Positions 1 to 64,000 of a stretch of DNA of 64,000 bases are shown here, piece by piece (within the stretch, counting starts at the first letter, position 1; every line of letters begins with the position of its first letter). A program made the position numbers and the translations under genes. This DNA comes from Bradyrhizobium sp. 200 (GTDB taxonomy: Bacteria > Pseudomonadota > Alphaproteobacteria > Rhizobiales > Xanthobacteraceae). The stretch lies in NCBI RefSeq assembly GCF_023100945.1, contig NZ_CP064689.1:9220001-9284000 (forward strand). Direction: 5' to 3'. The notes beneath the pieces were generated by a model. It saw nothing but the letters and a program-made list of their open reading frames with translations. It was not told the DNA's origin and ran no database searches.

Positions 1-1058
1 GACTCCTCCCTCGTGACCAGACCGGGAGGCCGGTGCTTGAGCCTGCTGTCATCCTGCCCGAGAAAGGGAAGGACGACGGTGCGCAATTTGCCTGTGCCGC
101 GCAGTTCGAACAGCCGCTTCATCGCCGCGTTCTGGGCCCGGTCGTGGATGCAGGCGATGGCGCTCTTCAGACGCGCGATCATGAACTGGCTCGGCGGGTC
201 GTGGCGCAGCCCGTATCCCGCCCGGCAACAGATGATCGTGTCGACCGGCTCCACATTGAGGCTGATGGACGGATCGCGGTCCGGCCAGAGCGGCGCGAGC
301 CCGAGATTATCGTAGACGCCGCCGTCGGTGAGATTCACGCGCTCGGAGCGCCTTGTGCCGTCGCGCTTGTCGAAGGGCAGCTCTTCATCGAGCGCTGGCA
401 GGAACATTGGATAGGCCGCCGAGGCGGTCACCGCATGCGCGAGCGTGATATCCGGGCGCGCCAGCCGGCCGAGGCGCCAGGACCCTGACTCGTTGGGGGT
501 GAAGTAAAACGCAGAGCCCGTGCGCAACTCGGCGGCGTTGACGATCAGGAGCGGCCTTCGGCCTTGCAGGTCGCGGAGGCGCTTCCCTTTGAACAGCTCG
601 TCGTCCATTGCCCTGCGCAATATCGTGGTGCGGCTCGCAAAGCGGCGGAACGGCAGGTGCCAGGTATCCATCTGCCAGCGGGGCCGCACCGCACCGGGCA
701 GGAGAAACGAACCGAGCCACAACAGCCATGTGAACGCAACGAAGAACAGGTTGGCGCTTCCGACAAGCATGCCGCAAAGAAGGGCCTTCAAACCCTCCCC
801 TGTCCGGAATGCCGTCCGGATCGCGGGGCCTGCGAGCCCGCGCGCAAGCGCCGCGCGTACGCGCGCTTCGAAAGCCGGGAAAGACTCGTCGTTCGCCGCA
901 TAGAGCGCGCCGATGACGCTGCCGCCTGAGACCGTCGACAGGATCTGCACCCGTTCAAGGATGCCGAGGTCGTTGAGGGCGCGCAGGCACCCAAGATGAA
1001 AGGCCATGGCGCGCGCGCCGCCGCCGGACAGGGCAAGGCCGATCGTCGATTTCGTCAT
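1..1058 (-). CDS. Patatin-like phospholipase (C-terminus beyond window edge)
   Basis: Predicted lipid acyl hydrolase, read on the minus strand from the ATG at 1058 and still open at base 1 (at least 352 residues seen). The oxyanion-hole motif SGGGARA lies at residues 11-17, the nucleophile Ser47 in VSGGSVIGA, and the catalytic aspartate D245 in TDGGVYDNLG, so the Ser/Asp dyad of the patatin family is complete. Residues about 90-121 form a strongly hydrophobic insertion (LLCGMLVGSANLFFVAFTWL and onward), which suggests membrane attachment; soluble patatins usually lack this. It starts 16 bp after the E2-E1-JAB stop, so it is very likely cotranscribed. In CBASS, patatins (CapV) are membrane-degrading effectors. 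That role is inferred here from context, because no nucleotide cyclase is visible. Confidence 0.88.
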   Translation of the reverse strand, partial: MTKSTIGLALSGGGARAMAFHLGCLRALNDLGILERVQILSTVSGGSVIGALYAANDESFPAFEARVRAALARGLAGPAIRTAFRTGEGLKALLCGMLVGSANLFFVAFTWLLWLGSFLLPGAVRPRWQMDTWHLPFRRFASRTTILRRAMDDELFKGKRLRDLQGRRPLLIVNAAELRTGSAFYFTPNESGSWRLGRLARPDITLAHAVTASAAYPMFLPALDEELPFDKRDGTRRSERVNLTDGGVYDNLGLAPLWPDRDPSISLNVEPVDTIICCRAGYGLRHDPPSQFMIARLKSAIACIHDRAQNAAMKRLFELRGTGKLRTVVLPFLGQDDSRLKHRPPGLVTREE

Positions 1059-1074
1059 CTGCATCCCTACCCCC

Positions 1075-3339
1075 TCATGCCGTGCGTCGCTGCGGCAACC
1101 GCTCCGCCTGCTGGTCGGCGAAGATCATCGCCAGCTCGGTTTCCGCGGCGATCAGCATTAGCGCCGGCATGGAATCCATCCCCATCAGCGCGGCGAGCCA
1201 GTCGATCTGCTGGCCGTCGACGGCGCTTGGCCTTGCCGATGAGCGCGGCGGATGCGAATGCCATTCGCCGACATAGCGCACCTGCCCAGCCGTGCGCTGG
1301 CGCACGCTGTCCATAAGCTCCTCGACGCCGTCGACTCCGCGCACGAAACTGCCCGGCTGCTCGTCGCTGTCCGGCGGCGCGGCGGAGGCATCGACCAAGT
1401 GAATGCGCTTCGCGGGAATATCGACGAGGCCAAAGAGAATGCCGCCGGTCTCGGACGGAACGCAGGCGTCGCGCATGACGCGGATGCGCCGCACGAGCCC
1501 CTCATCGATGGCGATTTCCCAAGCGCCTGCCCGGAAGCGCGCGACGGGTTCGGGCGTCATCGTCTCGACCCTGACCCCGCCGTCAGGCGCGAGAGTCCAG
1601 ATGCGGATCGCCGCCGATCCACCATCGATGGCGGCGGTCAGACCGGAAGCTGTCAACCCGCTCAGGATTGCCGCCTGCGATTGGGGAATCCGATTGGTGA
1701 TGGCGCGGCACGCGCCGGTGTAGGCGACGGTTTCAGCCGGCCTGCCGAGATGATCGGCAAGACGCTCCGTTCGCAGCACAAGTCCAAGATATTGAGCTTC
1801 GAGGTCGCGCAGCGTGAGTGCGCGGTCCGCGGGTTCTACGAGCAGCACCGCCGCATCGCCTGCCGGGTTGAAGAACAAGCTCACCCGTCGGCCCGGCGCC
1901 GCATGGTCCGAGAGGTGCCGCGCGGCGACCACGGAGGCCGTCGCGTCGATAATTAGGTCCGCGCCGCGAAGCGCGCTTTCAATTGCGGCTCCCTCGTCTC
2001 CTGCCGCGAAGAGATTTGCCGGAATCGCAGTCGCGCGCGGCGGCCCGGCAAGAGTGGAGTTGATGTGGTCCGCGAGAATTCTCGCTTTGGGGCGGGTCAC
2101 CGCGTCTCCCCGTGCAACGTGACGCGCAAGGTTGTGCGGCAGGAGCCGGTCATCATCGACCACCGTCCAGCGGAAGCGACCTTCGCGCGCAAGTGAATCG
2201 GCGACATGCGAGCCGATGGCGCCCGCGCCGGCCAAAATCGTGTTCCTCTCGTCGGATGAGCTGCGGCCCGTGAGCCGCGCCGCGAAGTCAGCCTCGAATG
2301 CGAGATGCACTTCGGCGGCCTGTACCTCTATGGCCGCGATAGCCGCCTCGTCGGGAGTCGTCGCCCCGATCATTTTTACGTAGCCGACCTTGCCGAGACC
2401 TTGGGACGGTTGCGCGATTCCGAGCGCCACCGCGATGTCGCCCGCGCTACGCGCGGTAACAAAGGCGCGGTGATCCAGCCCGTCCTGCTGCACCCCGCGC
2501 GGCGAGACGATCGGCATTTCCACGATCACGGCAAAACGGCCATTGAGACGCCATGCCGCGGAAGGTCCTTCGGCAATCCAGGCGCCAAGCCGCGTCCTGA
2601 GATCATCGAATAGATTGATTCGGCGTTCGCCGAGTATCGCCGCAAGGCTGGCGAGACTATGAGGCGCAAACTTCAGGCGCCTCATGTGCTCGGGCGGCAC
2701 CTTGTAGGTGACGATGCAGAATGGCTCGGCGGTGGACGGAAGCTTGCCCGGCTCCGCTTTGCGCACGCGCAGAATCGCGCCGTCGCCCGGATCATGCTCG
2801 GCGATAAGGTCCTGCGCCGGGCTGGCATCGAGCACCGACCGTGCAATGAAGAAACTGAGAGGGCTGCCCATCAGTACTGGGTCGAGCGGTTGGCGGGCAT
2901 CGTGCAGCTCGCCGCGCCCTGCCCGGCGAAACCACGACACGATGCGCTCGATCAGTTCCGCCGGCGTCCACGTCAGCCGCGCCTCGGCCCAAGGCCGATC
3001 GTCGATGCAGATCGTGGCCGGGAAGCCCTCGGGCACAAGCTGCTGGTGCTCGGTGTCGGGAAAGTCCTCGCGCAACATCGTGACGAGGGGCTGCGCATTC
3101 TCCCGCGTGAAGAGGACTCCGACGCGCTCGGTATGCAGGACCGGATAGACGGGACGCTGCGGCGCGCCCGTCAGAAGGTTGAGAATGACGAGTTCCTGCC
3201 CGCCGCGCCGGCGGCCTTCCACAAAGGCGCCGGCTGGCGCGCCGTAGCGGCGCATGAAGTCCGCAACGGCTCCGGCCGCCACATGGCGGAAGCCGGAGCC
3301 GTCGATCGCCTCCTCGAAGGTGGCCAGCCAGGGTTCCAT
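1075..3339 (-). CDS. E2-E1-JAB fusion: bacterial ubiquitin-like conjugation and deconjugation protein
   Basis: A 754-residue three-module protein. The N-terminal E2-like fold holds a candidate catalytic Cys111 in ATICIDDRPW, followed by the bacterial E2 signature around ELH..RQPLDPVL (144-156). A bacterial-specific middle segment (about 160-360) follows. The ThiF/E1 Rossmann domain has GAGAIGS (371-377) for ATP, VDDDRLLPHNLARH (394-407), and candidate catalytic Cys544 in YTGACRA. The C-terminal JAB/JAMM peptidase has Glu630 (SETGGIL), His694-x-His696 (EWHSHP) and S705-x2-D708, a full zinc-protease set. In type II CBASS the equivalent activities are split between Cap2 (E1-E2) and Cap3 (JAB); here one chain could attach and remove a modifier. 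It sits 5 bp after the metallo-beta-lactamase gene and 16 bp before the patatin gene. The modifier and target are not evident in the window. Confidence 0.92.
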   Translation of the reverse strand: MEPWLATFEEAIDGSGFRHVAAGAVADFMRRYGAPAGAFVEGRRRGGQELVILNLLTGAPQRPVYPVLHTERVGVLFTRENAQPLVTMLREDFPDTEHQQLVPEGFPATICIDDRPWAEARLTWTPAELIERIVSWFRRAGRGELHDARQPLDPVLMGSPLSFFIARSVLDASPAQDLIAEHDPGDGAILRVRKAEPGKLPSTAEPFCIVTYKVPPEHMRRLKFAPHSLASLAAILGERRINLFDDLRTRLGAWIAEGPSAAWRLNGRFAVIVEMPIVSPRGVQQDGLDHRAFVTARSAGDIAVALGIAQPSQGLGKVGYVKMIGATTPDEAAIAAIEVQAAEVHLAFEADFAARLTGRSSSDERNTILAGAGAIGSHVADSLAREGRFRWTVVDDDRLLPHNLARHVARGDAVTRPKARILADHINSTLAGPPRATAIPANLFAAGDEGAAIESALRGADLIIDATASVVAARHLSDHAAPGRRVSLFFNPAGDAAVLLVEPADRALTLRDLEAQYLGLVLRTERLADHLGRPAETVAYTGACRAITNRIPQSQAAILSGLTASGLTAAIDGGSAAIRIWTLAPDGGVRVETMTPEPVARFRAGAWEIAIDEGLVRRIRVMRDACVPSETGGILFGLVDIPAKRIHLVDASAAPPDSDEQPGSFVRGVDGVEELMDSVRQRTAGQVRYVGEWHSHPPRSSARPSAVDGQQIDWLAALMGMDSMPALMLIAAETELAMIFADQQAERLPQRRTA

Positions 3340-3344
3340 GGTGA

Positions 3345-4475
3345 TCAGCCGGCTCGCGGCGTGCTAGCTGCGGCGTAGGTGCTGACCATCGGCGCCGCGA
3401 TGATCATCGCGATCCCGTAGGCGGTGATCTCGAAGCCAAACGGCGCAGGCCTTGCTTTAGACGGATACTCCATCGTGACCGTGAACTGGCCGCCGATGTT
3501 GCTCGTTACGCGGCGATGGTGATTGGCCGCCTGCCGGTGAGGCGGCTGCACGTCATCATCTTCCTTCGATCCCTTCGCAGGGATTGGCCAGCTCGGCGAT
3601 ACGATGATGCCGCCGCTGCGTCCCTGCGTTTCAAACAGCCACTTCACATTCGGGACGGCCTTCGTCTCATCCGTTCCTCGGTCCGGGCCGAGCGAGAGAT
3701 ACGAACAATGGTGAGGGAGCTTCATTAAATCCCAGAGCAGCCGGTCGTCGTTACCCTTCCCGCGGGTCACCTGCACGATCGTCGAAATGCTCTCGTAATC
3801 GACATCCGACCCGAGGATCGCATAGGTGTCGTTGCCGCCCTCGCGGAACGTCACCTGCATGACGATGGAGTTCTGGTTGCGGTCGATCACCGTCTGCTCG
3901 TCCTGCCGCCAGCCGAACGGGCTGTGGACGAAGAACTCGGCCTGCGCCGGTCCTTCCTTGGCGTAGCCCGGCACGATCTTGCCGGCGTTGACGATCAGGT
4001 GCTTGCGGCTTTCGAAGTCGATGCCGAGCTTCGCAAAGCACTCCTTGAGAAGTTCGGGACGGGAAAACACCCGAACGCCCTTGCCTTGCCTCAGCCGGTG
4101 AATGGCCTCCGCGCGCACCAGCCGCGCATCGCCATCAAGGCCCTCCTCGCAGATCGCCGCGGCAGGCACCCAAAGCTCGGTAATGCGGACGCGGTCGTCG
4201 TCCTGGTACACCTTCGCATGCTCAAGCCAGAAGAATTCACCGAAGCCGCAGCAGTGGTCGTCGTCGAGATGGGTGATGCAGACGGCGTCGTAATTGTTGC
4301 GCCGCGCCTTCGCCAGATCGCGCCGGAGCTCCGAGGGGAGGTCGCAACGCAGGTCTTTATCGTCGTCGGCGCAGCGCATGTCGGCGTAGTCGACCAGCAC
4401 CTTGCGGCCGTCCGCGAGGTCGAGGCGGAGCGTATCGGCATTTCCGAGAGGGAAAAAGTGAACTTTCGCAAGCAT
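3345..4475 (-). CDS. ComEC-like metallo-beta-lactamase-fold hydrolase, first gene of the defence-type operon
   Basis: Predicted metal-dependent hydrolase of the MBL fold, 376 residues from ATG 4475 (GGAG lies 9 bases upstream; an in-frame ATG at 4490 has no clear ribosome site). Counting from the 4490 methionine, the metal motif is H74-L-D76-D-D78-H79, the HxDxDH form typical of ComEC/Rec2-type domains rather than HxHxDH. Near the middle, ILGSDVDYES and LMKLPHHCS match the ComEC GDxD and LKxxHHGS motifs. The chain ends in a hydrophobic stretch and the residues STPRAG, so its last residue is a glycine. It leads an operon with the E2-E1-JAB and patatin genes. MBL proteins are known companions of bacterial E1/E2/JAB genes; the substrate is unknown and could be nucleotide, nucleic acid or a conjugate. 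Confidence 0.83.
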   Translation of the reverse strand: MLAKVHFFPLGNADTLRLDLADGRKVLVDYADMRCADDDKDLRCDLPSELRRDLAKARRNNYDAVCITHLDDDHCCGFGEFFWLEHAKVYQDDDRVRITELWVPAAAICEEGLDGDARLVRAEAIHRLRQGKGVRVFSRPELLKECFAKLGIDFESRKHLIVNAGKIVPGYAKEGPAQAEFFVHSPFGWRQDEQTVIDRNQNSIVMQVTFREGGNDTYAILGSDVDYESISTIVQVTRGKGNDDRLLWDLMKLPHHCSYLSLGPDRGTDETKAVPNVKWLFETQGRSGGIIVSPSWPIPAKGSKEDDDVQPPHRQAANHHRRVTSNIGGQFTVTMEYPSKARPAPFGFEITAYGIAMIIAAPMVSTYAAASTPRAG

Positions 4476-4533
4476 TTGGGCAGTCTCCATGGATTAGGCC
4501 CGCGGGCCCGTTGTGGGTAACTCGGCTTTCGCC

Positions 4534-4600
4534 GTTGACGATTCTTCGTCCGTTAGCTAAGAAACTATACGGATCGCCTTTTGCGGTCAATATAGTTTCT
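4534..4600. promoter_or_regulatory. Divergent promoter with a 10-bp inverted repeat, likely WYL-protein operator
   Basis: The 10-bp arms AGAAACTATA (4560-4569) and TATAGTTTCT (4591-4600) are exact inverted copies separated by 21 bp. On the plus strand, TTGACG (4535-4540) and TAAGAA (4558-4563) are 17 bp apart and would drive the WYL gene. On the minus strand, TTGACC (complement of 4585-4590) and TATAGT (complement of 4564-4569) are 15 bp apart and would drive the MBL/E2-E1-JAB/patatin operon. The left arm overlaps both predicted -10 boxes, so one bound regulator could silence both directions. BrxR and CapW proteins are known to repress through such repeats; binding here is inferred. Confidence 0.65.
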
Positions 4601-4620
4601 ATACGTATCCACAGGGACTC

Positions 4621-5544
4621 ATGGGCAAGGAAACAGCCGATCTGCGCTGGGGTGTTGAGCAGCGCCTCGAATTCATCGAATTCCAACTCTTCTGGGAGGG
4701 TCGGCTGAATCGGGCCGACATCACCCGTTACTTCGGCGTCTCCGTGCCACAGGCTTCCAAGGACCTGAGCCAGTATCAGGAGCTGGCGCCAGATAACGTC
4801 GTCTATGACCGCAGTGAAAAGCGCTACTTCGCCGCAAAGAACTTCACGCCCCGCTTCCTGAAGCCGGACCCGGACCGCTACCTCTCGCAACTATGGATGA
4901 TCGCCGAGGGCGCCGTCAGCCGCGAAGAGAGCTGGGTATCGCGCCCGCCCTCGTTCGAAACGCTGCCGATGCCACGCCGCCATGTGGATCCCGAAGTGCT
5001 GAGGCACACGCTCGCGGCGATTCGTGAACGTCAGGCGCTTGAAGTTCGTTACCAGTCTCTATCCGGCAATCGCCCGCAGGCGACATGGCGTTGGATATCG
5101 CCCCATGCAGTCGCTCACGACGGGCAGCGCTGGCACGTCCGCGCATTCTGCCACATCGACCGCTCCTTCAAGGACTTCCTACTGCCGCGATTCTTGAAGA
5201 CGCGGGCAACCGCGCTTGCGGAAGCAATGCCCGAGCAGGACGCGATCTGGAATGAGATCGTGACCGTCGCGTTGAAGCCTCATCCCGGCCTGTCCGATGA
5301 CCAGAAGCACGTGGTCGCGCAGGATTTCGGGATGAAAGGCGGGCTTCTTGAAATGAAGGTCCGTCTCGCGCTTCTTTACTATCTGCTGAAGCGGCTCAAC
5401 CTTGATTTCAATGAAGAGAAGCGGCCGGCTAGAGAGCAGCACGTTGTCTTGGCCGATCCAAACGACGTGCGCTTAGCGCTGCAACGGGCACAGGCGCCCA
5501 CACTCGCAGAGACAAATGCACGCGCGACAGGCTGTGCCAATTGA
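4621..5544 (+). CDS. WYL-domain transcriptional regulator, BrxR/CapW type
   Basis: A 307-residue regulator: an N-terminal winged helix-turn-helix (about 10-75, with GRLNRADITRYFGVSVPQAS), a WYL-type ligand domain (about 130-205, core RWISPHAVAHDGQRWHVRAF) and a C-terminal WCX-like dimerisation region (about 215-295). This is the domain order and size of BrxR, which represses BREX, and of CapW, which controls CBASS. It is transcribed away from the E2-E1-JAB operon, and its stop is 24 bp before mod, so it may control both the conjugation operon and the restriction operon. The inverted repeat 20 bp upstream of its ATG is the obvious operator. The ligand that would relieve repression is unknown. 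Confidence 0.87.
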   Translation: MGKETADLRWGVEQRLEFIEFQLFWEGRLNRADITRYFGVSVPQASKDLSQYQELAPDNVVYDRSEKRYFAAKNFTPRFLKPDPDRYLSQLWMIAEGAVSREESWVSRPPSFETLPMPRRHVDPEVLRHTLAAIRERQALEVRYQSLSGNRPQATWRWISPHAVAHDGQRWHVRAFCHIDRSFKDFLLPRFLKTRATALAEAMPEQDAIWNEIVTVALKPHPGLSDDQKHVVAQDFGMKGGLLEMKVRLALLYYLLKRLNLDFNEEKRPAREQHVVLADPNDVRLALQRAQAPTLAETNARATGCAN

Positions 5545-5568
5545 AAGAAGATTTGCCAAGAGGGCATT

Positions 5569-7587
5569 ATGACGAAATACGGACCGCACAACCCGCACCC
5601 GCTTTCAACGATGCGCACCGAACTGGTGTGGGAGGGCAAATACGATGAATTTGGGAGCCGCCGTGAGGTAGACGCGGCTCGGCTTTCTATGCCGCTACAA
5701 AAGATCGAAACCATCGACGAGCCACGCTCACGCGCAGCGGGTCAGGGTGAGCTGTTTGATGAGAAGAAGGCGCACCGTGACGACTTTCGGAATCGCCTCA
5801 TCTGGGGCGATAACAAGTTGATTACAGCGTCGTTGTTGCAGGAATTTAAGGGGGCTATCGACCTCGTTTATATCGATCCACCGTTCGATGTTGGCGCCGA
5901 CTTTTCTATGCGGGTTCCGCTCGGGGACGAAGATGACAGCGTCTCGAAGGATCAAAGCATTCTAGAAATGGTCGCATACAGGGATATGTGGGGACGCGGT
6001 GCCGCGTCTTATCTGAATACAATTTATGAGCGGCTCACGCTCACCAAAGAACTACTTTCGGAGCGCGGAAGCATTTACATCCATATCGGTCCAAATGTTA
6101 GCCATCTTGTCCGATTAATAGCGACCGATGTGTTCGGTCCAGAGTTCGATCGCCGAGAGATAATATGGAAGCGAGTTTCCTCTCGCAGCCACGGCCAATA
6201 TTACCCGGCAACCCACGACTCGATTTTGTTCTTCACGAAATCCCAGACGCCTATTTGGAATCAGCTCTACGAACCACTCGATGAAAAGTACGTAAACGAT
6301 AAATACCGGTTCAAAGACCCTGACGGACGTAAGTATAGGCGGGACAATTGCCTTAACCAGAACAAGAACAGGCCGAACCTCACATACGAATGGAACGGCC
6401 ACGTTCGTACATGGCGCTGGACAAAGGACAAGATGCAGGATCTCGAACGTTCCGGTCGTCTGGTTTACACGAAGAACGGAGTGCCCGAATACAAGCGCTA
6501 TCTGGACGAGTCTGAAGGTGTCACGCTCCAATCAGTATGGACGAATATCCCTCCTGTTAATTCGCAGGCGATGGAAGATACAGGCTATGATACGCAGAAG
6601 CCTGAGGCGTTGCTTGAAAGGATAATCAAGGCTTCCTCGAACGAAGACGATCTCGTAGCCGATTTCTTTTGCGGGTCGGGGACGACCCTTGCTGTAGCTG
6701 AAAAGCTGGGTCGGCGGTGGATTGGGTCGGATCTTGGCCGCTTTGCCATTCATACGACGCGAAAGCGTCTGATCGGTGTGCAACGTGAGCTTCATGAAGA
6801 AGGGAGCGCCTATCGTTCCTTTGATGTTTACAACCTCGGACGCTATGAACGGCAGTGGTGGCAGATCGATGCCCTCAAGGGCGCCGACGATGAGCATCGC
6901 AAATTGGTGCTCCGATTCTTCCGGGCGGAAGAATTGACGTTGGCTCCCTCGCCTTTGCTTCACGGGCGCAAGGGCGCGGCTTTCGTCCACGTCGATGGGA
7001 TCGATAGCATCTTCAGTCGCGGCGAGGTCGTCGCCCTCGCAGAGGCTGTGAAGGCCGCGGGAGGCCGAGAGGTATATTGCCTTGCCTGGGATTTCGAAAT
7101 GGATATCCGGCAGGTGGTCGCCGCTGCCGAAGCAGAGCATGGCGTGAAGGTGCGGTTGCATCGCATCCCACGCGAAATTATGGAGCGCAATAGGACAGAA
7201 GTACCGCCTTTCTTCGAAGTAGCGCTGCTCGAAGCGGCCCCTGTCTACCGGAAGAACGGAACGGGCGTTAAGATCGTCGATATCAAGCTCCAAAACTTTC
7301 TGCCTTCGCTCACCGAGGTGCCATCGAAGGAACTCGAAGCACTGCAAGAGCGGGCGGTACAGAGCGGCTTCGATTTCATTGATTTCTGGGCCGTAGACTT
7401 TGATTGGAAGCCAGATCAGCCTTTCAACCATCATTGGCAGGATTATCGGGCGCGCAAAGACCGGGGTTTAAAAACGGTGAGCGACGCGGAGTTCGTCTAT
7501 GAGAGCGGCGGGCGACGCACCGCCTGCGTGAAGGTCGTCGATGTATTCGGCTGCGATACCAGCATCACCGTGGAGGTCGAGACATGA
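5569..7587 (+). CDS. Type III-like Mod DNA adenine/cytosine-N4 methyltransferase
   Basis: A 672-residue site-specific amino-methyltransferase. The catalytic motif IDPPF (102-106) comes before the AdoMet motif DFFCGSGT (365-372), the order of the beta class used by Type III Mod proteins. The stretch between them (about 140-340) is the likely target-recognition region, and an unusually long C-terminal part (about 430-672) follows the methylase core. It overlaps res by 4 bp (ATGA), so the two are translationally coupled. The 5.8-6.6 kb part is visibly richer in A/T and rarer codons than the neighbouring WYL and res genes, which suggests that the recognition segment has a different history. Whether the protein modifies alone or only in complex with Res cannot be told from sequence. 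Confidence 0.88.
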   Translation: MTKYGPHNPHPLSTMRTELVWEGKYDEFGSRREVDAARLSMPLQKIETIDEPRSRAAGQGELFDEKKAHRDDFRNRLIWGDNKLITASLLQEFKGAIDLVYIDPPFDVGADFSMRVPLGDEDDSVSKDQSILEMVAYRDMWGRGAASYLNTIYERLTLTKELLSERGSIYIHIGPNVSHLVRLIATDVFGPEFDRREIIWKRVSSRSHGQYYPATHDSILFFTKSQTPIWNQLYEPLDEKYVNDKYRFKDPDGRKYRRDNCLNQNKNRPNLTYEWNGHVRTWRWTKDKMQDLERSGRLVYTKNGVPEYKRYLDESEGVTLQSVWTNIPPVNSQAMEDTGYDTQKPEALLERIIKASSNEDDLVADFFCGSGTTLAVAEKLGRRWIGSDLGRFAIHTTRKRLIGVQRELHEEGSAYRSFDVYNLGRYERQWWQIDALKGADDEHRKLVLRFFRAEELTLAPSPLLHGRKGAAFVHVDGIDSIFSRGEVVALAEAVKAAGGREVYCLAWDFEMDIRQVVAAAEAEHGVKVRLHRIPREIMERNRTEVPPFFEVALLEAAPVYRKNGTGVKIVDIKLQNFLPSLTEVPSKELEALQERAVQSGFDFIDFWAVDFDWKPDQPFNHHWQDYRARKDRGLKTVSDAEFVYESGGRRTACVKVVDVFGCDTSITVEVET

Positions 7588-10500
7588 GCGCGGAAGCTCC
7601 CACCGCCGATCTCGTCATCAATACGGCAGCGCTCGAACCGCTGTTCTCGCCATGGGAAGAGCCCAACAGGCACCGAGTCCGCGCAGCTACTGCGGGCCAG
7701 CCTCCGGAAATTAAGACTTACCGGCGGCGCTCGCCGGTTCGGCTTGTCAGTTCCTTACGCGAAGCTGTCAAGGAATGGCGCGATCTCGCCTATCCGGGCG
7801 CGAGCGGCACGACACAGCAACTCCTGGCATACTGGTTTGAGCGCTCTCACCGCCTGCCAGATGGCCGGGGCGGAGACTTCGAGTTTCACTACTATTTCTG
7901 TCAGCGTGAGGCGATCGAGACGTTCATCTACCTAATCGAAGTTCGTCAAATTTGCACGCTCTCTAGCATGCTTGCGGATTTCGGCGGACCGACCGGGGAA
8001 CTAGAAGCGAGCGGCATCAATCCGGAGGACGAGCTGTGGGCGCGCTATGCTTTCAAACTTGCGACCGGCGCCGGTAAGACCAAGTGCATGAGCCTTGCAA
8101 TTGTGTGGAGCTATTTCCATGCGTTGCGCGAGGGCTCGGACATGCCCCGTCACTTCGTCGTCATCGCGCCGAACCTGACTGTTTTCGAGCGGCTCAAAGA
8201 AGATTTCCGTCCCGAGGGCGGCGGACCGGACATTTTTGTGAAGGACCCTCTTATCCCGCCGGAATGGAAGGGCGACTGGAACTTCTCCGTCGTGCTCCAG
8301 GATGAGGCGAGCGGCGCCAGCACAGGCGGCATCCTTTACCTGACAAATATCCACCGCCTGTTCGATTCGCGTGAAGGCCGCAGCAAGGAAGCCGAGACGT
8401 ATGCATGGGCCGGTCCGGCCGTCTCCAAAGCAAAGGCGCTGGATACCGGCGAGGAACTGCGCGACCGGATCACAGCGCATCGGCGCGTTTTGGTCCTGAA
8501 TGACGAGGCGCACCACGTCTGGGACCCCGGCTCGGCTTGGAACCAGGCGATCCGTGCGATCCACGAGACGCTGCGCAAACGCGGCGGTGACGGCGTGATA
8601 GCACAGCTCGACTTCTCGGCAACGCCGAAGAATGACAAGGGTGTCATCTTTCCGCATGTCGTGTGCGACACGCCGCTTGGCGAAGCCGTCGACGCAGGTA
8701 TCATCAAGACGCCGGTGATCGGTAAAAGCCGCCAGATCATAGAGCAACCGCATGACGACGCGGCCTATCGGTTCGAGGCGCATCTGCGCGTCGGATACGA
8801 ACGCTGGCGGCGTAGCCGCGATGAATGGCAGAAGAGCGGCCACAAGCCCCTGCTGTTCGTCATGTGCGAAAACACGGACGCGGCCGATCAGATCACTGCG
8901 CGCCTGAACGCCGACGCAGTGTTTAAGGAACTGAACGGCAAGACGATCAACCTGCACACCAATCTCAAGGGCAAGATCAAGAAGCAGAAGATTGATGGCC
9001 GATCGGTCGAGGTCTTCGTCGAGGACGAAAAGGCCATCTCGGATGAGGACCTGAAAGCGCTGAGGCGGATTAGCCGCGACCTCGACAGCAATGAAAGCCA
9101 ATACACCTGCATCGTCTCGGTGCTGATGCTGCGAGAAGGATGGGACGTGCGCAACGTCACGACCATCGTCCCGTTGCGGCCTCTCACGGCACGGTCGAAC
9201 ATCCTTCCCGAGCAGACGCTCGGCCGCGGCCTGCGGCGGATAACTCCACCGGGCCAGGCTAACGAGTTGGTCACCGTCGTCGAGCACCCTTCTTTCATCA
9301 ATCTCTATGAGCAGGAACTCGAGCAAGAAGGCCTGCCCATCACAATCGAGGAAGTTGAAAAGATACCGGCTACGACTGTCACGATCTTCTCCGACGAGGC
9401 GAAGGATTTCGAGAAGCTCGACATCGTGCTGCCGGCGCTGACCGCGGCGCATGAGATTCAGCCCAAGCTCGAAGAACTGAGTATTGAAGACATCCACTCG
9501 GCCTTCCAGCCGTACAAGCCCCTGCCGCTTGGCAAGGCGAGTGCTGCCGACATCGAGTACGAAGGCCGCGCACTGATCACGGACGAACTCATTGAGTCGA
9601 TGAAGATCAGTCTGCCGCTCCTGCAGAACGGCATCACGGCCATATCGTTCTTCGTCCGCGAACTCGAATCGGCGTGCCGCGTACAGAGCACGCACACCGT
9701 GCTCGCGCCCTTGTTACAAACATTTCTCGGGACAATTCTGTTTGGCGAGAACGTTTCGCTGGTCGATCCTCGCCTCACGGCGCGCCTATCGGACCAGGAT
9801 GTGCGTGAACATATCCGCGCGGTGTTTATCCCGTTGATCCGGGAGCGAACGGTCAAGACCGAAAAGCGCCGGGTCAAGGGCTCGCCACAGAGCCTGCGTC
9901 ACTGGAAGCCATATCAGGCGACATTCTCGGAAAGCCGGCCAGTCGAGAGGGCGGAGAAGACGCTTTTCAATCTGGTGCCGTGCAACCGCTCGCTGGAAGT
10001 CGCGACGACCAAGTTTCTGGACAAGGCGCCGGACGTTGCCGCCTTCGCGAAGAACGCGGGGCCGCAGGCGGTGCGCATCGACTATCTGACGGCCGATCAC
10101 CGCCTCGCTTTCTACACGCCCGACTTCTTCGCCCGCGATGCTGACGGCGCGTACTACCTGATCGAGACAAAGGGCCGGCAGGACCGGGATGTGCCCCGCA
10201 AGGCAGGTGCCGCTGTCGAGTGGTGCAAAACAGCCTCGAAGTCGGGCACGCGCTGGCATTATGTGTTCGTACCGCAGGCCATTATGGAAGGGCTGACGAG
10301 CAGCCGCCTCGCCGATCTGGTGAGATCCTGCGCGCCTGCTTTGCAAAACGTACTAAGCGAAACAACGGCCGCGCCCGAGCTGCCGCTGTTCGGCGAACAG
10401 ACTCGCGAAAAGGCGCAGGCCTTCTACTCCGAGGAAACGCTTGGTAAGCTGACGCCGCGAGAACGCAAAGCAGCCGAAGACTCGGCGGAACTTTACCGGT

Positions 10501-10994
10501 ACTTCGAGAACAAGGGAGCCGGCACGAATTTCGCGCCCGCTTTCAACGCCCTGCTCGGTCCTTTCGATGAAGCGGCGAAGGTCGTGATCCTGACAACACT
10601 GCAAGATAAGATGCCGGCGGCGCGCGGCGATCAGGAGAACTGGTTTGAGCCCTATATGGGAAAGCTAGAGTCGCATTTGCGCGATCGCTATCAGAAGATG
10701 GCGAAGAATTTGAAGCGCGGCTTGGTCTTCGGCAACCCGCACTCTGCCATCGGGCTTCTTTGCGCGTGTTTCGATTTTGCGCTCAATGATAAGACCGGCC
10801 TCGACGGCGTGTTCAAGGCAATCCGTGAGTCATTCCGTCTGTCAGGCTCGCGGAAACTTCTCGAACGTCTGACGGCGGTAAACGATTTCCGCAATACCTA
10901 TGTGGCTCACCATCAAAGAGAGCTCGACGACAAAACCCTCGCTGAACGAAATCTGAAGCATTGGGTCGAAACACTGGTGCTGCTGCGGGTATGA
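7584..10994 (+). CDS. Type III-like Res helicase-nuclease with a C-terminal HEPN-like motif
   Basis: An 1136-residue superfamily 2 ATPase. Walker A is ATGAGKTK (160-167), the DEAH box is NDEAHH (306-311), and DFSATPKN follows as motif III. Helicase motifs V-VI are seen in MLREGWDVRNVTTIVPLRPL and QTLGRGLRRI. A PD-(D/E)xK nuclease is suggested by YTPDFF and LIETKGR (E861, K863). After it the protein continues for more than 200 residues and ends in a helical region with FRNTYVAHH, an R1103-x5-H1109 motif of the HEPN type, which in other proteins is the active site of RNases. Classical Res subunits end soon after the nuclease, so this tail is an accessory domain. The gene is coupled to mod by an ATGA overlap. 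Confidence 0.86.
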   Translation: MSAEAPTADLVINTAALEPLFSPWEEPNRHRVRAATAGQPPEIKTYRRRSPVRLVSSLREAVKEWRDLAYPGASGTTQQLLAYWFERSHRLPDGRGGDFEFHYYFCQREAIETFIYLIEVRQICTLSSMLADFGGPTGELEASGINPEDELWARYAFKLATGAGKTKCMSLAIVWSYFHALREGSDMPRHFVVIAPNLTVFERLKEDFRPEGGGPDIFVKDPLIPPEWKGDWNFSVVLQDEASGASTGGILYLTNIHRLFDSREGRSKEAETYAWAGPAVSKAKALDTGEELRDRITAHRRVLVLNDEAHHVWDPGSAWNQAIRAIHETLRKRGGDGVIAQLDFSATPKNDKGVIFPHVVCDTPLGEAVDAGIIKTPVIGKSRQIIEQPHDDAAYRFEAHLRVGYERWRRSRDEWQKSGHKPLLFVMCENTDAADQITARLNADAVFKELNGKTINLHTNLKGKIKKQKIDGRSVEVFVEDEKAISDEDLKALRRISRDLDSNESQYTCIVSVLMLREGWDVRNVTTIVPLRPLTARSNILPEQTLGRGLRRITPPGQANELVTVVEHPSFINLYEQELEQEGLPITIEEVEKIPATTVTIFSDEAKDFEKLDIVLPALTAAHEIQPKLEELSIEDIHSAFQPYKPLPLGKASAADIEYEGRALITDELIESMKISLPLLQNGITAISFFVRELESACRVQSTHTVLAPLLQTFLGTILFGENVSLVDPRLTARLSDQDVREHIRAVFIPLIRERTVKTEKRRVKGSPQSLRHWKPYQATFSESRPVERAEKTLFNLVPCNRSLEVATTKFLDKAPDVAAFAKNAGPQAVRIDYLTADHRLAFYTPDFFARDADGAYYLIETKGRQDRDVPRKAGAAVEWCKTASKSGTRWHYVFVPQAIMEGLTSSRLADLVRSCAPALQNVLSETTAAPELPLFGEQTREKAQAFYSEETLGKLTPRERKAAEDSAELYRYFENKGAGTNFAPAFNALLGPFDEAAKVVILTTLQDKMPAARGDQENWFEPYMGKLESHLRDRYQKMAKNLKRGLVFGNPHSAIGLLCACFDFALNDKTGLDGVFKAIRESFRLSGSRKLLERLTAVNDFRNTYVAHHQRELDDKTLAERNLKHWVETLVLLRV

Positions 10995-11025
10995 AACCAG
11001 ATTCAAATTTCGGCCTCGTGCACAG

Positions 11026-12381
11026 CTATGCCGCTATCCGTTCGCCGTCTTTATTGGCTTCTGCCGAAATCGACTGCTCATACAACCGAGCAAGCGCTGC
11101 TTCTCGCGATGCACGGTCTAGCGCATAAGTCGTCCGTCGGAATTTCTTGCCGTCAAGCAAGCCCTGAATGTAACCGGCCACTGTGTCGGCCGCCATGACG
11201 AGAAGGGAATCGACAGTGTGTATGTAGCGTCCCGTGACCGTGCCGCGTGAGTGACCCATCAGCGCTCCGATCGTCGCTTCTGTGAATCCAAGATCATTGG
11301 CAATGCTCGAGAAGCTATGGCGGAGCACGTGCGGCGTTATATCGGCAAGCGGAGTGTCCTTGAACAGCTTCTTCCATAATTTTGGAAACCCAACGAGCGG
11401 CTTTCCTTCCACCGTTCCCTTAAAGACATAGCCCCCTTCGTTGTCAGAGAGGAGTGGGGAAAGGAGATCCAATACGGGTAACCCCACTGGACGGACGGAC
11501 GCCCCTTCCTTGCTATCGTTTAGGCGGAGACAGCTGCCATCCACATCGACCTCCGGTCCCTTCAGGCGGATTGCCTCGCCCCGGCGACAAGCAGTCAGTG
11601 CGAGATGCCGAACGATCTGCACCGCGGTCTCGAACTGCTCGTCGGCAGCGTTCTCCTGAAGGATTTGTCCTAGCAGACGATACTCGTCATCGCTCAGACG
11701 CCTCTTCTTCACGCCGTCCGCCGGCTTACGAATCCCATGTGCGGGGTTCTTCTCGATTAGACCTTGGTCTACCGCATAAGTGAGAATCCCGCCCAGGAGC
11801 CCCACGGTACGCGCGGCCGTACCGAGGCCTCCCTTTACGATGGATTTTCCGCGCTTTTTGCTTGTCTTTTCGATCGTTGCAGATTTTCCACTCGCAACGT
11901 CTTCAACGAATTTGTTGATGTCAGCAGGATTGAGACTCTGGACGCGCTTTTTGCCAAGGAGCGGAACGATATGTCGACTGATGCGGCCGCGATCGACATA
12001 CAAGGAACTCGCCTTCTTCGGCCGATCTCCCTTCCCAAGTATGAGCCCCTTGTCCGCGGCAGCGAGATAGCGCTCGCAAAGCTCCTTCACAGTAAGCGCC
12101 TTTCGGCGCAGGACGCGTTCCTCAGCCGGATCTTCACCCTTCAACGTCCCGCCCAACGTTGCAATCGCGAGCTTACGCGCCTGCTCGGCCGTGATCGTCC
12201 CATGCCGACCGATCGTCATCCGTTTGCGGAGACCATCACGATTGCGGTAGTCCACGAAGTACGTACGACTTCCGCTCGGATGCACGAAGATTCCGAACCC
12301 CTTTAATTCGCTGCACCAGATCGTGAATTGCTTTTCCCGCGGCGTCGCGGCGTCGACGATGGATTTAGTCAGTTTCGGCAT
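11026..12381 (-). CDS. Tyrosine-type site-specific integrase of the island
   Basis: A 451-residue P4/XerC-type integrase. The N-terminal DUF4102-like arm-binding part (about 1-90, with FGIFVHPSGSRTYFVDYR) and a core-binding SAM-like domain (about 95-205) precede the catalytic domain. The catalytic residues are Arg266/267 (ACRRGEA), His351-x2-Arg354 (HVLRHSF), His377 (GHSRG) and Tyr386 (TGRYIH). It is convergent with res (31 bp apart) and starts about 150 bp from the 75-nt tRNA-Arg-like sequence at 12531-12605, which is the natural candidate for its attachment site. This marks the right border of the defence island. Confidence 0.93.
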   Translation of the reverse strand: MPKLTKSIVDAATPREKQFTIWCSELKGFGIFVHPSGSRTYFVDYRNRDGLRKRMTIGRHGTITAEQARKLAIATLGGTLKGEDPAEERVLRRKALTVKELCERYLAAADKGLILGKGDRPKKASSLYVDRGRISRHIVPLLGKKRVQSLNPADINKFVEDVASGKSATIEKTSKKRGKSIVKGGLGTAARTVGLLGGILTYAVDQGLIEKNPAHGIRKPADGVKKRRLSDDEYRLLGQILQENAADEQFETAVQIVRHLALTACRRGEAIRLKGPEVDVDGSCLRLNDSKEGASVRPVGLPVLDLLSPLLSDNEGGYVFKGTVEGKPLVGFPKLWKKLFKDTPLADITPHVLRHSFSSIANDLGFTEATIGALMGHSRGTVTGRYIHTVDSLLVMAADTVAGYIQGLLDGKKFRRTTYALDRASREAALARLYEQSISAEANKDGERIAA

Positions 12382-12530
12382 TCACAGACCTCGCAGTAGA
12401 ACTCACCAAAAACTCACCACGAAATGGCAAGGGGCAGAGGGCGAAATCGTAAATTAGCGTTGCTTTATGACCGAATTCCGAATTATAGATCAAAGCCTTA
12501 TAGAAGAAGGGCGCAGGCAAGCGAACCTTG

Positions 12531-12605
12531 GCGAACGCTAGTGCAGGGTCGAGATTTACCCTCCGAAGGCAAAGGTCACACGTTCGAATCGTGTCGGGTG
12601 CGCCA
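12531..12605 (+). pseudogene. tRNA-Arg(CCG)-like sequence with degraded 5' half; probable attachment-site relic
   Basis: From about 12557 to 12605 the sequence reads as the 3' part of a tRNA: anticodon loop CTCCGAA (anticodon CCG), a T-arm with GTTCGAATC, an acceptor strand and an encoded CCA end. The 5' half (12531-12556) keeps only partial acceptor pairing (mismatches against CGGGTGC) and no proper D-arm, and the anticodon stem has an A-C mismatch. This is the pattern left when a tyrosine recombinase integrates at the 3' end of a tRNA gene. The intact tRNA-Arg would then lie beyond the left edge of the window. Assignment to Arg(CCG) is from memory of alphaproteobacterial tRNAs. Confidence 0.7.
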
Positions 12606-12628
12606 AACTTTGTAAGACGCCATATAAG

Positions 12629-12680
12629 TTTGGACTTGTGCCACCCAGGCTGGACTCAGCGTCACGTATGTCTGGACTGG
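12629..12680. repeat. Three TGGACT repeats spaced 20 and 22 bp after the tRNA-Arg relic
   Basis: TGGACT occurs at 12631, 12651 and 12673, each preceded by a G-rich pair of bases (GTT, GGC, GTC), about two helical turns apart. They begin 25 bp after the CCA of the tRNA-Arg relic. Arm-type integrase or excisionase sites are organised this way around att cores, so this is the favoured reading; chance cannot be excluded for a 6-bp core. Confidence 0.45.
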
Positions 12681-12701
12681 AGCAAGTACCTCCCCTCCCG
12701 C

Positions 12702-12776
12702 GGGCGCGGCTTCAATGGTTAAAACGTTCCGCTCACAACGGTCTGGTTGCAGGTTCGAGTCCTGCCGGGCCCACCA
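12702..12776 (+). pseudogene. tRNA-Ile2(CAU)-like pseudo-tRNA with intact 3' half
   Basis: The 3' part (about 12729-12776) matches a tRNA: anticodon region CCGCTCACAACGG, T-arm GCAGG-TTCGAGT-CCTGC, and acceptor CGGGCCC followed by ACCA. It resembles alphaproteobacterial tRNA-Ile2, but the loop reads CAC where CAU is expected. The 5' half aligns only loosely: the acceptor has a G-G mismatch, two bases are missing after it, and the D-stem and lower anticodon stem are impaired. It is best read as a second attachment-site relic or decayed tRNA, not a working gene. Like the Arg relic it spans 75 nt. Confidence 0.62.
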
Positions 12777-12808
12777 GTAAAATCAGGCATGTGCGGACAC
12801 CGAAAGAG

Positions 12809-12864
12809 TGACTCGATTCCTCTATAAGACTGACTCGATTGCCGCCTTTAAGAGTGACTCGATT
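12809..12864. repeat. Three exact TGACTCGATT repeats spaced 22 and 24 bp
   Basis: TGACTCGATT occurs at 12809-12818, 12831-12840 and 12855-12864, each inside a longer match of the form AAGA(G/C)TGACTCGATT. They begin 33 bp after the CCA of the tRNA-Ile2-like relic. The layout repeats that of the TGGACT set after the tRNA-Arg relic. Likely arm-type recombinase sites or iterons; no function is proven. Confidence 0.6.
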
Positions 12865-13146
12865 TCGTAATCCGCTGATTTGATTCGCCAAATCCGCCCG
12901 GATTTTTTCCGTACCGATTCTGAGCGCGAAAGAGCCGAGGGGGTCTTTTTCGATCCTAGCGTCGCTTCGCGAGCTCCGGCTGGGCAAGCCCGTGCCACGA
13001 ACTCCCAGCGAAGCGAACGAAGGCTGTCAAGCCGAAGCCCGCAGGGCGAAGGCGGACTGGATTCGGGGAAATGCGCTGCCGAGGGTTCGCCGCTTCCGCT
13101 TGATGGGATGTTTTGTGCACTCTCACCGTAATGCTGTCCGCCCGTA
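12865..13146. other. Gap without a recognisable gene
   Basis: No reading frame here has convincing coding character on either strand. The stretch lies between the repeat cluster and the methylase fragment and may be worn-down mobile-element DNA. Confidence 0.5.
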
Positions 13147-13464
13147 ATGCCCGCAATGCCGAAACGCGCGTCCGAAGCTGCCAGCGTGTTTGTACGCAAG
13201 ACAGATCGATTCCCGCTGAGTGGCGCCGGCGACGTGAACACATACGCATTATTTGCGGAGCTATTTTCCCAACTGACAAGAGCGGGTGGGCGCGCGGGAA
13301 TCATCGTGCGGACTGGTATCGCAACCGATAGTTCAACAAGCGTATTTTTCCGCGATCTTGTCGCCAATCGAAAGCTCTTCAGCCTCCATGATTTTCAAAC
13401 CGGTCTCGGTTATTCTGACAACATCGGTCACGCACGATTCAAATTTTGTCTTTTGACCTTGGGG
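13147..13464 (+). pseudogene. Fragment of a large Eco57I/DISARM/BREX-type DNA methylase
   Basis: About 106 residues resemble the central part of large Eco57I-like N6-adenine methylases: RFPLSGAGDVNTYALFAELF, then GGRAGIIVRTGIATDSST, then LFSLHDFQTGLGY and FKFCLLTLG. In intact relatives the second motif reads IVPTGIATD; here Pro is Arg. There is no AdoMet or NPPY motif, and homology stops abruptly at about 13464, inside the 3' end of the tetR gene on the other strand. It is therefore a truncated relic of another defence or restriction locus. Identification is by motif recall. Confidence 0.62.
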
Positions 13465-14122
13465 CAGGCAAATATCCGCCCACGTGGTCGTTGCCACCGT
13501 GCGCGGCGATGAACATGGCGACGGCCGACCGGCAATAGGATTCGATTTCGTTGTCGTCCTCTGCTCTCGCCTCATCGAAGCGTGCGATAATCAGGAGATC
13601 GGATCCTTTGAAAAGCGCGGCAAACAAGCGGGCGGACCGGAGAGGATCGGGCACGTTCAGAACCGCCTTCGCGTGCAACTGACGCAACAGGGCCTCGATT
13701 TGGGCGATGACATGGGCGGGGCCGGCTTCGTAATGGAGCTTGCTTAACGACTTTTGATTCGTCTTGTCGGCCATTACCATGGCTTCGACACTGCGGACGT
13801 CTGATCTCAACAGCGTGCGAAGCAGTGATGATCCCACCGCCATGAGCTGATCTTCGGCCGAACCGTCGACGCCTTCAAGAAGGGCCTGTGGTGCAAACAA
13901 CTGATGGCAGCCGGCCGCGATGGCCGCGCTGAACAGCGCCTCCTTGTTCTCGAAGTGCCGATAGATGCTGAGCTTGGATATCTTCGCCCGCTGGGCGACC
14001 TTGTCCAATGTCGTCGCTTGAAAACCCAATTCCACAAAGAGTTCGCACGCGGCGTCGACTATCGTTTGGCCAAGCGCCTCGTTGGCGGGCCGGCCGCGCC
14101 GGCCCTGGCTAATTTCGGTCAC
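13439..14122 (-). CDS. TetR-family repressor, probably controlling the divergent oxidoreductase
   Basis: A 227-residue regulator from a GTG start at 14122 (reading VTEISQGRRGRPANEA). The N-terminal helix-turn-helix is clear (ELGFQATTLDKVAQRAKISK, then LSIYRHFENKEALF), followed by a helical ligand/dimerisation domain. The last 8 or 9 residues (APRSKDKI) are encoded on DNA that is antisense to the methylase relic, so the natural C-terminus was probably replaced when that fragment became joined here. A longer upstream reading from 14191 would cross the operator and is unlikely. The gene is divergent from the FAD-dependent oxidoreductase, and a 26-bp palindrome lies between them. Confidence 0.85.
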   Translation of the reverse strand: MTEISQGRRGRPANEALGQTIVDAACELFVELGFQATTLDKVAQRAKISKLSIYRHFENKEALFSAAIAAGCHQLFAPQALLEGVDGSAEDQLMAVGSSLLRTLLRSDVRSVEAMVMADKTNQKSLSKLHYEAGPAHVIAQIEALLRQLHAKAVLNVPDPLRSARLFAALFKGSDLLIIARFDEARAEDDNEIESYCRSAVAMFIAAHGGNDHVGGYLPAPRSKDKI

Positions 14123-14136
14123 GACAATTCCAGTCC

Positions 14137-14168
14137 TTGACAGTATCCTAATTCTTGAATTACGATAC
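14137..14168 (+). promoter_or_regulatory. Promoter and TetR operator palindrome for the oxidoreductase
   Basis: The 26-bp sequence at 14143-14168 is a near-perfect palindrome (GTATCNTAATTCNNGAATTA and onward, ending GATAC), with a single mismatched pair besides the centre. It sits between TTGACA (14137-14142) and TACGAT (14161-14166), which are 18 bp apart, so repressor binding would block the promoter. The size and placement fit a TetR dimer site. Confidence 0.72.
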
Positions 14169-14229
14169 CACGCAGTGTCTAAAATGTGCAAGCCAGGCCC
14201 AGCCCAACCACAACACGGAGCCCATCACC

Positions 14230-15126
14230 ATGGATGACGTCATCATCATCGGCGGCAGCTTTGCCGGTCTCGCCGGCGCCCTGCAGCTCGGCCGTGCCCG
14301 CCGTAAGGTCACCGTTCTCGATACCGGCCTGCCGCGCAACCGCTTCGCCGGCCACTCGCATGGCCTGCTCGGCCACGATCACAAGCCACCGCTGGACATC
14401 CTGGCCGAGGCGCGGCAGCAGCTGGCGCGCTATCCCACGATCAGGCTGGTCAATGCCCGGGCCGACAGCATCTCCGGCGCCATCGACGATTTCTCCGTCC
14501 TCACTTCCGATGGCGAAAGCTTTGGGGCGCGTCGTCTGATCCTGAGCTATGGCATCACCGACCAGATGCCTGATGTTCCGGGCTTTGCCGAAGGCTGGGG
14601 CACGTCCATCGTGCCCTGCCCCTATTGCGACGGCTTTGAAGTCGCCGGCCAGCATTGGGGCCTCGTCTGGTCCGGCCCGCAGTCGCACAATCAGGTCAGG
14701 CTGTTCCGCGATTGGACCGACACGTTGACGCTCTTCGCCGATGGTCACGATATTCCGCCCGATATCCGGGCCGATCTGGCGCGACGCAACATACCCGTCG
14801 TCGATGGCCGGATCACTGGGATCGCCCAACACGGGGCCCATAACGCCACCGTCAAGCTCGATACCGGCCCCGATGTCGCGGTCGACATCCTGTTCGCGCA
14901 TCCGCGCAACAAGCCGTCCGCAAGCCTGCATGAATCACTGGGCCTCGCCACGGTCAATACACCCCTCGGCATCATCCTCAAGGTCGACGAGCGCCGCGAA
15001 ACCAGCATGCCCGGCATCTACGCCGCCGGCGACCTCGCCAACCCCCTCACGCCGCCATCGGTCACCCTGGCATCATCGCACGGCGCGATGGCGGGTATCT
15101 TCGCCCAGCAATCGATGCTGGTTTGA
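14230..15126 (+). CDS. NAD(P)/FAD-dependent oxidoreductase, thioredoxin-reductase-like
   Basis: A 298-residue flavoprotein with an N-terminal FAD-binding Rossmann motif IIGGSFAGLAGAL (6-18), an internal CPYC pair (C130, C133) in the position of the thioredoxin reductase redox disulfide, and a C-terminal GIYAAGDLANP FAD motif. The ATG at 14230 is chosen because the family motif begins right after it and GGAG lies about 10 bases upstream. The NADPH site is weakly conserved (SGPQSHNQ instead of GGGDSA), so the electron donor is uncertain. The divergent TetR regulator and the shared operator suggest induction by a small, possibly oxidative or xenobiotic, signal. Confidence 0.88.
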   Translation: MDDVIIIGGSFAGLAGALQLGRARRKVTVLDTGLPRNRFAGHSHGLLGHDHKPPLDILAEARQQLARYPTIRLVNARADSISGAIDDFSVLTSDGESFGARRLILSYGITDQMPDVPGFAEGWGTSIVPCPYCDGFEVAGQHWGLVWSGPQSHNQVRLFRDWTDTLTLFADGHDIPPDIRADLARRNIPVVDGRITGIAQHGAHNATVKLDTGPDVAVDILFAHPRNKPSASLHESLGLATVNTPLGIILKVDERRETSMPGIYAAGDLANPLTPPSVTLASSHGAMAGIFAQQSMLV

Positions 15127-15141
15127 GAGCACAGATGCAGG

Positions 15142-15621
15142 ATGAGCATGGGCGTCGAACCGAACAGCGCGGGTGTGCGCTTCCCTCCGCCCTTCGTCTA
15201 TCTGGGAGCGCTGCTGTTGGGGCTGGCGGCGGAGCGGTTCGTCATTCTGCGCTCGTTCGGCATCCACTGGTAGTTGCTGGTTGCGACGGGCGCGCTGCTC
15301 TTCGTTGCCGGCGCGGCGATGATGCTTGCGGCGGCGTGGCCGTTCCGGCGGTTGGGCACCAACGTTCCGCCGTCGCAGCCAACGACTCTCATCGCAACGA
15401 CCGGTCCCTATCGGTGGACCCGCAATCCCATGTATCTCGGCATGGCGCTTATGTATGCCGGCCTTGCGATCGGCTTCGACGGGCCGATCGCCTTCGCCTT
15501 GCTCCCGTTGGTGCTGATCGCGATCCAGACGCTGGTGATCGCCCGCGAGGAGCGCTATCTCGAAGCGAAGTTCGGCGACGACTACCGCCGCTACAAGGCC
15601 GAGGTTCGCCGCTGGCTCTGA
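15142..15621 (+). pseudogene. Isoprenylcysteine-methyltransferase-family membrane protein split by an amber codon
   Basis: One reading frame runs from ATG 15142 to the stop at 15619-15621, interrupted by a single TAG at 15271-15273. Before it lies a first membrane helix (FVYLGALLLGLAAERFVILR). After it come further helices and the family motif TGPYRWTRNPMYLG with ReeryLeakFGDDYRRYKAEV, typical of ICMT/PEMT-like methyltransferases. The protein would be about 159 residues if the TAG were a sense codon. Possible readings are a nonsense mutation, a sequencing error, or translation of only the C-terminal part from TTG 15274. It follows the oxidoreductase by 15 bp. Confidence 0.72.
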
Positions 15622-15765
15622 CTATTGCGCCGCTGCCGTCTGCGTGGCCGCCCGTCAGCCAGCTTTCCCAACAGATCGCCGTCGTTACCCGGAGCAGCTT
15701 TCAGTATCTGGAAAGTATCCATCCGTTTTGCAGAGCCGTCGGCCATCCAACAACAGGGGGCATCA

Positions 15766-16224
15766 ATGGTCTACAGTCTAATTGTCAAAAAAGAGATCCG
15801 CAGGAGCTTCGATCATGTCAACAACCAACGTTGGGATGATGCTGCAAAGGGCCTAACACCAAACGCGTATCACTGGGTTGCCGGAGATCATGCGTTGGGG
15901 GGTGAGCGACATGGAAAGCAATCGGTGAAGCAGTGGTTCGAGCGCATGGGCCGTGTTTTCCCGAAGCTTCAGATAGATATTGAGCAGGTCGAGGTGACGG
16001 GTTGGCCATGGAATACCACAGTGTTCGTCAAGTGGCGGGCCAACGCGAGCCTACTTGACGGCCAAAGCTCGTATGTGAACAGGGGCGTCCACGTCTTCAA
16101 GTTGCGATGGGGCAAGGTTTATTCGATTGAGGAATACTTCGACTCGCAGGCTGCAGAACGAAGCCTCGCTATCCAAGCTCGTGCCGGTTTGGATGAAGCT
16201 GCGGCTGGACCAATCGTGAGCTAA
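15766..16224 (+). CDS. NTF2/SnoaL-like small-molecule binding protein
   Basis: A 152-residue protein from ATG 15766, with AGGGGG about 5 bases upstream. The opening helix (RRSFDHVNNQRWDDAAKGL) and the later strand pattern (VHVFKLRWGKVYSIEEYFDS) are those of the cone-shaped NTF2/SnoaL fold, found in polyketide cyclases and many uncharacterised stress or metabolic proteins. No catalytic residues can be assigned with confidence. A second protein of this fold lies at 18434-18865. Confidence 0.75.
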   Translation: MVYSLIVKKEIRRSFDHVNNQRWDDAAKGLTPNAYHWVAGDHALGGERHGKQSVKQWFERMGRVFPKLQIDIEQVEVTGWPWNTTVFVKWRANASLLDGQSSYVNRGVHVFKLRWGKVYSIEEYFDSQAAERSLAIQARAGLDEAAAGPIVS

Positions 16225-16268
16225 CGCGGATCATCCGTGTGATGCCGCCATCAGAACAAGGATATGTC

Positions 16269-17132
16269 ATGGCACAGCGCAATGCCGATCAGGTCGCCGA
16301 CTGGAAGGGCCAAAGCGGGGAGCGCTGGGTCGCCCACCAGGCCCGGCTCGATGCCAGGCTGGCGGTGTTCGGCCAGGCCGCGATCGAAGCCGCCGCGCCC
16401 GCGACGGGCGAGCGCGTGCTGGACGTCGGCTGCGGCGCGGGCGCGTCGAGTCTGGCTCTGGCCGCCCGCGTCGGCGCGCGTGGCCAAGTGCTGGGCGTGG
16501 ACATATCCGAACCGCTGATCGGCCGAGCGCGCGCGCTTGCGCCACAGGATACGCCGGCCCTGTTCCGGGTGGCCGACGCCAGCAGCGCCGAGCTGCCCGA
16601 GGGGGCGTTCGACATCCTGTTCTCGCGTTTCGGGGTGATGTTCTTCGACGATCCGACAGGGGCGTTCGCCCATATGCGCCGCGCGCTCCAGCCGGGCGGG
16701 CGGGTCGCTTTCGTCTGCTGGCGCGGCGCGGCCGAGAACGATTGGGTGCGCCTGCCGATGGGCGCGATCAAGGGCATCGTCCCGCCGACGGCGCCGCCCG
16801 ATCCCGAAGCGCCCGGCCCGTTCTCGTTCGGCGACCGGGGGCGGGTGGGTCGGATCCTGACGGCGGCCGGCTTCACCGATATCGCTATCGCGCCCTTCGA
16901 TGCTTCCATCCCGTTTGGCGAGGGCGCGACGCGGGACGCGGCGCTCGACGACGCGGTGAAGATGACGTTCGAGGTCGGCCCGCTGTCGCGCGCGCTCGCT
17001 GATCAGCCCGACGACATCCGCGCCCGCGCCTCGGCCGCGGTTCGTGCCGCCTTCGCGGGCCGCCCCGGCGAGGGGCCGGTGATGCTCGACAGAGCGACGT
17101 GGATCGTCACGGCGCGCAATCCGGCAAGCTGA
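16269..17132 (+). CDS. Class I SAM-dependent methyltransferase
   Basis: A 287-residue cytosolic methyltransferase of the UbiE/Methyltransf_11 type. The AdoMet motif I is VLDVGCGAGASS, motif II lies around GVDISEPLIGRAR, and motif IV/post-I around FDILFSRFGVMFFDD. The ATG at 16269 is preferred over one 30 bases upstream because AAGGA precedes it and family members begin near AQRNADQVADW. The substrate is unknown. A terminator-like hairpin follows within 20 bases. Confidence 0.85.
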   Translation: MAQRNADQVADWKGQSGERWVAHQARLDARLAVFGQAAIEAAAPATGERVLDVGCGAGASSLALAARVGARGQVLGVDISEPLIGRARALAPQDTPALFRVADASSAELPEGAFDILFSRFGVMFFDDPTGAFAHMRRALQPGGRVAFVCWRGAAENDWVRLPMGAIKGIVPPTAPPDPEAPGPFSFGDRGRVGRILTAAGFTDIAIAPFDASIPFGEGATRDAALDDAVKMTFEVGPLSRALADQPDDIRARASAAVRAAFAGRPGEGPVMLDRATWIVTARNPAS

Positions 17133-17148
17133 CAGGGATTAGCAGGAG

Positions 17149-17181
17149 AGACGCCCCGCTCGGTGGAGGGGGGCGTCTTTG
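17149..17181 (+). terminator. Rho-independent terminator after the methyltransferase gene
   Basis: The arms AGACGCCCC (17149-17157) and GGGGCGTCT (17170-17178) are perfect inverted copies, followed by a short T run. Confidence 0.7.
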
Positions 17182-17294
17182 GCCGGTCAGCGGGACCAGA
17201 TGAGGGCGTATTCGCCGGCGGTCTCGGTCTCGGAGAGTAGAGAGTTAGTTAGTTGGCCAATCGGTCAGGGTACGCAGAAGAGATGGGTGCTGAC

Positions 17295-17564
17295 ATGAGT
17301 CACCGGCTTATCGATGCCGCTCCCTCGAATGCGTCCGAGCTCTCCGCTTATGTGGAGAGTCTCCGCGAGCACTTGCTGGCGCATCCGGAGGAATGGGAGC
17401 AGGTTACGCTGGACCAATATCTCGAAGCTTTCGCAGCTGTGCTGCGAGACCATCAAGGGCCGAGCCCCCTTGGCCAAAGCCGCCTCCTGGACGGGCATGA
17501 GCGGGAAAGCATGCCTTACGCCGTCCTTGCTCGACTGCTGCATGCGGCCAGCATCTACGAGTAG
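17295..17564 (+). CDS. Small uncharacterised protein, DUF7660-like
   Basis: An 89-residue acidic, soluble protein from ATG 17295. The pattern of a helix, then HPEEWEQVTLDQYLEAFAAV, then a polar tail resembles the small DUF7660 family (L..HP.eWen.tL..yLEA), for which no function is known. There is no signal peptide or membrane segment. A reading from 17253 adds 14 residues without a better ribosome site. The family assignment is tentative. Confidence 0.6.
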   Translation: MSHRLIDAAPSNASELSAYVESLREHLLAHPEEWEQVTLDQYLEAFAAVLRDHQGPSPLGQSRLLDGHERESMPYAVLARLLHAASIYE

Positions 17565-17693
17565 CCCTGACGCGCCTTCGGTTGACCCTGGCGAGCCGGA
17601 GCGAATTCGATCGAGCGATCGCCGGCAACATCGTGCGAATACGGCTTTCAACTTCGTCCTGAACCAGGACTTGCGGCGGCGCTTGTCATCTTC

Positions 17694-18095
17694 GTGACGG
17701 GGTATTGGGGACTGCACATCGCGATTTATGGCATCGAAGGAAACGCGGGGACGCTGGCTGGCGAGCGGCTGACGCATACGCCGAACCCCGAGCATCCGCA
17801 TGGCATGCACGGCACCGCTGCGACAGCGTCGACGGCTGAGGCCGCCTACCGCGCCGCAATGGACCGCATGCACGACCCCATGATGCAAGGCATCGCCAAT
17901 GCCGATCCCGACACGGCCTTCGTGCTCGGCATGATTCCTCACCATCAAGGCGCGGTGGACATGGCCGAGATCGTCCTGAAGTTCGGCAAGGACACCCGAA
18001 ACCAGCACTTTGCTCGCGAGATCATCAACACCCAGAGGCGCGAGATCGGCGAGATGCGCGAGTGGCTCAAGCAGAAGAACATCCCGCAACCATGA
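17694..18095 (+). CDS. DUF305 protein, possibly truncated at the N-terminus
   Basis: About 133 residues from GTG 17694. The C-terminal two thirds is a clear DUF305 domain: MDRMHDPMMQGI, FVLGMIPHHQGAVDMAEIVL (the HHQ/DMA core) and a final helix EIGEMREWLKQ. DUF305 proteins are exported and often linked to copper handling. The frame is open upstream and encodes a hydrophobic GLAAALVIFVTGYWGLHIA segment that would serve as the membrane anchor, but no ATG is present there, so the true start is unclear or lost. PCu(A)C lies 1.8 kb downstream. Confidence 0.72.
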   Translation: MTGYWGLHIAIYGIEGNAGTLAGERLTHTPNPEHPHGMHGTAATASTAEAAYRAAMDRMHDPMMQGIANADPDTAFVLGMIPHHQGAVDMAEIVLKFGKDTRNQHFAREIINTQRREIGEMREWLKQKNIPQP

Positions 18096-18108
18096 GGAAA
18101 GGCGATGA

Positions 18109-18294
18109 GCACGAACCGACCGTACAGCGGTTCACGCCTTCCCGGCGCCCGCGCTTTCGGTGAAAGTCGCCGTCGATCTTGGCTATGAGAGCGCGGGCAG
18201 CCTCGTCACGATGTTCAAGAAGGCGCTCGGAACATCGCCGGGTCGGTACATGGCTGAGCGGCAGGGCGCCACCTTCGCGTCCCTCGGGGTTTGA
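18109..18294 (+). pseudogene. Remnant of an AraC-family regulator (C-terminal DNA-binding part)
   Basis: In one frame, HAFPAPALSVKVAVDLGYES runs into LVTMFKKALGTSPGRYM and stops at 18292-18294. The second part is the last helix-turn-helix of AraC proteins (LGYeS..sl..mFKk.lG.SPgrY). The first part resembles the start of the domain (HadPa..WSV), and the middle is missing, so an internal deletion joined the ends. There is no start codon of its own and it is not expected to work. Confidence 0.65.
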
Positions 18295-18433
18295 TGGCGC
18301 TGTATATGCCGCCAATCGCGCACTCCTTCCGCGACGGGTCATCTCCGATCGCAGATATGCTATCTGCCTAAACCGAGACTCGTGCAGCAAATCTCTTGCC
18401 GGCTGATCTCACCCACGCCGCCGCAAGTGGGGA

Positions 18434-18865
18434 TCAGATGATCCTGTGTTGCTTCAGAACGGCTTGCTCATCCCCCGATACCCATCCAAAGATCTTTGGC
18501 GTGTCTTCAAGATGCTGCACCAGGTAATGGACCTCAAAATCGATTGAAATATCCGGTTCACTGCCTCGATCGTAGATGGCGGTCCAAGCGACGTGCGCCA
18601 GGCAGTGGTGCTCGTCGATAGGCGCGATGCGGACATTACGGAGTCGCATGTCTTTCGTACCGATTCGGCGATAATTTTCGAATCCCTGCTGCATCACCTG
18701 CTTCAGGTGCTCGTCATTCCGGCCGACACTGACGCCAGCCGGAGACGCGGCGACGAACGCAGCGGCGTATGAAGATGCCACCTCGTCCATGTCCACTTCA
18801 TCCGTGAGCGCCATTCGGAACAGCTCCCCGTAGCGCTCAAACAATTCCTTTACGCTATTCTCCAT
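18434..18865 (-). CDS. NTF2/SnoaL-like protein
   Basis: A 143-residue soluble protein from ATG 18865. An opening helix (SVKELFERYGELFRMALT), a central segment (NYRRIGTKDMRLRNVRIAPI) and later strands (CLAHVAWTAIYDR, ISIDFEVHYLVQ) fit the NTF2-like fold. No catalytic motif stands out. It is transcribed alone, with no close neighbour on its strand. Confidence 0.72.
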   Translation of the reverse strand: MENSVKELFERYGELFRMALTDEVDMDEVASSYAAAFVAASPAGVSVGRNDEHLKQVMQQGFENYRRIGTKDMRLRNVRIAPIDEHHCLAHVAWTAIYDRGSEPDISIDFEVHYLVQHLEDTPKIFGWVSGDEQAVLKQHRII

Positions 18866-19108
18866 AAGCGCCTCCCGAAGATCGCAGTCGTAGCAACTTT
18901 GGCGAGTCCAGGATGCTTGCTGCGGTCTCCGCTGTCGAACGGCTGGAATACCATCGCGTTCCCGCGGAAACGTGGCTATCAGCGTCATCCACGCTGGGGC
19001 GCCAAATTTTTGGGCTATTCCTGAAATTTGCCAGCCGACCTCATCCCACGCCGGGCCGCAATTCTTGATGAACTCGGGGCGTGTTTTTCCGGGCGCCCCG
19101 CGGTCAAC

Positions 19109-19321
19109 TCACGCGGCGGAGTGGATCGGGGCGTTGCCGGAAGCCGCGTAACAGAAAGCCTCATAATAGGCTTCCAGTTCCGCAACGGCGCGATGCTCCC
19201 ATTCCTTGGCTTGCGCCAGGAGAGAACAGCTATGAAGCGGCCGGAAGGCCGCGGTTTGGCGGTACAATGACGCAATGGTGCGGTATCGGCGAACGTTTTC
19301 CATGATGGCCATGCCGTTCAT
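19109..19321 (-). CDS. Small uncharacterised protein with a Tyr/Trp-rich helical core
   Basis: A 70-residue protein from ATG 19321, with GGGGAG 8 bases upstream. The core YRTIASLYRQTAAFRPLHS and AQAKEWEHRAVAELEAYYEA is amphipathic and predicted helical, and resembles short proteins scattered through Bradyrhizobium genomes. No function is known. It is soluble, without signal peptide. Confidence 0.55.
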   Translation of the reverse strand: MNGMAIMENVRRYRTIASLYRQTAAFRPLHSCSLLAQAKEWEHRAVAELEAYYEAFCYAASGNAPIHSAA

Positions 19322-19940
19322 GTTCGGATCTCCCCTTTCTTTCCCGGCACGAATTTGCGGCAGAACGATTTTCGATTAGTTAGCGGGAGTGGAAGAGAGA
19401 TCGTGTGGTTTCCGAACTGTTGACGGCGGACGCTCAACGAACGGGTGCGGTACGATGCGGTCCCCTTCGGAGTCCGCAAGCTCGACCGCCTCACTCATCC
19501 CTGCGAATTGTCTCCGGCGGCTTTGACGAACGCTCGCTCGAACAGACGACGTCATTCAGCAAGAGAGACAGGCTGCCCCCATCGAGCCCCCATGCGGGCA
19601 GCAGTGTGCGGGCACAATACGCCAGCCCGATCCCGAGAAGCGATGCGCATACGAGCGTGGCAGCGAACGGCCAGGCCACTCGCTTTCTTTGCGGTGACGG
19701 TTGCAGGCTGGCGGCCGCAACGGCTGAGATTTGGTTCGAGCTGGGCACTGGTCAGGATCCTGGCTGGAGAATGATGCGTTCGAGACCAGCCATCGCCGAT
19801 CGCGATGGCCCGGCATTGTTGGTCCGGCGCGTAATGCCGAACACACGGCGCCGCCACAGCGCACGGACATCGCGCGATCTGGCGAGAGCCTATTCGACGC
19901 TCAAGGGCGGGAGCCCTTTCCCAGGCAGCGCACGCGCACC
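19322..19940. other. 619-bp stretch with no confident gene
   Basis: Apart from the weak membrane-protein candidate at 19491-19748 nothing coding is convincing. No strong promoter, repeat or RNA gene was seen. Confidence 0.4.
19491..19748 (-). CDS. Possible small single-helix membrane protein
   Basis: An 85-residue candidate from GTG 19748 with AGGA 9 bases upstream. A basic segment (QRKRVAW) precedes one hydrophobic helix (FAATLVCASLLGIGLAYCA). No family is recognised, and the tail after the helix looks random. It may be spurious. Confidence 0.3.
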   Translation of the reverse strand: MPSSNQISAVAAASLQPSPQRKRVAWPFAATLVCASLLGIGLAYCARTLLPAWGLDGGSLSLLLNDVVCSSERSSKPPETIRRDE

Positions 19941-20453
19941 TTAATGGTGCTTGTGCTGCGTGACGCCGCTGACCGCCGCGCCGGGATTTTCCTCGACGTT
20001 GTAGACGATCTCGACAGGCCCGGCCTTCTCGAACACCAGCGTGCCCTTCACCTTCTGGCCGAGCTGGAAGGGCTCCTTGAGGCCGAGCAGCAGGATACGA
20101 TAGGAGCCGGGCTTGAGCTCAACGGTCTTGCCCGGCTTGATCTCGATGCCGTTTGCGAGCGCGCGCGTCTTCGACATGCCGTTCACTTCGACCACCTCGT
20201 GCACCTCGATCTGGCCCGCCACGGGCGATTCGCCTCCTATCAGTCGATCCGCAGTCTTTCCCTTGTTGGTGATGGTGAGATAGCCGCCCGCGATGTTGGC
20301 GTCTTTCGGGGTCGGGCGTGACCAGGGGTGCCCGATATCGATTGCGCCGACCTTGAACTCGTGCGCGCCGGCCGCGGTCGCAATGAGCAAACTCGCCGCG
20401 ACAAAAACGGCCGCGGTGAAAAACACAAAGATATCTCTGATGATGGTTGTCAT
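19941..20453 (-). CDS. Periplasmic copper chaperone of the PCu(A)C family
   Basis: A 170-residue exported protein. The signal peptide (VFFTAAVFVAASLLIATAAG) ends near AHEF. The mature domain carries the PCu(A)C pattern: HPWSRPTP, GGYLTITNKG, then EVHEVVEVNGM with ligand His and Met, and the final GSYRILLLGLKEP. The C-terminus HKHH adds further histidines. Such proteins deliver Cu(I) to cytochrome oxidase assembly factors (Sco, CuA/CuB sites). The gene is divergent from the outer-membrane protein at 20784, with about 330 bp between. Confidence 0.88.
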   Translation of the reverse strand: MTTIIRDIFVFFTAAVFVAASLLIATAAGAHEFKVGAIDIGHPWSRPTPKDANIAGGYLTITNKGKTADRLIGGESPVAGQIEVHEVVEVNGMSKTRALANGIEIKPGKTVELKPGSYRILLLGLKEPFQLGQKVKGTLVFEKAGPVEIVYNVEENPGAAVSGVTQHKHH

Positions 20454-20783
20454 GATTGTCCTACTCCGATACGCGCGCTGGACGACAAAGCGTGTAGAGA
20501 AACAATCAGACGTGAATACGGCTGGTGCTCGCCGCCATTGCGGCTACCGCCGGACGTGATTGCGGCTGCCGCATCGCGACGCGAAAACAAATCGGACGCA
20601 CAACCGGCGATCGAGCTACGCCTCTTTCGCCATTCGCTCAACACGCGACAGCCACACGGATGCCGCGCCCGCGATGACGTCTTCGCTTTTCCGCTTCTCT
20701 TCCGTCGCCAGCAAGCCGCGCTTCTCGCATGATCCAGTCAATCTCGCGCCCGATTGCGATGGCTAATCGTCGGGCAGTGAGTA
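20454..20783. other. 330-bp intergenic gap between divergent copper-chaperone and outer-membrane genes
   Basis: It must hold the promoters of both flanking genes. No convincing coding frame and no clear palindromic operator was found by eye. Confidence 0.5.
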
Positions 20784-21944
20784 ATGGGGGCGTATGTGTG
20801 TGCGTATCGTGCAAGGCCGGCTGCCGGTCTCTTTTCATCCATGATGCTCTTTCTTGCGCTACCTGCAGAAGCGCATCATCCGGGCGGCGGCGGCAATACC
20901 GGTAGCGGCGGGCCCATCAACACCATCTCGGCCGATACGCTTTCCGAAGGACTGATCGCCGCATCGGTCCGCTACGAGTTCATCCGGCTGGGCCAGCTCA
21001 GCGATGCCGATCTGCTCGCCGCGGCAGCCAAGGGCACGCATGCGCATTCGATCCGCTCGATCGATGCCGTCTCGCTTTCGGTCGCCTATGGCATCACCAA
21101 CGACTTGACCGTTGCCGTTCGCGCCACCGGCGTCCGCCGCTCGGGCATCAGCGAGCCCGCCGAGGACATGCTGAGCGGCGGTCACATGGGCATGATGAAT
21201 GCGAACGACATGAGCAGCCTGATGAGCCCCGACGGCATCAACAGGCGCGGCAACTCGGCAGGGTTCGGCGACGTGACCATGCTGGGGCAATATCGCTTCC
21301 ACAACAACGCGCAGACGGGAACGTCGGCCGCCGTGCTGTTTGGCTTCAAGGCGCCGACCGGCAGCACCGACCGGCGCGACGCTTACGGCCAGCTTTTCCA
21401 GGCCGAATTTCAGCCGGGCTCGGGCTCGTGGGACGGCCTGTTCGGCGCCGCCTTCACCAAGCGCACCGGTCGCTGGTCGTTCGACGTGAGCGGTCTCTAT
21501 TATCTGATCAGCACGGGCACCCAGAACACCAATCTCGGCGACCGCTTCCTGTTCGGCACCGCCGTGTCGTATCGCCTGGTCGGCGCCACCGGCTCGTCGA
21601 AAGAGGTGGAGTTGCACGAGTACTGCATGCAGCCCCGAAACCAGTTGCAGGAGCATTGTCTCTATCACGCCAACCATGACCACAGCGACATGATGAAGAC
21701 GCCCTACACGCTCGACCTCGTTCTCGAGCTCAATGGCGAGTGGCACGACAAGCAGCGGATCGCCGGCATTCCCGACCCCAATTCGGGCGGCACCACGGTC
21801 TATCTCTCACCCGGCGTGCGCGTGGGCTTCGACCGGTTCTCGGGCTTTGTCTCCGTCGGGGTGCCGATCATCAACCAGCACAACGGCGTTCAGTCCAAGC
21901 CGGACTATCGCGTGCTCACAGGAATCGGCGCGCGGCTGAACTGA
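20784..21944 (+). CDS. Outer-membrane beta-barrel transporter-like protein
   Basis: A 386-residue exported protein. A signal peptide (GLFSSMMLFLALPAEA) is followed by a glycine-rich HHPGGGG segment. Repeating amphipathic strands ending in aromatic residues follow (SLSVAYGITNDLTVAVRATG, WSFDVSGLYYLI, FSGFVSVGVPI), with a last strand YRVLTGIGARLN suited to BAM recognition. The His/Met-rich loop near EDMLSGGHMGMMNANDM and a second near HANHDHSDMM suggest metal binding. Next to PCu(A)C, a role in copper passage is plausible but inferred. The fold resembles the MetA/phenol-pathway transporter family. Confidence 0.78.
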   Translation: MGAYVCAYRARPAAGLFSSMMLFLALPAEAHHPGGGGNTGSGGPINTISADTLSEGLIAASVRYEFIRLGQLSDADLLAAAAKGTHAHSIRSIDAVSLSVAYGITNDLTVAVRATGVRRSGISEPAEDMLSGGHMGMMNANDMSSLMSPDGINRRGNSAGFGDVTMLGQYRFHNNAQTGTSAAVLFGFKAPTGSTDRRDAYGQLFQAEFQPGSGSWDGLFGAAFTKRTGRWSFDVSGLYYLISTGTQNTNLGDRFLFGTAVSYRLVGATGSSKEVELHEYCMQPRNQLQEHCLYHANHDHSDMMKTPYTLDLVLELNGEWHDKQRIAGIPDPNSGGTTVYLSPGVRVGFDRFSGFVSVGVPIINQHNGVQSKPDYRVLTGIGARLN

Positions 21945-21970
21945 GCGCGGAAGTCGGCGGCCCTCGCCGT

Positions 21971-22009
21971 TTGACGGCCGTGCTATTCTGGCTATAATCT
22001 GGCCAGAAT
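21971..22009 (+). promoter_or_regulatory. Toxin-antitoxin promoter with operator palindrome over the -10 box
   Basis: TTGACG (21971-21976) and TATAAT (21993-21998) are 16 bp apart. The arms ATTCTGGC (21985-21992) and GCCAGAAT (22002-22009) flank the -10 box exactly. The toxin ATG at 22008 lies inside the right arm, only about 10 bases after TATAAT, so the transcript is probably leaderless. Phd/YefM antitoxins are known to autorepress through such sites. Confidence 0.75.
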
Positions 22010-22301
22010 GCCTTTCGCCATAATACTTGCTCCGGAAGCTGTCGAAGACCTCAAGAGGCTGACGGCGAATGTTCGGGCAACGGTGCGGACTGCGCTCGAC
22101 ACGCATCTGCGACAGGCGCCCGAAAAGGCAAGCCGTAGCCGCATCAAGCGATTGCGGGGGTTACGCCGTCCGCAATATCGGCTGCGCGTGGACGAAGTCC
22201 GGGTGTTCTATGATGTTTCCGGCACGACCGTCGAAGTTTTGGCGATCGTAGCCAAATCGGAGGCTGAGTCATGGCTCGCACAGTTCGGAAATCCGGGATG
22301 A
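22008..22301 (+). CDS. RelE/ParE-family toxin
   Basis: A 97-residue basic protein with the RelE/ParE fold pattern: ILAPEAVEDLKRL, then RSRIKRLRGLRRPQYRLRVD, then EVRVFYDVSGTTVEVLAIV. The RLRVDEVRVFYDV segment is the usual active-site strand. Members either cut ribosome-bound mRNA (RelE) or poison gyrase (ParE); this cannot be decided here. The toxin gene comes first and overlaps the antitoxin by 31 bp, the reverse of the usual order. Confidence 0.87.
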   Translation: MPFAIILAPEAVEDLKRLTANVRATVRTALDTHLRQAPEKASRSRIKRLRGLRRPQYRLRVDEVRVFYDVSGTTVEVLAIVAKSEAESWLAQFGNPG

Positions 22302-22546
22302 AGGAAGTTCCCCTGTCCGAAATCAAGGACGATCTGTCTCGGTTCCTTCGCGAGGCGGAGACCCAGGAAATAGTCATAACCCGCCACGGCAAACCGGCGG
22401 GCGTGCTGATCGGCTTCGAATCGGAAGAGGACTGGTTCGAATACCGTCTCGAACATGACCCGCGCTTCCTGCGTCGTATCGAACAGGCGCGCAGCAGTTT
22501 GAGCGCTGGACTGGGGGTCAGGCTCGAAGACATTGAACAGGAATAG
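22271..22546 (+). CDS. Phd/YefM-family antitoxin
   Basis: A 91-residue protein. The N-terminal DNA-binding Phd/YefM domain is clear (MKEVPLSEIKDDLSRFLREA, then IVITRHGKPAGVLIGFES). The acidic C-terminal part (EEDWFEYRLEHDPRFLRRIE) would bind and block the toxin. Expected to act as repressor at the palindrome upstream of the toxin. A later ATG (MKEVPL) is a possible alternative start. Confidence 0.88.
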   Translation: MARTVRKSGMKEVPLSEIKDDLSRFLREAETQEIVITRHGKPAGVLIGFESEEDWFEYRLEHDPRFLRRIEQARSSLSAGLGVRLEDIEQE

Positions 22547-22745
22547 GGCGCCCGCCACGCCTCGTCAAGGAATGCGCGCCCGGGCGGGCGTGTCACCGAC
22601 ATGGCGTAGATCGAGGACAATTTCATAGCGCCACGGCGAAGCGATGGCGCGCCTGTCTGCATCGGCTGCAATGGGCCGGTAAATCAGCTTATTGGCCAAG
22701 CGCAAGAAGCGAAACATCTGGACGACTGGAAGCTTGCAACGGACG

Positions 22746-24443
22746 TCACGCGGCGCGGATGTTGCCGAGGAATTTTCCGGTTTCGGTCTCGAGCTGCTCG
22801 GATTGCGAGGTGAGCTGGGCGGCGGCATTCAGGACGAGGGTCGCGGCAGCGTCGACCTTGCTCGACGCTTCTCGCACGCCCGCGATGTTTTGCATCACCT
22901 CCTGGGCGCCCTGCGCTGCCTGCTGCACGCTGCGGGCAATCTCGTTGGTCGCGGCGCCCTGCTCCTCGACGGCAGCAGCAATGGAGCCGGTGATTTCATT
23001 CATCTGCCCGATCGTGGTTCCGATTTCGCGGATGGCGTTGACTGTCGAGCCGGTCGCATCGCGAATTTCCTGGATCTGGCTGGTGATTTCGTCAGTGGCC
23101 TTGGCGGTCTGCGACGACAGCGCCTTGACCTCGTTGGCCACGACGGCAAAACCCCTGCCGGCTTCGCCGGCCCGGGCGGCCTCGATGGTCGCGTTCAAGG
23201 CCAGCAGGTTGGTCTGTCCCGCGATGGTCTGGATCAGCGCCATGACCTCGCCGATCTTCTGGGAAGCCTCGACTAGGCGTCCGACCATGGCCTCGGTTCG
23301 GGTTGCCTGCCCGACCGCATTCTGGGCGATGGACGAAGACTGGGTGACCTGCCGGGCGATCTCCTGGATCGAGGACGACAGCTCCTCCGCGGAAGCCGCT
23401 ACCGTCTGAACGTTCGAGGCCGTCTGCTCGGCGGCGGCCGCGACTTTCGCGCTCTGGCCCGTGGTCCCCACTGCGATCGTGGACATCGAGGAGGCGGAAT
23501 TCTGCAGCTCGTCGGCGGCGGTGGCGGTGCCCCGGATCACCCCGCCGATGCTGCGCTCGAACTCGTCGGCGATGCGGGACAAATCCGTCCGCCGCTCCTC
23601 GACGGAACGAACCTTCATCGCTTCCTGCTCGGTGCGGAGCCGCGTCGTCTCGACCAGATGATCCCTAAAGACCTGGAGGCTTCGCGCAATCCGGCCGATT
23701 TCATTGGTCCGGTCAACGAATGGAATGTCGGCGGCAAAATTGCCCTTGGCCAGTTCATCCATCGCCGAGCAGGTTCTCTCGAGCGGACCGACCAGGCCGC
23801 GGCCAAGCCAGAACGCAGCGAATGCCGCGATCGCGAGCCCGGCCAGTCCGGCGATCCCGGCCCAGATCATCCGGCGAAATACCACGGCGTCGATATCGTC
23901 GACATAGGCGCCCGCCTGAAGCGCCAGAAGCTTGTCGCCGGAGCCAAAGGCCCCGACATAGGAAACCTTGCGGAGTTCGGCGCCGCCGGCCGACCGGGGC
24001 GCCAGATATTCGACAAAGCCGCCGCCGGCGCGCGCCGTCCGCACGATGTCCTGGATCAAGAGCTTGCCGCTCTTGTCCTTGAAGTCCCAGCGGTTGACGT
24101 TGATGTATTTGGGATTGGCATGCACATAGGTGACGCCGGCGTCGGCGCTTCCCGTGCCGTAGACGCCGATATAGTCCGAGTATTCGCCCCAGCGCATGGC
24201 GCTGATCGAGGCAAAGGCCATCTGGCGCGCCTGGTCCGGCGCGACTCGGCCGGCCTTGGCCTCGCCCTCATAGTGGGCCAGAATCTTGACCGCAGCCTCG
24301 ACCAAATCGCGGACCGTGGTGCGCCGCTCGTCCAGCACCGCGTCGCGCAACACCAGGATCTGCAGGGCGGAGACGGCAACCAGCACGATGGTCAGCGCCG
24401 CAATGATCATCGCAAATCGCTGATAGACGGTGAGGTTGCGCAT
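22746..24443 (-). CDS. Methyl-accepting chemotaxis protein with a single Cache sensor
   Basis: A 565-residue chemoreceptor from ATG 24443 ([10 protein letters not shown]). The first membrane helix is [21 protein letters not shown] periplasmic sCache_2-like domain (about 40-180) holds [11 protein letters not shown] and [11 protein letters not shown], typical of receptors for small organic acids. The second helix lies near [24 protein letters not shown] domain precedes the long signalling helix with the hairpin tip around [20 protein letters not shown] and [14 protein letters not shown]. It reports to CheA/CheW, which are not in this window. It is a single gene. Confidence 0.93.
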
Positions 24444-24653
24444 GTCGCTTCTCTTCCTGTTGGTTGATAACTCGTACCAATACAACGTTAATCGACTGTT
24501 ATCGGGTTGCGCGGATAGTCTGCGGCGTCCGATCGCGAGAATCGGCGCTTGAAATGGCGGTGTCGCGGCGACACAATGGCCCATCCTTCAAACGCGACGC
24601 ACCAATGATCCACGCACCGTACGGATGGCATGGTGCGGTAAGAGTGACCCATA

Positions 24654-24965
24654 ATGGCTGAAGCCGATCTCGACCTCGTCATCCGGCAAATCGCAAAGGC
24701 GCAGAACAGGAGCCTGATGGCCGCCGTCAAGAAACGGCGCGACCGGATCATGGCCCGCGCGGCCAAGGCAAAGGACAAGGAGACCCGGGACCAGTTCCGG
24801 CTGATCGCCAAGAGCACGATGCTGCTCGGCACGGCCGCGGCCAAGCGGCTGCAAAACTCGGCGGAAAACACCGCCGACAGCTATGCAAGGGCGATCAGAA
24901 ACGCGGCCGAGGAAGCGGCGGCGGCAAAGGCGGCGAAAAAGCCAGCCAAGAAGAAAGAGGCCTGA
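24654..24965 (+). CDS. Small basic Lys/Ala-rich protein
   Basis: A 103-residue, predicted all-helical protein. The N-terminal half (DLDLVIRQIAKAQNRSLMAA) is followed by a heptad-like region. The last 25 residues (AKAAKKPAKKKEA at the end) are an Ala/Lys tail like those of nucleic-acid-binding or histone-like proteins. No family was recognised. It stands alone, divergent from the chemoreceptor gene. Confidence 0.6.
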   Translation: MAEADLDLVIRQIAKAQNRSLMAAVKKRRDRIMARAAKAKDKETRDQFRLIAKSTMLLGTAAAKRLQNSAENTADSYARAIRNAAEEAAAAKAAKKPAKKKEA

Positions 24966-24980
24966 AGCCGCCGCTCGCGC

Positions 24981-26249
24981 TCAGGCGGCCCTATAGGCGC
25001 GGTAAACACCGCGCTCGAATAGACGATAGACATTAAGCGCGCGCTGGTCGGCGAACGGCAGTATCTGCATCATGATCACTCCCGCGATACGAGACGCCGG
25101 ATCGATCCAATAATAGGTGTTGTAGAGTCCGGCCCAGGTCAGGCTGCCTGCACTGCGGCCATCAGGCACAGGATCGACGTTGATCATGTCGCCAAGCCCC
25201 CACCGCAGCCGGACCCCCGGGAAAAAATCGACATTGTCAGACAATGCCGGATTCGTTGTCTTGAGAATTCCCGCATCGAGGTTGCCGATCTGATTGGTGG
25301 ACATGAGCGCAACCGTCTGCGGCCGCAAGATGCCCTTCCCGGCAAGCGCTCCGCCATTCAACAGCGCCTGGAGTAAAGTCAGATAATCCGGCGCTGTGGA
25401 ATAGATGCCACCGCCACCAGAAATCACTTTCGGTTCCGTTCGTCTCACCAAGGGCTGCGGCACAAGCGTCCCATCCGCCTTGCGCAAATGCAGACTTGCC
25501 TGGCGGGCGCGCTGCTTCTCGGTGAGCGAGAAGGCGGTGTCGTACATCCCGAGCGGACCCAGTATGTGATCGCGGAAGTAGTGATCCAAAGTCTGTCCAC
25601 TGATGATCTCTACCAGCCGGCCGACCCGGTCGAGACTGCCGCCATAGGCCCACCTGGTGTCGGGATCGAACATCAGCGGCGTACGCGGCAGCGCTTTATC
25701 GTTGCGAGATGCCTTGCCATAGCGAACGACATTCGTGTCCCAGAGCTGATAACTAAGCCCGGATGTGTGCGTCAACAGATTCCGTAGCGTGATGGGCTTT
25801 CGCGCGGCGCGCAGTTGCGGGACCCCTTGCGCATCGAAACCATCGAGAACTTGAGGCGACCCGAGCGTCGGATCAATTCTTGCCGCCGGTTCGTCCAGTT
25901 TGAGCTTGTCCCGTTCGACGAGTTGCAGCGCCGCGATGGATGTCAGCAATTTGGTCATTGACGCGATACTGAAGATCGTATCGGCCGACATCCTGGCGGC
26001 CGCACCCATGCTTCTCGCGCCGAATGCGCCCCGGTAGATCACCGAATGCCCGGTCGCGGCCATGGCGACAACGCCTGGCACGTCTGCCGCATCGACCCGA
26101 GCCTGCAAAATGGCGTCGATTTCCCCGCTACGGGGCGCCGTGCGGAGCGGAGCTGCAAGGCCGGGAATGGCTGCGCCGGGGATCAGGCCTGCCGCCGCGA
26201 TGGCTGCCGTTCGCAACAACGCATCGCGCCGACTGAGCCGCACTGTCAT
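24981..26249 (-). CDS. Class C beta-lactamase-like serine hydrolase
   Basis: A 422-residue exported protein. The twin-arginine-like start (LSRRDALLRTAAIAAAGLIP) suggests Tat export. The active-site SxxK is S97-M-T-K100 (FSIASMTKL), the second motif corresponds to WAYGGSLD, and LLTHTSGLSY is the usual family landmark. Such proteins are mostly esterases or D-amino-acid peptidases rather than resistance enzymes; YxN is not conserved as in AmpC, so activity on beta-lactams is doubtful. The next gene on the strand, 26 bp upstream, is the racemase-like gene. Confidence 0.87.
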   Translation of the reverse strand: MTVRLSRRDALLRTAAIAAAGLIPGAAIPGLAAPLRTAPRSGEIDAILQARVDAADVPGVVAMAATGHSVIYRGAFGARSMGAAARMSADTIFSIASMTKLLTSIAALQLVERDKLKLDEPAARIDPTLGSPQVLDGFDAQGVPQLRAARKPITLRNLLTHTSGLSYQLWDTNVVRYGKASRNDKALPRTPLMFDPDTRWAYGGSLDRVGRLVEIISGQTLDHYFRDHILGPLGMYDTAFSLTEKQRARQASLHLRKADGTLVPQPLVRRTEPKVISGGGGIYSTAPDYLTLLQALLNGGALAGKGILRPQTVALMSTNQIGNLDAGILKTTNPALSDNVDFFPGVRLRWGLGDMINVDPVPDGRSAGSLTWAGLYNTYYWIDPASRIAGVIMMQILPFADQRALNVYRLFERGVYRAYRAA

Positions 26250-26274
26250 CGCGCTCCCCTCAATGCCCTGGAAC

Positions 26275-26916
26275 CTAAGGACGGCCGGCGGAAAGCATTC
26301 CCTTCAATTTCAGTACTGCGCTGTCGGGTGTCGTCAGCACTGGCCGCCCGGTTACCTCGGCGACCCGGTCTGCCGCTGGCGCCATGCTGTATTGCGCCAG
26401 CGCGATGAGATCGCAGTCCCGCAGGTCCTTTGACGCTTCCACCACCAGGCGGTCATGGCTCGCGCGGTCCCCGCGGTCGAGCGCGGCCAACCCGCCTTCC
26501 ACCAGTTTCGGCATCAGTTCGATCGAGGGCGGAAACTCCGGCGGCATCGAGGCGAGCGTCGGCGCAAACGTCGACAGCAGCCCAACCTTGCGGCCCCGCG
26601 CGGCGGCCTGCTCGATCATCGCCTCATTGGGCTTGAGCACCGGCATCGGGGCATGCGCGCGCGCGACCGCCTCGATGCAGGGGCCGAAGGCGGAGCAGGT
26701 GAACAGGATCGCGTCCGATCCGGTGCCGGCGGCGTAGCGACCAAGCCGGAGGAAGCGCTCGGTCATGGCGTCGGTGAGACCGCCGTCGCGCGCCAGATCG
26801 GCCGACAGGCTGTCGTCGAGCAGGTTCATCAGGCGGGCCTCCGGCCAAAGCCTCACAAAGGAAGCCTCGATCGGCACAATCGAATGTTTCAGGGCATGGA
26901 TCAGGGTGATGCGCAT
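26275..26916 (-). CDS. Asp/Glu racemase-family protein lacking the second catalytic cysteine
   Basis: A 213-residue enzyme from ATG 26916 (MRITLIHALKHSIVPIEASF). Cys74 in LFTCSAFGPC fits the first catalytic cysteine. At the position of the second one the sequence reads ALAQYSM instead of the usual GC(T/S) motif. A one-base racemase with a single cysteine resembles arylmalonate decarboxylase, so the reaction may be decarboxylation or another isomerisation. It lies between the beta-lactamase-like gene and the amino-acid ABC cluster. Confidence 0.77.
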   Translation of the reverse strand: MRITLIHALKHSIVPIEASFVRLWPEARLMNLLDDSLSADLARDGGLTDAMTERFLRLGRYAAGTGSDAILFTCSAFGPCIEAVARAHAPMPVLKPNEAMIEQAAARGRKVGLLSTFAPTLASMPPEFPPSIELMPKLVEGGLAALDRGDRASHDRLVVEASKDLRDCDLIALAQYSMAPAADRVAEVTGRPVLTTPDSAVLKLKGMLSAGRP

Positions 26917-26934
26917 GGCAATCAGTCTGGCGAC

Positions 26935-26984
26935 GGCGCAATGGGTGTCAACCCACAGCGGCGCAATGGGTGTCAACCCACAGC
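26935..26984. repeat. Tandem duplication of a 25-bp unit
   Basis: Two adjacent exact copies (26935-26959 and 26960-26984) of a unit with the core GGGTGTCAACCC, which is itself nearly palindromic. It sits just upstream of the racemase start, so it may be a pair of operator sites or simple slippage. Confidence 0.7.
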
Positions 26985-27060
26985 GCCGCAATAGGCTTTT
27001 GTTTGACGCGTTTTCTTCACGCGAACCGGTACCCGCTTCGCTCGAAAACGCTATGCGCTT

Positions 27061-28074
27061 TCACTTGAACGGCAGGGCATACATCAGGCCGCCCTTGCTC
27101 CAGGTGGCGTTCAGGCCACGATCGAGCTTCAGCGGGCTCGACTTGCCGACATTGCGCTCAAAGATCTCGCCGTAATTGCCGCCCGCCTTGATCGCCTGCA
27201 GCATCCACTTGTTGTCGAGGCCGAGCCGCGAGCCGAGATCGCCTGACGTGCCGAGCAGCCGCTGGACGGCCGGGACGTTGCTCGACTTTGCCAACTCGTC
27301 GGCTTTGGCAGCCGTGACGCCGAGTTCTTCCGCCTCGATCAGGCCGTAATGCAGCCAGGCGATGATGTCGGTCCATACCTCGTCGCCGTTGCGGGTGAAC
27401 GGCCCGAGCGGCTCCTTGCTGATGGTCTGCTGCAGGACGACATAGTCGGCGGGGTTCGAGGCCGCCGTAGTGACGGCGCCCGCCAGGGCGGAAGCGTCCT
27501 GGGTCATGGCATCGCAGCGGCCGCCGAAGAACGTCTGGTACATGGTGTCGGTGCGGTCGAACACCAGCGGCTTCCATTCGATCCCGTTGGCGCGGCCGTA
27601 ATCGCCGAGCGTGACTTCGTGGGTCGTGCCCTGCGCGACGCAGACGGTGGCGCCATTCAGGCCCTTGAGATCCTTCACGCCGGCATCGGCGCGCACGACA
27701 AACCCCTGGCCGTCGTAGAAATTGACCGGGCCCTGCCGCAGCCCGAGCGTCGCGCCGCGCAGATAGGTCTGGGTCGAATTGCGATAGAGCACGTCGATTT
27801 CGCCCGATTGCAGGGCGGTGAAGCGGTTCTGCGCCGTGAGCGCGACGTATCGCACTTTTGTGGCGTCGCCGAGCACGCCCGCCGCCAAAGCGCGGCAATA
27901 GTCGACGTCGAGGCCTTTGTAGTTGCCTTGCGAGTCCGGCGTCGAGAAGCCGGCGAAACCGGCGCTGACGCCGCACACCAGCATGCCGCGCTGCTTGACC
28001 GTATCAAGCGTTCCAGCCTGCGCCGTCAGGCACGACGCGGCGAGCAAGCCTGTAGCGATGACGATCCTCTTCAT
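27061..28074 (-). CDS. Amino-acid ABC transporter substrate-binding protein, AapJ/BztA-like
   Basis: A 337-residue periplasmic binding protein. A signal peptide (MKRIVIATGLLAASCLTAQA) is followed by a typical polar amino-acid binding fold: TVKQRGMLVCGVSAGFAGFS, DVDYCRALAAGVLGD, YDGQGFVVRAD and TVCVAQGTTHEV. The length, the LVCGV start and the C-terminal NYGEIFERNVG match the general L-amino-acid (Aap/Bzt) type. It is followed upstream on the same strand by an aminotransferase, and the matching permeases are divergent at 30420-32733. Confidence 0.9.
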   Translation of the reverse strand: MKRIVIATGLLAASCLTAQAGTLDTVKQRGMLVCGVSAGFAGFSTPDSQGNYKGLDVDYCRALAAGVLGDATKVRYVALTAQNRFTALQSGEIDVLYRNSTQTYLRGATLGLRQGPVNFYDGQGFVVRADAGVKDLKGLNGATVCVAQGTTHEVTLGDYGRANGIEWKPLVFDRTDTMYQTFFGGRCDAMTQDASALAGAVTTAASNPADYVVLQQTISKEPLGPFTRNGDEVWTDIIAWLHYGLIEAEELGVTAAKADELAKSSNVPAVQRLLGTSGDLGSRLGLDNKWMLQAIKAGGNYGEIFERNVGKSSPLKLDRGLNATWSKGGLMYALPFK

Positions 28075-28087
28075 ACTGTTCCTCCTG

Positions 28088-29437
28088 CTAATGACCCACA
28101 CTCTTCAAGGCTAAATCGACCGCCTTCCCTAAGCGGTCGACGGTCATGTCGATATCGTCCGACGTCGCGATATAGGGCGGCGCGAGCAGGACGTGATCGC
28201 CGCTGCGGCCGTCCATGCATCCGCCCGCGGGATAGCAGCCAAGGCCGCCTTCGAGAGCGACGGCCTTGATCCGCTGGTTCAGTTTCAGCGTGGGATCGAA
28301 CGGCGTACGGGTGGCGCGATCGGCGACGAGCTCGATGGCCTGGAACAGGCCGCGGCCCCTGATGTCGCCGATATGCCGGTGATTGCCGAAGCGCTCGGTC
28401 AGCCGTCGCTCGAGCTGAATGCCGAGAGTCCTGACCCGGTCGAGCAATTGCTCGTCATCGATCACCCGCTGCACCTCGAGCGCCGCGGCGCAGGCCAGCG
28501 GGTGGGCCAGATAGGTATGACCGTGCTGGAACGCGCCCGAGCCGTCGCGGATGACATCGACGATGCGCGTGCTCGCAAGCATGGCGCCGATCGGCTGATA
28601 GCCACCGCCCAGCCCCTTGGCGACCGCCTGGATGTCGGGCGCGATACCTTCCTGCTCCCAGGCATGGCGCGTACCGGTGCGGCCCATGCCGCACATCACC
28701 TCGTCCAGAAGAAGGAGCGCGCCGTGCCGGTCGCAGATCTCGCGGACGGCGCGGAAATATCCCTCCGGCGCCGGCACGCAGCCGGCGGTCGCACCCACGA
28801 CCGGCTCGGCAATGAACGCCGCCACATTCTCCGGGCCAAGACGCTGAAACTCCGCCTCAAGCTCAGCCGTTAGCCGCGCCACGAAATCCGCCTCGGATTC
28901 ACTGTCGCGCTTTTCGTGATAGGCGAAGGCCGGCGTGACATGGCTGAAGGCCGCCGACAGCAGCGGCGCATAAGGCTCGCGGCGCCAGGCGTTGCCGCCG
29001 GCAGCCAGCGCACCCAGCGTATTGCCATGATAGCTCTGGCGGCGCGCGATGAAGCGCTGGCGCTGCGGTTGGCCGATCTCGATAAAATATTGCCGCGCCA
29101 GCTTGATGCCGGCCTCGATCGCTTCCGAACCGCCGCTGACGAAATAGGCGTAGCCAAGCCCGCCGGGCTCGTGGCCCACGAGCTTGTCGGCCAGCGCTTC
29201 GGCCGGCTCCGACGAGAAGAAGCTGGTATGGGCATAGGCGAGCTTCGACGCCTGCCGCGACATCGCCTCGAGCACGCGCGGATGCTGATGGCCGAGACAG
29301 GAGACGGCAGCGCCACCGGACGCATCCAGAATCCGCCTTCCGTCCTCGCCAATCAGCCAGACGCCCTCGCCGCCGATCGCCTTGGGAGGGGTTTCACGCA
29401 GGCTTCGATGCAGCATCCGGCTTCGGCTTGCACCCAT
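28088..29437 (-). CDS. PLP-dependent class III aminotransferase
   Basis: A 449-residue enzyme from ATG 29437 (GAGAGGG 10 bases upstream; a TTG at 29446 is also in frame). Fold type I features are visible: SGGSEAIEAGIKLARQY for PLP phosphate binding, RQSYHGNTLGAL, LLLLDEVMCGMGRTG, and the Schiff-base lysine K274 in AVAKGLGGGYQPIGA. Typical substrates are omega-amino acids or 2,4-diaminobutyrate-like compounds. Flanked by the binding protein and the RpiR regulator, it probably deaminates the amino compound imported by the neighbouring ABC system. Confidence 0.9.
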   Translation of the reverse strand: MGASRSRMLHRSLRETPPKAIGGEGVWLIGEDGRRILDASGGAAVSCLGHQHPRVLEAMSRQASKLAYAHTSFFSSEPAEALADKLVGHEPGGLGYAYFVSGGSEAIEAGIKLARQYFIEIGQPQRQRFIARRQSYHGNTLGALAAGGNAWRREPYAPLLSAAFSHVTPAFAYHEKRDSESEADFVARLTAELEAEFQRLGPENVAAFIAEPVVGATAGCVPAPEGYFRAVREICDRHGALLLLDEVMCGMGRTGTRHAWEQEGIAPDIQAVAKGLGGGYQPIGAMLASTRIVDVIRDGSGAFQHGHTYLAHPLACAAALEVQRVIDDEQLLDRVRTLGIQLERRLTERFGNHRHIGDIRGRGLFQAIELVADRATRTPFDPTLKLNQRIKAVALEGGLGCYPAGGCMDGRSGDHVLLAPPYIATSDDIDMTVDRLGKAVDLALKSVGH

Positions 29438-29442
29438 GACGG

Positions 29443-30318
29443 TCAATCCCTCTCGGCAACATATTGCGACATCGCGGCCAGCCGGCCTTCGGTCTCCTCA
29501 AGGCGGCGCTTTGCCTTGGCGCCGCCGAGCACGAAGGTGACCGCCGCCAGCGACTCCGCAATCGCAATGGCGCCGGTCAGGCTCGGGAAGAATCCGGGCG
29601 ATGCGGCGGCTTCGTAGAGCAGCAGATGATCGGCTCCCTCCGCCATCGGCGCGCTGATAGCATCGGCAATCGCAACCAGCGTGGCGCCGGAATCATGCGC
29701 GGCGCGCGCCGACAGCACGCTGGCCCTGGAATAGGGTGCAAAGCCGATGACCACGACTGCATCGCCGCGCTGGAAGGCGCCGAGGTCAAGATCTTCCGGA
29801 CCGGAGCCGCCGACCAGTTGCACCTCGTCGGAGCGGAACAGGCGGAGCTGATAATTGAGCAGTTCGGCCACGCTGCGGCAGCTTCGGAAGCCCGCGATCC
29901 AGATTCGCCGCGCGGCATGCAGGGCCTTGGCCGCGTCGGCCACCGAGCCGGTGGAAATGCGCGCAAGGCCTGCCGCCTCGGCTTCCAGCTTGTCGGCAAC
30001 CAGCGAGATGTCGGCGTCGGGTCCCTTGCGGCCACCGCGGGTGCGGGCGGAGAAGGGCTGGGCTTGCGCCGGCCGGCGTGCCTCCGTCAGCGCGGCGCGC
30101 AATTCGTCCCATCCGGAATAGCCCAGCGCCTTTGCCAGACGCGTGAAGGCGGCGGGATCGGCGCCGGCCTCGGCGGCCAGATCGCGCATCGAACGCGTGG
30201 TTGCGTCGTAATCATTGGCGGCAACGAAGCGCCCGACCTGCCGCAGCCGCGCCGGAAGCGACGGCAGGGCACTGCATAGTTCGCTCAGCGGCGAGGATTT
30301 CGGCTGGAGCTGCGCCAT
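29443..30318 (-). CDS. MurR/RpiR-family transcriptional regulator
   Basis: A 291-residue regulator. The N-terminal helix-turn-helix RpiR domain (about 10-85) includes RDLAAEAGADPAAFTRLAKALGYSGWDELR. The C-terminal SIS domain (about 125-260) binds sugar phosphates in the family and shows IWIAGFRSCRSVAELL and AVVVIGFAPYSRASVL. It lies at the head of the aminotransferase/binding-protein operon and is divergent from the permeases 101 bp away, so it likely controls both arms. The control of an amino-acid uptake system by an RpiR protein is also seen in other rhizobia. Confidence 0.88.
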   Translation of the reverse strand: MAQLQPKSSPLSELCSALPSLPARLRQVGRFVAANDYDATTRSMRDLAAEAGADPAAFTRLAKALGYSGWDELRAALTEARRPAQAQPFSARTRGGRKGPDADISLVADKLEAEAAGLARISTGSVADAAKALHAARRIWIAGFRSCRSVAELLNYQLRLFRSDEVQLVGGSGPEDLDLGAFQRGDAVVVIGFAPYSRASVLSARAAHDSGATLVAIADAISAPMAEGADHLLLYEAAASPGFFPSLTGAIAIAESLAAVTFVLGGAKAKRRLEETEGRLAAMSQYVAERD

Positions 30319-30419
30319 GAAACATATGTTGCATAGATCTTATTTTGATGCAACATTTGAAATGCGTCCTCCGAGGGCGCATGGCCGAAGATCGCTGTTG
30401 CCAGAAGGATCCTTGTGCT

Positions 30420-31607
30420 GTGACGACATCGACGCCCGAACTCCGCCGCCGCAGGCAATTGCGCTTCTCGCTGAACCGCCAGCAGATCATTGGCCTGATC
30501 TGGCAGATCGTGGTGGTCGGGATCGCGGTTGCGATCGTCGCCTTCCTGTGGTCGAACGCCCTGCACAATCTGTCGGTCCGCCGGATTTCGACCGGCTTCG
30601 CCTTTCTCGGCCGCGAAGCCGGAATGCCGATCGCGGACACCTGGCTCGCCTACAGCCCTAGGGACCCTTACGTCCGCGCCTTCATCGTCGGCATCGTCAA
30701 TACGCTCCGCGTCGCCGTCATCGGCATCGTGCTGGCGACCGTGCTCGGCGCGCTGATCGGCATCGCGCGGCTGTCGTCGAACTGGCTGTTGTCGCGGCTC
30801 GCCGCTGTCTATGTCGAACTGCTGCGCGACATTCCCCTGCTGCTGCAATTGTTGTTCTGGTACGTGCTGATGCAGGGATTACCGGCGGCACGGGCGGCAT
30901 GGAAACCGATCGAGGGCGTCTTTCTCTCCAACCGAGGCTTGATACTCCCATCGGTCCCGATCGCGGAAGCAAACCTCTGGGTGATCGCGGCCGTCGTCGC
31001 CGGGCTGGTCGCGCTCTATGTGCTGCGGCGACAACTGATGGCGCGGCAGATGGCCGACGGCAAGGTGCGCCGGCTCTGGCCGTACGCGATGGCTTTGCTT
31101 GTGGGATTGCCGGCGCTGGTGTCCTTTGGCTTGGGCGCATCCTGGACCGTCACGATGCCGGAATTGCGCGGCTTCAATTTCGTCGGCGGGCTGACGCTGG
31201 CGCCGGAATATTTCGCGCTGCTGATCGCGCTCGTCACCTACACGTCGGCCTTCATCGCCGAGATCGTGCGCAGCGGCATCCAGGCCGTGCCCAGGGGACA
31301 ATGGGATGCGGCTAACGCGCTCGGCCTGCGCCGGAGTTTTGTGCTGCAGCGTATCGTGCTGCCGCAGGCGCTGCGCGTCATCATTCCGCCGATGACCAGC
31401 CAGTACCTCAACCTGACCAAGAATTCCTCGCTCGCCGTTGCGGTCGGCTACCAGGACGTGGTGTCGATCGCCAACACGACGCTGAACCAGACCGGCCAGG
31501 CCATCGAAGCCATCGCGCTCATCATGATGGTGTTCCTCACCATCAGCCTCGGCATCAGTCTGTTCATGAACTGGTACAATGCGCGCATCGCGCTGGTGGA
31601 GCGCTGA
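30420..31607 (+). CDS. Amino-acid ABC transporter permease, AapQ-like
   Basis: A 395-residue inner-membrane protein from GTG 30420 (AAGGA about 10 bases upstream); an ATG at 30381 would add 13 residues. It has about eight hydrophobic helices and two-part architecture with a long insertion, as in AapQ/BztB. The EAA-loop is VPRGQWDAANALGLRRSFVL, followed by LPQALRVIIPPMTSQYLNL, the contact site for the ATPase. It pairs with the permease that starts 4 bp downstream. No ATP-binding subunit lies in this cluster. Confidence 0.88.
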   Translation: MTTSTPELRRRRQLRFSLNRQQIIGLIWQIVVVGIAVAIVAFLWSNALHNLSVRRISTGFAFLGREAGMPIADTWLAYSPRDPYVRAFIVGIVNTLRVAVIGIVLATVLGALIGIARLSSNWLLSRLAAVYVELLRDIPLLLQLLFWYVLMQGLPAARAAWKPIEGVFLSNRGLILPSVPIAEANLWVIAAVVAGLVALYVLRRQLMARQMADGKVRRLWPYAMALLVGLPALVSFGLGASWTVTMPELRGFNFVGGLTLAPEYFALLIALVTYTSAFIAEIVRSGIQAVPRGQWDAANALGLRRSFVLQRIVLPQALRVIIPPMTSQYLNLTKNSSLAVAVGYQDVVSIANTTLNQTGQAIEAIALIMMVFLTISLGISLFMNWYNARIALVER

Positions 31608-31611
31608 TCAC

Positions 31612-32733
31612 ATGACGTCGATCACGGACACTCCGCAAAATCCGCTGCCGCTAAACAGCGCAGAATCGCGCAAGACCCCCGGCGGGCGCGTCATCCGCTG
31701 GCTGCGCGCCAACCTGTTCGCCTCGATCACGTCCTCGGTCATCTCGCTGCTGCTGATCGTGCTGCTCGGCAAGGCGCTGGTGAGCCTCGTGCAGTGGGGT
31801 TACTGGAATGCGATCTGGTCGGTGCCCGGCGACCAGACCGGCGCCTGCCGATCGATCCGCGGGCTCGGCGCCTGCTGGGCCGTGATCCCCGAAAAATACC
31901 GCTTCATCTTGTTCGGCACCTATCCGTTCAGCGAGCAATGGCGGCCAGCGCTGGCGTGCCTGACATTCATTGCGCTGTTCTATCTGTCGAGCCGGCGAAG
32001 CTGGTGGCGCAGGGAGCTGGTGCTGATCTGGGCGGCCGCCCTGGTGCTGATAGGCGTGCTGATGTGGGGCGGTATCGCAGGACTGACTTACGTGTCCCAG
32101 GACCGCTGGGGCGGGCTGCCGGTGACGCTGATCCTGGCGACGTTCGGGCTCGCCTTCGGCTTTCCGCTCGGCATCGTCGTGGCGCTGGGCCGCCGCTCGA
32201 AACTTCCGGCGATCCGATCGCTGTGCGTGCTCTATGTCGAACTGATCCGCGGCGTTCCCTTGATCAGCCTGTTGTTCATGGCCAGCGTCATGTTTCCGCT
32301 GTTCATGCCCGACGGCGTCAACATCGATAAATTGCTGCGCGCGCAGATAGCATTCGTGCTGTACGCGGGCGCCTACCTCGCCGAAGTCGTCCGCGGCGGG
32401 CTGCAGGCAGTACCCAGAGGGCAGCACGACGCTGCCGACGCGCTCGGGCTTTCCTACTGGAAGAAAAACGGCCTGATCATCCTGCCGCAGGCGATCCGCC
32501 ACGTGATCCCGCCGCTGGTGAACACGTTCATCGCCTTCTTCAAGGATACCAGCCTGGTGCTGATCATCGGCATCTTCGACCTGCTGACGACGGCGAAGAC
32601 GTCGATCATCGACCCCGCCTGGCAGCCGTTCAGCGTCGAAGTCTATGTATTCGTAGGCCTGATCTATTTTGTCTTCTGCTTCGCGATGTCGCGCTACAGC
32701 CGACGTCTGGAGGCGCAGGCACGGCCGGGTTGA
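31612..32733 (+). CDS. Amino-acid ABC transporter permease, AapM-like
   Basis: A 373-residue inner-membrane partner of the preceding permease, starting 4 bp after its stop. It shows several membrane helices, the extended periplasmic loop with GACRSIRGLGACWAVIP typical of AapM/BztC, and the EAA-loop VPRGQHDAADALGLSYWKKN with LPQAIRHVIPPLVNTFI. Together the two form the channel for the binding protein at 27061-28074. Confidence 0.9.
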   Translation: MTSITDTPQNPLPLNSAESRKTPGGRVIRWLRANLFASITSSVISLLLIVLLGKALVSLVQWGYWNAIWSVPGDQTGACRSIRGLGACWAVIPEKYRFILFGTYPFSEQWRPALACLTFIALFYLSSRRSWWRRELVLIWAAALVLIGVLMWGGIAGLTYVSQDRWGGLPVTLILATFGLAFGFPLGIVVALGRRSKLPAIRSLCVLYVELIRGVPLISLLFMASVMFPLFMPDGVNIDKLLRAQIAFVLYAGAYLAEVVRGGLQAVPRGQHDAADALGLSYWKKNGLIILPQAIRHVIPPLVNTFIAFFKDTSLVLIIGIFDLLTTAKTSIIDPAWQPFSVEVYVFVGLIYFVFCFAMSRYSRRLEAQARPG

Positions 32734-32802
32734 CGGCCGATCGGTCTTGGCACGGCGCGACCAGCCGAAACGCCGGGAACGCGCTTCCCCGTCGAAGGCG
32801 GC

Positions 32803-34929
32803 TTACGCCGCCTTGATGCGAGCCAGGAAGCGACCAACCTCGTTGCTGAGCGCTTCCGATTCTGCCGCGAGGCCGTCGGAAGATTGCAGCACGTCGGACG
32901 CGGTCTCGCCGGTCTGGTTGGCCGCGGTCGAGACGCCGACGATGTTGTTGGAAACGTTCTGCGTGCCGGAGGCCGCCTGCTGGATGTTGCGGGCGATTTC
33001 CGCCGTCGCCACGCCCTGCTCTTCGACCGCGGCGGCAACCGTGGTGGCGATCTCCGACATCTTGTCGATGATCTGGCCGATGCCCTTGATGGTGTCGACC
33101 GCTTCCTGGGTCGAGCCCTGAATGGCGGAGACCTGCGCGGTGATGCCCTCGGTGGCGCGCGCCGTTTGGGTGGCAAGGCTCTTGACCTCGGAGGCGACGA
33201 CGGCAAAGCCCTTGCCGGCTTCGCCCGCACGGGCGGCCTCGATGGTCGCATTCAGCGCCAGGAGGTTGGTCTGCGCCGCAATCGTGTTGATCAGGCCGAC
33301 CACTTCGCCAATGCGGTTCGCCGCATTGGCAAGCTCGGTGACCGTGACTTCGCTCTTCGCCACCTGCTCCACGGCCTGGGCCGCGATCCGCGTGGATTCG
33401 CCGACCTGCCGCGAAATCTCGCTGATCGAGCTCGCAAGCTCTTCGGTCGCCGATGCCACCGTCTGAACGTTCTGGGCTGCCTGTTCCGAAGCGGAAGCAA
33501 CGGCGCCGGTCTGTTCCTTGGCTTGCGCTGCGACCTTGGACATCTTTTCCGCCGACCCCTTCATGCGTGAGGCGGCGCTCGACACCGCGGCCAGCGCACT
33601 GGTCGCACCGTCATTGAACTCGCGCGTCAACTGGTCGATCATCGCGGCTTGACGCTGCTTCGCCTCCTGCTCCGCCGCCTTTTCGGCGGCGGCGGCGTTG
33701 GCCTGGACGATGCCTTCGCGGAACACCGACAGCGCTTCCGCCATCTGGCCGATCTCGTCGCCACCGCGCCTTGTTTCAACTTCGGCGGAGAGGTCACCGC
33801 CTGCAAGCCGCGTCATGGTCTTTTCCAGGCCGACCAGCCGCGCCACCAGATTACGGCCGATATAGAACCAGACGAACAAGGCGGCGCCGGCGACGCTGAT
33901 CGACGCAATCATCAGCATCACGAAAGTGCCGAACCCGATGGCCTCGTCGGAACGGTCGGTTGCTTCCTTGGTCTTGTTGGTGACGGCCTTGACCTGGCCG
34001 GCGACTTCCTTTGCAAGTTCATCGGTCAGGCCGCGCGTCTCATCCAGCAGCTTTTGGCCGAGCTGGCTGGCGGCGAGTTCCTTGCGACGCGTGTCGAAGA
34101 TCGTCTCGCCCGAGCCTAGCTTCAGCCAGGCTTCCCCCGCCTTGGGCAGGCCTTCGGTCGGCTGCAGCGTGTTGACGATATCGAGCTTCTCCTCGACCTT
34201 AGCCGACATCGCCTTGAAATTCTTCTCGAGCGCCGTGACGCTTTCGGCATTCGGCGCGACCGCGGCGCGGTCCAGCAGGCTCGACGCCAGATTGACGAAG
34301 CCGACCAGGTCGGCAAAGCCCTGCGACACCGGCACCTGGGTCGACACCAGCTTGAGCAGCGTCATCATGGTCTGGTTGGCATCGCCGCCCAACGTCATGG
34401 AGACCATGGTGATGTCGGCCTGGGCCTTTTCGTCGGCCGGGAGCAGCACGTCGTTGAGTTTCGTCTGGGTATTCTGGGCCGCCTTCACGATCTCTTCGCC
34501 ACGGGCGCTGAGCTTGAGACGATCGTCGACCGCTCCGTCGAGCGACGCCAGTTTGGTGTTCATCCCCGCGATCAGCTTCGTCAGCCGGTCGATCGACTCG
34601 CGGTCGGATTGGGTGCGCGCGACCGCGTCGAGCCGCTTGGCGATGCCTTCCTGACGCGCCTTCAGCGCGGTCATTTCCTGCTGCCGCTGTCCTTGCGATT
34701 TTGCCGCGAGCAAGGTCGGGGCGGAGCCGGCCAGCGCCTGGGTATCCGTTTGCAATCCCAACGTTTCGACAATTTCCGGAATGTTGCGGCCGGCGACTCC
34801 ATGGAAGAGATCGCGGACCTGCGAGAACATCAGCCAGGCGGCGGCGCCGGCGATGACAGTGGTTCCCGATACCGCCGCAAAGGCGAAGAAAAGTTTGGCC
34901 CGGATTCCGAGCTTGCGAGCTGATGTCAA
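32803..34929 (-). CDS. Methyl-accepting chemotaxis protein with a helical periplasmic sensor
   Basis: A 708-residue chemoreceptor. TTG 34929 is the likely start because GAGGAA lies 6 bases before it, and the reading then begins [14 protein letters not shown]. The first membrane helix is near [19 protein letters not shown]. The large periplasmic part (about 40-300) is nearly all helical, like the bimodular HBM sensor class. After the second helix ([20 protein letters not shown]) come HAMP ([20 protein letters not shown]) and the signalling hairpin ([20 protein letters not shown]). It starts 34 bp after the TRAP binding-protein stop on the same strand, which suggests joint expression. Confidence 0.9.
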
Positions 34930-34963
34930 AGTCTGTTCCTCAATTCTTGAGCGCAGCTTGTTA

Positions 34964-36019
34964 TTACTTGGTGGCAACCTTGTATTGCTGAATCAATTCC
35001 CTGGCGCGCGTGTAGAGCCGCTCGCCGTCAATGCCGAGCTTCGCCATGTTGGCTTTCCACTCCACCACGGCCGGCGCGGTGACCTTCTGCAGTTCGGCGC
35101 GCTGCTCGTCGCTGAAGGTCAGCACGGTGAAGCGCGGATCGTTCTGCAACTTCTTCTTGGTGACGGCTTCCTGCGCCTCGCGGATGCGCGCGCTGCCCAT
35201 CGCGATGTCGGAAGAGTGTTTTTCGATGATCTTCTTCAGATCAGCGGGCATCGATTCCCACGTGGCGCGATTCATGACGATCATCAACGCCGGCGCGGCC
35301 AGCCGCGCGTCGATCACGACCTTGAGCTGATCGGCGAGGAACTTGCCGCCCGCCCCCTTGGTGGTCGTCGCCGAGTCCCAGCCATAAGCAATCGCGTCGA
35401 CATAGCCGCTGGCGATGGTATCGCCGATCAGGTTGAGGGGAATGCCGAGCGGCACCGCACCGAGCTTGGCCAGCGCGACGCCGACCGTGGTGCTCGGCGT
35501 GCGCATGCGCAGGCCGCGGAAATCCTTCACCGACTGGATCTTCTTGCCGGTCGTAAAGATCGGATAGGGCGGCAGGACATAGAGACCAAGCACCTTCACC
35601 GACGCGTAGTCCTTGTCGAGCAGGCCCTCCTTGTAGAGCGACATCATCGCGGAGGTGCCCGAGATCGAATTATCGAACATGAAGGGCAGTTCCATTACCG
35701 ACGACTGCGGGAAACGGCCGGGATGGTATCCCTGCACGGTCGCCGCCATCTCGATGGCGCCCTTCTCAACCATCGTGAACAGTTCGGCCGGCTTGCCATA
35801 ACCGCCGAGCGGCTTCAGCGCCACTTCAATGCGCCCGCCGGATTCCTCCTCGACCGCCTTTGCAAACGGCAGCAGCACCTGATCGTAGGCGGCGGTGCTT
35901 TCGGTGTTGATCGAGCCGAAGCGCAACACCACTTCCGCGGCGGACGCAGGCGTGGCGAGAAAAGCGACGAGACCAAGCAGGGCTGTGGCCGCGGATTGCA
36001 TCCTGGTGCGGGAGAACAT
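34964..36019 (-). CDS. TRAP transporter DctP-type solute-binding protein (orphan)
   Basis: A 351-residue periplasmic protein from ATG 36019. The signal peptide ([17 protein letters not shown]) precedes [20 protein letters not shown]. The DctP fold is shown by [25 protein letters not shown] and [20 protein letters not shown], where the conserved Arg (RGLRMR) binds the substrate carboxylate. TRAP permease genes dctQ and dctM are absent nearby. The close downstream partner is a chemoreceptor, so this protein could serve as ligand-carrying co-receptor as well as, or instead of, transport. Confidence 0.88.
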
Positions 36020-36385
36020 TCTGTTTCCTTCATCACCGTCAGTTGTCGAGTTGCAGCTCGCAGCACCTGACGGTCGCATGGGCGGGTCCTTGACAGCGTC
36101 AACCCTAGCTTTGGCGGATTAATCGTGAGTAAACCTTAGGCCGCCAACCGCACGCGCGCGATAACAAGCGCCTGCTATCGTCGATCACGCCAACGAGGCT
36201 TGATGAGATATCCGCAAAACTACGGATCTCGACGCACGCGATCGGCGCCTGCGATCGGTGATGCTGATTCTTGAAGCGATGGCCGAATCAACGATACGGC
36301 GCGCGACAGCGATCGAGACAAGCGCCGATAATTCCGTGATGCGGCATGCATGCCGTCGGGCTGGCCGCGACGCGCCAGGTCGACC
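36020..36385. other. 366-bp intergenic gap
   Basis: Contains the presumed promoter of the TRAP-binding-protein gene. No gene, strong hairpin or repeat was recognised. Confidence 0.5.
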
Positions 36386-37210
36386 CTACCGGTTGATCCA
36401 TTCCATCGCGGCGCGGTCCTGCAACGAGAACAGCGGTCCGTTGTAGAGGAACGAGCATTGATGGATCACCACCTGCCTGTCGCTGACGGTTACGTGCGAA
36501 TAATCCGGCAGCTCATGCGATCCGGGAATGTGGTCTGCCGTTTCGAGATCGAACGCCACCTGATGCGACAGCGCGCGCTGGATATGAAACGGAATGCCGC
36601 GCCAGACGCCCGAGATCGGCCGGTGCAGATGGCCCATGAACAGATAATCCGGCTTTCGCGTGCGCGCGACCACGTCCCATTCGGCCTCGGGATTGGCGAG
36701 CTTGATGCCGTCCATGTAACGCAGCCCGGTGTCGAACGGCGGATGGTGCTGGAACAGCAGCAGTGGGCGGTCGGCCGGCGCCGAGGCCAGCGCGTGTTCG
36801 AGGAAAGCGAGCCGCGCCTCACACAGCAATCCGGCATGATCAGGAGCGGCCTCATTCAGCGTGTCGAGCGTGACGACCGTCGCAGCGTCGAACGGATGAA
36901 CAGACTGCACGAAGCCCGCTTCGTCGCGGGGCACGCCGGGGAAGTAGCGGCCGAACGGATCGCGCTTGTCGTGGTTACCCATCAGGAGAATGGTCGGGGC
37001 ATTCATGCGCGCGAGCACCGAAGCAAGATTTTCGTAGGCCGCGTCCTCACCCCAATGGGCGAGATCGCCGGTGACGATCACGAAGGAAATGTCGGGATGA
37101 TCGCGGTTGATCCGATCGACCGCGGCGCTAAGCCTCTCGGTGGGATCCAGCCCGTAGAGCTTGCGGCCACGCGCGACGAAATGAGTGTCGGTGAGAATGA
37201 CGAATTTCAT
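36386..37210 (-). CDS. Metallophosphodiesterase, CpdA/GpdQ type (second of a pair)
   Basis: A 274-residue dinuclear-metal phosphoesterase from ATG 37210. Its motifs in order are ILTDTHF (DxH), IVTGDLAHWGE (GD), LLMGNHDKR (GNHD), LFQHHPPF and FMGHLHRP (GHxH). All metal ligands of the calcineurin-like fold are present. It overlaps the related upstream gene by 4 bp (ATGA). Relatives split cAMP or glycerophosphodiesters; with a sugar or glycerophosphate-type ABC importer upstream, the second is more attractive here but not proven. Confidence 0.88.
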   Translation of the reverse strand: MKFVILTDTHFVARGRKLYGLDPTERLSAAVDRINRDHPDISFVIVTGDLAHWGEDAAYENLASVLARMNAPTILLMGNHDKRDPFGRYFPGVPRDEAGFVQSVHPFDAATVVTLDTLNEAAPDHAGLLCEARLAFLEHALASAPADRPLLLFQHHPPFDTGLRYMDGIKLANPEAEWDVVARTRKPDYLFMGHLHRPISGVWRGIPFHIQRALSHQVAFDLETADHIPGSHELPDYSHVTVSDRQVVIHQCSFLYNGPLFSLQDRAAMEWINR

Positions 37211-38031
37211 CGCGCCATGGTCTCCCGGTCCCACGCCTTGTAATCAGGCGAGCCCTCGATCCGGATCGGGCCGGCATAGCCGAACTCGACCATATGAACG
37301 GTGACGTAATCCTCGCCGAAGAACACGACGCCATAGGCTTCCGGCAAATCGGATGCGCTCAGCAGCTCCTTCTCGGCAAACACCGGATAGCTCGCATGGT
37401 TGGTGCCGCGCAGCGACGAGGCGGGAACGCCGGCCACGGAACCTGCCAGCGGCAAATGGCAATGGCCGAAGAAGATATGACGGATCCTCTCGTGATGCCG
37501 GCCGACGATGTTGCGGAAGGCGACATCATCGAGCAGCCCGATCCGGTCCACCGGTTCGAGATGGGTTGGCATCGGATTGTGATGCATGAACAGGAGAAAC
37601 GGCCCGGGATGTTCGGACAGCCGCGCCTCCAGCCATTGCCGCCGCACGTCGCAGAAATGGCCAGCGTGAGTCTTCGGCTGCACCGTGTCGAGAAACAGGC
37701 AGCGTCCGGCCGCGGTGTCGTGCACGCCGTGTGCGAAGCCGCCCGGTCCATCATAATCCGGAAAGACGCTCAGGAAGGTTGCGCGCTGGTCGTGATTGCC
37801 AATGCACAGCCGTACCGGAACGGGAAACCGGTCGAGCCGCGCCTTGAGCCATTCATAATCGTCGCGGTCGCCCCAATCGGAGAGATCGCCGGTGATCACC
37901 AGCAACTCGGCATCGTGGTGACACTTCAGGATATCGGTCAGCGCCCGCTCGAAATTGAGCCTGGGATCGCGGCCGCCAATGGTCTTGCCGGGCGCCGTCA
38001 GATGGATGTCGCTCATATGGATAAGCTTCAT
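37207..38031 (-). CDS. Metallophosphodiesterase, CpdA/GpdQ type (first of a pair)
   Basis: A 274-residue paralogue of the next gene, from ATG 38031. Motifs: HMSDIHLTAPG (DxH), VITGDLSDWGD (GD), CIGNHDQR (GNHD), FMHHNPMP and FFGHCHLPL (GHxH). It ends in the start of the second copy (ATGA overlap). Pairing of two divergent copies suggests a heteromer or two related substrates. It lies 77 bp after the solute-binding protein of the ABC importer. Confidence 0.89.
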   Translation of the reverse strand: MKLIHMSDIHLTAPGKTIGGRDPRLNFERALTDILKCHHDAELLVITGDLSDWGDRDDYEWLKARLDRFPVPVRLCIGNHDQRATFLSVFPDYDGPGGFAHGVHDTAAGRCLFLDTVQPKTHAGHFCDVRRQWLEARLSEHPGPFLLFMHHNPMPTHLEPVDRIGLLDDVAFRNIVGRHHERIRHIFFGHCHLPLAGSVAGVPASSLRGTNHASYPVFAEKELLSASDLPEAYGVVFFGEDYVTVHMVEFGYAGPIRIEGSPDYKAWDRETMAR

Positions 38032-38108
38032 GGCTACCTCGATGGTCTTCCTGGATGAAGTCTGCCGCGGCGTGTCCAAGCCCGCCGCGGCAGTTGTCGA
38101 CGCAAGGC

Positions 38109-39383
38109 TCAGCGGCCTGAGCCGACGGTCTTGGGCAGCAGCTTCTGCACGTCGGTCGTCATGTCCGCGAGCACGGCTTCCGGCTCCTTGGCGCGCGCGC
38201 CGGTGACGATGCTGTTGAGGTGATCCTTGATCACGTCGGTGATCTTGAGGCCGTTGTCGCCGGGGAACGCGTACCATTTGGTTAGGAGCGCGAGCTGGCT
38301 GACGGCGGTGTAGTTGTTCGGATTCTTGACGTAGAAATCCTTCAGGTAGACGTCGTTGGCGACCTTGTTGGGCGGCATGTAGCCGGTGGTTTCCGCCATG
38401 ATGGCCGCCCCCTTCGGACCGGTCCAGAATTTCACCACCTCCCAGGCCGCATCGCGCTTGGCCTTGTCCTTGGCGAGGATCAGCACGACGTTGCCGCCCG
38501 CCGGCAGACGGCCGTTCGGCGACACCACGTCGGGGAAGGTGTGAGTCTTCAGCTCGAACTTGCCGCCGATCATCTGCGTCGTCTTGTTGAGGTCGGACGT
38601 CGAGGTGATGTGGATGCCGGTCTTGCCGGCGGCGAAGGTCGCGCGCATCGCCGGCTGGTCGAGATTGGGCATGCCGGCCTCGGTGACGAGCCTTGCCAGC
38701 GTCCGAATCGCGAACTGGCCTTCCGGTCCGTTGAACGCCACCTTGGCTTCATCGGCGTTCAGCATGGTGCCACCGCGTGAAAACACCGGCGCCTGCCACA
38801 GCCAGTTGCCGGTGATGTCCCAAGCATAGGTGATGCCGTTGATGTCGGGGCCGAGCGCCTTGATCTTCCTGGCGAGATCGATCAGCCCGTCCCATGTCTT
38901 CGGCAGGTTGGCCGGATCGGCACCGGCTTTCTTGGCCAGATCGAGGTTGACGTAGACGATCGGCAGCGAGATCGCGAACGGCAGCGCATAGACCTTGCCG
39001 CTGGCGGTGCCGATATCGAACATCGCCTGGTGGAAGCCCTGCTTGTCGAAATCCTTCTCCGCTGCGATATAGCCGTCGAGTTCGGCGGGAATGTTCTTGT
39101 CCACCAGCACGCGGATGCGGTTGAGACCCTGGAAGGTCACGTCGGGCATCTGATTGGTCACCGCCTCGCGCAGGACTTTCTGGGTACCCTCCTCATAGGA
39201 ATCGTACGCCGCGCGCAGCGTGATCTTGATGTCCGGCCGCACCTTGGCGAACTCCTCGATGATGCGCTTGTGGGTGCCCTCGAACAATTCGGCGTAGGGA
39301 TACTGAACGACGACTTCGGTCTCTGCATGTGCGAGACCTGCGGCGAGCGAAAGAGCGGTGGCGGCAATCCATGTTCTGAACAT
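38109..39383 (-). CDS. Extracellular solute-binding protein of a carbohydrate/glycerophosphate-type ABC importer
   Basis: A 424-residue periplasmic protein of the SBP_bac_1/UgpB group. A signal peptide (MFRTWIAATALSLAAGLAHA) is followed by VVVQYPYAELFEGTHKRIIE, a typical first lobe, then YALPFAISLPIVYVNLDLAK and PAGGNVVLILAKDKAKRDAA. Its stop lies 77 bp from the phosphodiesterase pair, and the permeases follow upstream on the same strand. UgpB binds glycerol-3-phosphate or glycerophosphodiesters; the ligand here is inferred from context only. Confidence 0.89.
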   Translation of the reverse strand: MFRTWIAATALSLAAGLAHAETEVVVQYPYAELFEGTHKRIIEEFAKVRPDIKITLRAAYDSYEEGTQKVLREAVTNQMPDVTFQGLNRIRVLVDKNIPAELDGYIAAEKDFDKQGFHQAMFDIGTASGKVYALPFAISLPIVYVNLDLAKKAGADPANLPKTWDGLIDLARKIKALGPDINGITYAWDITGNWLWQAPVFSRGGTMLNADEAKVAFNGPEGQFAIRTLARLVTEAGMPNLDQPAMRATFAAGKTGIHITSTSDLNKTTQMIGGKFELKTHTFPDVVSPNGRLPAGGNVVLILAKDKAKRDAAWEVVKFWTGPKGAAIMAETTGYMPPNKVANDVYLKDFYVKNPNNYTAVSQLALLTKWYAFPGDNGLKITDVIKDHLNSIVTGARAKEPEAVLADMTTDVQKLLPKTVGSGR

Positions 39384-39417
39384 TGTCGTCTCCTTGAGGG
39401 TTGAAAAACAACGCGGG

Positions 39418-40254
39418 TTACTTGATGCCGGTCAGCGTGATGCCTTCGATGAAGCGGCGCTGGGCGAACAGGAAGGCGATGACCAGCGGCGCGATGATGA
39501 CGATCGCGGCCGCCATCAGCGGGCCATAGTTGGTGCCGGCCTCGTTGTTGCGGAACTGCGCGACCGCAAGCGGCGGCGTCTGCAGATGCCCGCTGTTCAG
39601 CACGATCAGCGGCCAGAAATAATCGTTCCAGTGCGCGACCACCGAGAAGATGCCGAACGCGGTCACCGCCGGGATCGCGGTCGGCAGCATCACGCGCCAG
39701 ACGATGCCGAACTCGGAAATTCCGTCCATCCGCGCAGCATCGATCAGGTCATCAGGCACGGTCTTGAAGAACTGGCGCATCAGGAAGATGCCGAACACCG
39801 AGATCGTGAACGGCAGCACCAGCGCCGCGTAGCTATCGAGCACGCCGAGCTTGTGCAGCAGCAGGAACACCGGGATCGCGGTTGCCTGCGGCGGAATCAG
39901 GATGCAGAACACGACCAGCGCGAACAGCACGTCGCGGCCGAGGAAGCGCAGCTTCGCAAGGGCATAGGCGGCCGGCAGCGCGACCAGCACCTGCAGGCCG
40001 AAGATCGAAATCGTCACGATCAGCCCGTTGAGCAGATAGCGCCACAGATCGGCCTTGGCGAAGGCCGTCCGGAGATTGTCCCACAGCGCGAAATGGTAGG
40101 GGATCAGATGCAGATCGGAGGAGAAGATCTCGGTTTGCGGTTTTGACGCGGTCGACAGCATCCAGATGAAGGGCGTCAGCATCGCCAGCGCGCCGGCCAG
40201 CAGCAGGAGGTGCCGGGTCGCAGACCAGAGAAACATGCGCGACCGTATTGTCAT
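39418..40254 (-). CDS. Carbohydrate-type ABC permease, MalG/UgpE-like
   Basis: A 278-residue membrane protein from ATG 40254 with six helices. The EAA-loop is DDLIDAARMDGISEFGIVWR followed by VMLPTAIPAVTAFGIF. The FIWMLSTASKPQTEIF start is typical of MalG/UgpE. It overlaps the partner permease by 4 bp, so the two are coupled. Confidence 0.9.
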   Translation of the reverse strand: MTIRSRMFLWSATRHLLLLAGALAMLTPFIWMLSTASKPQTEIFSSDLHLIPYHFALWDNLRTAFAKADLWRYLLNGLIVTISIFGLQVLVALPAAYALAKLRFLGRDVLFALVVFCILIPPQATAIPVFLLLHKLGVLDSYAALVLPFTISVFGIFLMRQFFKTVPDDLIDAARMDGISEFGIVWRVMLPTAIPAVTAFGIFSVVAHWNDYFWPLIVLNSGHLQTPPLAVAQFRNNEAGTNYGPLMAAAIVIIAPLVIAFLFAQRRFIEGITLTGIK

Positions 40255-41193
40255 GCGTAGTGCACTTCGCGGTTGCCGAGTGTGGATTTGAGCAGCGTGA
40301 GCAGCAGCACGAAGGCCAGGAACACCACCGTAACCGCCGCGCCATAACCGGAACGGAAGAACTCGAACCCTTCCGTGTACATCGTGTAGATCAGCACCTC
40401 GGACGATTTCGAGGGACCGCCCTTGGTCAAGACCTGAACGGTGTCGAACACCTGAAACGAGCGGATCGCAGAGATCGCCACCACGAACAGCGTGACCGGC
40501 CCGAGCATCGGCCACGTCACCAGGCGGAAGCGCGACCACGCGCTTTCGGCGCCGTCGATCTCGGCGGCGTCGTAGAGATGCTTCGGGATCGAGACGAGGC
40601 CGGCGAGAAACAGCACCATGTTGAAACCGACCGCCTGCCATATGCCGATCACGCACAGCGAATAAAGCGCGGTGCCGCGGTCCTGCAGCCAACTATGGCC
40701 CTGCAACCCCGCGGCGCGCAGAAGCCCGTTCACGAGGCCAAACTGCGGGTGCAGCATGAACTCCCAGACGATCGCCATCGCGATCAGCGTTGCCATCACG
40801 GGAAGGAAATAGACGGTGCGATACCAGCTCCGCAGGCCTGCACCGCTCTGGATCAGGAGCGCAACGCCGAGCCCGAGCGCCACGGCGCCCGGCACCACGA
40901 TGGCGACATAGGTCAGCGTGTTCTTCAGCGAAATCCAGAACACCCGGTCGGCGAACATCTCTTGGTAGTTCGACAGGCCGATCCAGGAGAAGGATGGCGC
41001 ACCGAGCTGGTAGTCCGTAAACGACAGCGCGATCACGCCACCGAGCGGGCCGATCAGCATCATCAGCATCAGCACGAAGGCGGGCGCAGCCAGCGCGTAG
41101 GCGGCGGCCGATCGCCCTGCCGAACGGGGGCCGGCAAACACCCGCGCACGGACGCCCGGCGCTGCCGCCACCCCCCGCAGCGTGGCGGCGGCG

Positions 41194-41201
<8 letters not shown>
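40251..41201 (-). CDS. Carbohydrate-type ABC permease, MalF/UgpA-like
   Basis: A 316-residue membrane protein. TTG 41201 is chosen because it overlaps the end of the ATPase gene by 8 bp; a much longer reading from 41300 would lie fully within that gene. Helices begin at YALAAPAFVLMLMMLIGPLG. The EAA-loop is HLYDAAEIDGAESAWSRFRL then VTWPMLGPVTLF. It forms the channel with the MalG-like partner. Confidence 0.88.
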
Positions 41202-42351
<1,150 letters not shown>

Positions 42352-42495
42352 TTCAATCCGGTATCCGTAAGTGCGGGTACCGGATGTCCTAAAGGGCTTG
42401 TTTGACAGTTATATCACAGTGGAACAACCGGCCAGGCTTGATCCCAGCTTTCCACCGGTCGCTGCATGCGCCGCGACAGAGAGACGCAATCCTGC

Positions 42496-42852
42496 CTACA
42501 CTTTCACCAGGCTTTCGAAGCCGCCAAAGATCATCCGCTTGCCGTCGAACGGCATCGGCCCGTCCGCCATCGACGAGAGCCGCGGATCCGCCATCACCTT
42601 GGCGTTGATCTTGTCGCGCTGGGCGCGCGACTTGTAGGTGATCCAGGAGAACACAACAGTCTCACCCGGCTTGAGCTTGACGCTGCGCGGGAACGAGGTG
42701 AGCTTGCCGACCTTGACGTCGTCGGCGACCCATTCGCGGTAGTCCAGCGCGCCATACTCGCGCCAGAGCTTGCCGCACTTCTTCGATAGTGCGGCGTATT
42801 CCGCGAGCTTTTTCTTCGGCACGGCAACGATGAAGCCATCGACGTAAGGCAT
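42496..42852 (-). CDS. DUF1428 (YbaA-like) protein
   Basis: A 118-residue protein of the dimeric alpha-beta barrel group. The start MPYVDGFIVAVPKKKLAEYA, the central EYGALDYREWVADDVKVGKL and FSWITYKSRAQRDKINAKVM are the family landmarks. No function is known. It is the last gene of a run with ArsR, SRPBCC and DUF899 genes. Confidence 0.9.
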   Translation of the reverse strand: MPYVDGFIVAVPKKKLAEYAALSKKCGKLWREYGALDYREWVADDVKVGKLTSFPRSVKLKPGETVVFSWITYKSRAQRDKINAKVMADPRLSSMADGPMPFDGKRMIFGGFESLVKV

Positions 42853-42877
42853 GGGGAAATTTCCTCTTATTCTCCGG

Positions 42878-42954
42878 CGTCATTGCGAGCGTAGCGAAGC
42901 AATCCATCTTTTCTTTGCGGCCTGATGGATTGCTTCGCTACGCTCGCAATGACG
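42878..42954. repeat. Perfect 31-bp inverted repeat between DUF899 and DUF1428 genes (REP-like)
   Basis: The arms at 42878-42908 and 42924-42954 are exact inverted copies with a 15-bp loop. They start CGTCATTGCGAGCGTAGCG and end in GATGGATT at the loop. The CGTCATTGCGAG motif recurs in repeats at 48392 and 57105. A long RNA stem here could affect stability or expression of the two flanking genes. Confidence 0.88.
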
Positions 42955-42965
42955 GCCAGGCGATT

Positions 42966-43694
42966 TTAGCTATGACAACAGGATGCCTGAACCGGCGCCG
43001 GCTGGTATTGGTCACGTAGCCGCACCCAGTCCATCGGGTATGGCAGGCTTTCCTCATGACGCCCGAACGGAGTGAGATCGAGGTAATGATAGGCGGCGTT
43101 CATCATGTCGAGGCCGCGCGAGTAACAGGAATAGGTGTGGAAGATGTTCCCGGCCTCGTCGCGATAGAACACGCTGATCCCGGGCGCTTCCTCGCTGCCA
43201 AACGGGGTGGTTCCGAAATTGTAGTTGCCGCCTCGCTCGATTTGCTCTGGCGTGAACGAAACGCCGTAGTCGTAATTGAACGTGTTGCCACCTGATGACA
43301 GCCAGTCGAAGGTCCAGCCCATGCGCTGCTTGAAGGCGGCGAGCTTTGGCAGCGGCGCGCGCGAGACCGCAACCATGGCGGTGTCGCGGGCGGCGAGATG
43401 CGGGATCATGCGCTCGAAGCCATCGGCCCAGAACGAGCAGCTCTTGCAGGCCTCGTTCCAGTCGGGCGCAAACATGACGTGCTGCACCACGAGTTGGCTG
43501 CATCCCTTGAACAGGTCGGCCAAGGTCACTTTTCCATCGGGCCCGTCGAACACGTAATCCTTGTCGACCTTGACCCATGGCAGCGCACGGCGCTCCTCGG
43601 CCAGGCGCTCGCGCGCTTTCGTATATTCCTTCTCATGCGCAAGGTGGGCCTTGCGCGCAGCGGTCCATTCCTCGCGGGAAACGACGGCGTGCAT
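42966..43694 (-). CDS. DUF899 thioredoxin-fold family protein
   Basis: A 242-residue protein. The N-terminal basic helix (SREEWTAARKAHLAHEKEYT) and VDKDYVFDGPDGKVTLADLF precede a thioredoxin-like core (CSQLVVQHVMFAPDW, then CKSCSFWADGF with two cysteines). The DUF899 landmark VSRAPLPKLAAFKQRMGW is present. Function is unknown. It ends in QASCCHS, an unusual double-Cys tail. Sits between the SRPBCC and DUF1428 genes. Confidence 0.88.
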   Translation of the reverse strand: MHAVVSREEWTAARKAHLAHEKEYTKARERLAEERRALPWVKVDKDYVFDGPDGKVTLADLFKGCSQLVVQHVMFAPDWNEACKSCSFWADGFERMIPHLAARDTAMVAVSRAPLPKLAAFKQRMGWTFDWLSSGGNTFNYDYGVSFTPEQIERGGNYNFGTTPFGSEEAPGISVFYRDEAGNIFHTYSCYSRGLDMMNAAYHYLDLTPFGRHEESLPYPMDWVRLRDQYQPAPVQASCCHS

Positions 43695-43718
43695 GGGTTG
43701 CTCCTGTGTTAAGGCCAG

Positions 43719-44201
43719 CTAGCTTTCGAGATAGCTTTCGAGTTTGCCGAGGAATTCCGTCCATCCGCGCTCGTGATTGTCGCGCGCGGTCGTATCGGCG
43801 AACTGCTCGTGCAGGAAAGTGAGCAGGGTGCCGCTGCCTTCCGGCTTCATCGAGATCGTCACCAGCGATTCCCGCTCCGGCGTGGAATGCCACGCCCAGC
43901 TAAACACCAGCCGCTCATTCGGCACGACCTCGCGATAGACGCCGCCGACCTCGTTGTAGGCGCCCTTGGCGTTGAAGCTGATGCGATAGCGGCCGCCGAC
44001 GCGCAGATCGATATCGGCCTTGACCGAGCCTTCCTCGACCGATCCAGGCCCGAACCATTGCACTAGCTTTTGCGGGTCGGCCCACGCGGCGTAGACTTTT
44101 TCGGGCGCCGCGTTGAGCCGGCGCTTGAGCGTGAGGCTGGGGCGCTCGGCGGGCTCGGCATCGCGGTCGCTTGACTTGATAGGGCTTGACTGGGCGGCCA
44201 T
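43719..44201 (-). CDS. SRPBCC/AHSA1-type ligand-binding protein
   Basis: A 160-residue protein from ATG 44201. The AHSA1 pattern is LNAAPEKVYAAWADPQKLVQ, WFGPG, then VGGRYRISF and YREVVPNERLVFSWAW, ending in HERGWTEFLGKLESYL. This fold binds small hydrophobic ligands. The first 46 codons overlap, in another frame, the last part of the ArsR gene, so the two are translated together. Such ArsR-AHSA1 pairs are common. Confidence 0.85.
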   Translation of the reverse strand: MAAQSSPIKSSDRDAEPAERPSLTLKRRLNAAPEKVYAAWADPQKLVQWFGPGSVEEGSVKADIDLRVGGRYRISFNAKGAYNEVGGVYREVVPNERLVFSWAWHSTPERESLVTISMKPEGSGTLLTFLHEQFADTTARDNHERGWTEFLGKLESYLES

Positions 44202-44530
44202 GGGTCTTCCTCCACAAAAGCGGCAAGGCGGTCGAGAGCGTCGGACCAGAAGCGCTGGTAGCGATTGAGCCACTCCATCGCCTGCTCCATCGGCTGGGCG
44301 GTCAACCGGCACGCGACCGTGCGGCCAGTCTTTTCACGCGCGATCAGGCCGGCGTCCGACAGCACATCCAGATGCTTCATGATCGCAGGCAGCGACATCG
44401 GGAACGGCTGCGCCAGTTCGCTGACTGACAGGCTTTCGCGGTCGCCGAGCCGCGCCAGCAGCGCGCGCCTGGTCGGATCCGACAGCGCAGCGAAGGTACG
44501 GTCCAGAACGTTTTCTTGATACTTAACCAT
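44063..44530 (-). CDS. ArsR-family winged-helix regulator
   Basis: A 155-residue protein. The helix-turn-helix (RTFAALSDPTRRALLARL, then SVSELAQPFPMSLPAIMKHL) matches the ArsR group without the metal-binding CxC site. The domain ends around FVEEDPWPPS near residue 112; the remaining 40 residues are rich in Ser/Pro/Arg and overlap the SRPBCC gene by 139 bp. A true end nearer residue 112 would be typical of the family, so the long tail may result from a shifted stop. Confidence 0.85.
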   Translation of the reverse strand: MVKYQENVLDRTFAALSDPTRRALLARLGDRESLSVSELAQPFPMSLPAIMKHLDVLSDAGLIAREKTGRTVACRLTAQPMEQAMEWLNRYQRFWSDALDRLAAFVEEDPWPPSQALSSQATAMPSPPSAPASRSSAGSTRRPKKSTPRGPTRKS

Positions 44531-44683
44531 ACGGTTTAGTATAGACGCAAACGAAACGCCGTCAAGCCGGCGTCTGCATCACATATTTGAGAGTTGTGAT
44601 GACGGAAGTGCGAATGGCCGGATCATTCCGCGCAAACAGCGCGTGTCAGTCCGGCCATCCTCAAGAGCGATTCGCGGGGCCGA

Positions 44684-44938
44684 TCAATAGTCCCGGTAAA
44701 TTCGCATCCGCCGTTGCTGTCCGAAGGCAACGCGCGGATTGACATTGCAGTAGAGGTTGCGGCCGGACGCCGACGCCATGCACTGGTTATAGCTGCTGTA
44801 GGAGCAGTCGCCGGGGACACCGACGCCCCTGCCCTGCAGACAATACGGATAATCATATGCCGCCGCCGGCGAGTTGCTCGCCACCGTGGCGACTGTCGCG
44901 GCCGACAGCGCCAATATCGCTAACATTGCATTGCGCAT
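44684..44938 (-). CDS. DUF3551 small exported protein
   Basis: An 84-residue protein from ATG 44938. A signal peptide (AMLAILALSAATVATVASNS) is followed by a cysteine-containing mature part: YDYPYCLQGRG, GDCSYSSYNQCMASASG and YCNVNPR. The four-cysteine pattern is that of DUF3551, found mainly in Bradyrhizobium and relatives. Function is unknown. Confidence 0.87.
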   Translation of the reverse strand: MRNAMLAILALSAATVATVASNSPAAAYDYPYCLQGRGVGVPGDCSYSSYNQCMASASGRNLYCNVNPRVAFGQQRRMRIYRDY

Positions 44939-45021
44939 TATTGATCTCCTCCACGTAACGCAAAAGCCGCGTCGCCTCTGCCATAAAACACCGCGGCCGC
45001 GCCGATGTTCCGTGAGGTAGA

Positions 45022-45999
45022 TCACTGCACCTTTTCTACCTTGGCTTCCTCGATCACCTTCTTCCACTTGTCGGTTTCAGCGGCGATCATCTTGCCGAAC
45101 GCTTCCGGCGGGCCGATCAGCGGTTCGCCGCCGAGATCGACCAGCCTGGCCTTGATCGCGGGTTCGGCGAGTATCTCGTTGATCTCCTTGTTCAGCTTGG
45201 CGATGACTTCCTTCGGGGTGTTCTTCGGGGCGCCCATGCCGAACAGCGCGCTCGCCTCATAGCCCGGGATGGTATCGGCAAGCACCGGCACGTCGGGCAA
45301 CAGCGACGATTTTGCCGTGCTGGTGACGGCGAGCGCCCGCGCCGAGCCGGCGCGGACATGCTGGAGGATGGAAGGCATGTTGTCGAAGATCACCTGGACC
45401 TGGCCGCCGAGCAGATCGGTGATCGCGGGCGCAGCACCGCGATAGGGCACGTGCTGCATCTTGGCGCCCGACATCGCCATGAACATTTCGCCTGACAGAT
45501 GCACCGACGTGCCGTTGCCCGACGAGGCGAGGTTCACCTTGCCGGGATTGGCCTTCACATAGGCGATGAACTCGGCGACCGTCTTGGCTGGCACATCCTT
45601 GTTGACCGTCATCACGTTCGGCACGCGATTGAACGCCGCGACCGGCGCGATGTCACGAACGACGTTGAACTTCAAATTGGCGTAGAGCGTGGCGTTGATG
45701 TAGTTCGCCGGATTGACCAGCAGTACGGTGTAGCCGTCGGGCTCGGCGTTGATGACCGATTCGGTCGCGATATTGTTGCCGGCACCGGGCTTGTTCTCGA
45801 TCACGAATTGCTGGCCGAGCCGCTCGGAAAGCCGCTGGCCGATCAGCCGCGCGATGATGTCGGTCGCGCCGCCCGGAGGATATCCGACGACCCATTTCAC
45901 CGGTCGGGTCGGATAATCGGCCGCCGAAACGCTGCCGATCGAAGCGGCAGTGGAAAGACCGATGACGGCCAGACAAATCGCAGTGCGACGTGAGATCAT
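45022..45999 (-). CDS. Bug/TctC-type tripartite tricarboxylate transporter binding protein
   Basis: A 325-residue periplasmic protein from ATG 45999. The signal segment ends near SVSAADYPTRPV. The Bug signature VVGYPPGGATDIIARLIGQR is followed by VIENKPGAGNNIATESVINA and MQHVPYRGAAPAITDLLGGQ, the ligand-binding loops for small carboxylates. No membrane subunits (TctA/TctB) are nearby, as is usual for the many Bug proteins of this group. A second one lies at 54906-55910. Confidence 0.92.
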   Translation of the reverse strand: MISRRTAICLAVIGLSTAASIGSVSAADYPTRPVKWVVGYPPGGATDIIARLIGQRLSERLGQQFVIENKPGAGNNIATESVINAEPDGYTVLLVNPANYINATLYANLKFNVVRDIAPVAAFNRVPNVMTVNKDVPAKTVAEFIAYVKANPGKVNLASSGNGTSVHLSGEMFMAMSGAKMQHVPYRGAAPAITDLLGGQVQVIFDNMPSILQHVRAGSARALAVTSTAKSSLLPDVPVLADTIPGYEASALFGMGAPKNTPKEVIAKLNKEINEILAEPAIKARLVDLGGEPLIGPPEAFGKMIAAETDKWKKVIEEAKVEKVQ

Positions 46000-46151
46000 A
46001 AAACTTCTCCTTGGAGGCCGGGATTCAGAGCCCGGTCCGTTTCTATTGAGGCGTGGTTCTATTGAACCGAACGCGGCCCGCGTTGTAACAAACAAAGTCA
46101 GGTGCGGCCAGTGCGACGCAAGCGCCGCCGACCGCGACGAAAGGATAAGGC

Positions 46152-46571
46152 ATGTCCGTCAGGGTTAATGCGCTCGACCATCTCGTCATCAATGTCTCCG
46201 ATGTGGCGCGTTCCGCCGAGTGGTACCGGAAGATTCTCGGCATGGAGGTCAAGGTGTTCGATCCGGGCCCGGGCAAAACGCCGCGGACCTCGCTGGTGTT
46301 CGGCAATCAGAAGATCAATGTTCGGCCGCACGGCGCCGACAAGGTCGAGTGGTTCACGGCCGATCATGAGACCCCCGGCAGCGACGATCTGTGCTTCCTG
46401 ACGTCAAGCACGCCGGACGAAGTGGTGGCGCACCTGAAAGCCAACGGGGTGGCGATCGAGGAAGGCCCCGTAGCAAAGCAGGGCGCCCGCGGTACGCTGC
46501 AATCGGTCTATTGCCGGGACCCGGACGGGAGCCTGATCGAGATTTCGTCGTATGAGGATGGGTCTGGCTAG
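46152..46571 (+). CDS. VOC/glyoxalase-family protein
   Basis: A 139-residue protein with the paired beta-alpha-beta3 units of the vicinal oxygen chelate fold. The first metal ligand is in LDHLVINVSD (His), others may be FLTSSTPDEVVAHL and SVYCRDPDGSLIEISSY (Glu). The RDPDGSLIE motif is common in ring-cleaving and lactoylglutathione-lyase-like members. Substrate unknown. Divergent from the Bug protein gene. Confidence 0.88.
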   Translation: MSVRVNALDHLVINVSDVARSAEWYRKILGMEVKVFDPGPGKTPRTSLVFGNQKINVRPHGADKVEWFTADHETPGSDDLCFLTSSTPDEVVAHLKANGVAIEEGPVAKQGARGTLQSVYCRDPDGSLIEISSYEDGSG

Positions 46572-46692
46572 CTCCGCTCGCAATGACGCGGATAGAGACT
46601 GGCAAATTCCCGATTTGCCCATCGCGCCGTCCGATGGCAGAACTACTCCCAAGTAAAATCAAGGCAGCCGATAAAGCTGCACGGGAGGACCA

Positions 46693-48273
46693 ATGACCAA
46701 TTCACAGGCAGCGCCCGGCATCGTCGGGCCATTCGCAGGCCTCGACGTGCCGTGGCTGCTGCGGATGCGCGCCGAGAGCCGCCGCAACCATCCATTCCTG
46801 ATCTGGGCGCCGTTCGAGGGTCCGGCGCGAAGCTGGTCCTACGGCGAATTTCACGAGCGGGTCGGCGCGCTTTCCGCCGGCCTCGTCAAGCGTGGCGTCA
46901 AGCCCGGCGAATATGTGCTGATCCATCTCGACAATTGCATCGAGGCCATGCTGGCCTGGTTTGCCTGCGTCGAACTCGGCGCGATCGCGGTCACCACCAA
47001 CACCCGTTCGGCAGCGGCGGAGATGGAATATTTCGCCGGTCATTGCGGCGCGGTCGTCGCCATCACCCAGCCCGCCTATGCCGAACTGATCTCGGCCAAT
47101 TGCCGCGGCCTGCGCTGGATCGCCGTGATCTCGCATGATGCGGGCAATACGCCGGCGCAAGCTGCCTCGCGCGGCGACAGCTTCGAATCACTGTTCGCCG
47201 ACAGCGCCGACCGGCCGCGCCGCTTAACCGACCCGTTCGCGCCGTGCAGCGTGCAATATACCTCCGGCACCACGTCGCGGCCGAAGGCGGTGCTGTGGAC
47301 GCATGCCAATGCGCTGTGGGGCGCCAAGATCAATGCCGCGCATGAGGACCTGCACGCTGATGACGTGCACCAGACCTATCTGCCGCTGTTTCACACCAAC
47401 GCGCTGGCCTATTCGATGCTGGCGACGCTGTGGGTCGGCGCCACCTGCGTGATCCAGCCGCGGTTTTCCGCAAGCCGGTTCTGGAACGTCGCGATGGAGC
47501 ACAATTGCACCTGGACCTCCACGATCCCGTTCTGCATGAAGGCGCTGCTGGAGCATGAGATTCCAAAGAACCACAAGTTCCGGCTCTGGGGCACCGCGGT
47601 ATCCGAGCCGCCGCCGTTTGCCGCCTTCGGCGTCAAGACGATCGGCTGGTGGGGCATGACGGAGACCATCACCCATGGCATCGTCGGCGAGGTCGACCAA
47701 CCCAATATGCCAATGTCGATCGGACGCGCCGCGCCGGAATATCAGATCCGCATCGTCGAAGACGACGGCCGGCCTACGCCCGTCGGCGGCACCGGCAATC
47801 TCCTGATCAAGGGTATCCCAGGCCTGTCGTTGTTTGCAGAGTACCTGCACAACCAAAAGGCCACGCGCGAGAGCTTTGACGAGCACGGCTATTTCATCAC
47901 CGGCGACCGCGTCACGCTGCTGGAGAACGGCTTCATAAAATTTGGCGACCGCACGAAGGACATGCTGAAGGTCGGCGGCGAGAACGTCGCGGCATCCGAG
48001 ATCGAGCAAGTGATCGCGGTGGTGCCCGGGGTGCGCGAGGCTGCGGTGGTGGCGAAGAAGCATGCGATGCTGGATGAGGTGCCCGTGGTGTTCATCATCC
48101 CGCAGGCCGGTGTCGCCGGCGCGCCGCCAAACCTGCATGACACCGTGATGGCTGCCTGCCGCAACGGCCTCGCCGACTTCAAGGTGCCGCGCGAGATTCA
48201 CTTCGTCGACGACATGCCACGCTCGACGCTGGAGAAGGTGGCGAAGGCGGAGCTAAGGAAGATGCTGGGGTGA
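46693..48273 (+). CDS. Acyl-CoA synthetase / AMP-dependent ligase
   Basis: A 526-residue adenylate-forming enzyme. The P-loop-like motif is VQYTSGTTSRPKAVLWTHAN; the A5 motif reads WWGMTETI, A7 HGYFITGDRVTLL, A8 FIKFGDRTKDMLKVGGENV, and A10 PRSTLEKVAKAEL with the catalytic lysine. Substrates of this CaiC-like group are carnitine, benzoate-like or other small acids. It is preceded by a short leader with GGAGG and ends near a large intergenic repeat. Confidence 0.92.
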   Translation: MTNSQAAPGIVGPFAGLDVPWLLRMRAESRRNHPFLIWAPFEGPARSWSYGEFHERVGALSAGLVKRGVKPGEYVLIHLDNCIEAMLAWFACVELGAIAVTTNTRSAAAEMEYFAGHCGAVVAITQPAYAELISANCRGLRWIAVISHDAGNTPAQAASRGDSFESLFADSADRPRRLTDPFAPCSVQYTSGTTSRPKAVLWTHANALWGAKINAAHEDLHADDVHQTYLPLFHTNALAYSMLATLWVGATCVIQPRFSASRFWNVAMEHNCTWTSTIPFCMKALLEHEIPKNHKFRLWGTAVSEPPPFAAFGVKTIGWWGMTETITHGIVGEVDQPNMPMSIGRAAPEYQIRIVEDDGRPTPVGGTGNLLIKGIPGLSLFAEYLHNQKATRESFDEHGYFITGDRVTLLENGFIKFGDRTKDMLKVGGENVAASEIEQVIAVVPGVREAAVVAKKHAMLDEVPVVFIIPQAGVAGAPPNLHDTVMAACRNGLADFKVPREIHFVDDMPRSTLEKVAKAELRKMLG

Positions 48274-48288
48274 TGGGCGCGGTTACCG

Positions 48289-48378
48289 CGTAGGGTGGGC
48301 AAAGCGCAGCGTGCCCACCAATTCGTTCTCCGCAAGAGATGGTGGGCACGTCGCTAACGCTCCTTTGCCCACCCTACG
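48289..48378. repeat. Imperfect palindromic repeat with 16-bp arms after the acyl-CoA synthetase
   Basis: CGTAGGGTGGGCAAAG at 48289-48304 and its exact inverse at 48363-48378 flank further inverted matches (GTGCCCACCA and TGGTGGGCAC). The layout is typical of the short non-coding palindromes frequent in Bradyrhizobium genomes. Confidence 0.78.
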
Positions 48379-48391
48379 ATTTTCCGGCCCT

Positions 48392-48447
48392 CGTCATTGC
48401 GAGCCAATCGGGCGCGCATTCGCGCGACCCGTTGGCTCGCAATGACG
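48392..48447. repeat. Palindromic repeat with CGTCATTGCGAGCCAA arms
   Basis: The arms at 48392-48407 and 48432-48447 are exact inverted copies; the loop keeps a GCGCGCATTCGCGCG core. The same loop core and arms recur at 57105-57165, so this is a dispersed family. Confidence 0.82.
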
Positions 48448-48463
48448 GCGGAGGTTGCAGCGC

Positions 48464-49561
48464 TCAATAATGCCCGAACGCCACCGGGCGGAAGGCGTGC
48501 AACAGATGCTGGTCGAGCTTGTCGCCCATTTCTTCCATCATGCCGAACGCCTTGGCGTGGGTGAACTGCAACCGGTAGGCGCGCTTCTCAACTAGGGCGG
48601 CGTAGATATCCACGATCGTGGTCAGCCGCACGATGTCGCTGATCTGCTTGCCGCTCAGGCCGTTGGGATAGCCGGTGCCGTCGAGGAACTCGTGGTGATG
48701 CAGGACCACGTCGAGCATTTCCGGCGGGAAGCCGCCTTGCGCGGCCAGCGCGTCATAGCCGCGGCGCGGATGCTGGCGCATCTCTTCCATTTCTTCCAGC
48801 GTCAGCGGGCCCGGCTTGTCCAGGACCGCGACCGGAATGAACGCCTTGCCGACGTCGTGCAGCAGGGCGGCACGGGCGAGACGGCGCTGGTCGTCCTCGC
48901 GCATGCCGAGATGCTGCGCGTACGCGACCGCGAAGCCGGTGACGAACAGACAATGGCGGTAGCTGCCGGCGTGATGGCAGCCGACCGTCGTCAGCCATTC
49001 CCGCAACGACGAATGCTTGATCGCCTTGAGAATCTTGTTCTCGGCCTCGACGATGTCGGTGAATTTCAAAGGAACGCCCGCCGGAATCTTCTCGAAGATC
49101 TTGACCATCACGGCATGCGCCGCCTCGACGCCTCTGTTGAGCGCCTTGCCGCGATCGGTCTCGTCAAATCCGTCGCTGTCCGGAAACGCGGCGCGGATCC
49201 GCTGCAGGATTCCTTGCGCGTCGAACGGCCGCGCGATGGTGTCGGTGGCGCCGAGCGCCCAGGCCTGCATCGATCCGTGATGCAACGCATCCGCCAGCAC
49301 GAATAGCCGCGGCATTTCGCGATAGGCTTCGGCGCGCAGCTTGTTGCGCACCAACTGCACGCTCTCGGCGGAACGCAGGTTGATGTCGACCACGATGCCC
49401 GCCAGGTCGCGTTCCGGCGCGTCGGGAATGTCTGACGTTGCGATGGTGTCGACCTGACCAACGGATCGCAGAATGCTGGCGAGTTCGCTGCTTTGATCGC
49501 TCCGATCCGAAGCCAGCAGCAGCCGACGTTTGGTCGAAGTCTTGTTGGTTGCCGTTGTCAT
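48464..49561 (-). CDS. HD-GYP domain protein with a receiver-like N-terminal domain
   Basis: A 365-residue predicted cyclic-di-GMP phosphodiesterase. The N-terminal about 125 residues resemble a response receiver (GIVVDINLRSAESVQLVRNK with Asp59, then LGATDTIARPF), but the first acidic pair is only ASD, so it may not be phosphorylated. The HD-GYP domain shows LLHDVGK (HD 235-236), HHHEFLDGTGYPNGLSGKQI with GYPNG at 297-301. All signature residues of active enzymes appear present. Located alone between repeats. Confidence 0.9.
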   Translation of the reverse strand: MTTATNKTSTKRRLLLASDRSDQSSELASILRSVGQVDTIATSDIPDAPERDLAGIVVDINLRSAESVQLVRNKLRAEAYREMPRLFVLADALHHGSMQAWALGATDTIARPFDAQGILQRIRAAFPDSDGFDETDRGKALNRGVEAAHAVMVKIFEKIPAGVPLKFTDIVEAENKILKAIKHSSLREWLTTVGCHHAGSYRHCLFVTGFAVAYAQHLGMREDDQRRLARAALLHDVGKAFIPVAVLDKPGPLTLEEMEEMRQHPRRGYDALAAQGGFPPEMLDVVLHHHEFLDGTGYPNGLSGKQISDIVRLTTIVDIYAALVEKRAYRLQFTHAKAFGMMEEMGDKLDQHLLHAFRPVAFGHY

Positions 49562-49745
49562 GAAACCCCAGACCCCTAGCGGTGGTGACCTGCAACCGAA
49601 ACTAGCGGATAATGGGTTCCTCGGGGCTTAAGAGGCATCCTGAACACGAACTACCGTGGACGTTACAATTTTAGCGATCTTGTTCGTGATGCGTCGCACC
49701 CACGACTGTCATCATCCGCGAAGGCGGAGCATGACGACGGAGCCC

Positions 49746-49782
49746 AAAGACAAATCCGCCGGGAGCATTGCCCCCGGCGGAT
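49746..49782 (-). terminator. Terminator-like hairpin after the molybdoenzyme operon
   Basis: The 10-bp arms ATCCGCCGGG (49754-49763) and CCCGGCGGAT (49773-49782) pair perfectly. On the minus strand the hairpin is followed by a T-rich stretch. Confidence 0.7.
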
Positions 49783-49806
49783 CATTCTTGTTGAGGCTTC
49801 GGCGAT

Positions 49807-52089
49807 TTACGCCTTCATGCTCGCCTTCACCGCTTCTGCGGTGATCGGCAACGCGCGGATGCGCGCGCCGCAGGCGTTGAAGATGGCGTTGCCGATCGCG
49901 GGTGCGATCACCGTCACCGCCGGCTCGCCGACGCCAGTCGGCTTCTCGCCGTTGGCGATGACGTTGACGGCGACTTCCGGCGTCTGGCTCATCCGCAGCG
50001 GCGTATAGGTATCGAAATTGGTCTGCTCGATACCGCCGTCCTTCAGCGTCGCCTTTTCATACATGGCGAGCGAAAGACCCCACAGCGCCGCGCCCTCGAC
50101 CTGGGCACGGATGTTGTCGGGGTGCACCTGCATGCCGACGTCGGTGGCCACGGTCAATTTCTTGACCTTGACCTCGCCGGACGGCGACACGGCGACATGG
50201 GCCACGCATGCGGTCCAGCTTGCGGTTGCCCGCTCCTGCGACGAGACGCAGGCGACGCCCATGCCCTCGCCTTTCGGCAATTTGCTGGTGCCGTAGCCGG
50301 CCATGCCCATCGCCGCCAGCAGCGTGTTGCGCAGGCGCTGCGCGCCGCCGTCGTTCTTGCCTTTGCCGTCCAGCAGCGCGATCCGGTACTCGGCGGGATC
50401 CTTGCCGGCCGCATGGGCGAGTTCGTCGATCATGCTTTCGACCGCCCAGAAGGTCCAGCCCGGCGCCACCGAACGCAACTGACCCGACGGGGTGGCGGTG
50501 TGCGCCATCTCGTTCTTGATCGCGCGAACATTGTGATTGGGCACGGAATAGAAGAAGTCCGCGCCATTCACGGTGAACGAGTCCAGCGGTCCTTTCTTGT
50601 CGACCGAGGGCGTCAGGAAATCGGGGATTCCCCAGCGCGCGGTCGGCCAGGCCGAGACCACGTCGTGGTTGAGCGCGATCAGTCTGCCATCGCCATCCAC
50701 GCCCGCCTTCACCTTCTGGAAGGTCAGCGGACGCGAATAGTCCATGGTCATGTCGTTTTCGCGCGAATAGATCACCTTGACCGGCTTGCCGACGGCCTTC
50801 GCCGCCTGCACCGCCGGCACCATCATGTCGGCGTCAAGACGCCGGCCGAAGCCGCCGCCCAGCCACATCTGGTGCATCACAACGAACTTGGGATCGATCC
50901 CGGCCGCTCCCGCCGCGATGGCGCCTGAGCGCGTCGCGAACTGGTTGCCGGAATAGATGTGCAGGATGTCGCCCTTGAACTCCGCGGTGGCGTTCATCGG
51001 CTCCAGCGGCGCATGGATGTTGATGCTGGTGGTGTACTCAGCCTCGATCACCTTGGCCGCGGTCCCGAAGGCCGCCGCCGTGTCGCCGTCCTTGACGAAG
51101 AACTGGCCGGAATCGTCGAGCGCCTGCAGCCGCTTCGCCTCGTCGATCAACGACTGGCTCGACAGCTTGGCGTTCGGACCGTTGTCGTAGGTGATCTTCA
51201 GCGCGTCGGCCGCCTTGCGGGCGTTGGCATAGGTATTGGCCACCGCCACCACCCACCCGGTCGTGCTGCCCGTCTTGTCGTCGAGCGTCACGGCCTTGAT
51301 GAAGCCCGGCACCTTCTTGGCAGCAGCATCGTCGACCGATTTCACCGTGGCGCCATAGCGCACTGGCGGCGTGACGACCTTGCCGTAGGCCATGCCCGGC
51401 AGCATGACGTCGATGCCGTATTTGGCCGCGCCGTTGACCTTGGGCGGGATGTCGAGTTGCGGAACCGACACGCCGATCATGGTGTACTGGTCGGGCGTCT
51501 TCAGCTTGATCGCCTTGAGCTCATCCGGCGTGAAGGTCTTGGTGATCTTGCCGCTCTTGACGATGTCGGCAAAGCTCATCGACTTCTTCGACTTCGGATG
51601 CGAGACGGTGGAGTTGCGCACCACCAGTTCGCCGGCCGGCACGCCCATCGCGGCGGCTGCGGCTTCCGTCAATGCGATACGTCCCGCGGCACCCGCGCGG
51701 CTCATCGCATCGAAATTCATCATCGTGCTCCAGCTTCCGCCGGTAATCTGCGCGCCGAGCACGGGGTCGTTGAACTTCGGATCGTTGGACGCAAGCTGGA
51801 CCCGCATGTCCTTCCAGCTCGAGCCGAGTTCTTCGGAAACGATCTGCGCCATGGTCGAGGCGATGTGCTGGCCCATGTCGGCCTTGCCGCAGGTCACCGT
51901 GACGAGACCGTCGGGACCGATCGAATACCAGACGCTCGGCTCGAAAGCGGACGGCGCGGCCAAGGCCTGATCGATACCGGGCACGGCGGCATAACCGAGC
52001 ACCAGGCCGGTGGCGGCCGAGCCAACCAGGAACGAGCGGCGGCTGAGATCGGCAGGTGCGCGTTGCGTGATTTTCACGTGCGTATTCAT
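49807..52089 (-). CDS. Molybdenum-dependent aldehyde/isoquinoline dehydrogenase, large subunit
   Basis: A 760-residue periplasmic molybdoenzyme subunit of the IorB/xanthine-dehydrogenase family. The Tat signal [17 protein letters not shown] lies at residues 17-33. MoCo-domain landmarks are seen in [49 protein letters not shown] and [19 protein letters not shown], where the final Glu is the proton-accepting catalytic base. The gene overlaps the iron-sulfur subunit by 4 bp. Typical substrates are N-heterocycles or aldehydes. Confidence 0.92.
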
Positions 52090-52577
52090 GTGGCCCTCCG
52101 CTCGGTGCTGGCGTTGGAAGCGGTACGCATTTCGGATGCGGCGCGCATGATCGCCTTCTGAATGCGCGAATAGGTCATGCAACGGCACAGATTGCCGTCC
52201 ATATGCGCGACCACTTCATCCTTGGTCGGACTGGAATTCTTGGAAAGCAGGGCTGCCGCCTGCATGATCTGGCCGGACTGGCAGTAGCCGCATTGCGGGA
52301 CCTGCTCGAGAATCCAGGCCTTCTGCAGCGGATGATCGCCCTTGGCGGACAGGCCTTCGATGGTGGTGACTTTCTTGCCGACGGCCTCGCTGACCAGGGT
52401 CTGGCAGGAGCGAACGGCTTCGCCGTTGAGGTGAACCGTGCAGGCGCCGCAGAGACCTGCGCCGCAACCGAATTTCGTACCGGTCATCTGCAATTGCTCG
52501 CGGATGACCCAGAGCAGCGGCGTATCGCCAGCCGCCTCGACGGACATATTCCGTCCGTTGATATTGAGATTTGGCAT
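52086..52577 (-). CDS. 2Fe-2S iron-sulfur subunit of the molybdenum dehydrogenase
   Basis: A 163-residue electron-transfer subunit. The plant-type [2Fe-2S] cluster is bound by C38, C43, C46 and C58; the second cluster in the C-terminal helical domain by C96, C99, C131 and C133. The order matches IorA/CoxS. It is translated ahead of the large subunit through an ATGA overlap, and electrons then pass to an external acceptor. Confidence 0.95.
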
Positions 52578-52914
52578 CGCGTTTCCCCTTCCGGTGTATG
52601 AAGCCGCTTACGGCGGCATCTCACTTTTGGGTATCGGCCGGCACCCACCGGGTAAGTGCCAGTTGGCGCGCAGAATGATCCCGATCTTTTCTAGAGGCAA
52701 TGCAATTTGGAATCGTTCGAAGGCAATAAGATTTTGAGGATGCGGCTTGTGCGCTGCGGCAAGGCCTTGTCATGGGCCGCTCAATCCTGCGCACGCGCAG
52801 CCGGGCGCATCTTCCATTTCCGCATTTCCCAACCCCGAATGGATCGCGCTAGGATGCCGGCAAGGGAAGACGGCCCGGCCGGAATTTCGCATCACTTGCT
52901 TTGGGAAATCGGGA

Positions 52915-53703
52915 ATGCCGACAATCGATCGCGACGGGGTCAAGATCTACTACGAGGTTCACGGCGCCGGCCCACCGCTGTTGCTGACCCACGGCTACTC
53001 ATCGACCAGTGGGATGTGGCAGGGCCAGATCGCGGCCTTGTCGAAACATCACAAACTCGTGTTGTGGGACATGCGCGGCCACGGCCAATCCGGTTACCCC
53101 GAGGATATCGCAGCCTATAGCGAAGCACTGACGGTGGCCGACATGGCGGCACTGCTCGACGCCGTCGGCGCCGAGAAGGCGATCGTCGGCGGGCTCTCGC
53201 TTGGCGGCTACATGTCGCTGGCGTTCTACCGCGCCCATCCGGACCGCGTCCGCGCGCTGTTGATCATCGATACGGGTCCGGGCTTCAAGAAGGACGAGGC
53301 GCGCGAGGTCTGGAACAAGCGCGCGCATGACACCGGCGACCGCTTCGAGCGCGAAGGACTGGAAGTTCTGAAATCGGCCAGCCGGGAACGCTCCAGCGTG
53401 ACCCATCGCGACGCCTCGGGACTGGCGCGTGCCGCGCGCGGCATGTTGACCCAGCGCGATGCCCGCGTGATCGAGTCCCTGCCCAACATCAAGGTGCCGT
53501 CGCTGATCGTGGTCGGCGCCGACGACACGCCGTTCCTGGCTGCCTCGGACTACATGGCCGCCAAGATTCCCGGCGCGCAGAAGGTGGTGATCCCGGCCGC
53601 TGGCCACGCCGTCAACATCGACCAGCCGCGGGCCTTCATCGACGCCGTGCTGCCGTTCCTTGACGCCCTGGATACCAAGGCAACCACGAAGGTCGCATCA
53701 TGA
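52915..53703 (+). CDS. Alpha/beta hydrolase
   Basis: A 262-residue enzyme from ATG 52915. The oxyanion HGYSS lies near residue 26, the nucleophile S95 is in GLSLGGYMS, and the likely acid Asp and base His are in VVGADDTPFL and PAAGHAVNI. It resembles 3-oxoadipate enol-lactonase-type hydrolases. It overlaps the next gene by 4 bp, so the small secreted protein is made with it. Substrate unknown. Confidence 0.9.
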   Translation: MPTIDRDGVKIYYEVHGAGPPLLLTHGYSSTSGMWQGQIAALSKHHKLVLWDMRGHGQSGYPEDIAAYSEALTVADMAALLDAVGAEKAIVGGLSLGGYMSLAFYRAHPDRVRALLIIDTGPGFKKDEAREVWNKRAHDTGDRFEREGLEVLKSASRERSSVTHRDASGLARAARGMLTQRDARVIESLPNIKVPSLIVVGADDTPFLAASDYMAAKIPGAQKVVIPAAGHAVNIDQPRAFIDAVLPFLDALDTKATTKVAS

Positions 53704-54044
53704 AGACAACCGCTGTGGCCCTCGCCTTGCTCGCAGGCAGCTTCACGAACGCTTTCGCACAAAAATTGCCGCCGATCGGCGGCCCCTACCCGCCGCCTTT
53801 CACCGAAACGCTGTCGAACAACACGCCCTTGGCGTTCGGCATGGACGCGGGCGAAGCCGCGCGTGCGCTGGGTACCCCGCTCAATTATGTCCGGGGACGA
53901 CCGGGCGAGGAAATCTACCTCACATTCCGCAACATCGGCGGCAGCGGATTGTTCTACAAGAAGGACCGGCTCTTTCTGCAATTCCGCAAAGGTCGGCTGA
54001 CCGGCTGGAAGGGCGACTGGGGCGACAACTGGATGTGGCAATAG
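53700..54044 (+). CDS. Small exported protein of unknown function
   Basis: A 114-residue protein with a signal peptide (TTAVALALLAGSFTNAFA). The mature part, LPPIGGPYPPPFTETLSNNT, FGMDAGEAARALGTPLNYV and a Trp/Tyr-rich tail (GWKGDWGDNWMWQ), resembles the BamE/SmpA type of beta-stranded domain, but only loosely. It overlaps the alpha/beta hydrolase gene by 4 bp (ATGA) and is followed by the dienelactone hydrolase gene. Confidence 0.75.
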   Translation: MKTTAVALALLAGSFTNAFAQKLPPIGGPYPPPFTETLSNNTPLAFGMDAGEAARALGTPLNYVRGRPGEEIYLTFRNIGGSGLFYKKDRLFLQFRKGRLTGWKGDWGDNWMWQ

Positions 54045-54105
54045 CCGCGCCTCCGCACATTCACGCAAACGACTTCGTGCAACCCAAAACAAGAAGGGAT
54101 GACCC

Positions 54106-54777
54106 GTGGGACAGGATATCAAACTGGCGGCTTCGGACGGCTTCAAACTCGGCGGCTATCGCGCCGATCCCACGGGCAAGCCGAAGGCGGCCATCGTGGT
54201 GATCCAGGAGATTTTTGGCGTCAATCACCACATCCGCTCGGTATGCGATCGGCTGGCGGCCGAGGGCTATGTCGCGATTGCGCCATCGATCTTCGACCGC
54301 ATCGAGCCGGACTTCCAGTGCGGCTATTCGCCTGACGAGATTGCGAACGCGCGAAAGTTCATCGCCAATCCGGATTGGGCCGCGATGCTGCGCGATACCC
54401 AGGCCGCGATCGATGCCGTGAAGGATGTCGGACCGGTCGGCATCATCGGCTTCTGCCTCGGCGGCAGCATCGCCTATGCGGCGGCGACCAAGCTCTCCGG
54501 CCTGTCGGCTGCGGTCGGCTATTACGGCGGCGCCGTCGTCCGCTTTGCCGACGACAAGCCGCAAGTGCCGACGCAACTGCATTTCGGCGAAAAGGATGCG
54601 GGCATTCCGCTGACCGATGTCGAGACCATCAAGGCCAAGCGGCCCGATGTCGAAGTCCACATCTATCCCGGCGCGCAGCACGGCTTTCACTGCGACGAAC
54701 GCGCAAGCTACGACAAGACCAGCGCCGACATCGCCTGGCCGCGCAGCCTGGCGTTTTTCGGGGAGCACTTGAAATAG
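54106..54777 (+). CDS. Dienelactone hydrolase family protein
   Basis: A 223-residue enzyme from GTG 54106. The family marks are QEIFGVNHHIRSVCDRLAAEG with the conserved Glu36, the nucleophile Cys117 in GFCLGGS, and the base His in YPGAQHGFHCDER. Dienelactone hydrolases open the lactone ring in chloroaromatic breakdown; many members act on other esters. It follows the hydrolase/secreted-protein pair by 61 bp, which suggests a common catabolic role. Confidence 0.92.
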   Translation: MGQDIKLAASDGFKLGGYRADPTGKPKAAIVVIQEIFGVNHHIRSVCDRLAAEGYVAIAPSIFDRIEPDFQCGYSPDEIANARKFIANPDWAAMLRDTQAAIDAVKDVGPVGIIGFCLGGSIAYAAATKLSGLSAAVGYYGGAVVRFADDKPQVPTQLHFGEKDAGIPLTDVETIKAKRPDVEVHIYPGAQHGFHCDERASYDKTSADIAWPRSLAFFGEHLK

Positions 54778-54782
54778 CACTC

Positions 54783-54867
54783 GTCATGCGCGGGCTTGAC
54801 CCGCGCATCCATCAAACAAGAAGAGTCTTCGAGGAAGATGGATTGCCGGGTCAAGCCCGGCAATGAC
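54783..54867. repeat. Imperfect 31-bp inverted repeat after the dienelactone hydrolase gene
   Basis: The arms at 54783-54813 and 54837-54867 pair along most of their length. Each contains an inner palindrome (CGGGCTTGACCCGCG in one arm, CCGGGTCAAGCCCGG in the other). It probably also works as transcription barrier between the convergent genes. Confidence 0.8.
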
Positions 54868-54905
54868 TATCTCTGTATCGGGGACTCGCCGAAGAGTCTC
54901 CCGCC

Positions 54906-55910
54906 TCACTCGCCCTTGACGCCGGTGGCCTTCACGACATCGGCCCATCGTTCGTAATCGCGGCGCAGAGCCTTCTCGAACGTTTCCGCCGATCCGCCCA
55001 CTGGCACGAGGCTGAGCGTCTCGATCCCGGCGACGCCCTCGGGCGAGGCGATGATGCGGGCCAGTTCCTCGGAAAGCTTGGCCACGATCTCCTTGGGCGT
55101 CGCGGCGGGCACGAACACGCCGAGCCAGCCTTCGATTTCAAAGCCGGGGTAACCGAGTTCGGCCATCGTCGGCACGTCGGGCAATGCCTTCCTGCGATTT
55201 TCCCCGCCAACCGCCAACGGCCTGAGCTTGCCCGCCTTGATTTGCGCGCTGGCCGTGGTCAGGTCCTGGAACGCCGAGGTAATCGTGTTAGCGAGCAAGT
55301 CGTTCGTGAGAGGCGCCGAGCCGCGATAGGGGACATGGGTCATGTCGATATTGGCGGTCTTCTTGAGCAATTCGCCGTAGAGGTGGGACGTCGTCGCATT
55401 GCCGAAGGTACCGTAAGGCTTGCCGGGATTTGCCTTGGCATAATCGACCAGTTCCTTGACGGACTTGATCGGCTGCTGCTCGGGGACCACCAGAACGATG
55501 GTCGACAGCGAGATCTGGGTGACCGGCGCGAGATCCTTGAAGACATCGTAGGGCAGCTTCGCAACGAGGCTCGGCGCCTGAATGATCTGGGTAATAGCGA
55601 TCAGCACGGTGTAGCCGTCGGGCTGCGCCTTGGCCACGAAGTCGTTGCCGACCACGCCGCCACCGCCCGACTTGTTCTCCACGAGGACGGTCTGCCTCCA
55701 CGATTCCGATAATTTGTTGGCGAGCAAACGGGCCAGCACGTCGGTGGCTCCGCCCGCCGGATAGGGCACGACGAAGGTGATGCGCCGGCTCGGATAGGAA
55801 TCCGCCGATGCCTGGTTCGAAGAGGCACACAAGGCCGTCACGGCGATGGAAGCGAGCAGCGCGGCCGCGGTCGCCGCGCGCGCCATGCGGACCGGCAAAC
55901 GATATTTCAT
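54906..55910 (-). CDS. Bug/TctC-type tripartite tricarboxylate transporter binding protein
   Basis: A 334-residue periplasmic protein. ATG 55910 is favoured because GGAG lies 8 bases before it; an ATG at 55916 would leave only one base between site and start. After the signal region, ITFVVPYPAGGATDVLARLL, VENKSGGGGVVGNDFVAKAQ and THVPYRGSAPLTNDLL are the Bug landmarks. It is a paralogue of the protein at 45022. Ligand unknown. Confidence 0.92.
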   Translation of the reverse strand: MKYRLPVRMARAATAAALLASIAVTALCASSNQASADSYPSRRITFVVPYPAGGATDVLARLLANKLSESWRQTVLVENKSGGGGVVGNDFVAKAQPDGYTVLIAITQIIQAPSLVAKLPYDVFKDLAPVTQISLSTIVLVVPEQQPIKSVKELVDYAKANPGKPYGTFGNATTSHLYGELLKKTANIDMTHVPYRGSAPLTNDLLANTITSAFQDLTTASAQIKAGKLRPLAVGGENRRKALPDVPTMAELGYPGFEIEGWLGVFVPAATPKEIVAKLSEELARIIASPEGVAGIETLSLVPVGGSAETFEKALRRDYERWADVVKATGVKGE

Positions 55911-56259
55911 GGTCATACTCCGGATTGCAGGCACTCAACCGACAAACCGGCGCGCCTAGATCTGACGACGTTCTTCTACATCGCTGCAGTGCAACTTGGA
56001 ATAAGGTTTCGAACGCGATCAGCGCATAGCGCTAATTTATCGCAACCAAAGCGGTTCGCTACCGATGCACGGCGTCAACAAGACTTCCGGACACGTGCGA
56101 AGCCGCATGTTCGCCACTGCAAGTTAAATGCGGAACGCAGACTCCGCCGACGCGAAACGGATGATGAATTTTCTTGGTCAAATGCGAGGCATTTGCCTGA
56201 CACAGATGCTCAGGAAAGGGGCCGGTTCAAATGATGGTTCGATGAAAAGGCGTCACGCC

Positions 56260-57024
56260 CTAGAACCAGCGCTCGCTGACGAGCACGGTGTCACCGGGAC
56301 TGATCGGGCTGCCGGGCGGAACGACGAAGCGCGCCGTTCCCGAGGCATCGGTGTGGGTAACCGTGACGCTGTCGCGGCGGGCGCGCGGCGAAAAGCCGCC
56401 GGCGATCGCCACCGCGCTCTCGACCGTCATGTTGGGGACATACGGATATTGCCCGGGTGCCGCGACCTCGCCGAGAATGAAGAACGGCCGATACGCTTCG
56501 ATCTCCACCGCGACCGACGGGTCCCTGATGAAGCCGGCGCGCAGTTTCGCCGATATCGCCGCCGCCAGTCCCGCCGTGCTGCGGCCGCGCGCCGGCACCG
56601 AGCCGATCAGCGGCATCGTGATCGAACCGCCGGCGTCGATCGCGTAGGTGTTGGTCAGACCTTCCTGGCCATAGACGACCACGCGCAGCTTGTCGCCGGC
56701 ATCGAGATGATAGGCCGCGTCGTGTCGCACCGGCGCGGGTTCGACATAGGCCACGGGTGCGGCAACGATAGCGGGTGGAGGTGCTGCGTGTGGCGCCGAG
56801 GCGAAGGCCGCGCGAAGCGCGCCGATGGCGCCGCCGCTGGAAGAAGCGACCGCCGCCGCTTGCGGCGGCGGTCTGCCGGTTTGGCCATAGGCCATTGAAT
56901 CGAGATCGCCTTGCGGCGCGACCGCAACCGGGCCGGTCGTGCGCATGCAGCCCGACAGAGCGAGCGCGGTGATGATCGCAGTGATCGGTATTCGAAACGC
57001 GCGCGCAACCCGCACCGGAGCCAT
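56260..57024 (-). CDS. Polysaccharide export lipoprotein, Wza/GumB-like
   Basis: A 254-residue outer-membrane lipoprotein. The lipobox ALSGCM follows a hydrophobic signal segment, with the acylated Cys at about residue 26. A low-complexity Ala/Pro region precedes the poly-export domain (YHLDAGDKLRVVVYGQEGLT, NTYAIDAGGSITMPLIGSVP) and the SLBB-type unit (FFILGEVAAPGQYPYVPNMT, then VESAVAIAGGFSP). Wza forms the exit channel for capsule or exopolysaccharide. No synthesis genes adjoin it here. Confidence 0.9.
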   Translation of the reverse strand: MAPVRVARAFRIPITAIITALALSGCMRTTGPVAVAPQGDLDSMAYGQTGRPPPQAAAVASSSGGAIGALRAAFASAPHAAPPPAIVAAPVAYVEPAPVRHDAAYHLDAGDKLRVVVYGQEGLTNTYAIDAGGSITMPLIGSVPARGRSTAGLAAAISAKLRAGFIRDPSVAVEIEAYRPFFILGEVAAPGQYPYVPNMTVESAVAIAGGFSPRARRDSVTVTHTDASGTARFVVPPGSPISPGDTVLVSERWF

Positions 57025-57104
57025 CCCTCAAAGCGAGACAGCTAAAGTCTTGCACCGGGTATGGTTAACAAAGGGTTTGGTGACATAACCCAAGGCGAGA
57101 CTAT

Positions 57105-57165
57105 CCGTCATTGCGAGCAGTCATCAGGCGCGCATTCGCGCGGGCCCGTTGGCTCGCAATGACGG
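57105..57165. repeat. Palindromic repeat of the CGTCATTGCGAG family before msrA
   Basis: CCGTCATTGCGAG at 57105-57117 and CTCGCAATGACGG at 57153-57165 are exact inverted copies. The loop contains GGCGCGCATTCGCGCG, nearly identical to the loop of the repeat at 48392, which shows that the two are copies of one element. Confidence 0.82.
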
Positions 57166-57166
57166 C

Positions 57167-57826
57167 TCAGGCGGCACTCACGCCGACGCCGATCGGGCAC
57201 GACACGCCGGTGCCGCCCAATCCGCAATAGCCTGCCGGATTCTTGGCGAGATATTGCTGATGATAATCCTCGGCGAAATAGAATTCGCCCGATGGCGCGA
57301 TCTCGGTGGTGATGGCGCCGAGACCCTTCGCCGCCAGCGCCTTCTGGTAGGTTGCCTTCGACGCATCGGCGGCTTGGCGCTGCGCATCGCCGAACGTGTA
57401 GATCGCCGAGCGATATTGGGTGCCGACATCGTTGCCCTGGCGCATGCCCTGCGTCGGGTTGTGATTTTCCCAGAACGTTTTCAGGAGTTGCTCGTAGGAG
57501 ACCTTCTTCGGATCGAACACGACCAGCACCACTTCGGTATGACCGGTGCGGCCGGAGCAGACCTCTTCATAGGTCGGATTGGGCGTATGTCCGCCGGCAT
57601 AGCCAACGGCGGTCGCATAGATGCCGTCACCGAGCTCCCAGAACTTGCGCTCTGCGCCCCAGAAACAGCCGAGGCCAAACACCGCCTGCTCGAGGCCGGC
57701 CGGATAAGGCGGCTGCAGCTTGCGGCCGTTGACGAAATGCGTGGTGGCGGTCGGTATCGGGCTGGCACGGCCCGGCAGCGCTTCGGCTGCGCTTGGCAGC
57801 GCGGTGGTCTTGCGCATGAACAACAT
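57167..57826 (-). CDS. msrA: Peptide-methionine (S)-S-oxide reductase
   Basis: A 219-residue enzyme that repairs oxidised methionine. The catalytic Cys54 is in [30 protein letters not shown] and [11 protein letters not shown] are strong MsrA marks. Resolving cysteines are near the C-terminus ([14 protein letters not shown]). Length fits the longer MsrA type. No MsrB is adjacent. Confidence 0.96.
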
Positions 57827-57961
57827 GGAGTACCTCCAGGCGGGACATCGGCTGACGCGACAACGGCGTGGGCCGGTTGGACTTCTATATCTATATATGT
57901 CTTTACGCCGGATGCCGCAGCCCTGTTACGAAGGCCCCGGGGGCGCGGGAGCCGGCCCCGG

Positions 57962-58279
57962 TCAGTCCCGCGAATAGCCGATCAGCGGCTTGCGGGGCCG
58001 GAACAGGATCATGAGCAGAATGCCGACCACGCCCAGCACGGCGAAAACCGGCTGATCCAGCAGGACCTTGATCACGCTGTTCCAGAGCCAGGGCGCGGTA
58101 CCCTCGACCCAGGTGCGGAACGCAAGCTGGCTGGACTGGTGGATGTCGTTCCAGAACTGGCCAAACCGGGTGAACCGCAGGGTCTGGTCGGCGACGAAGC
58201 GCGCGCCGTCATAGACCATAAAGATGAATCCGCCGGCGAGGAGCAGCAGGCCGATTAGCCGGAAAAAACCGCGGATCAT
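57962..58279 (-). CDS. Conserved two-helix membrane protein
   Basis: A 105-residue protein with a first helix (LIGLLLLAGGFIFMVYDGA), an amphipathic middle part (RFTRFGQFWNDIHQSSQLAF) and a second helix (FAVLGVVGILLMILF) followed by a basic RPRKP end. No known domain. It lies upstream of rpsT on the other strand. Confidence 0.75.
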   Translation of the reverse strand: MIRGFFRLIGLLLLAGGFIFMVYDGARFVADQTLRFTRFGQFWNDIHQSSQLAFRTWVEGTAPWLWNSVIKVLLDQPVFAVLGVVGILLMILFRPRKPLIGYSRD

Positions 58280-58656
58280 GCGTCACCTTAATATCTGTCG
58301 CCCCAAAAGGCCGTCAGCCAATTACCGGGGGTACCCCGGAAATTCAACCTCATCAGCACCTTACGCGCCAATTTCGTCCCCCTTCCCCGCCTTTCGGGGA
58401 GGGCGGAAAGCGTTGACGGTGCAGGGCTCGCCCTCTATAAGACCCTCAATGGCGGCGGGCGCAATCCCGCCGCCGCTGTTCTTTGCGCAGCGCCGCTTTC
58501 GGGAGCATTTTGGCTTCCGTCCATGGCGCCCTCAAGAACGGCTTAGGTTAAGAACACCCTGGAAAACACAACCAGCGTCGATCACGCAATTTGAACGGCC
58601 GGCGCGCTCAAGGGCCGACCACCCGAGCGATGACAGCCGAAGGATAGTTGAGAAAC

Positions 58657-58923
58657 ATGGCCAATACCTCTTCCGCCAAAAAGGCGACCCGCAAGATTGC
58701 CCGCCGCACCATCATCAACAAGTCGCGCCGCACGCAGATGCGTGGCGCGGTTCGCACCGTCGAGGAAGCGATCAAGAGCGGCGACCGCAATGCCGCGATC
58801 GAAGCGATGAAGCGCGCGGAACCAGAACTGATGCAGGCCGCGCAGCGCAACATCATTCACAGGAACAATGCGAACCGGAAGGTGTCGCGCCTGACGCATG
58901 CGATCGCCAAGCTGGCGAAGTGA
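58657..58923 (+). CDS. rpsT: 30S ribosomal protein S20
   Basis: An 88-residue, strongly basic, all-helical protein. [40 protein letters not shown] and [20 protein letters not shown] are diagnostic of S20, which binds 16S rRNA early in small-subunit assembly. ATG 58657 is chosen over one 9 bases upstream because family members start MANTxSAKK. The gene is followed by a terminator and lies upstream of dnaA, as in Bradyrhizobium and Rhodopseudomonas. Confidence 0.97.
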
Positions 58924-58947
58924 GCTGACAGAAATCGATATTCGTCA

Positions 58948-58976
58948 AAGCCCGGCTTCGCCGGGCTTTTTCTTTT
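58948..58976 (+). terminator. Rho-independent terminator of rpsT
   Basis: The arms AAGCCCGG and CCGGGCTT around a CTTCG loop are followed by TTTCTTTT. Confidence 0.9.
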
Positions 58977-58977
58977 C

Positions 58978-60249
58978 TGTTCCGCCGGAGCATGCGAGCG
59001 CGAACCCGAAAATCCATTTCACCGGGCACGTGCATCCTGTTGCATTCCGGGCTCACATGCCGAAAGGTTGCCCTCGATCGACTGTGACAATTCAATTGTC
59101 CCGTTGCTGAACACCGGCTTACGTGTCACATTTCTAGCGCCCGTAGTTTTACGAGGTGCAATTTATTGCACCAGCGTTGTCATGCGCATTTGCGGAGAAG
59201 CGCGATCACAACGGTCGACCAATTCGACATCCGTTTCTTGCGCTCGCATCTTTGCCGCACAGAGTTACCCTGAAAAACAATTCCGAAAAACTTCGTCTCG
59301 CTAATCACTTATCCACATAGCGAGAGCAACCGTTTTGAAAATTGGCCCCGGTAACCACGATTGTAACGGTTTCTTAAAAAATTTTGCGAGTGCGGCGAAA
59401 ATTGTCACGCTTGCCGGCGTCGCGCGATTCTGCGCGCTGATTCAAAAACTTGGTGTGGAGTATCGCAATTGCAGCGTTGCAACACCGCCGAAGAGTCCGG
59501 CGACGACGTCGAATCACGGATTGTCAGAAATCGCGCTTGGTGTATTTGTTACTCGTTCGCGACGTTCAAGGCTCTCCTGACCAGCGCGGTATGAGACCCA
59601 AGAGCGGACGTGCAAATCGGCGGCGGTGTGCGCGTTAGCGACGCTTTCCAAGCGAAGCTGAGTTGGTAACTCATAGCAATATGAGAGCGGCTGTTCTGTG
59701 TCTAAATTTCCCGGCGTGGCGCTCACATTCAGCGCGCTCCGGATAAGGGGAATGAGATGCTTGCCGACGATGCAGCGATTGGGAACGCGAAGGTCGTGAA
59801 CGTGTTGAAGACGACAGACTGAAGGTACGCGGCGGCGCAGCGGTCGAGCAAGCGGATGTTCGGAAGCGGCAGACTGGCTTTGAAAACACTGGTGATGTGA
59901 TTGCTCGCCGCGCGTTCTCGCGGCGAGAGGGGGAGGTACTATGCTTTACGGAATCAACGCGACATTCGGCACGCTCATTTCCATTGAGACTGCTTCTGAA
60001 TCCCTGAACACCGTTCCCAGCCGTCCCCCCACGCGAGCTCCGGGTAGACCGTCGAGTACGCGCTGACCTCGCGGTAGCCTCTCACCCCATCCGACCTCTG
60101 ATCTGTGCAACGGCGGTTCCGCCGAACGCTGGATCTGTGTCTGGTGGCTGAAGCGCCGCGCCGAGGTCACGTCTGGCAGGAAACCTGCAGGGCAGCCCGC
60201 CAGCCGATTTCGCAAACACCATTTACTCATTCAGAAAAGTTCTCAGGCA
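58978..60249. other. Long non-coding region upstream of dnaA; candidate replication-origin area
   Basis: About 1.27 kb without a convincing gene. It is less GC-rich than its surroundings, with a T/A-rich run (TTTCTTAAAAAATTTTGCG) near 59370. It holds one perfect DnaA box at 59309-59317. The dnaA promoter must lie here too. Only one consensus box was seen by eye, so origin function is a possibility, not a conclusion. Confidence 0.5.
59309..59317 (+). promoter_or_regulatory. DnaA box
   Basis: TTATCCACA, an exact match to the consensus binding site of DnaA, lies 933 bp upstream of dnaA. It could serve autoregulation or initiation. Confidence 0.7.
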
Positions 60250-61680
60250 ATGACAAATACGGAACAGGATCGTTGGTCGCGCGTGAAGGGGCGGTTGCGG
60301 ACGAGCGTTGGCGAAGACGTCTACACGAGCTGGTTTGCGCGCATGGACCTGGAAGCCGTGCAGGACGAAAGCGTGCATCTGTCGGTGCCGACCCGGTTCC
60401 TCAAGAGCTGGATCCAGGCGCATTACGCCGACCGCGTCCTGACCTGCTGGCAGGCCGAGATGCCGGAAGTGCATCGCATCGACCTCACCGTGCGCACGGC
60501 GATGCGCAGCGCAGCGTCCGCCAAGGAAGCCACCGCACCGGTCGATCAGCGCCGCATCGAGCAGGTCAATGGCCGGCACGCGCCTGAACTGCGCGCGACC
60601 GCGACGGCGCCGGTATCCGCCAGCCATGATGCGCTCGGCGGTTCGCCGCTTGACCCGCGCCTCACCTTTGCGAGCTTCGTGATCGGCCGCTCCAACACGC
60701 TGGCGCATGCGGCGGCACGTCAGGTCGCCGAAGGGCGCCGCGGCGATCCCGTGATGTTCAACCCACTCTATATTCACGCCGGCGTCGGCCTCGGCAAAAC
60801 CCATCTGCTGCAGGCGGTGACGTGGGCCGGCAATTCGGGCAGCGAGCGCAAGGTGCTGTATCTCACTGCCGAGAAATTCATGTACGGCTTCGTCGCCGCG
60901 CTGAAGACGCAGACAGCGCTGGCCTTCAAGGAAGCGCTGCGCGGCATCGACGTGCTCGTGATCGACGATTTGCAGTTTCTGCAGGGCAAGTCGACCCAAG
61001 CCGAGTTCTGCCACACGCTGAATGCGCTGATCGATGCCGGCCGCCAGGTGGTGATCGCCGCCGACCGCCCGCCGTCCGATCTCGAGAGCCTCGACGATCG
61101 CGTGCGCTCGCGGCTGGCGGGTGGCCTCGTCGTGGAGATGGGTTCGCTCGGCGAAGAACTGCGGCTCGGAATCCTGAAATCGCGCGTGGCGGCTGCGCGT
61201 GCGCATCACGCGAGCTTCGACGTGCCAGAGGCGGTGCTGGACTATCTGGCGCGCACCATCACCCATAACGGCCGCGACCTCGAAGGCGCCATCAACCGCC
61301 TGCTCGCGCACTCCAAGCTCAATGCCCAGCCGGTGACGCTGGAAATGGCCGAGCGCGAGGTGCGCGACCTGATCCGCCCGCAGGAACCGAAGCGGATCAA
61401 GATCGAGGACATCCAGCGGGTGGTTGCCCGGCAGTACAATGTCAGCCGTTCGGACCTGCTGTCGTCGCGGCGGACCGCCAACGTGGTTCGGCCGCGTCAG
61501 GTCGCGATGTATCTGGCGAAGACGCTGACGCTGCGTTCGCTGCCCGAGATCGGCCGTCGGTTCGGCGGACGCGACCACACCACGGTGCTGCACGCCGTGC
61601 GCAAGATCGAGGCACTGGTGGCGCGGGATATCGCGCTGTCCGAGGAGGTCGAGTCGCTGAAGCGGCAATTGCAGGAATAG
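60250..61680 (+). CDS. dnaA: Chromosomal replication initiator protein DnaA
   Basis: A 476-residue AAA+ initiator. Domain I (about 1-85) has [20 protein letters not shown]; a variable linker follows; domain III shows Walker A GVGLGKT (178-184) and Walker B VLVIDD (235-240). The C-terminal DNA-binding domain IV ends with [20 protein letters not shown], where GGRDHTTV reads the DnaA box. It binds ATP and opens the origin. dnaN follows after 250 bp. Confidence 0.98.
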
Positions 61681-61930
61681 GCCAGACTCCTCCCCAGCCT
61701 CTCCCTCCCCTGGCTCCCAGGGGCGGGAGAATTTTTTTCTGCCGCCATTTTCTGCCGCAAAAGTGGGGAACGGGGGGCTCTCTCCCTTGCACCGGCGGGC
61801 CATCCGCGCCACCTTGCGGTCCCCCCGGGGGTTTGATCAAATCCGATCCTGATCCGGCTTTTCGGGTTTCCAATGCCGCGGCGCTGCCTTTACGGGCCGC
61901 CCGGCTTTTCCATCTCTGGCGGATATTGCA

Positions 61931-63049
61931 ATGAAGGTCACCGTCGAACGCGCGCAACTGCTGAAATCGCTCGGCCACGTCCATCGAGTGGTCGAGCGCC
62001 GCAACACCATCCCGATCCTCGGCAACGTGCTGGTCCGCGCCGAAAACGCCAGGCTGTCGCTGAAGGCGACCGACCTCGACCTGGAGGTGACCGAAACACT
62101 GGCGGCGGAAACCGCGACCGGCGGCTCCACCACCGTGCCGGCGCATATGTTCTACGACATCGTCCGCAAACTGCCCGACGGCGCGCAGATCGTGCTGGAG
62201 GCCGACGGCGACCGTTCGGTGATGGCGATCCGCGCCGGCCGCTCGCGCTTCACGCTGCAGACCCTCCCGGAGAGCGACTTCCCGGACCTTGCCGCCGGCG
62301 ACATGACGCATTCGTTCTCGCTTGGGGCTGCCGACGTCAAGCGCCTGATCGACCGCACGCAGTTTGCGATCTCGACCGAAGAGACCCGCTATTATCTCAA
62401 CGGCATCTACCTGCACACGGCCGGCAGCGCCAAGGCTGCGACGCTGCGCGGGGTGGCGACCGACGGGCATCGGCTGGCGCAGATCGATCTGGCACTGCCC
62501 TCCGGCGCCACCGGCATGCCCGGCGTGATCGTGCCGCGCAAGACGGTGGGCGAGGTGCAGCGGCTGATCGAGGACAATGAGGCCGAAGTCAAAATCGAGC
62601 TGTCGCAGGGCAAGATCCGCTTCACCCTCGGCAACGTCGTGCTGACCTCGAAACTGATCGACGGAACCTTCCCGGATTACGGCCGCGTCATTCCGCAGAA
62701 CAACGACAAGGAGTTGATCGTCGACAAGAAGGATTTTGAGGCCGCGGTCGACCGCGTCTCGACCATTTCCAGCGAGCGCGGCCGCGCCGTGAAGCTCGCA
62801 TTGTCTTCGGGCAAGCTGGTGCTGTCAGTGACCAATCCGGATTCCGGCAGCGCCACCGAAGAACTGGAAGTCGAATACGCCTCCGACGCGCTCGATATCG
62901 GTTTCAACTCGCGCTATCTGCTCGACATCGCCGCGCAGATCGAAGGCGAAGTCGCCGTGCTCCGCCTCGCCGATCCCGGCTCGCCAACGCTGGTGCAGGA
63001 CAAGGACAACAAGGGCGCGCTCTACGTGCTAATGCCGATGCGGGTGTGA
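61931..63049 (+). CDS. dnaN: DNA polymerase III beta sliding clamp
   Basis: A 372-residue clamp subunit with three repeated domains (about 1-120, 130-250, 255-372). The start MKVTVERAQLLKSLGHVHRV, RRNTIPILGNVLVRAENARL and the C-terminal VLMPMRV, which is part of the binding pocket for clamp-binding motifs, are typical. It encircles DNA as a dimer and tethers polymerase. It follows dnaA and precedes recF, as in many bacteria, with an insertion before recF here. Confidence 0.98.
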   Translation: MKVTVERAQLLKSLGHVHRVVERRNTIPILGNVLVRAENARLSLKATDLDLEVTETLAAETATGGSTTVPAHMFYDIVRKLPDGAQIVLEADGDRSVMAIRAGRSRFTLQTLPESDFPDLAAGDMTHSFSLGAADVKRLIDRTQFAISTEETRYYLNGIYLHTAGSAKAATLRGVATDGHRLAQIDLALPSGATGMPGVIVPRKTVGEVQRLIEDNEAEVKIELSQGKIRFTLGNVVLTSKLIDGTFPDYGRVIPQNNDKELIVDKKDFEAAVDRVSTISSERGRAVKLALSSGKLVLSVTNPDSGSATEELEVEYASDALDIGFNSRYLLDIAAQIEGEVAVLRLADPGSPTLVQDKDNKGALYVLMPMRV

Positions 63050-63078
63050 GCACTTCCGGCGACCCACGCACAGGCCGC

Positions 63079-63136
63079 CCCTCTCCCCTTGTGGGAGAGG
63101 GTGGCGCCGAACGCAGTTCGGCGACGGGTGAGGGGT
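63079..63136. repeat. Left 58-bp inverted repeat flanking the DUF559 pseudogene
   Basis: It pairs with 63507-63564 over 58 bp with one mismatch. Within the arm are two shorter palindromes, CCCTCTCCCCTTGTGGGAGA and GGCGCCGAACGCAGTTCGGC, so it is a composite foldback sequence. It begins 29 bp after the dnaN stop. Confidence 0.9.
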
Positions 63137-63503
63137 TCGCGCCGCAAGCACCAAACCATCGTCCGACCGCCAAGCGTATCCGCAACTTCGCCAAGACGAT
63201 GCGCCGCCAGCCAACTGATGCGGAGCTGGCAATGTGGCGATTGCTCCGCGACCGACGGCTCGGACGCTTCAAATTTCGACGGCAAGTCCCCTTCCAAAAC
63301 TTTATTCTCGACTTGTTTGCTTCGAAAAGCGCTTCATCATCGAGATTGACGGCAGCCAACACGCATCATCTGCGCGTGACGAAGCAAGGGATGCAATCTT
63401 GATGGCCGAAGGTTTCAGAATCGACCGTTACTGGAACAACGACGTGTTGCAGCAGCCCAACGCGGTTTTGGAGGACATTTTCGCAAAGCTTGCCGAGCGG
63501 TAA
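63137..63503 (+). pseudogene. DUF559 endonuclease-like gene broken by a frameshift
   Basis: Two frames together encode one DUF559/Vsr-like protein: RPTAKRIRNFAKTMRRQPTD, MWRLLRDRRLGRFKFRRQV and FQNFILDL in the first, then VCFEKRFIIEIDGSQH and RIDRYWNNDVLQQPNAVLED in the second. The switch occurs near 63311-63316, and one extra T there would restore FILDFVCFEKR. The catalytic Glu/Asp of the nuclease-like core (IIEIDGSQH) lies after the break. The gene is enclosed by the 58-bp inverted repeats. The start is not certain. Confidence 0.82.
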
Positions 63504-63506
63504 GAT

Positions 63507-63564
63507 ACCCCTCACCCGTCGCCGAACTTCGTTCGGCGCCACCCTCTCCCACAAGGGGAGAGGG
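63507..63564. repeat. Right 58-bp inverted repeat flanking the DUF559 pseudogene
   Basis: Inverted copy of 63079-63136 with one mismatch (C/T change near the middle of the arm). It ends 23 bp before the recF start, so it may contribute to the recF leader. Confidence 0.9.
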
Positions 63565-63587
63565 AAAGAAAAGACCGACGCTCCCTC

Positions 63588-64000
63588 ATGACCCCCTCGC
63601 GCATCCACCGCCTCAACCTCACGCACTTCCGCAACTATCGCGCGGGAACCGTGCAGGCGCGCGGCGACGTGGTGGTGCTGGTGGGGCCGAACGGCGCCGG
63701 CAAGACCAATTGTCTGGAGGCGATCTCGTTTCTCTCGCCGGGGCGCGGCCTGCGGCGTGCGACGCTGGAGGATGTCGCGGACAACCAGGGCGACGGCTCC
63801 TGGGCGGTGTCCGCCGAAGTCGAGGGCGCGCTCGGGCTTGCCACGCTCGGCACCGGCATCGATGCGCCCGCCGCCGAGGCCGCGTCAACCAGCCGACGCT
63901 GCCGGATCGACCGCGAGCCCGTGAGTTCGGCAACCGCCTTTGGCGATCATTTGCGCATGGTGTGGCTGACGCCCGCCATGGACGGGCTGTTTCTCGGCGC
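63588..64000 (+). CDS. recF: DNA replication/repair protein RecF (3' end beyond window edge)
   Basis: The N-terminal 137 residues of RecF are visible. Landmarks are RIHRLNLTHFRNYRAG, the Walker A motif LVGPNGAGKTNCLEAIS and FLSPGRGLRRATLEDV, and later VWLTPAMDGLFLG. RecF is an SMC-like ATPase that helps load RecA at gaps. ATG 63588 is the only start that fits the family. The order dnaN-recF supports the call. Confidence 0.96.
   Translation, partial: MTPSRIHRLNLTHFRNYRAGTVQARGDVVVLVGPNGAGKTNCLEAISFLSPGRGLRRATLEDVADNQGDGSWAVSAEVEGALGLATLGTGIDAPAAEAASTSRRCRIDREPVSSATAFGDHLRMVWLTPAMDGLFLG

Follow-up and report, generated by a model that had tools for sequence, protein, structure and literature searches.

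To what does an E1-E2-JAB apparatus attach anything in an operon that has no CD-NTase and no recognised ubiquitin-like gene, and what does the patatin-like phospholipase encoded with it do? Both questions are raised by three minus-strand genes at positions 1-4490 of the window, by which we mean the whole 64,000-nucleotide stretch analysed here (positions 9220001-9284000 of a source genome of 9.49 Mb in one contig). Sequence comparison and analogy with characterised systems lead us to read the genes, as the best account, as a cyclase-free CBASS-like membrane-attack system. We give a probability of about 0.7 to the operon being a member of the 6A-MBL systems that would act much as type II CBASS does but without a cyclase, with its MBL protein as both enzyme and modifier. 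The features on which the argument turns are the following.

3345..4490, minus strand: MBL-fold protein of the 6A-MBL system; ATG annotated at 4490, translation probably starting at 4475
1075..3339, minus strand: E2-E1-JAB fusion protein, 754 aa; NF058523 644 bits, cut-off 320
1..1064, minus strand: patatin-like phospholipase containing a hydrophobic helix, truncated at the edge of the window; PF01734 E 1.1e-19
4621..5544, plus strand: CapW-family WYL repressor gene, divergent to the operon; PDB 9c5g CapW E 1.6e-69
4560..4600, no strand assigned: putative CapW operator AGAAACTATA-N21-TATAGTTTCT, an inverted repeat between the divergent genes

The MBL, fusion and patatin genes follow each other in this order and lie where the preliminary description had placed them, at 3345-4490, 1075-3339 and leftwards from 1064. 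Of the two gaps given there (5 and 16 bp), the 5 nt between MBL and E2-E1-JAB stands; the gap to the patatin is 10 nt and becomes 16 nt only with a patatin start at the second Met (1058). Among the matches listed, the nearest named relatives of both the MBL protein and the patatin come from Bradyrhizobium. Left of base 1, where a CD-NTase or a ubiquitin-like gene was to be sought, neither was recognised among the eight main ORFs (L004 7156-16064, reaching ~7.8 kb past the edge, where L004 is the locus sequence including 15 kb left of the window). This agrees with the earlier suggestion that the MBL protein may take the cyclase's place, and a complete CD-NTase directly downstream of the patatin, which had been named beforehand as a finding that would reduce the set to an ordinary CBASS variant, was not seen. 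On the same strand beyond the patatin, the next recognised gene encodes a DUF2130 protein (L004 13280-14557, minus strand) with a weak PADLOC match to LmuB, and further on, on the other strand, lies a gene with a weak GHKL-ATPase match (L004 11696-13393, plus strand); tblastn found neither protein in the other 40 loci compared below.

The two-gene core is of a known kind. The accessible text of Iyer et al. 2006 describes, in row 6a, an E2-E1-JAB protein of three modules whose gene nearly always neighbours one for a metallo-beta-lactamase, the operon usually consisting of these two genes (PMC1779556), and NCBIfam (June 2026) lists NF058523/NF058524 as the anti-phage 6A-MBL system, with both core proteins over the curated cut-offs (403 bits for the MBL protein against NF058524, cut-off 220). 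The idea that the set might be new therefore falls for its core, since the pair has been described since 2006 and is named in NCBIfam. Our operon and the 6A-MBL system have in common the same two proteins, their adjacency and the domain fusion, and differ in that the 2006 description usually has two genes where the operon has three. In that same accessible text, a Gly tail on the MBL protein and effectors go unmentioned, and our literature searches returned nothing pointing to conjugation or effectors of the 6A MBL protein ('6A' alone is too short to search). We did not find the likely mechanism and effector logic in print, although earlier publication is possible.

The kinship with type II CBASS that was proposed at the outset is supported, the shared features being a Cap2/Cap3-type fusion with predicted E1-E2 and JAB activities, a C-terminal Gly on the partner enzyme, a patatin partner, and regulators of the CapW or CapH-CapP type. 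The operon differs from type II CBASS in having no CD-NTase, in having an MBL enzyme as the partner, in carrying Cap2 and Cap3 in one chain, and in lacking a known cyclic-nucleotide signal. Bil and Bub operons likewise encode ubiquitin-like conjugation enzymes, under CapW, CapH-CapP or CapK-CapS control as far as the accessible text of PMC13373217 goes, and the operon resembles them in these enzymes and in its CapW-type control but differs in that no separate ubiquitin-like protein was recognised in it. The ComEC MBL domain, Avs1a, LmuA and the RT-associated MBL also count among the nearest known relatives; for these we found no link to E1, E2 or JAB.

In the fusion protein, the Pfam domains Prok-E2_A, ThiF and Prok-JAB all score over cut-off, which predicts Cap2-type and Cap3-type activities in one chain, and the Cap2 structures 7tsq/7to3 match by sequence. 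We compared 41 loci, made up of our own, 8 of 8 from one search, all 20 others that were over cut-off in genome samples and 12 plasmid records picked by hand among 30 listed of 250. E2 Cys111, E1 Cys544 and JAB Glu630 and His694 are kept in all 41, and JAB His696 and Asp708 in 40; the catalytic residues named in the preliminary description (Cys111, Cys544 and His694) were correctly assigned. In 41/41 loci the two core genes share a strand, the MBL gene being the upstream one, with an IS5 element between the two in L080 and a split MBL gene in L068. The order of the core genes is thus conserved, though a patatin gene may stand before or after the core or give way to another gene. Lack of a conserved gene order, which had been named as an argument against a unit, was not seen.

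The E2-E1-JAB model scores over cut-off in 14 of 100 relatives (own genome included), in 6 of 398 genomes across the phylum and in 4 of 385 across the class, where the own genome counts in all three samples and genome G082 in two of them. With the fusion as query and a threshold of E 1e-20, tblastn matched 250 plasmid records, in 196 of which the match covers 80% of the query or more; part of the 250 may be CBASS Cap2 and not 6A. Phage records were considered as carriers of the 6A MBL gene and set aside, given that 50,697 of them gave no match at E 1e-8; the gene was found on seven virus-binned contigs.

The MBL protein is where we see the answer to the first question. Read from Met 4475 it has 376 aa (381 aa as annotated), and 86 of the 120 homologues listed are equally long; it scores 15.1 bits against Pfam Lactamase_B, below the cut-off of 22.7. 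A ComEC-like body is followed by a C-terminal tail, predicted to be disordered, that ends in Gly376; tail residues 361-376 correspond to window bases 3348-3395. The NCBIfam MBL model covers the annotated protein (381 aa) only up to residue 359 and so does not include the tail. Of 240 MBL homologues listed for two queries (120 each), 230 have this Gly as their last residue or carry just a short extension after it. The 120 close homologues comprise 112 with the tail Gly last, 7 with PRAG plus 1-4 residues and 1 (P0101, 347 aa) that stops short of the tail. For a divergent query, ~28% identical to the window protein, Gly is last in 77 of 120, is followed by 2-6 residues in 34, is replaced by a PAGFA end in 8 (P0191, P0192, P0193, P0195, P0230, P0234, P0236 and P0237) and is absent in 1, which has no tail of this kind. 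The PAGFA ends are either Ala ends, as in some cGAS, or two-residue extensions.

The Gly tail is also present on all seven virus-binned contigs (in L090 as TYG plus two residues), and in the 41 loci it is found directly in 37, in another frame in 2, in a split gene in 1 and in an IS5-interrupted gene in 1; L041 was kept out of the 37 as a chance Gly end in the wrong frame. An alignment was built from 25 of the first 29 loci (L040, L041, L061 and L068 left out) and 14 hand-chosen sequences of the 120 homologues. Its column 376 holds Gly in 39/39 rows, a result that hinges on the MAFFT placement of extended tails, while the 20 residues ahead of Gly376 are less conserved than the body (mean commonest residue 42% versus 54%, 25 loci). 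For comparison, a terminal Gly occurs in 0 of 9 second MBL proteins, 7 of 41 E2-E1-JAB proteins and 13 of 120 patatins, control sets that are small and are not matched families without E1-E2. Given that homologues share common descent, the 240 sequences cannot be counted as that many independent events; the persistence of the tail at 25-30% identity reduces this ancestry caveat, which is still present.

In type II CBASS, the accessible text of PMC10097602 reports that the last residue of cGAS is Gly or Ala with variable penultimate residues, a pattern confined to operons in which Cap2 and Cap3 are full-length, that cGAS without the Gly forms neither conjugate nor thioester, and that Cap3 cleaves at that C terminus. 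In a Bacillus cereus CBASS the last residue of the cyclase, Ala, is joined to PspA, according to the accessible text of PMC11153139. Since such a Gly-tail signature marks the conjugated cGAS, the MBL protein is, by sequence and analogy, probably the modifier, loaded by E1-E2 and set free by JAB. We infer the same from the conjunction of an intact E1-E2-JAB and a Gly-ended partner with the lack of a cyclase and of a recognised ubiquitin-like gene.

The MBL protein is probably also an active enzyme. In the alignment, H69, D73, H74, D224 and H256 are kept in 39/39 rows and D71 in 38/39; we take these six residues, from knowledge of the family, to form the metal site, and their retention suggests activity. 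It also favours the strongest of the rival explanations, in which the MBL protein is only a nuclease effector or sensor, a ubiquitin-like protein from elsewhere is conjugated, and the Gly tail has another use, for example docking. The Bil and Bub pathways use a separate ubiquitin-like protein, a precedent for such a modifier encoded elsewhere. Against this, a Pfam scan of the 3 operon proteins and of 10 further ones recognised no ubiquitin-like gene, a search that a divergent one could escape, and the MBL terminal Gly is kept, in some proteins with short extensions as in precursors of ubiquitin-like proteins. We regard this explanation as unlikely.

If the core is constant, what does it drive? 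Of the 41 loci, 25 have a patatin gene adjoining the core, in some before it and in others after it, and these loci span distant lineages, in line with the initial suggestion that the lipase is the likely effector. The patatin lies upstream of the MBL gene in six Methylobacterium/Methylorubrum loci and on the opposite strand in L054 (~0.9 kb away) and L078. Thirteen of the 41 loci have, beside the core, small membrane-type proteins of ~200-290 aa from three families: L042, L059, L060, L063 and L064; L056, L061, L065 and L077; and L057, L066, L067 and L068, where tblastn was the only basis for assigning those of L061 and L077. The 11 small proteins measured in the effector position have two to four hydrophobic segments. 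Six of the small proteins were scanned and gave no Pfam match over cut-off; that of L066 weakly resembles Csx27 (E 0.0036). Patatin and small protein are never both adjacent to the core, the patatin of L056 being ~4 kb off. Seven of the 13 small-protein loci encode a second ComEC-like MBL (for example, L063 10802-11866 and L056 11285-12319), and PADLOC places the two of these that were tested as candidate PDC-M48B (E 1e-108 and 2e-57). A Tle1-like phospholipase gene adjoins the core in one small-protein locus (L059 6151-7284, minus strand, PF09994 E 1e-68), and three loci (L052, L075 and L079) have no clear effector gene next to the core.

With either a patatin or small proteins around a constant core, the third gene is exchanged as in CBASS, the core staying fixed and the exchanged gene being, by its sequence, membrane-directed. 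In a fusion-protein tree, no fewer than 7 changes are required to account for the patatin label, versus 13 in shuffles, and because 7 is fewer than 13 the label is also clustered by ancestry. Five effector labels need 13 changes (minimum possible 4, shuffles 15.4), where the labels were read by eye, 'none seen' is the fifth label and several long branches are flagged. The rival that these data address is that the patatin is an unrelated neighbour and the unit is the two-gene 6A-MBL core only. It gains from the usual two genes in the accessible text of Iyer et al. 2006 (PMC1779556), from the 16 of 41 loci without an adjacent patatin and from the upstream position in the six Methylobacterium/Methylorubrum loci. 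We consider it very improbable in view of the adjacency in 25 loci, on either side and in distant lineages, and of the 26 longest-contig sizes that coincide between the 120 best MBL and the 120 best patatin homologues, compared with 0.5 expected (jittered).

The whole patatin has 417 aa (L004 14811-16064), of which 354 lie inside the window, the gene extending 190 bases past the edge. The Pfam Patatin domain is over cut-off, and the motifs STVSGG and DGG hold Ser46 and Asp247, presumably the catalytic dyad as in the family. The nucleophile that the preliminary description had numbered Ser47 is instead Ser46 (start 1064) or Ser44 (start 1058), in STVSGG. Its hydrophobic insertion of ~30 residues is recovered: the hydrophobic stretch spans residues 94-112, and in a 92%-identical homologue one predicted 31-residue helix (89-119, pLDDT 82) holds it. 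This stretch occurs at the same place in 108 of the 120 close patatin homologues listed and in only ~10 of the 25 core-adjacent patatins, a few of whose starts were called too far downstream; as a defining trait of the patatin partner the helix was accordingly dropped. Fold matches to the model of the 92%-identical homologue include PlpD (first), patatin, CapE and CapV. Assignment as CapV by sequence was rejected, with neither a PADLOC match nor an NCBIfam CapV match; NCBIfam gives only a partial RssA match, far under cut-off.

An ordinary CBASS that has been split, in which the patatin is served by a distant CD-NTase that is itself the substrate of E2-E1-JAB, is the least probable reading: the own genome has a single SMODS gene, 2.1 Mb from the operon, a SMODS match (E 0.001) occurs in 8 of the 21 genomes that carry the 6A-MBL core (completeness only 80% for one genome, and SMODS being the whole of the CD-NTase search), the match in G082 lies ~4 kb from the core (22.9 bits, below cut-off, the only near one of the 8), and the CBASS effectors CapE and CapV are among the patatin fold matches, but 13 of the 21 genomes have no SMODS match and a search of the 41 loci at E 0.01 gave no relative of the own CD-NTase protein.

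For the reading of the MBL protein as both enzyme and modifier, the following order of events would fit. The E1 domain would adenylate the C-terminal Gly376 of the disordered tail, and the tail would be handed from E1 Cys544 to E2 Cys111 and then onto a target amine. The JAB domain would trim tail extensions in those relatives that have them and strip the MBL protein from its targets. Conjugated, or otherwise licensed, the MBL protein as a ComEC-like metallo-nuclease or phosphodiesterase would sense infection and then activate the product of the third gene, a step that would have to work across unrelated effectors. In our operon the hydrophobic helix of the patatin would put the enzyme at the membrane, where lipid hydrolysis may halt the infected cell, and CapW would repress the operon until DNA damage.

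Within this account, the odds seem to us somewhat better than even that a nuclease-like enzyme, neither a cyclase nor a beta-grasp protein, is the ubiquitin-like modifier and drives interchangeable membrane effectors without a CD-NTase. We hold to the same degree that the effectors are patatins, multi-pass proteins and a Tle1-like lipase, and that JAB both matures and recycles the MBL protein. If this is true, bacterial ubiquitin-like conjugation is tied neither to the ubiquitin fold nor to cyclases, and an unrelated enzyme can become a modifier by gaining a short Gly-ended tail. Type II CBASS and 6A-MBL would then be one design, in which any Gly-ended sensor enzyme plugs into E1-E2-JAB. The reading would also supply a logic for the gene pair of 2006, one left unstated in the accessible text (PMC1779556), and would connect a core that has no synthase of a nucleotide second messenger with CapW-type control and with partners directed at the membrane.

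Upstream of the core, the divergent matches are to CapW-type genes in 9 of 41 loci and to CapP-type peptidase genes in 15 of 41, and the CapW/CapP queries gave no match there in 17 of 41. The putative operator has a counterpart in L073, an Agrobacterium plasmid, where identical arms with a 21-base spacer lie between the MBL operon and a CapW gene whose product is 52% identical. Across 391 genomes of the family, only the own genome contains the repeat pattern. A single operator for all CapW loci was discarded, given that among 8 loci only L073 has these arms; L053 and L081 have another palindrome in common, L075 has an unrelated 8-base one and four loci have none.

Directly 3' of the CapW gene lies a type III restriction-modification pair (window 5569-10994, plus strand) with a mod protein of 672 aa (PADLOC MTase_III 738 bits) and a res protein of 1136 aa, and CapW may serve both the operon and these downstream genes. 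Rfam gave zero matches on window 1-12700, and an exact copy of the tRNA end of at least 16 bases, as would mark the other border of an island, was absent from the window and L004. An integrase-like gene, called by eye (window 11026-12381, minus strand), lies 149 bp from a tRNA-Arg(CCG) gene (window 12531-12605, plus strand), and the two perhaps form one border of a defence island. Among the plasmid loci, L079, on a Klebsiella pneumoniae plasmid, carries the 6A-MBL core with a divergent WYL gene, and the fusion matches 165 Klebsiella plasmid records by tblastn.
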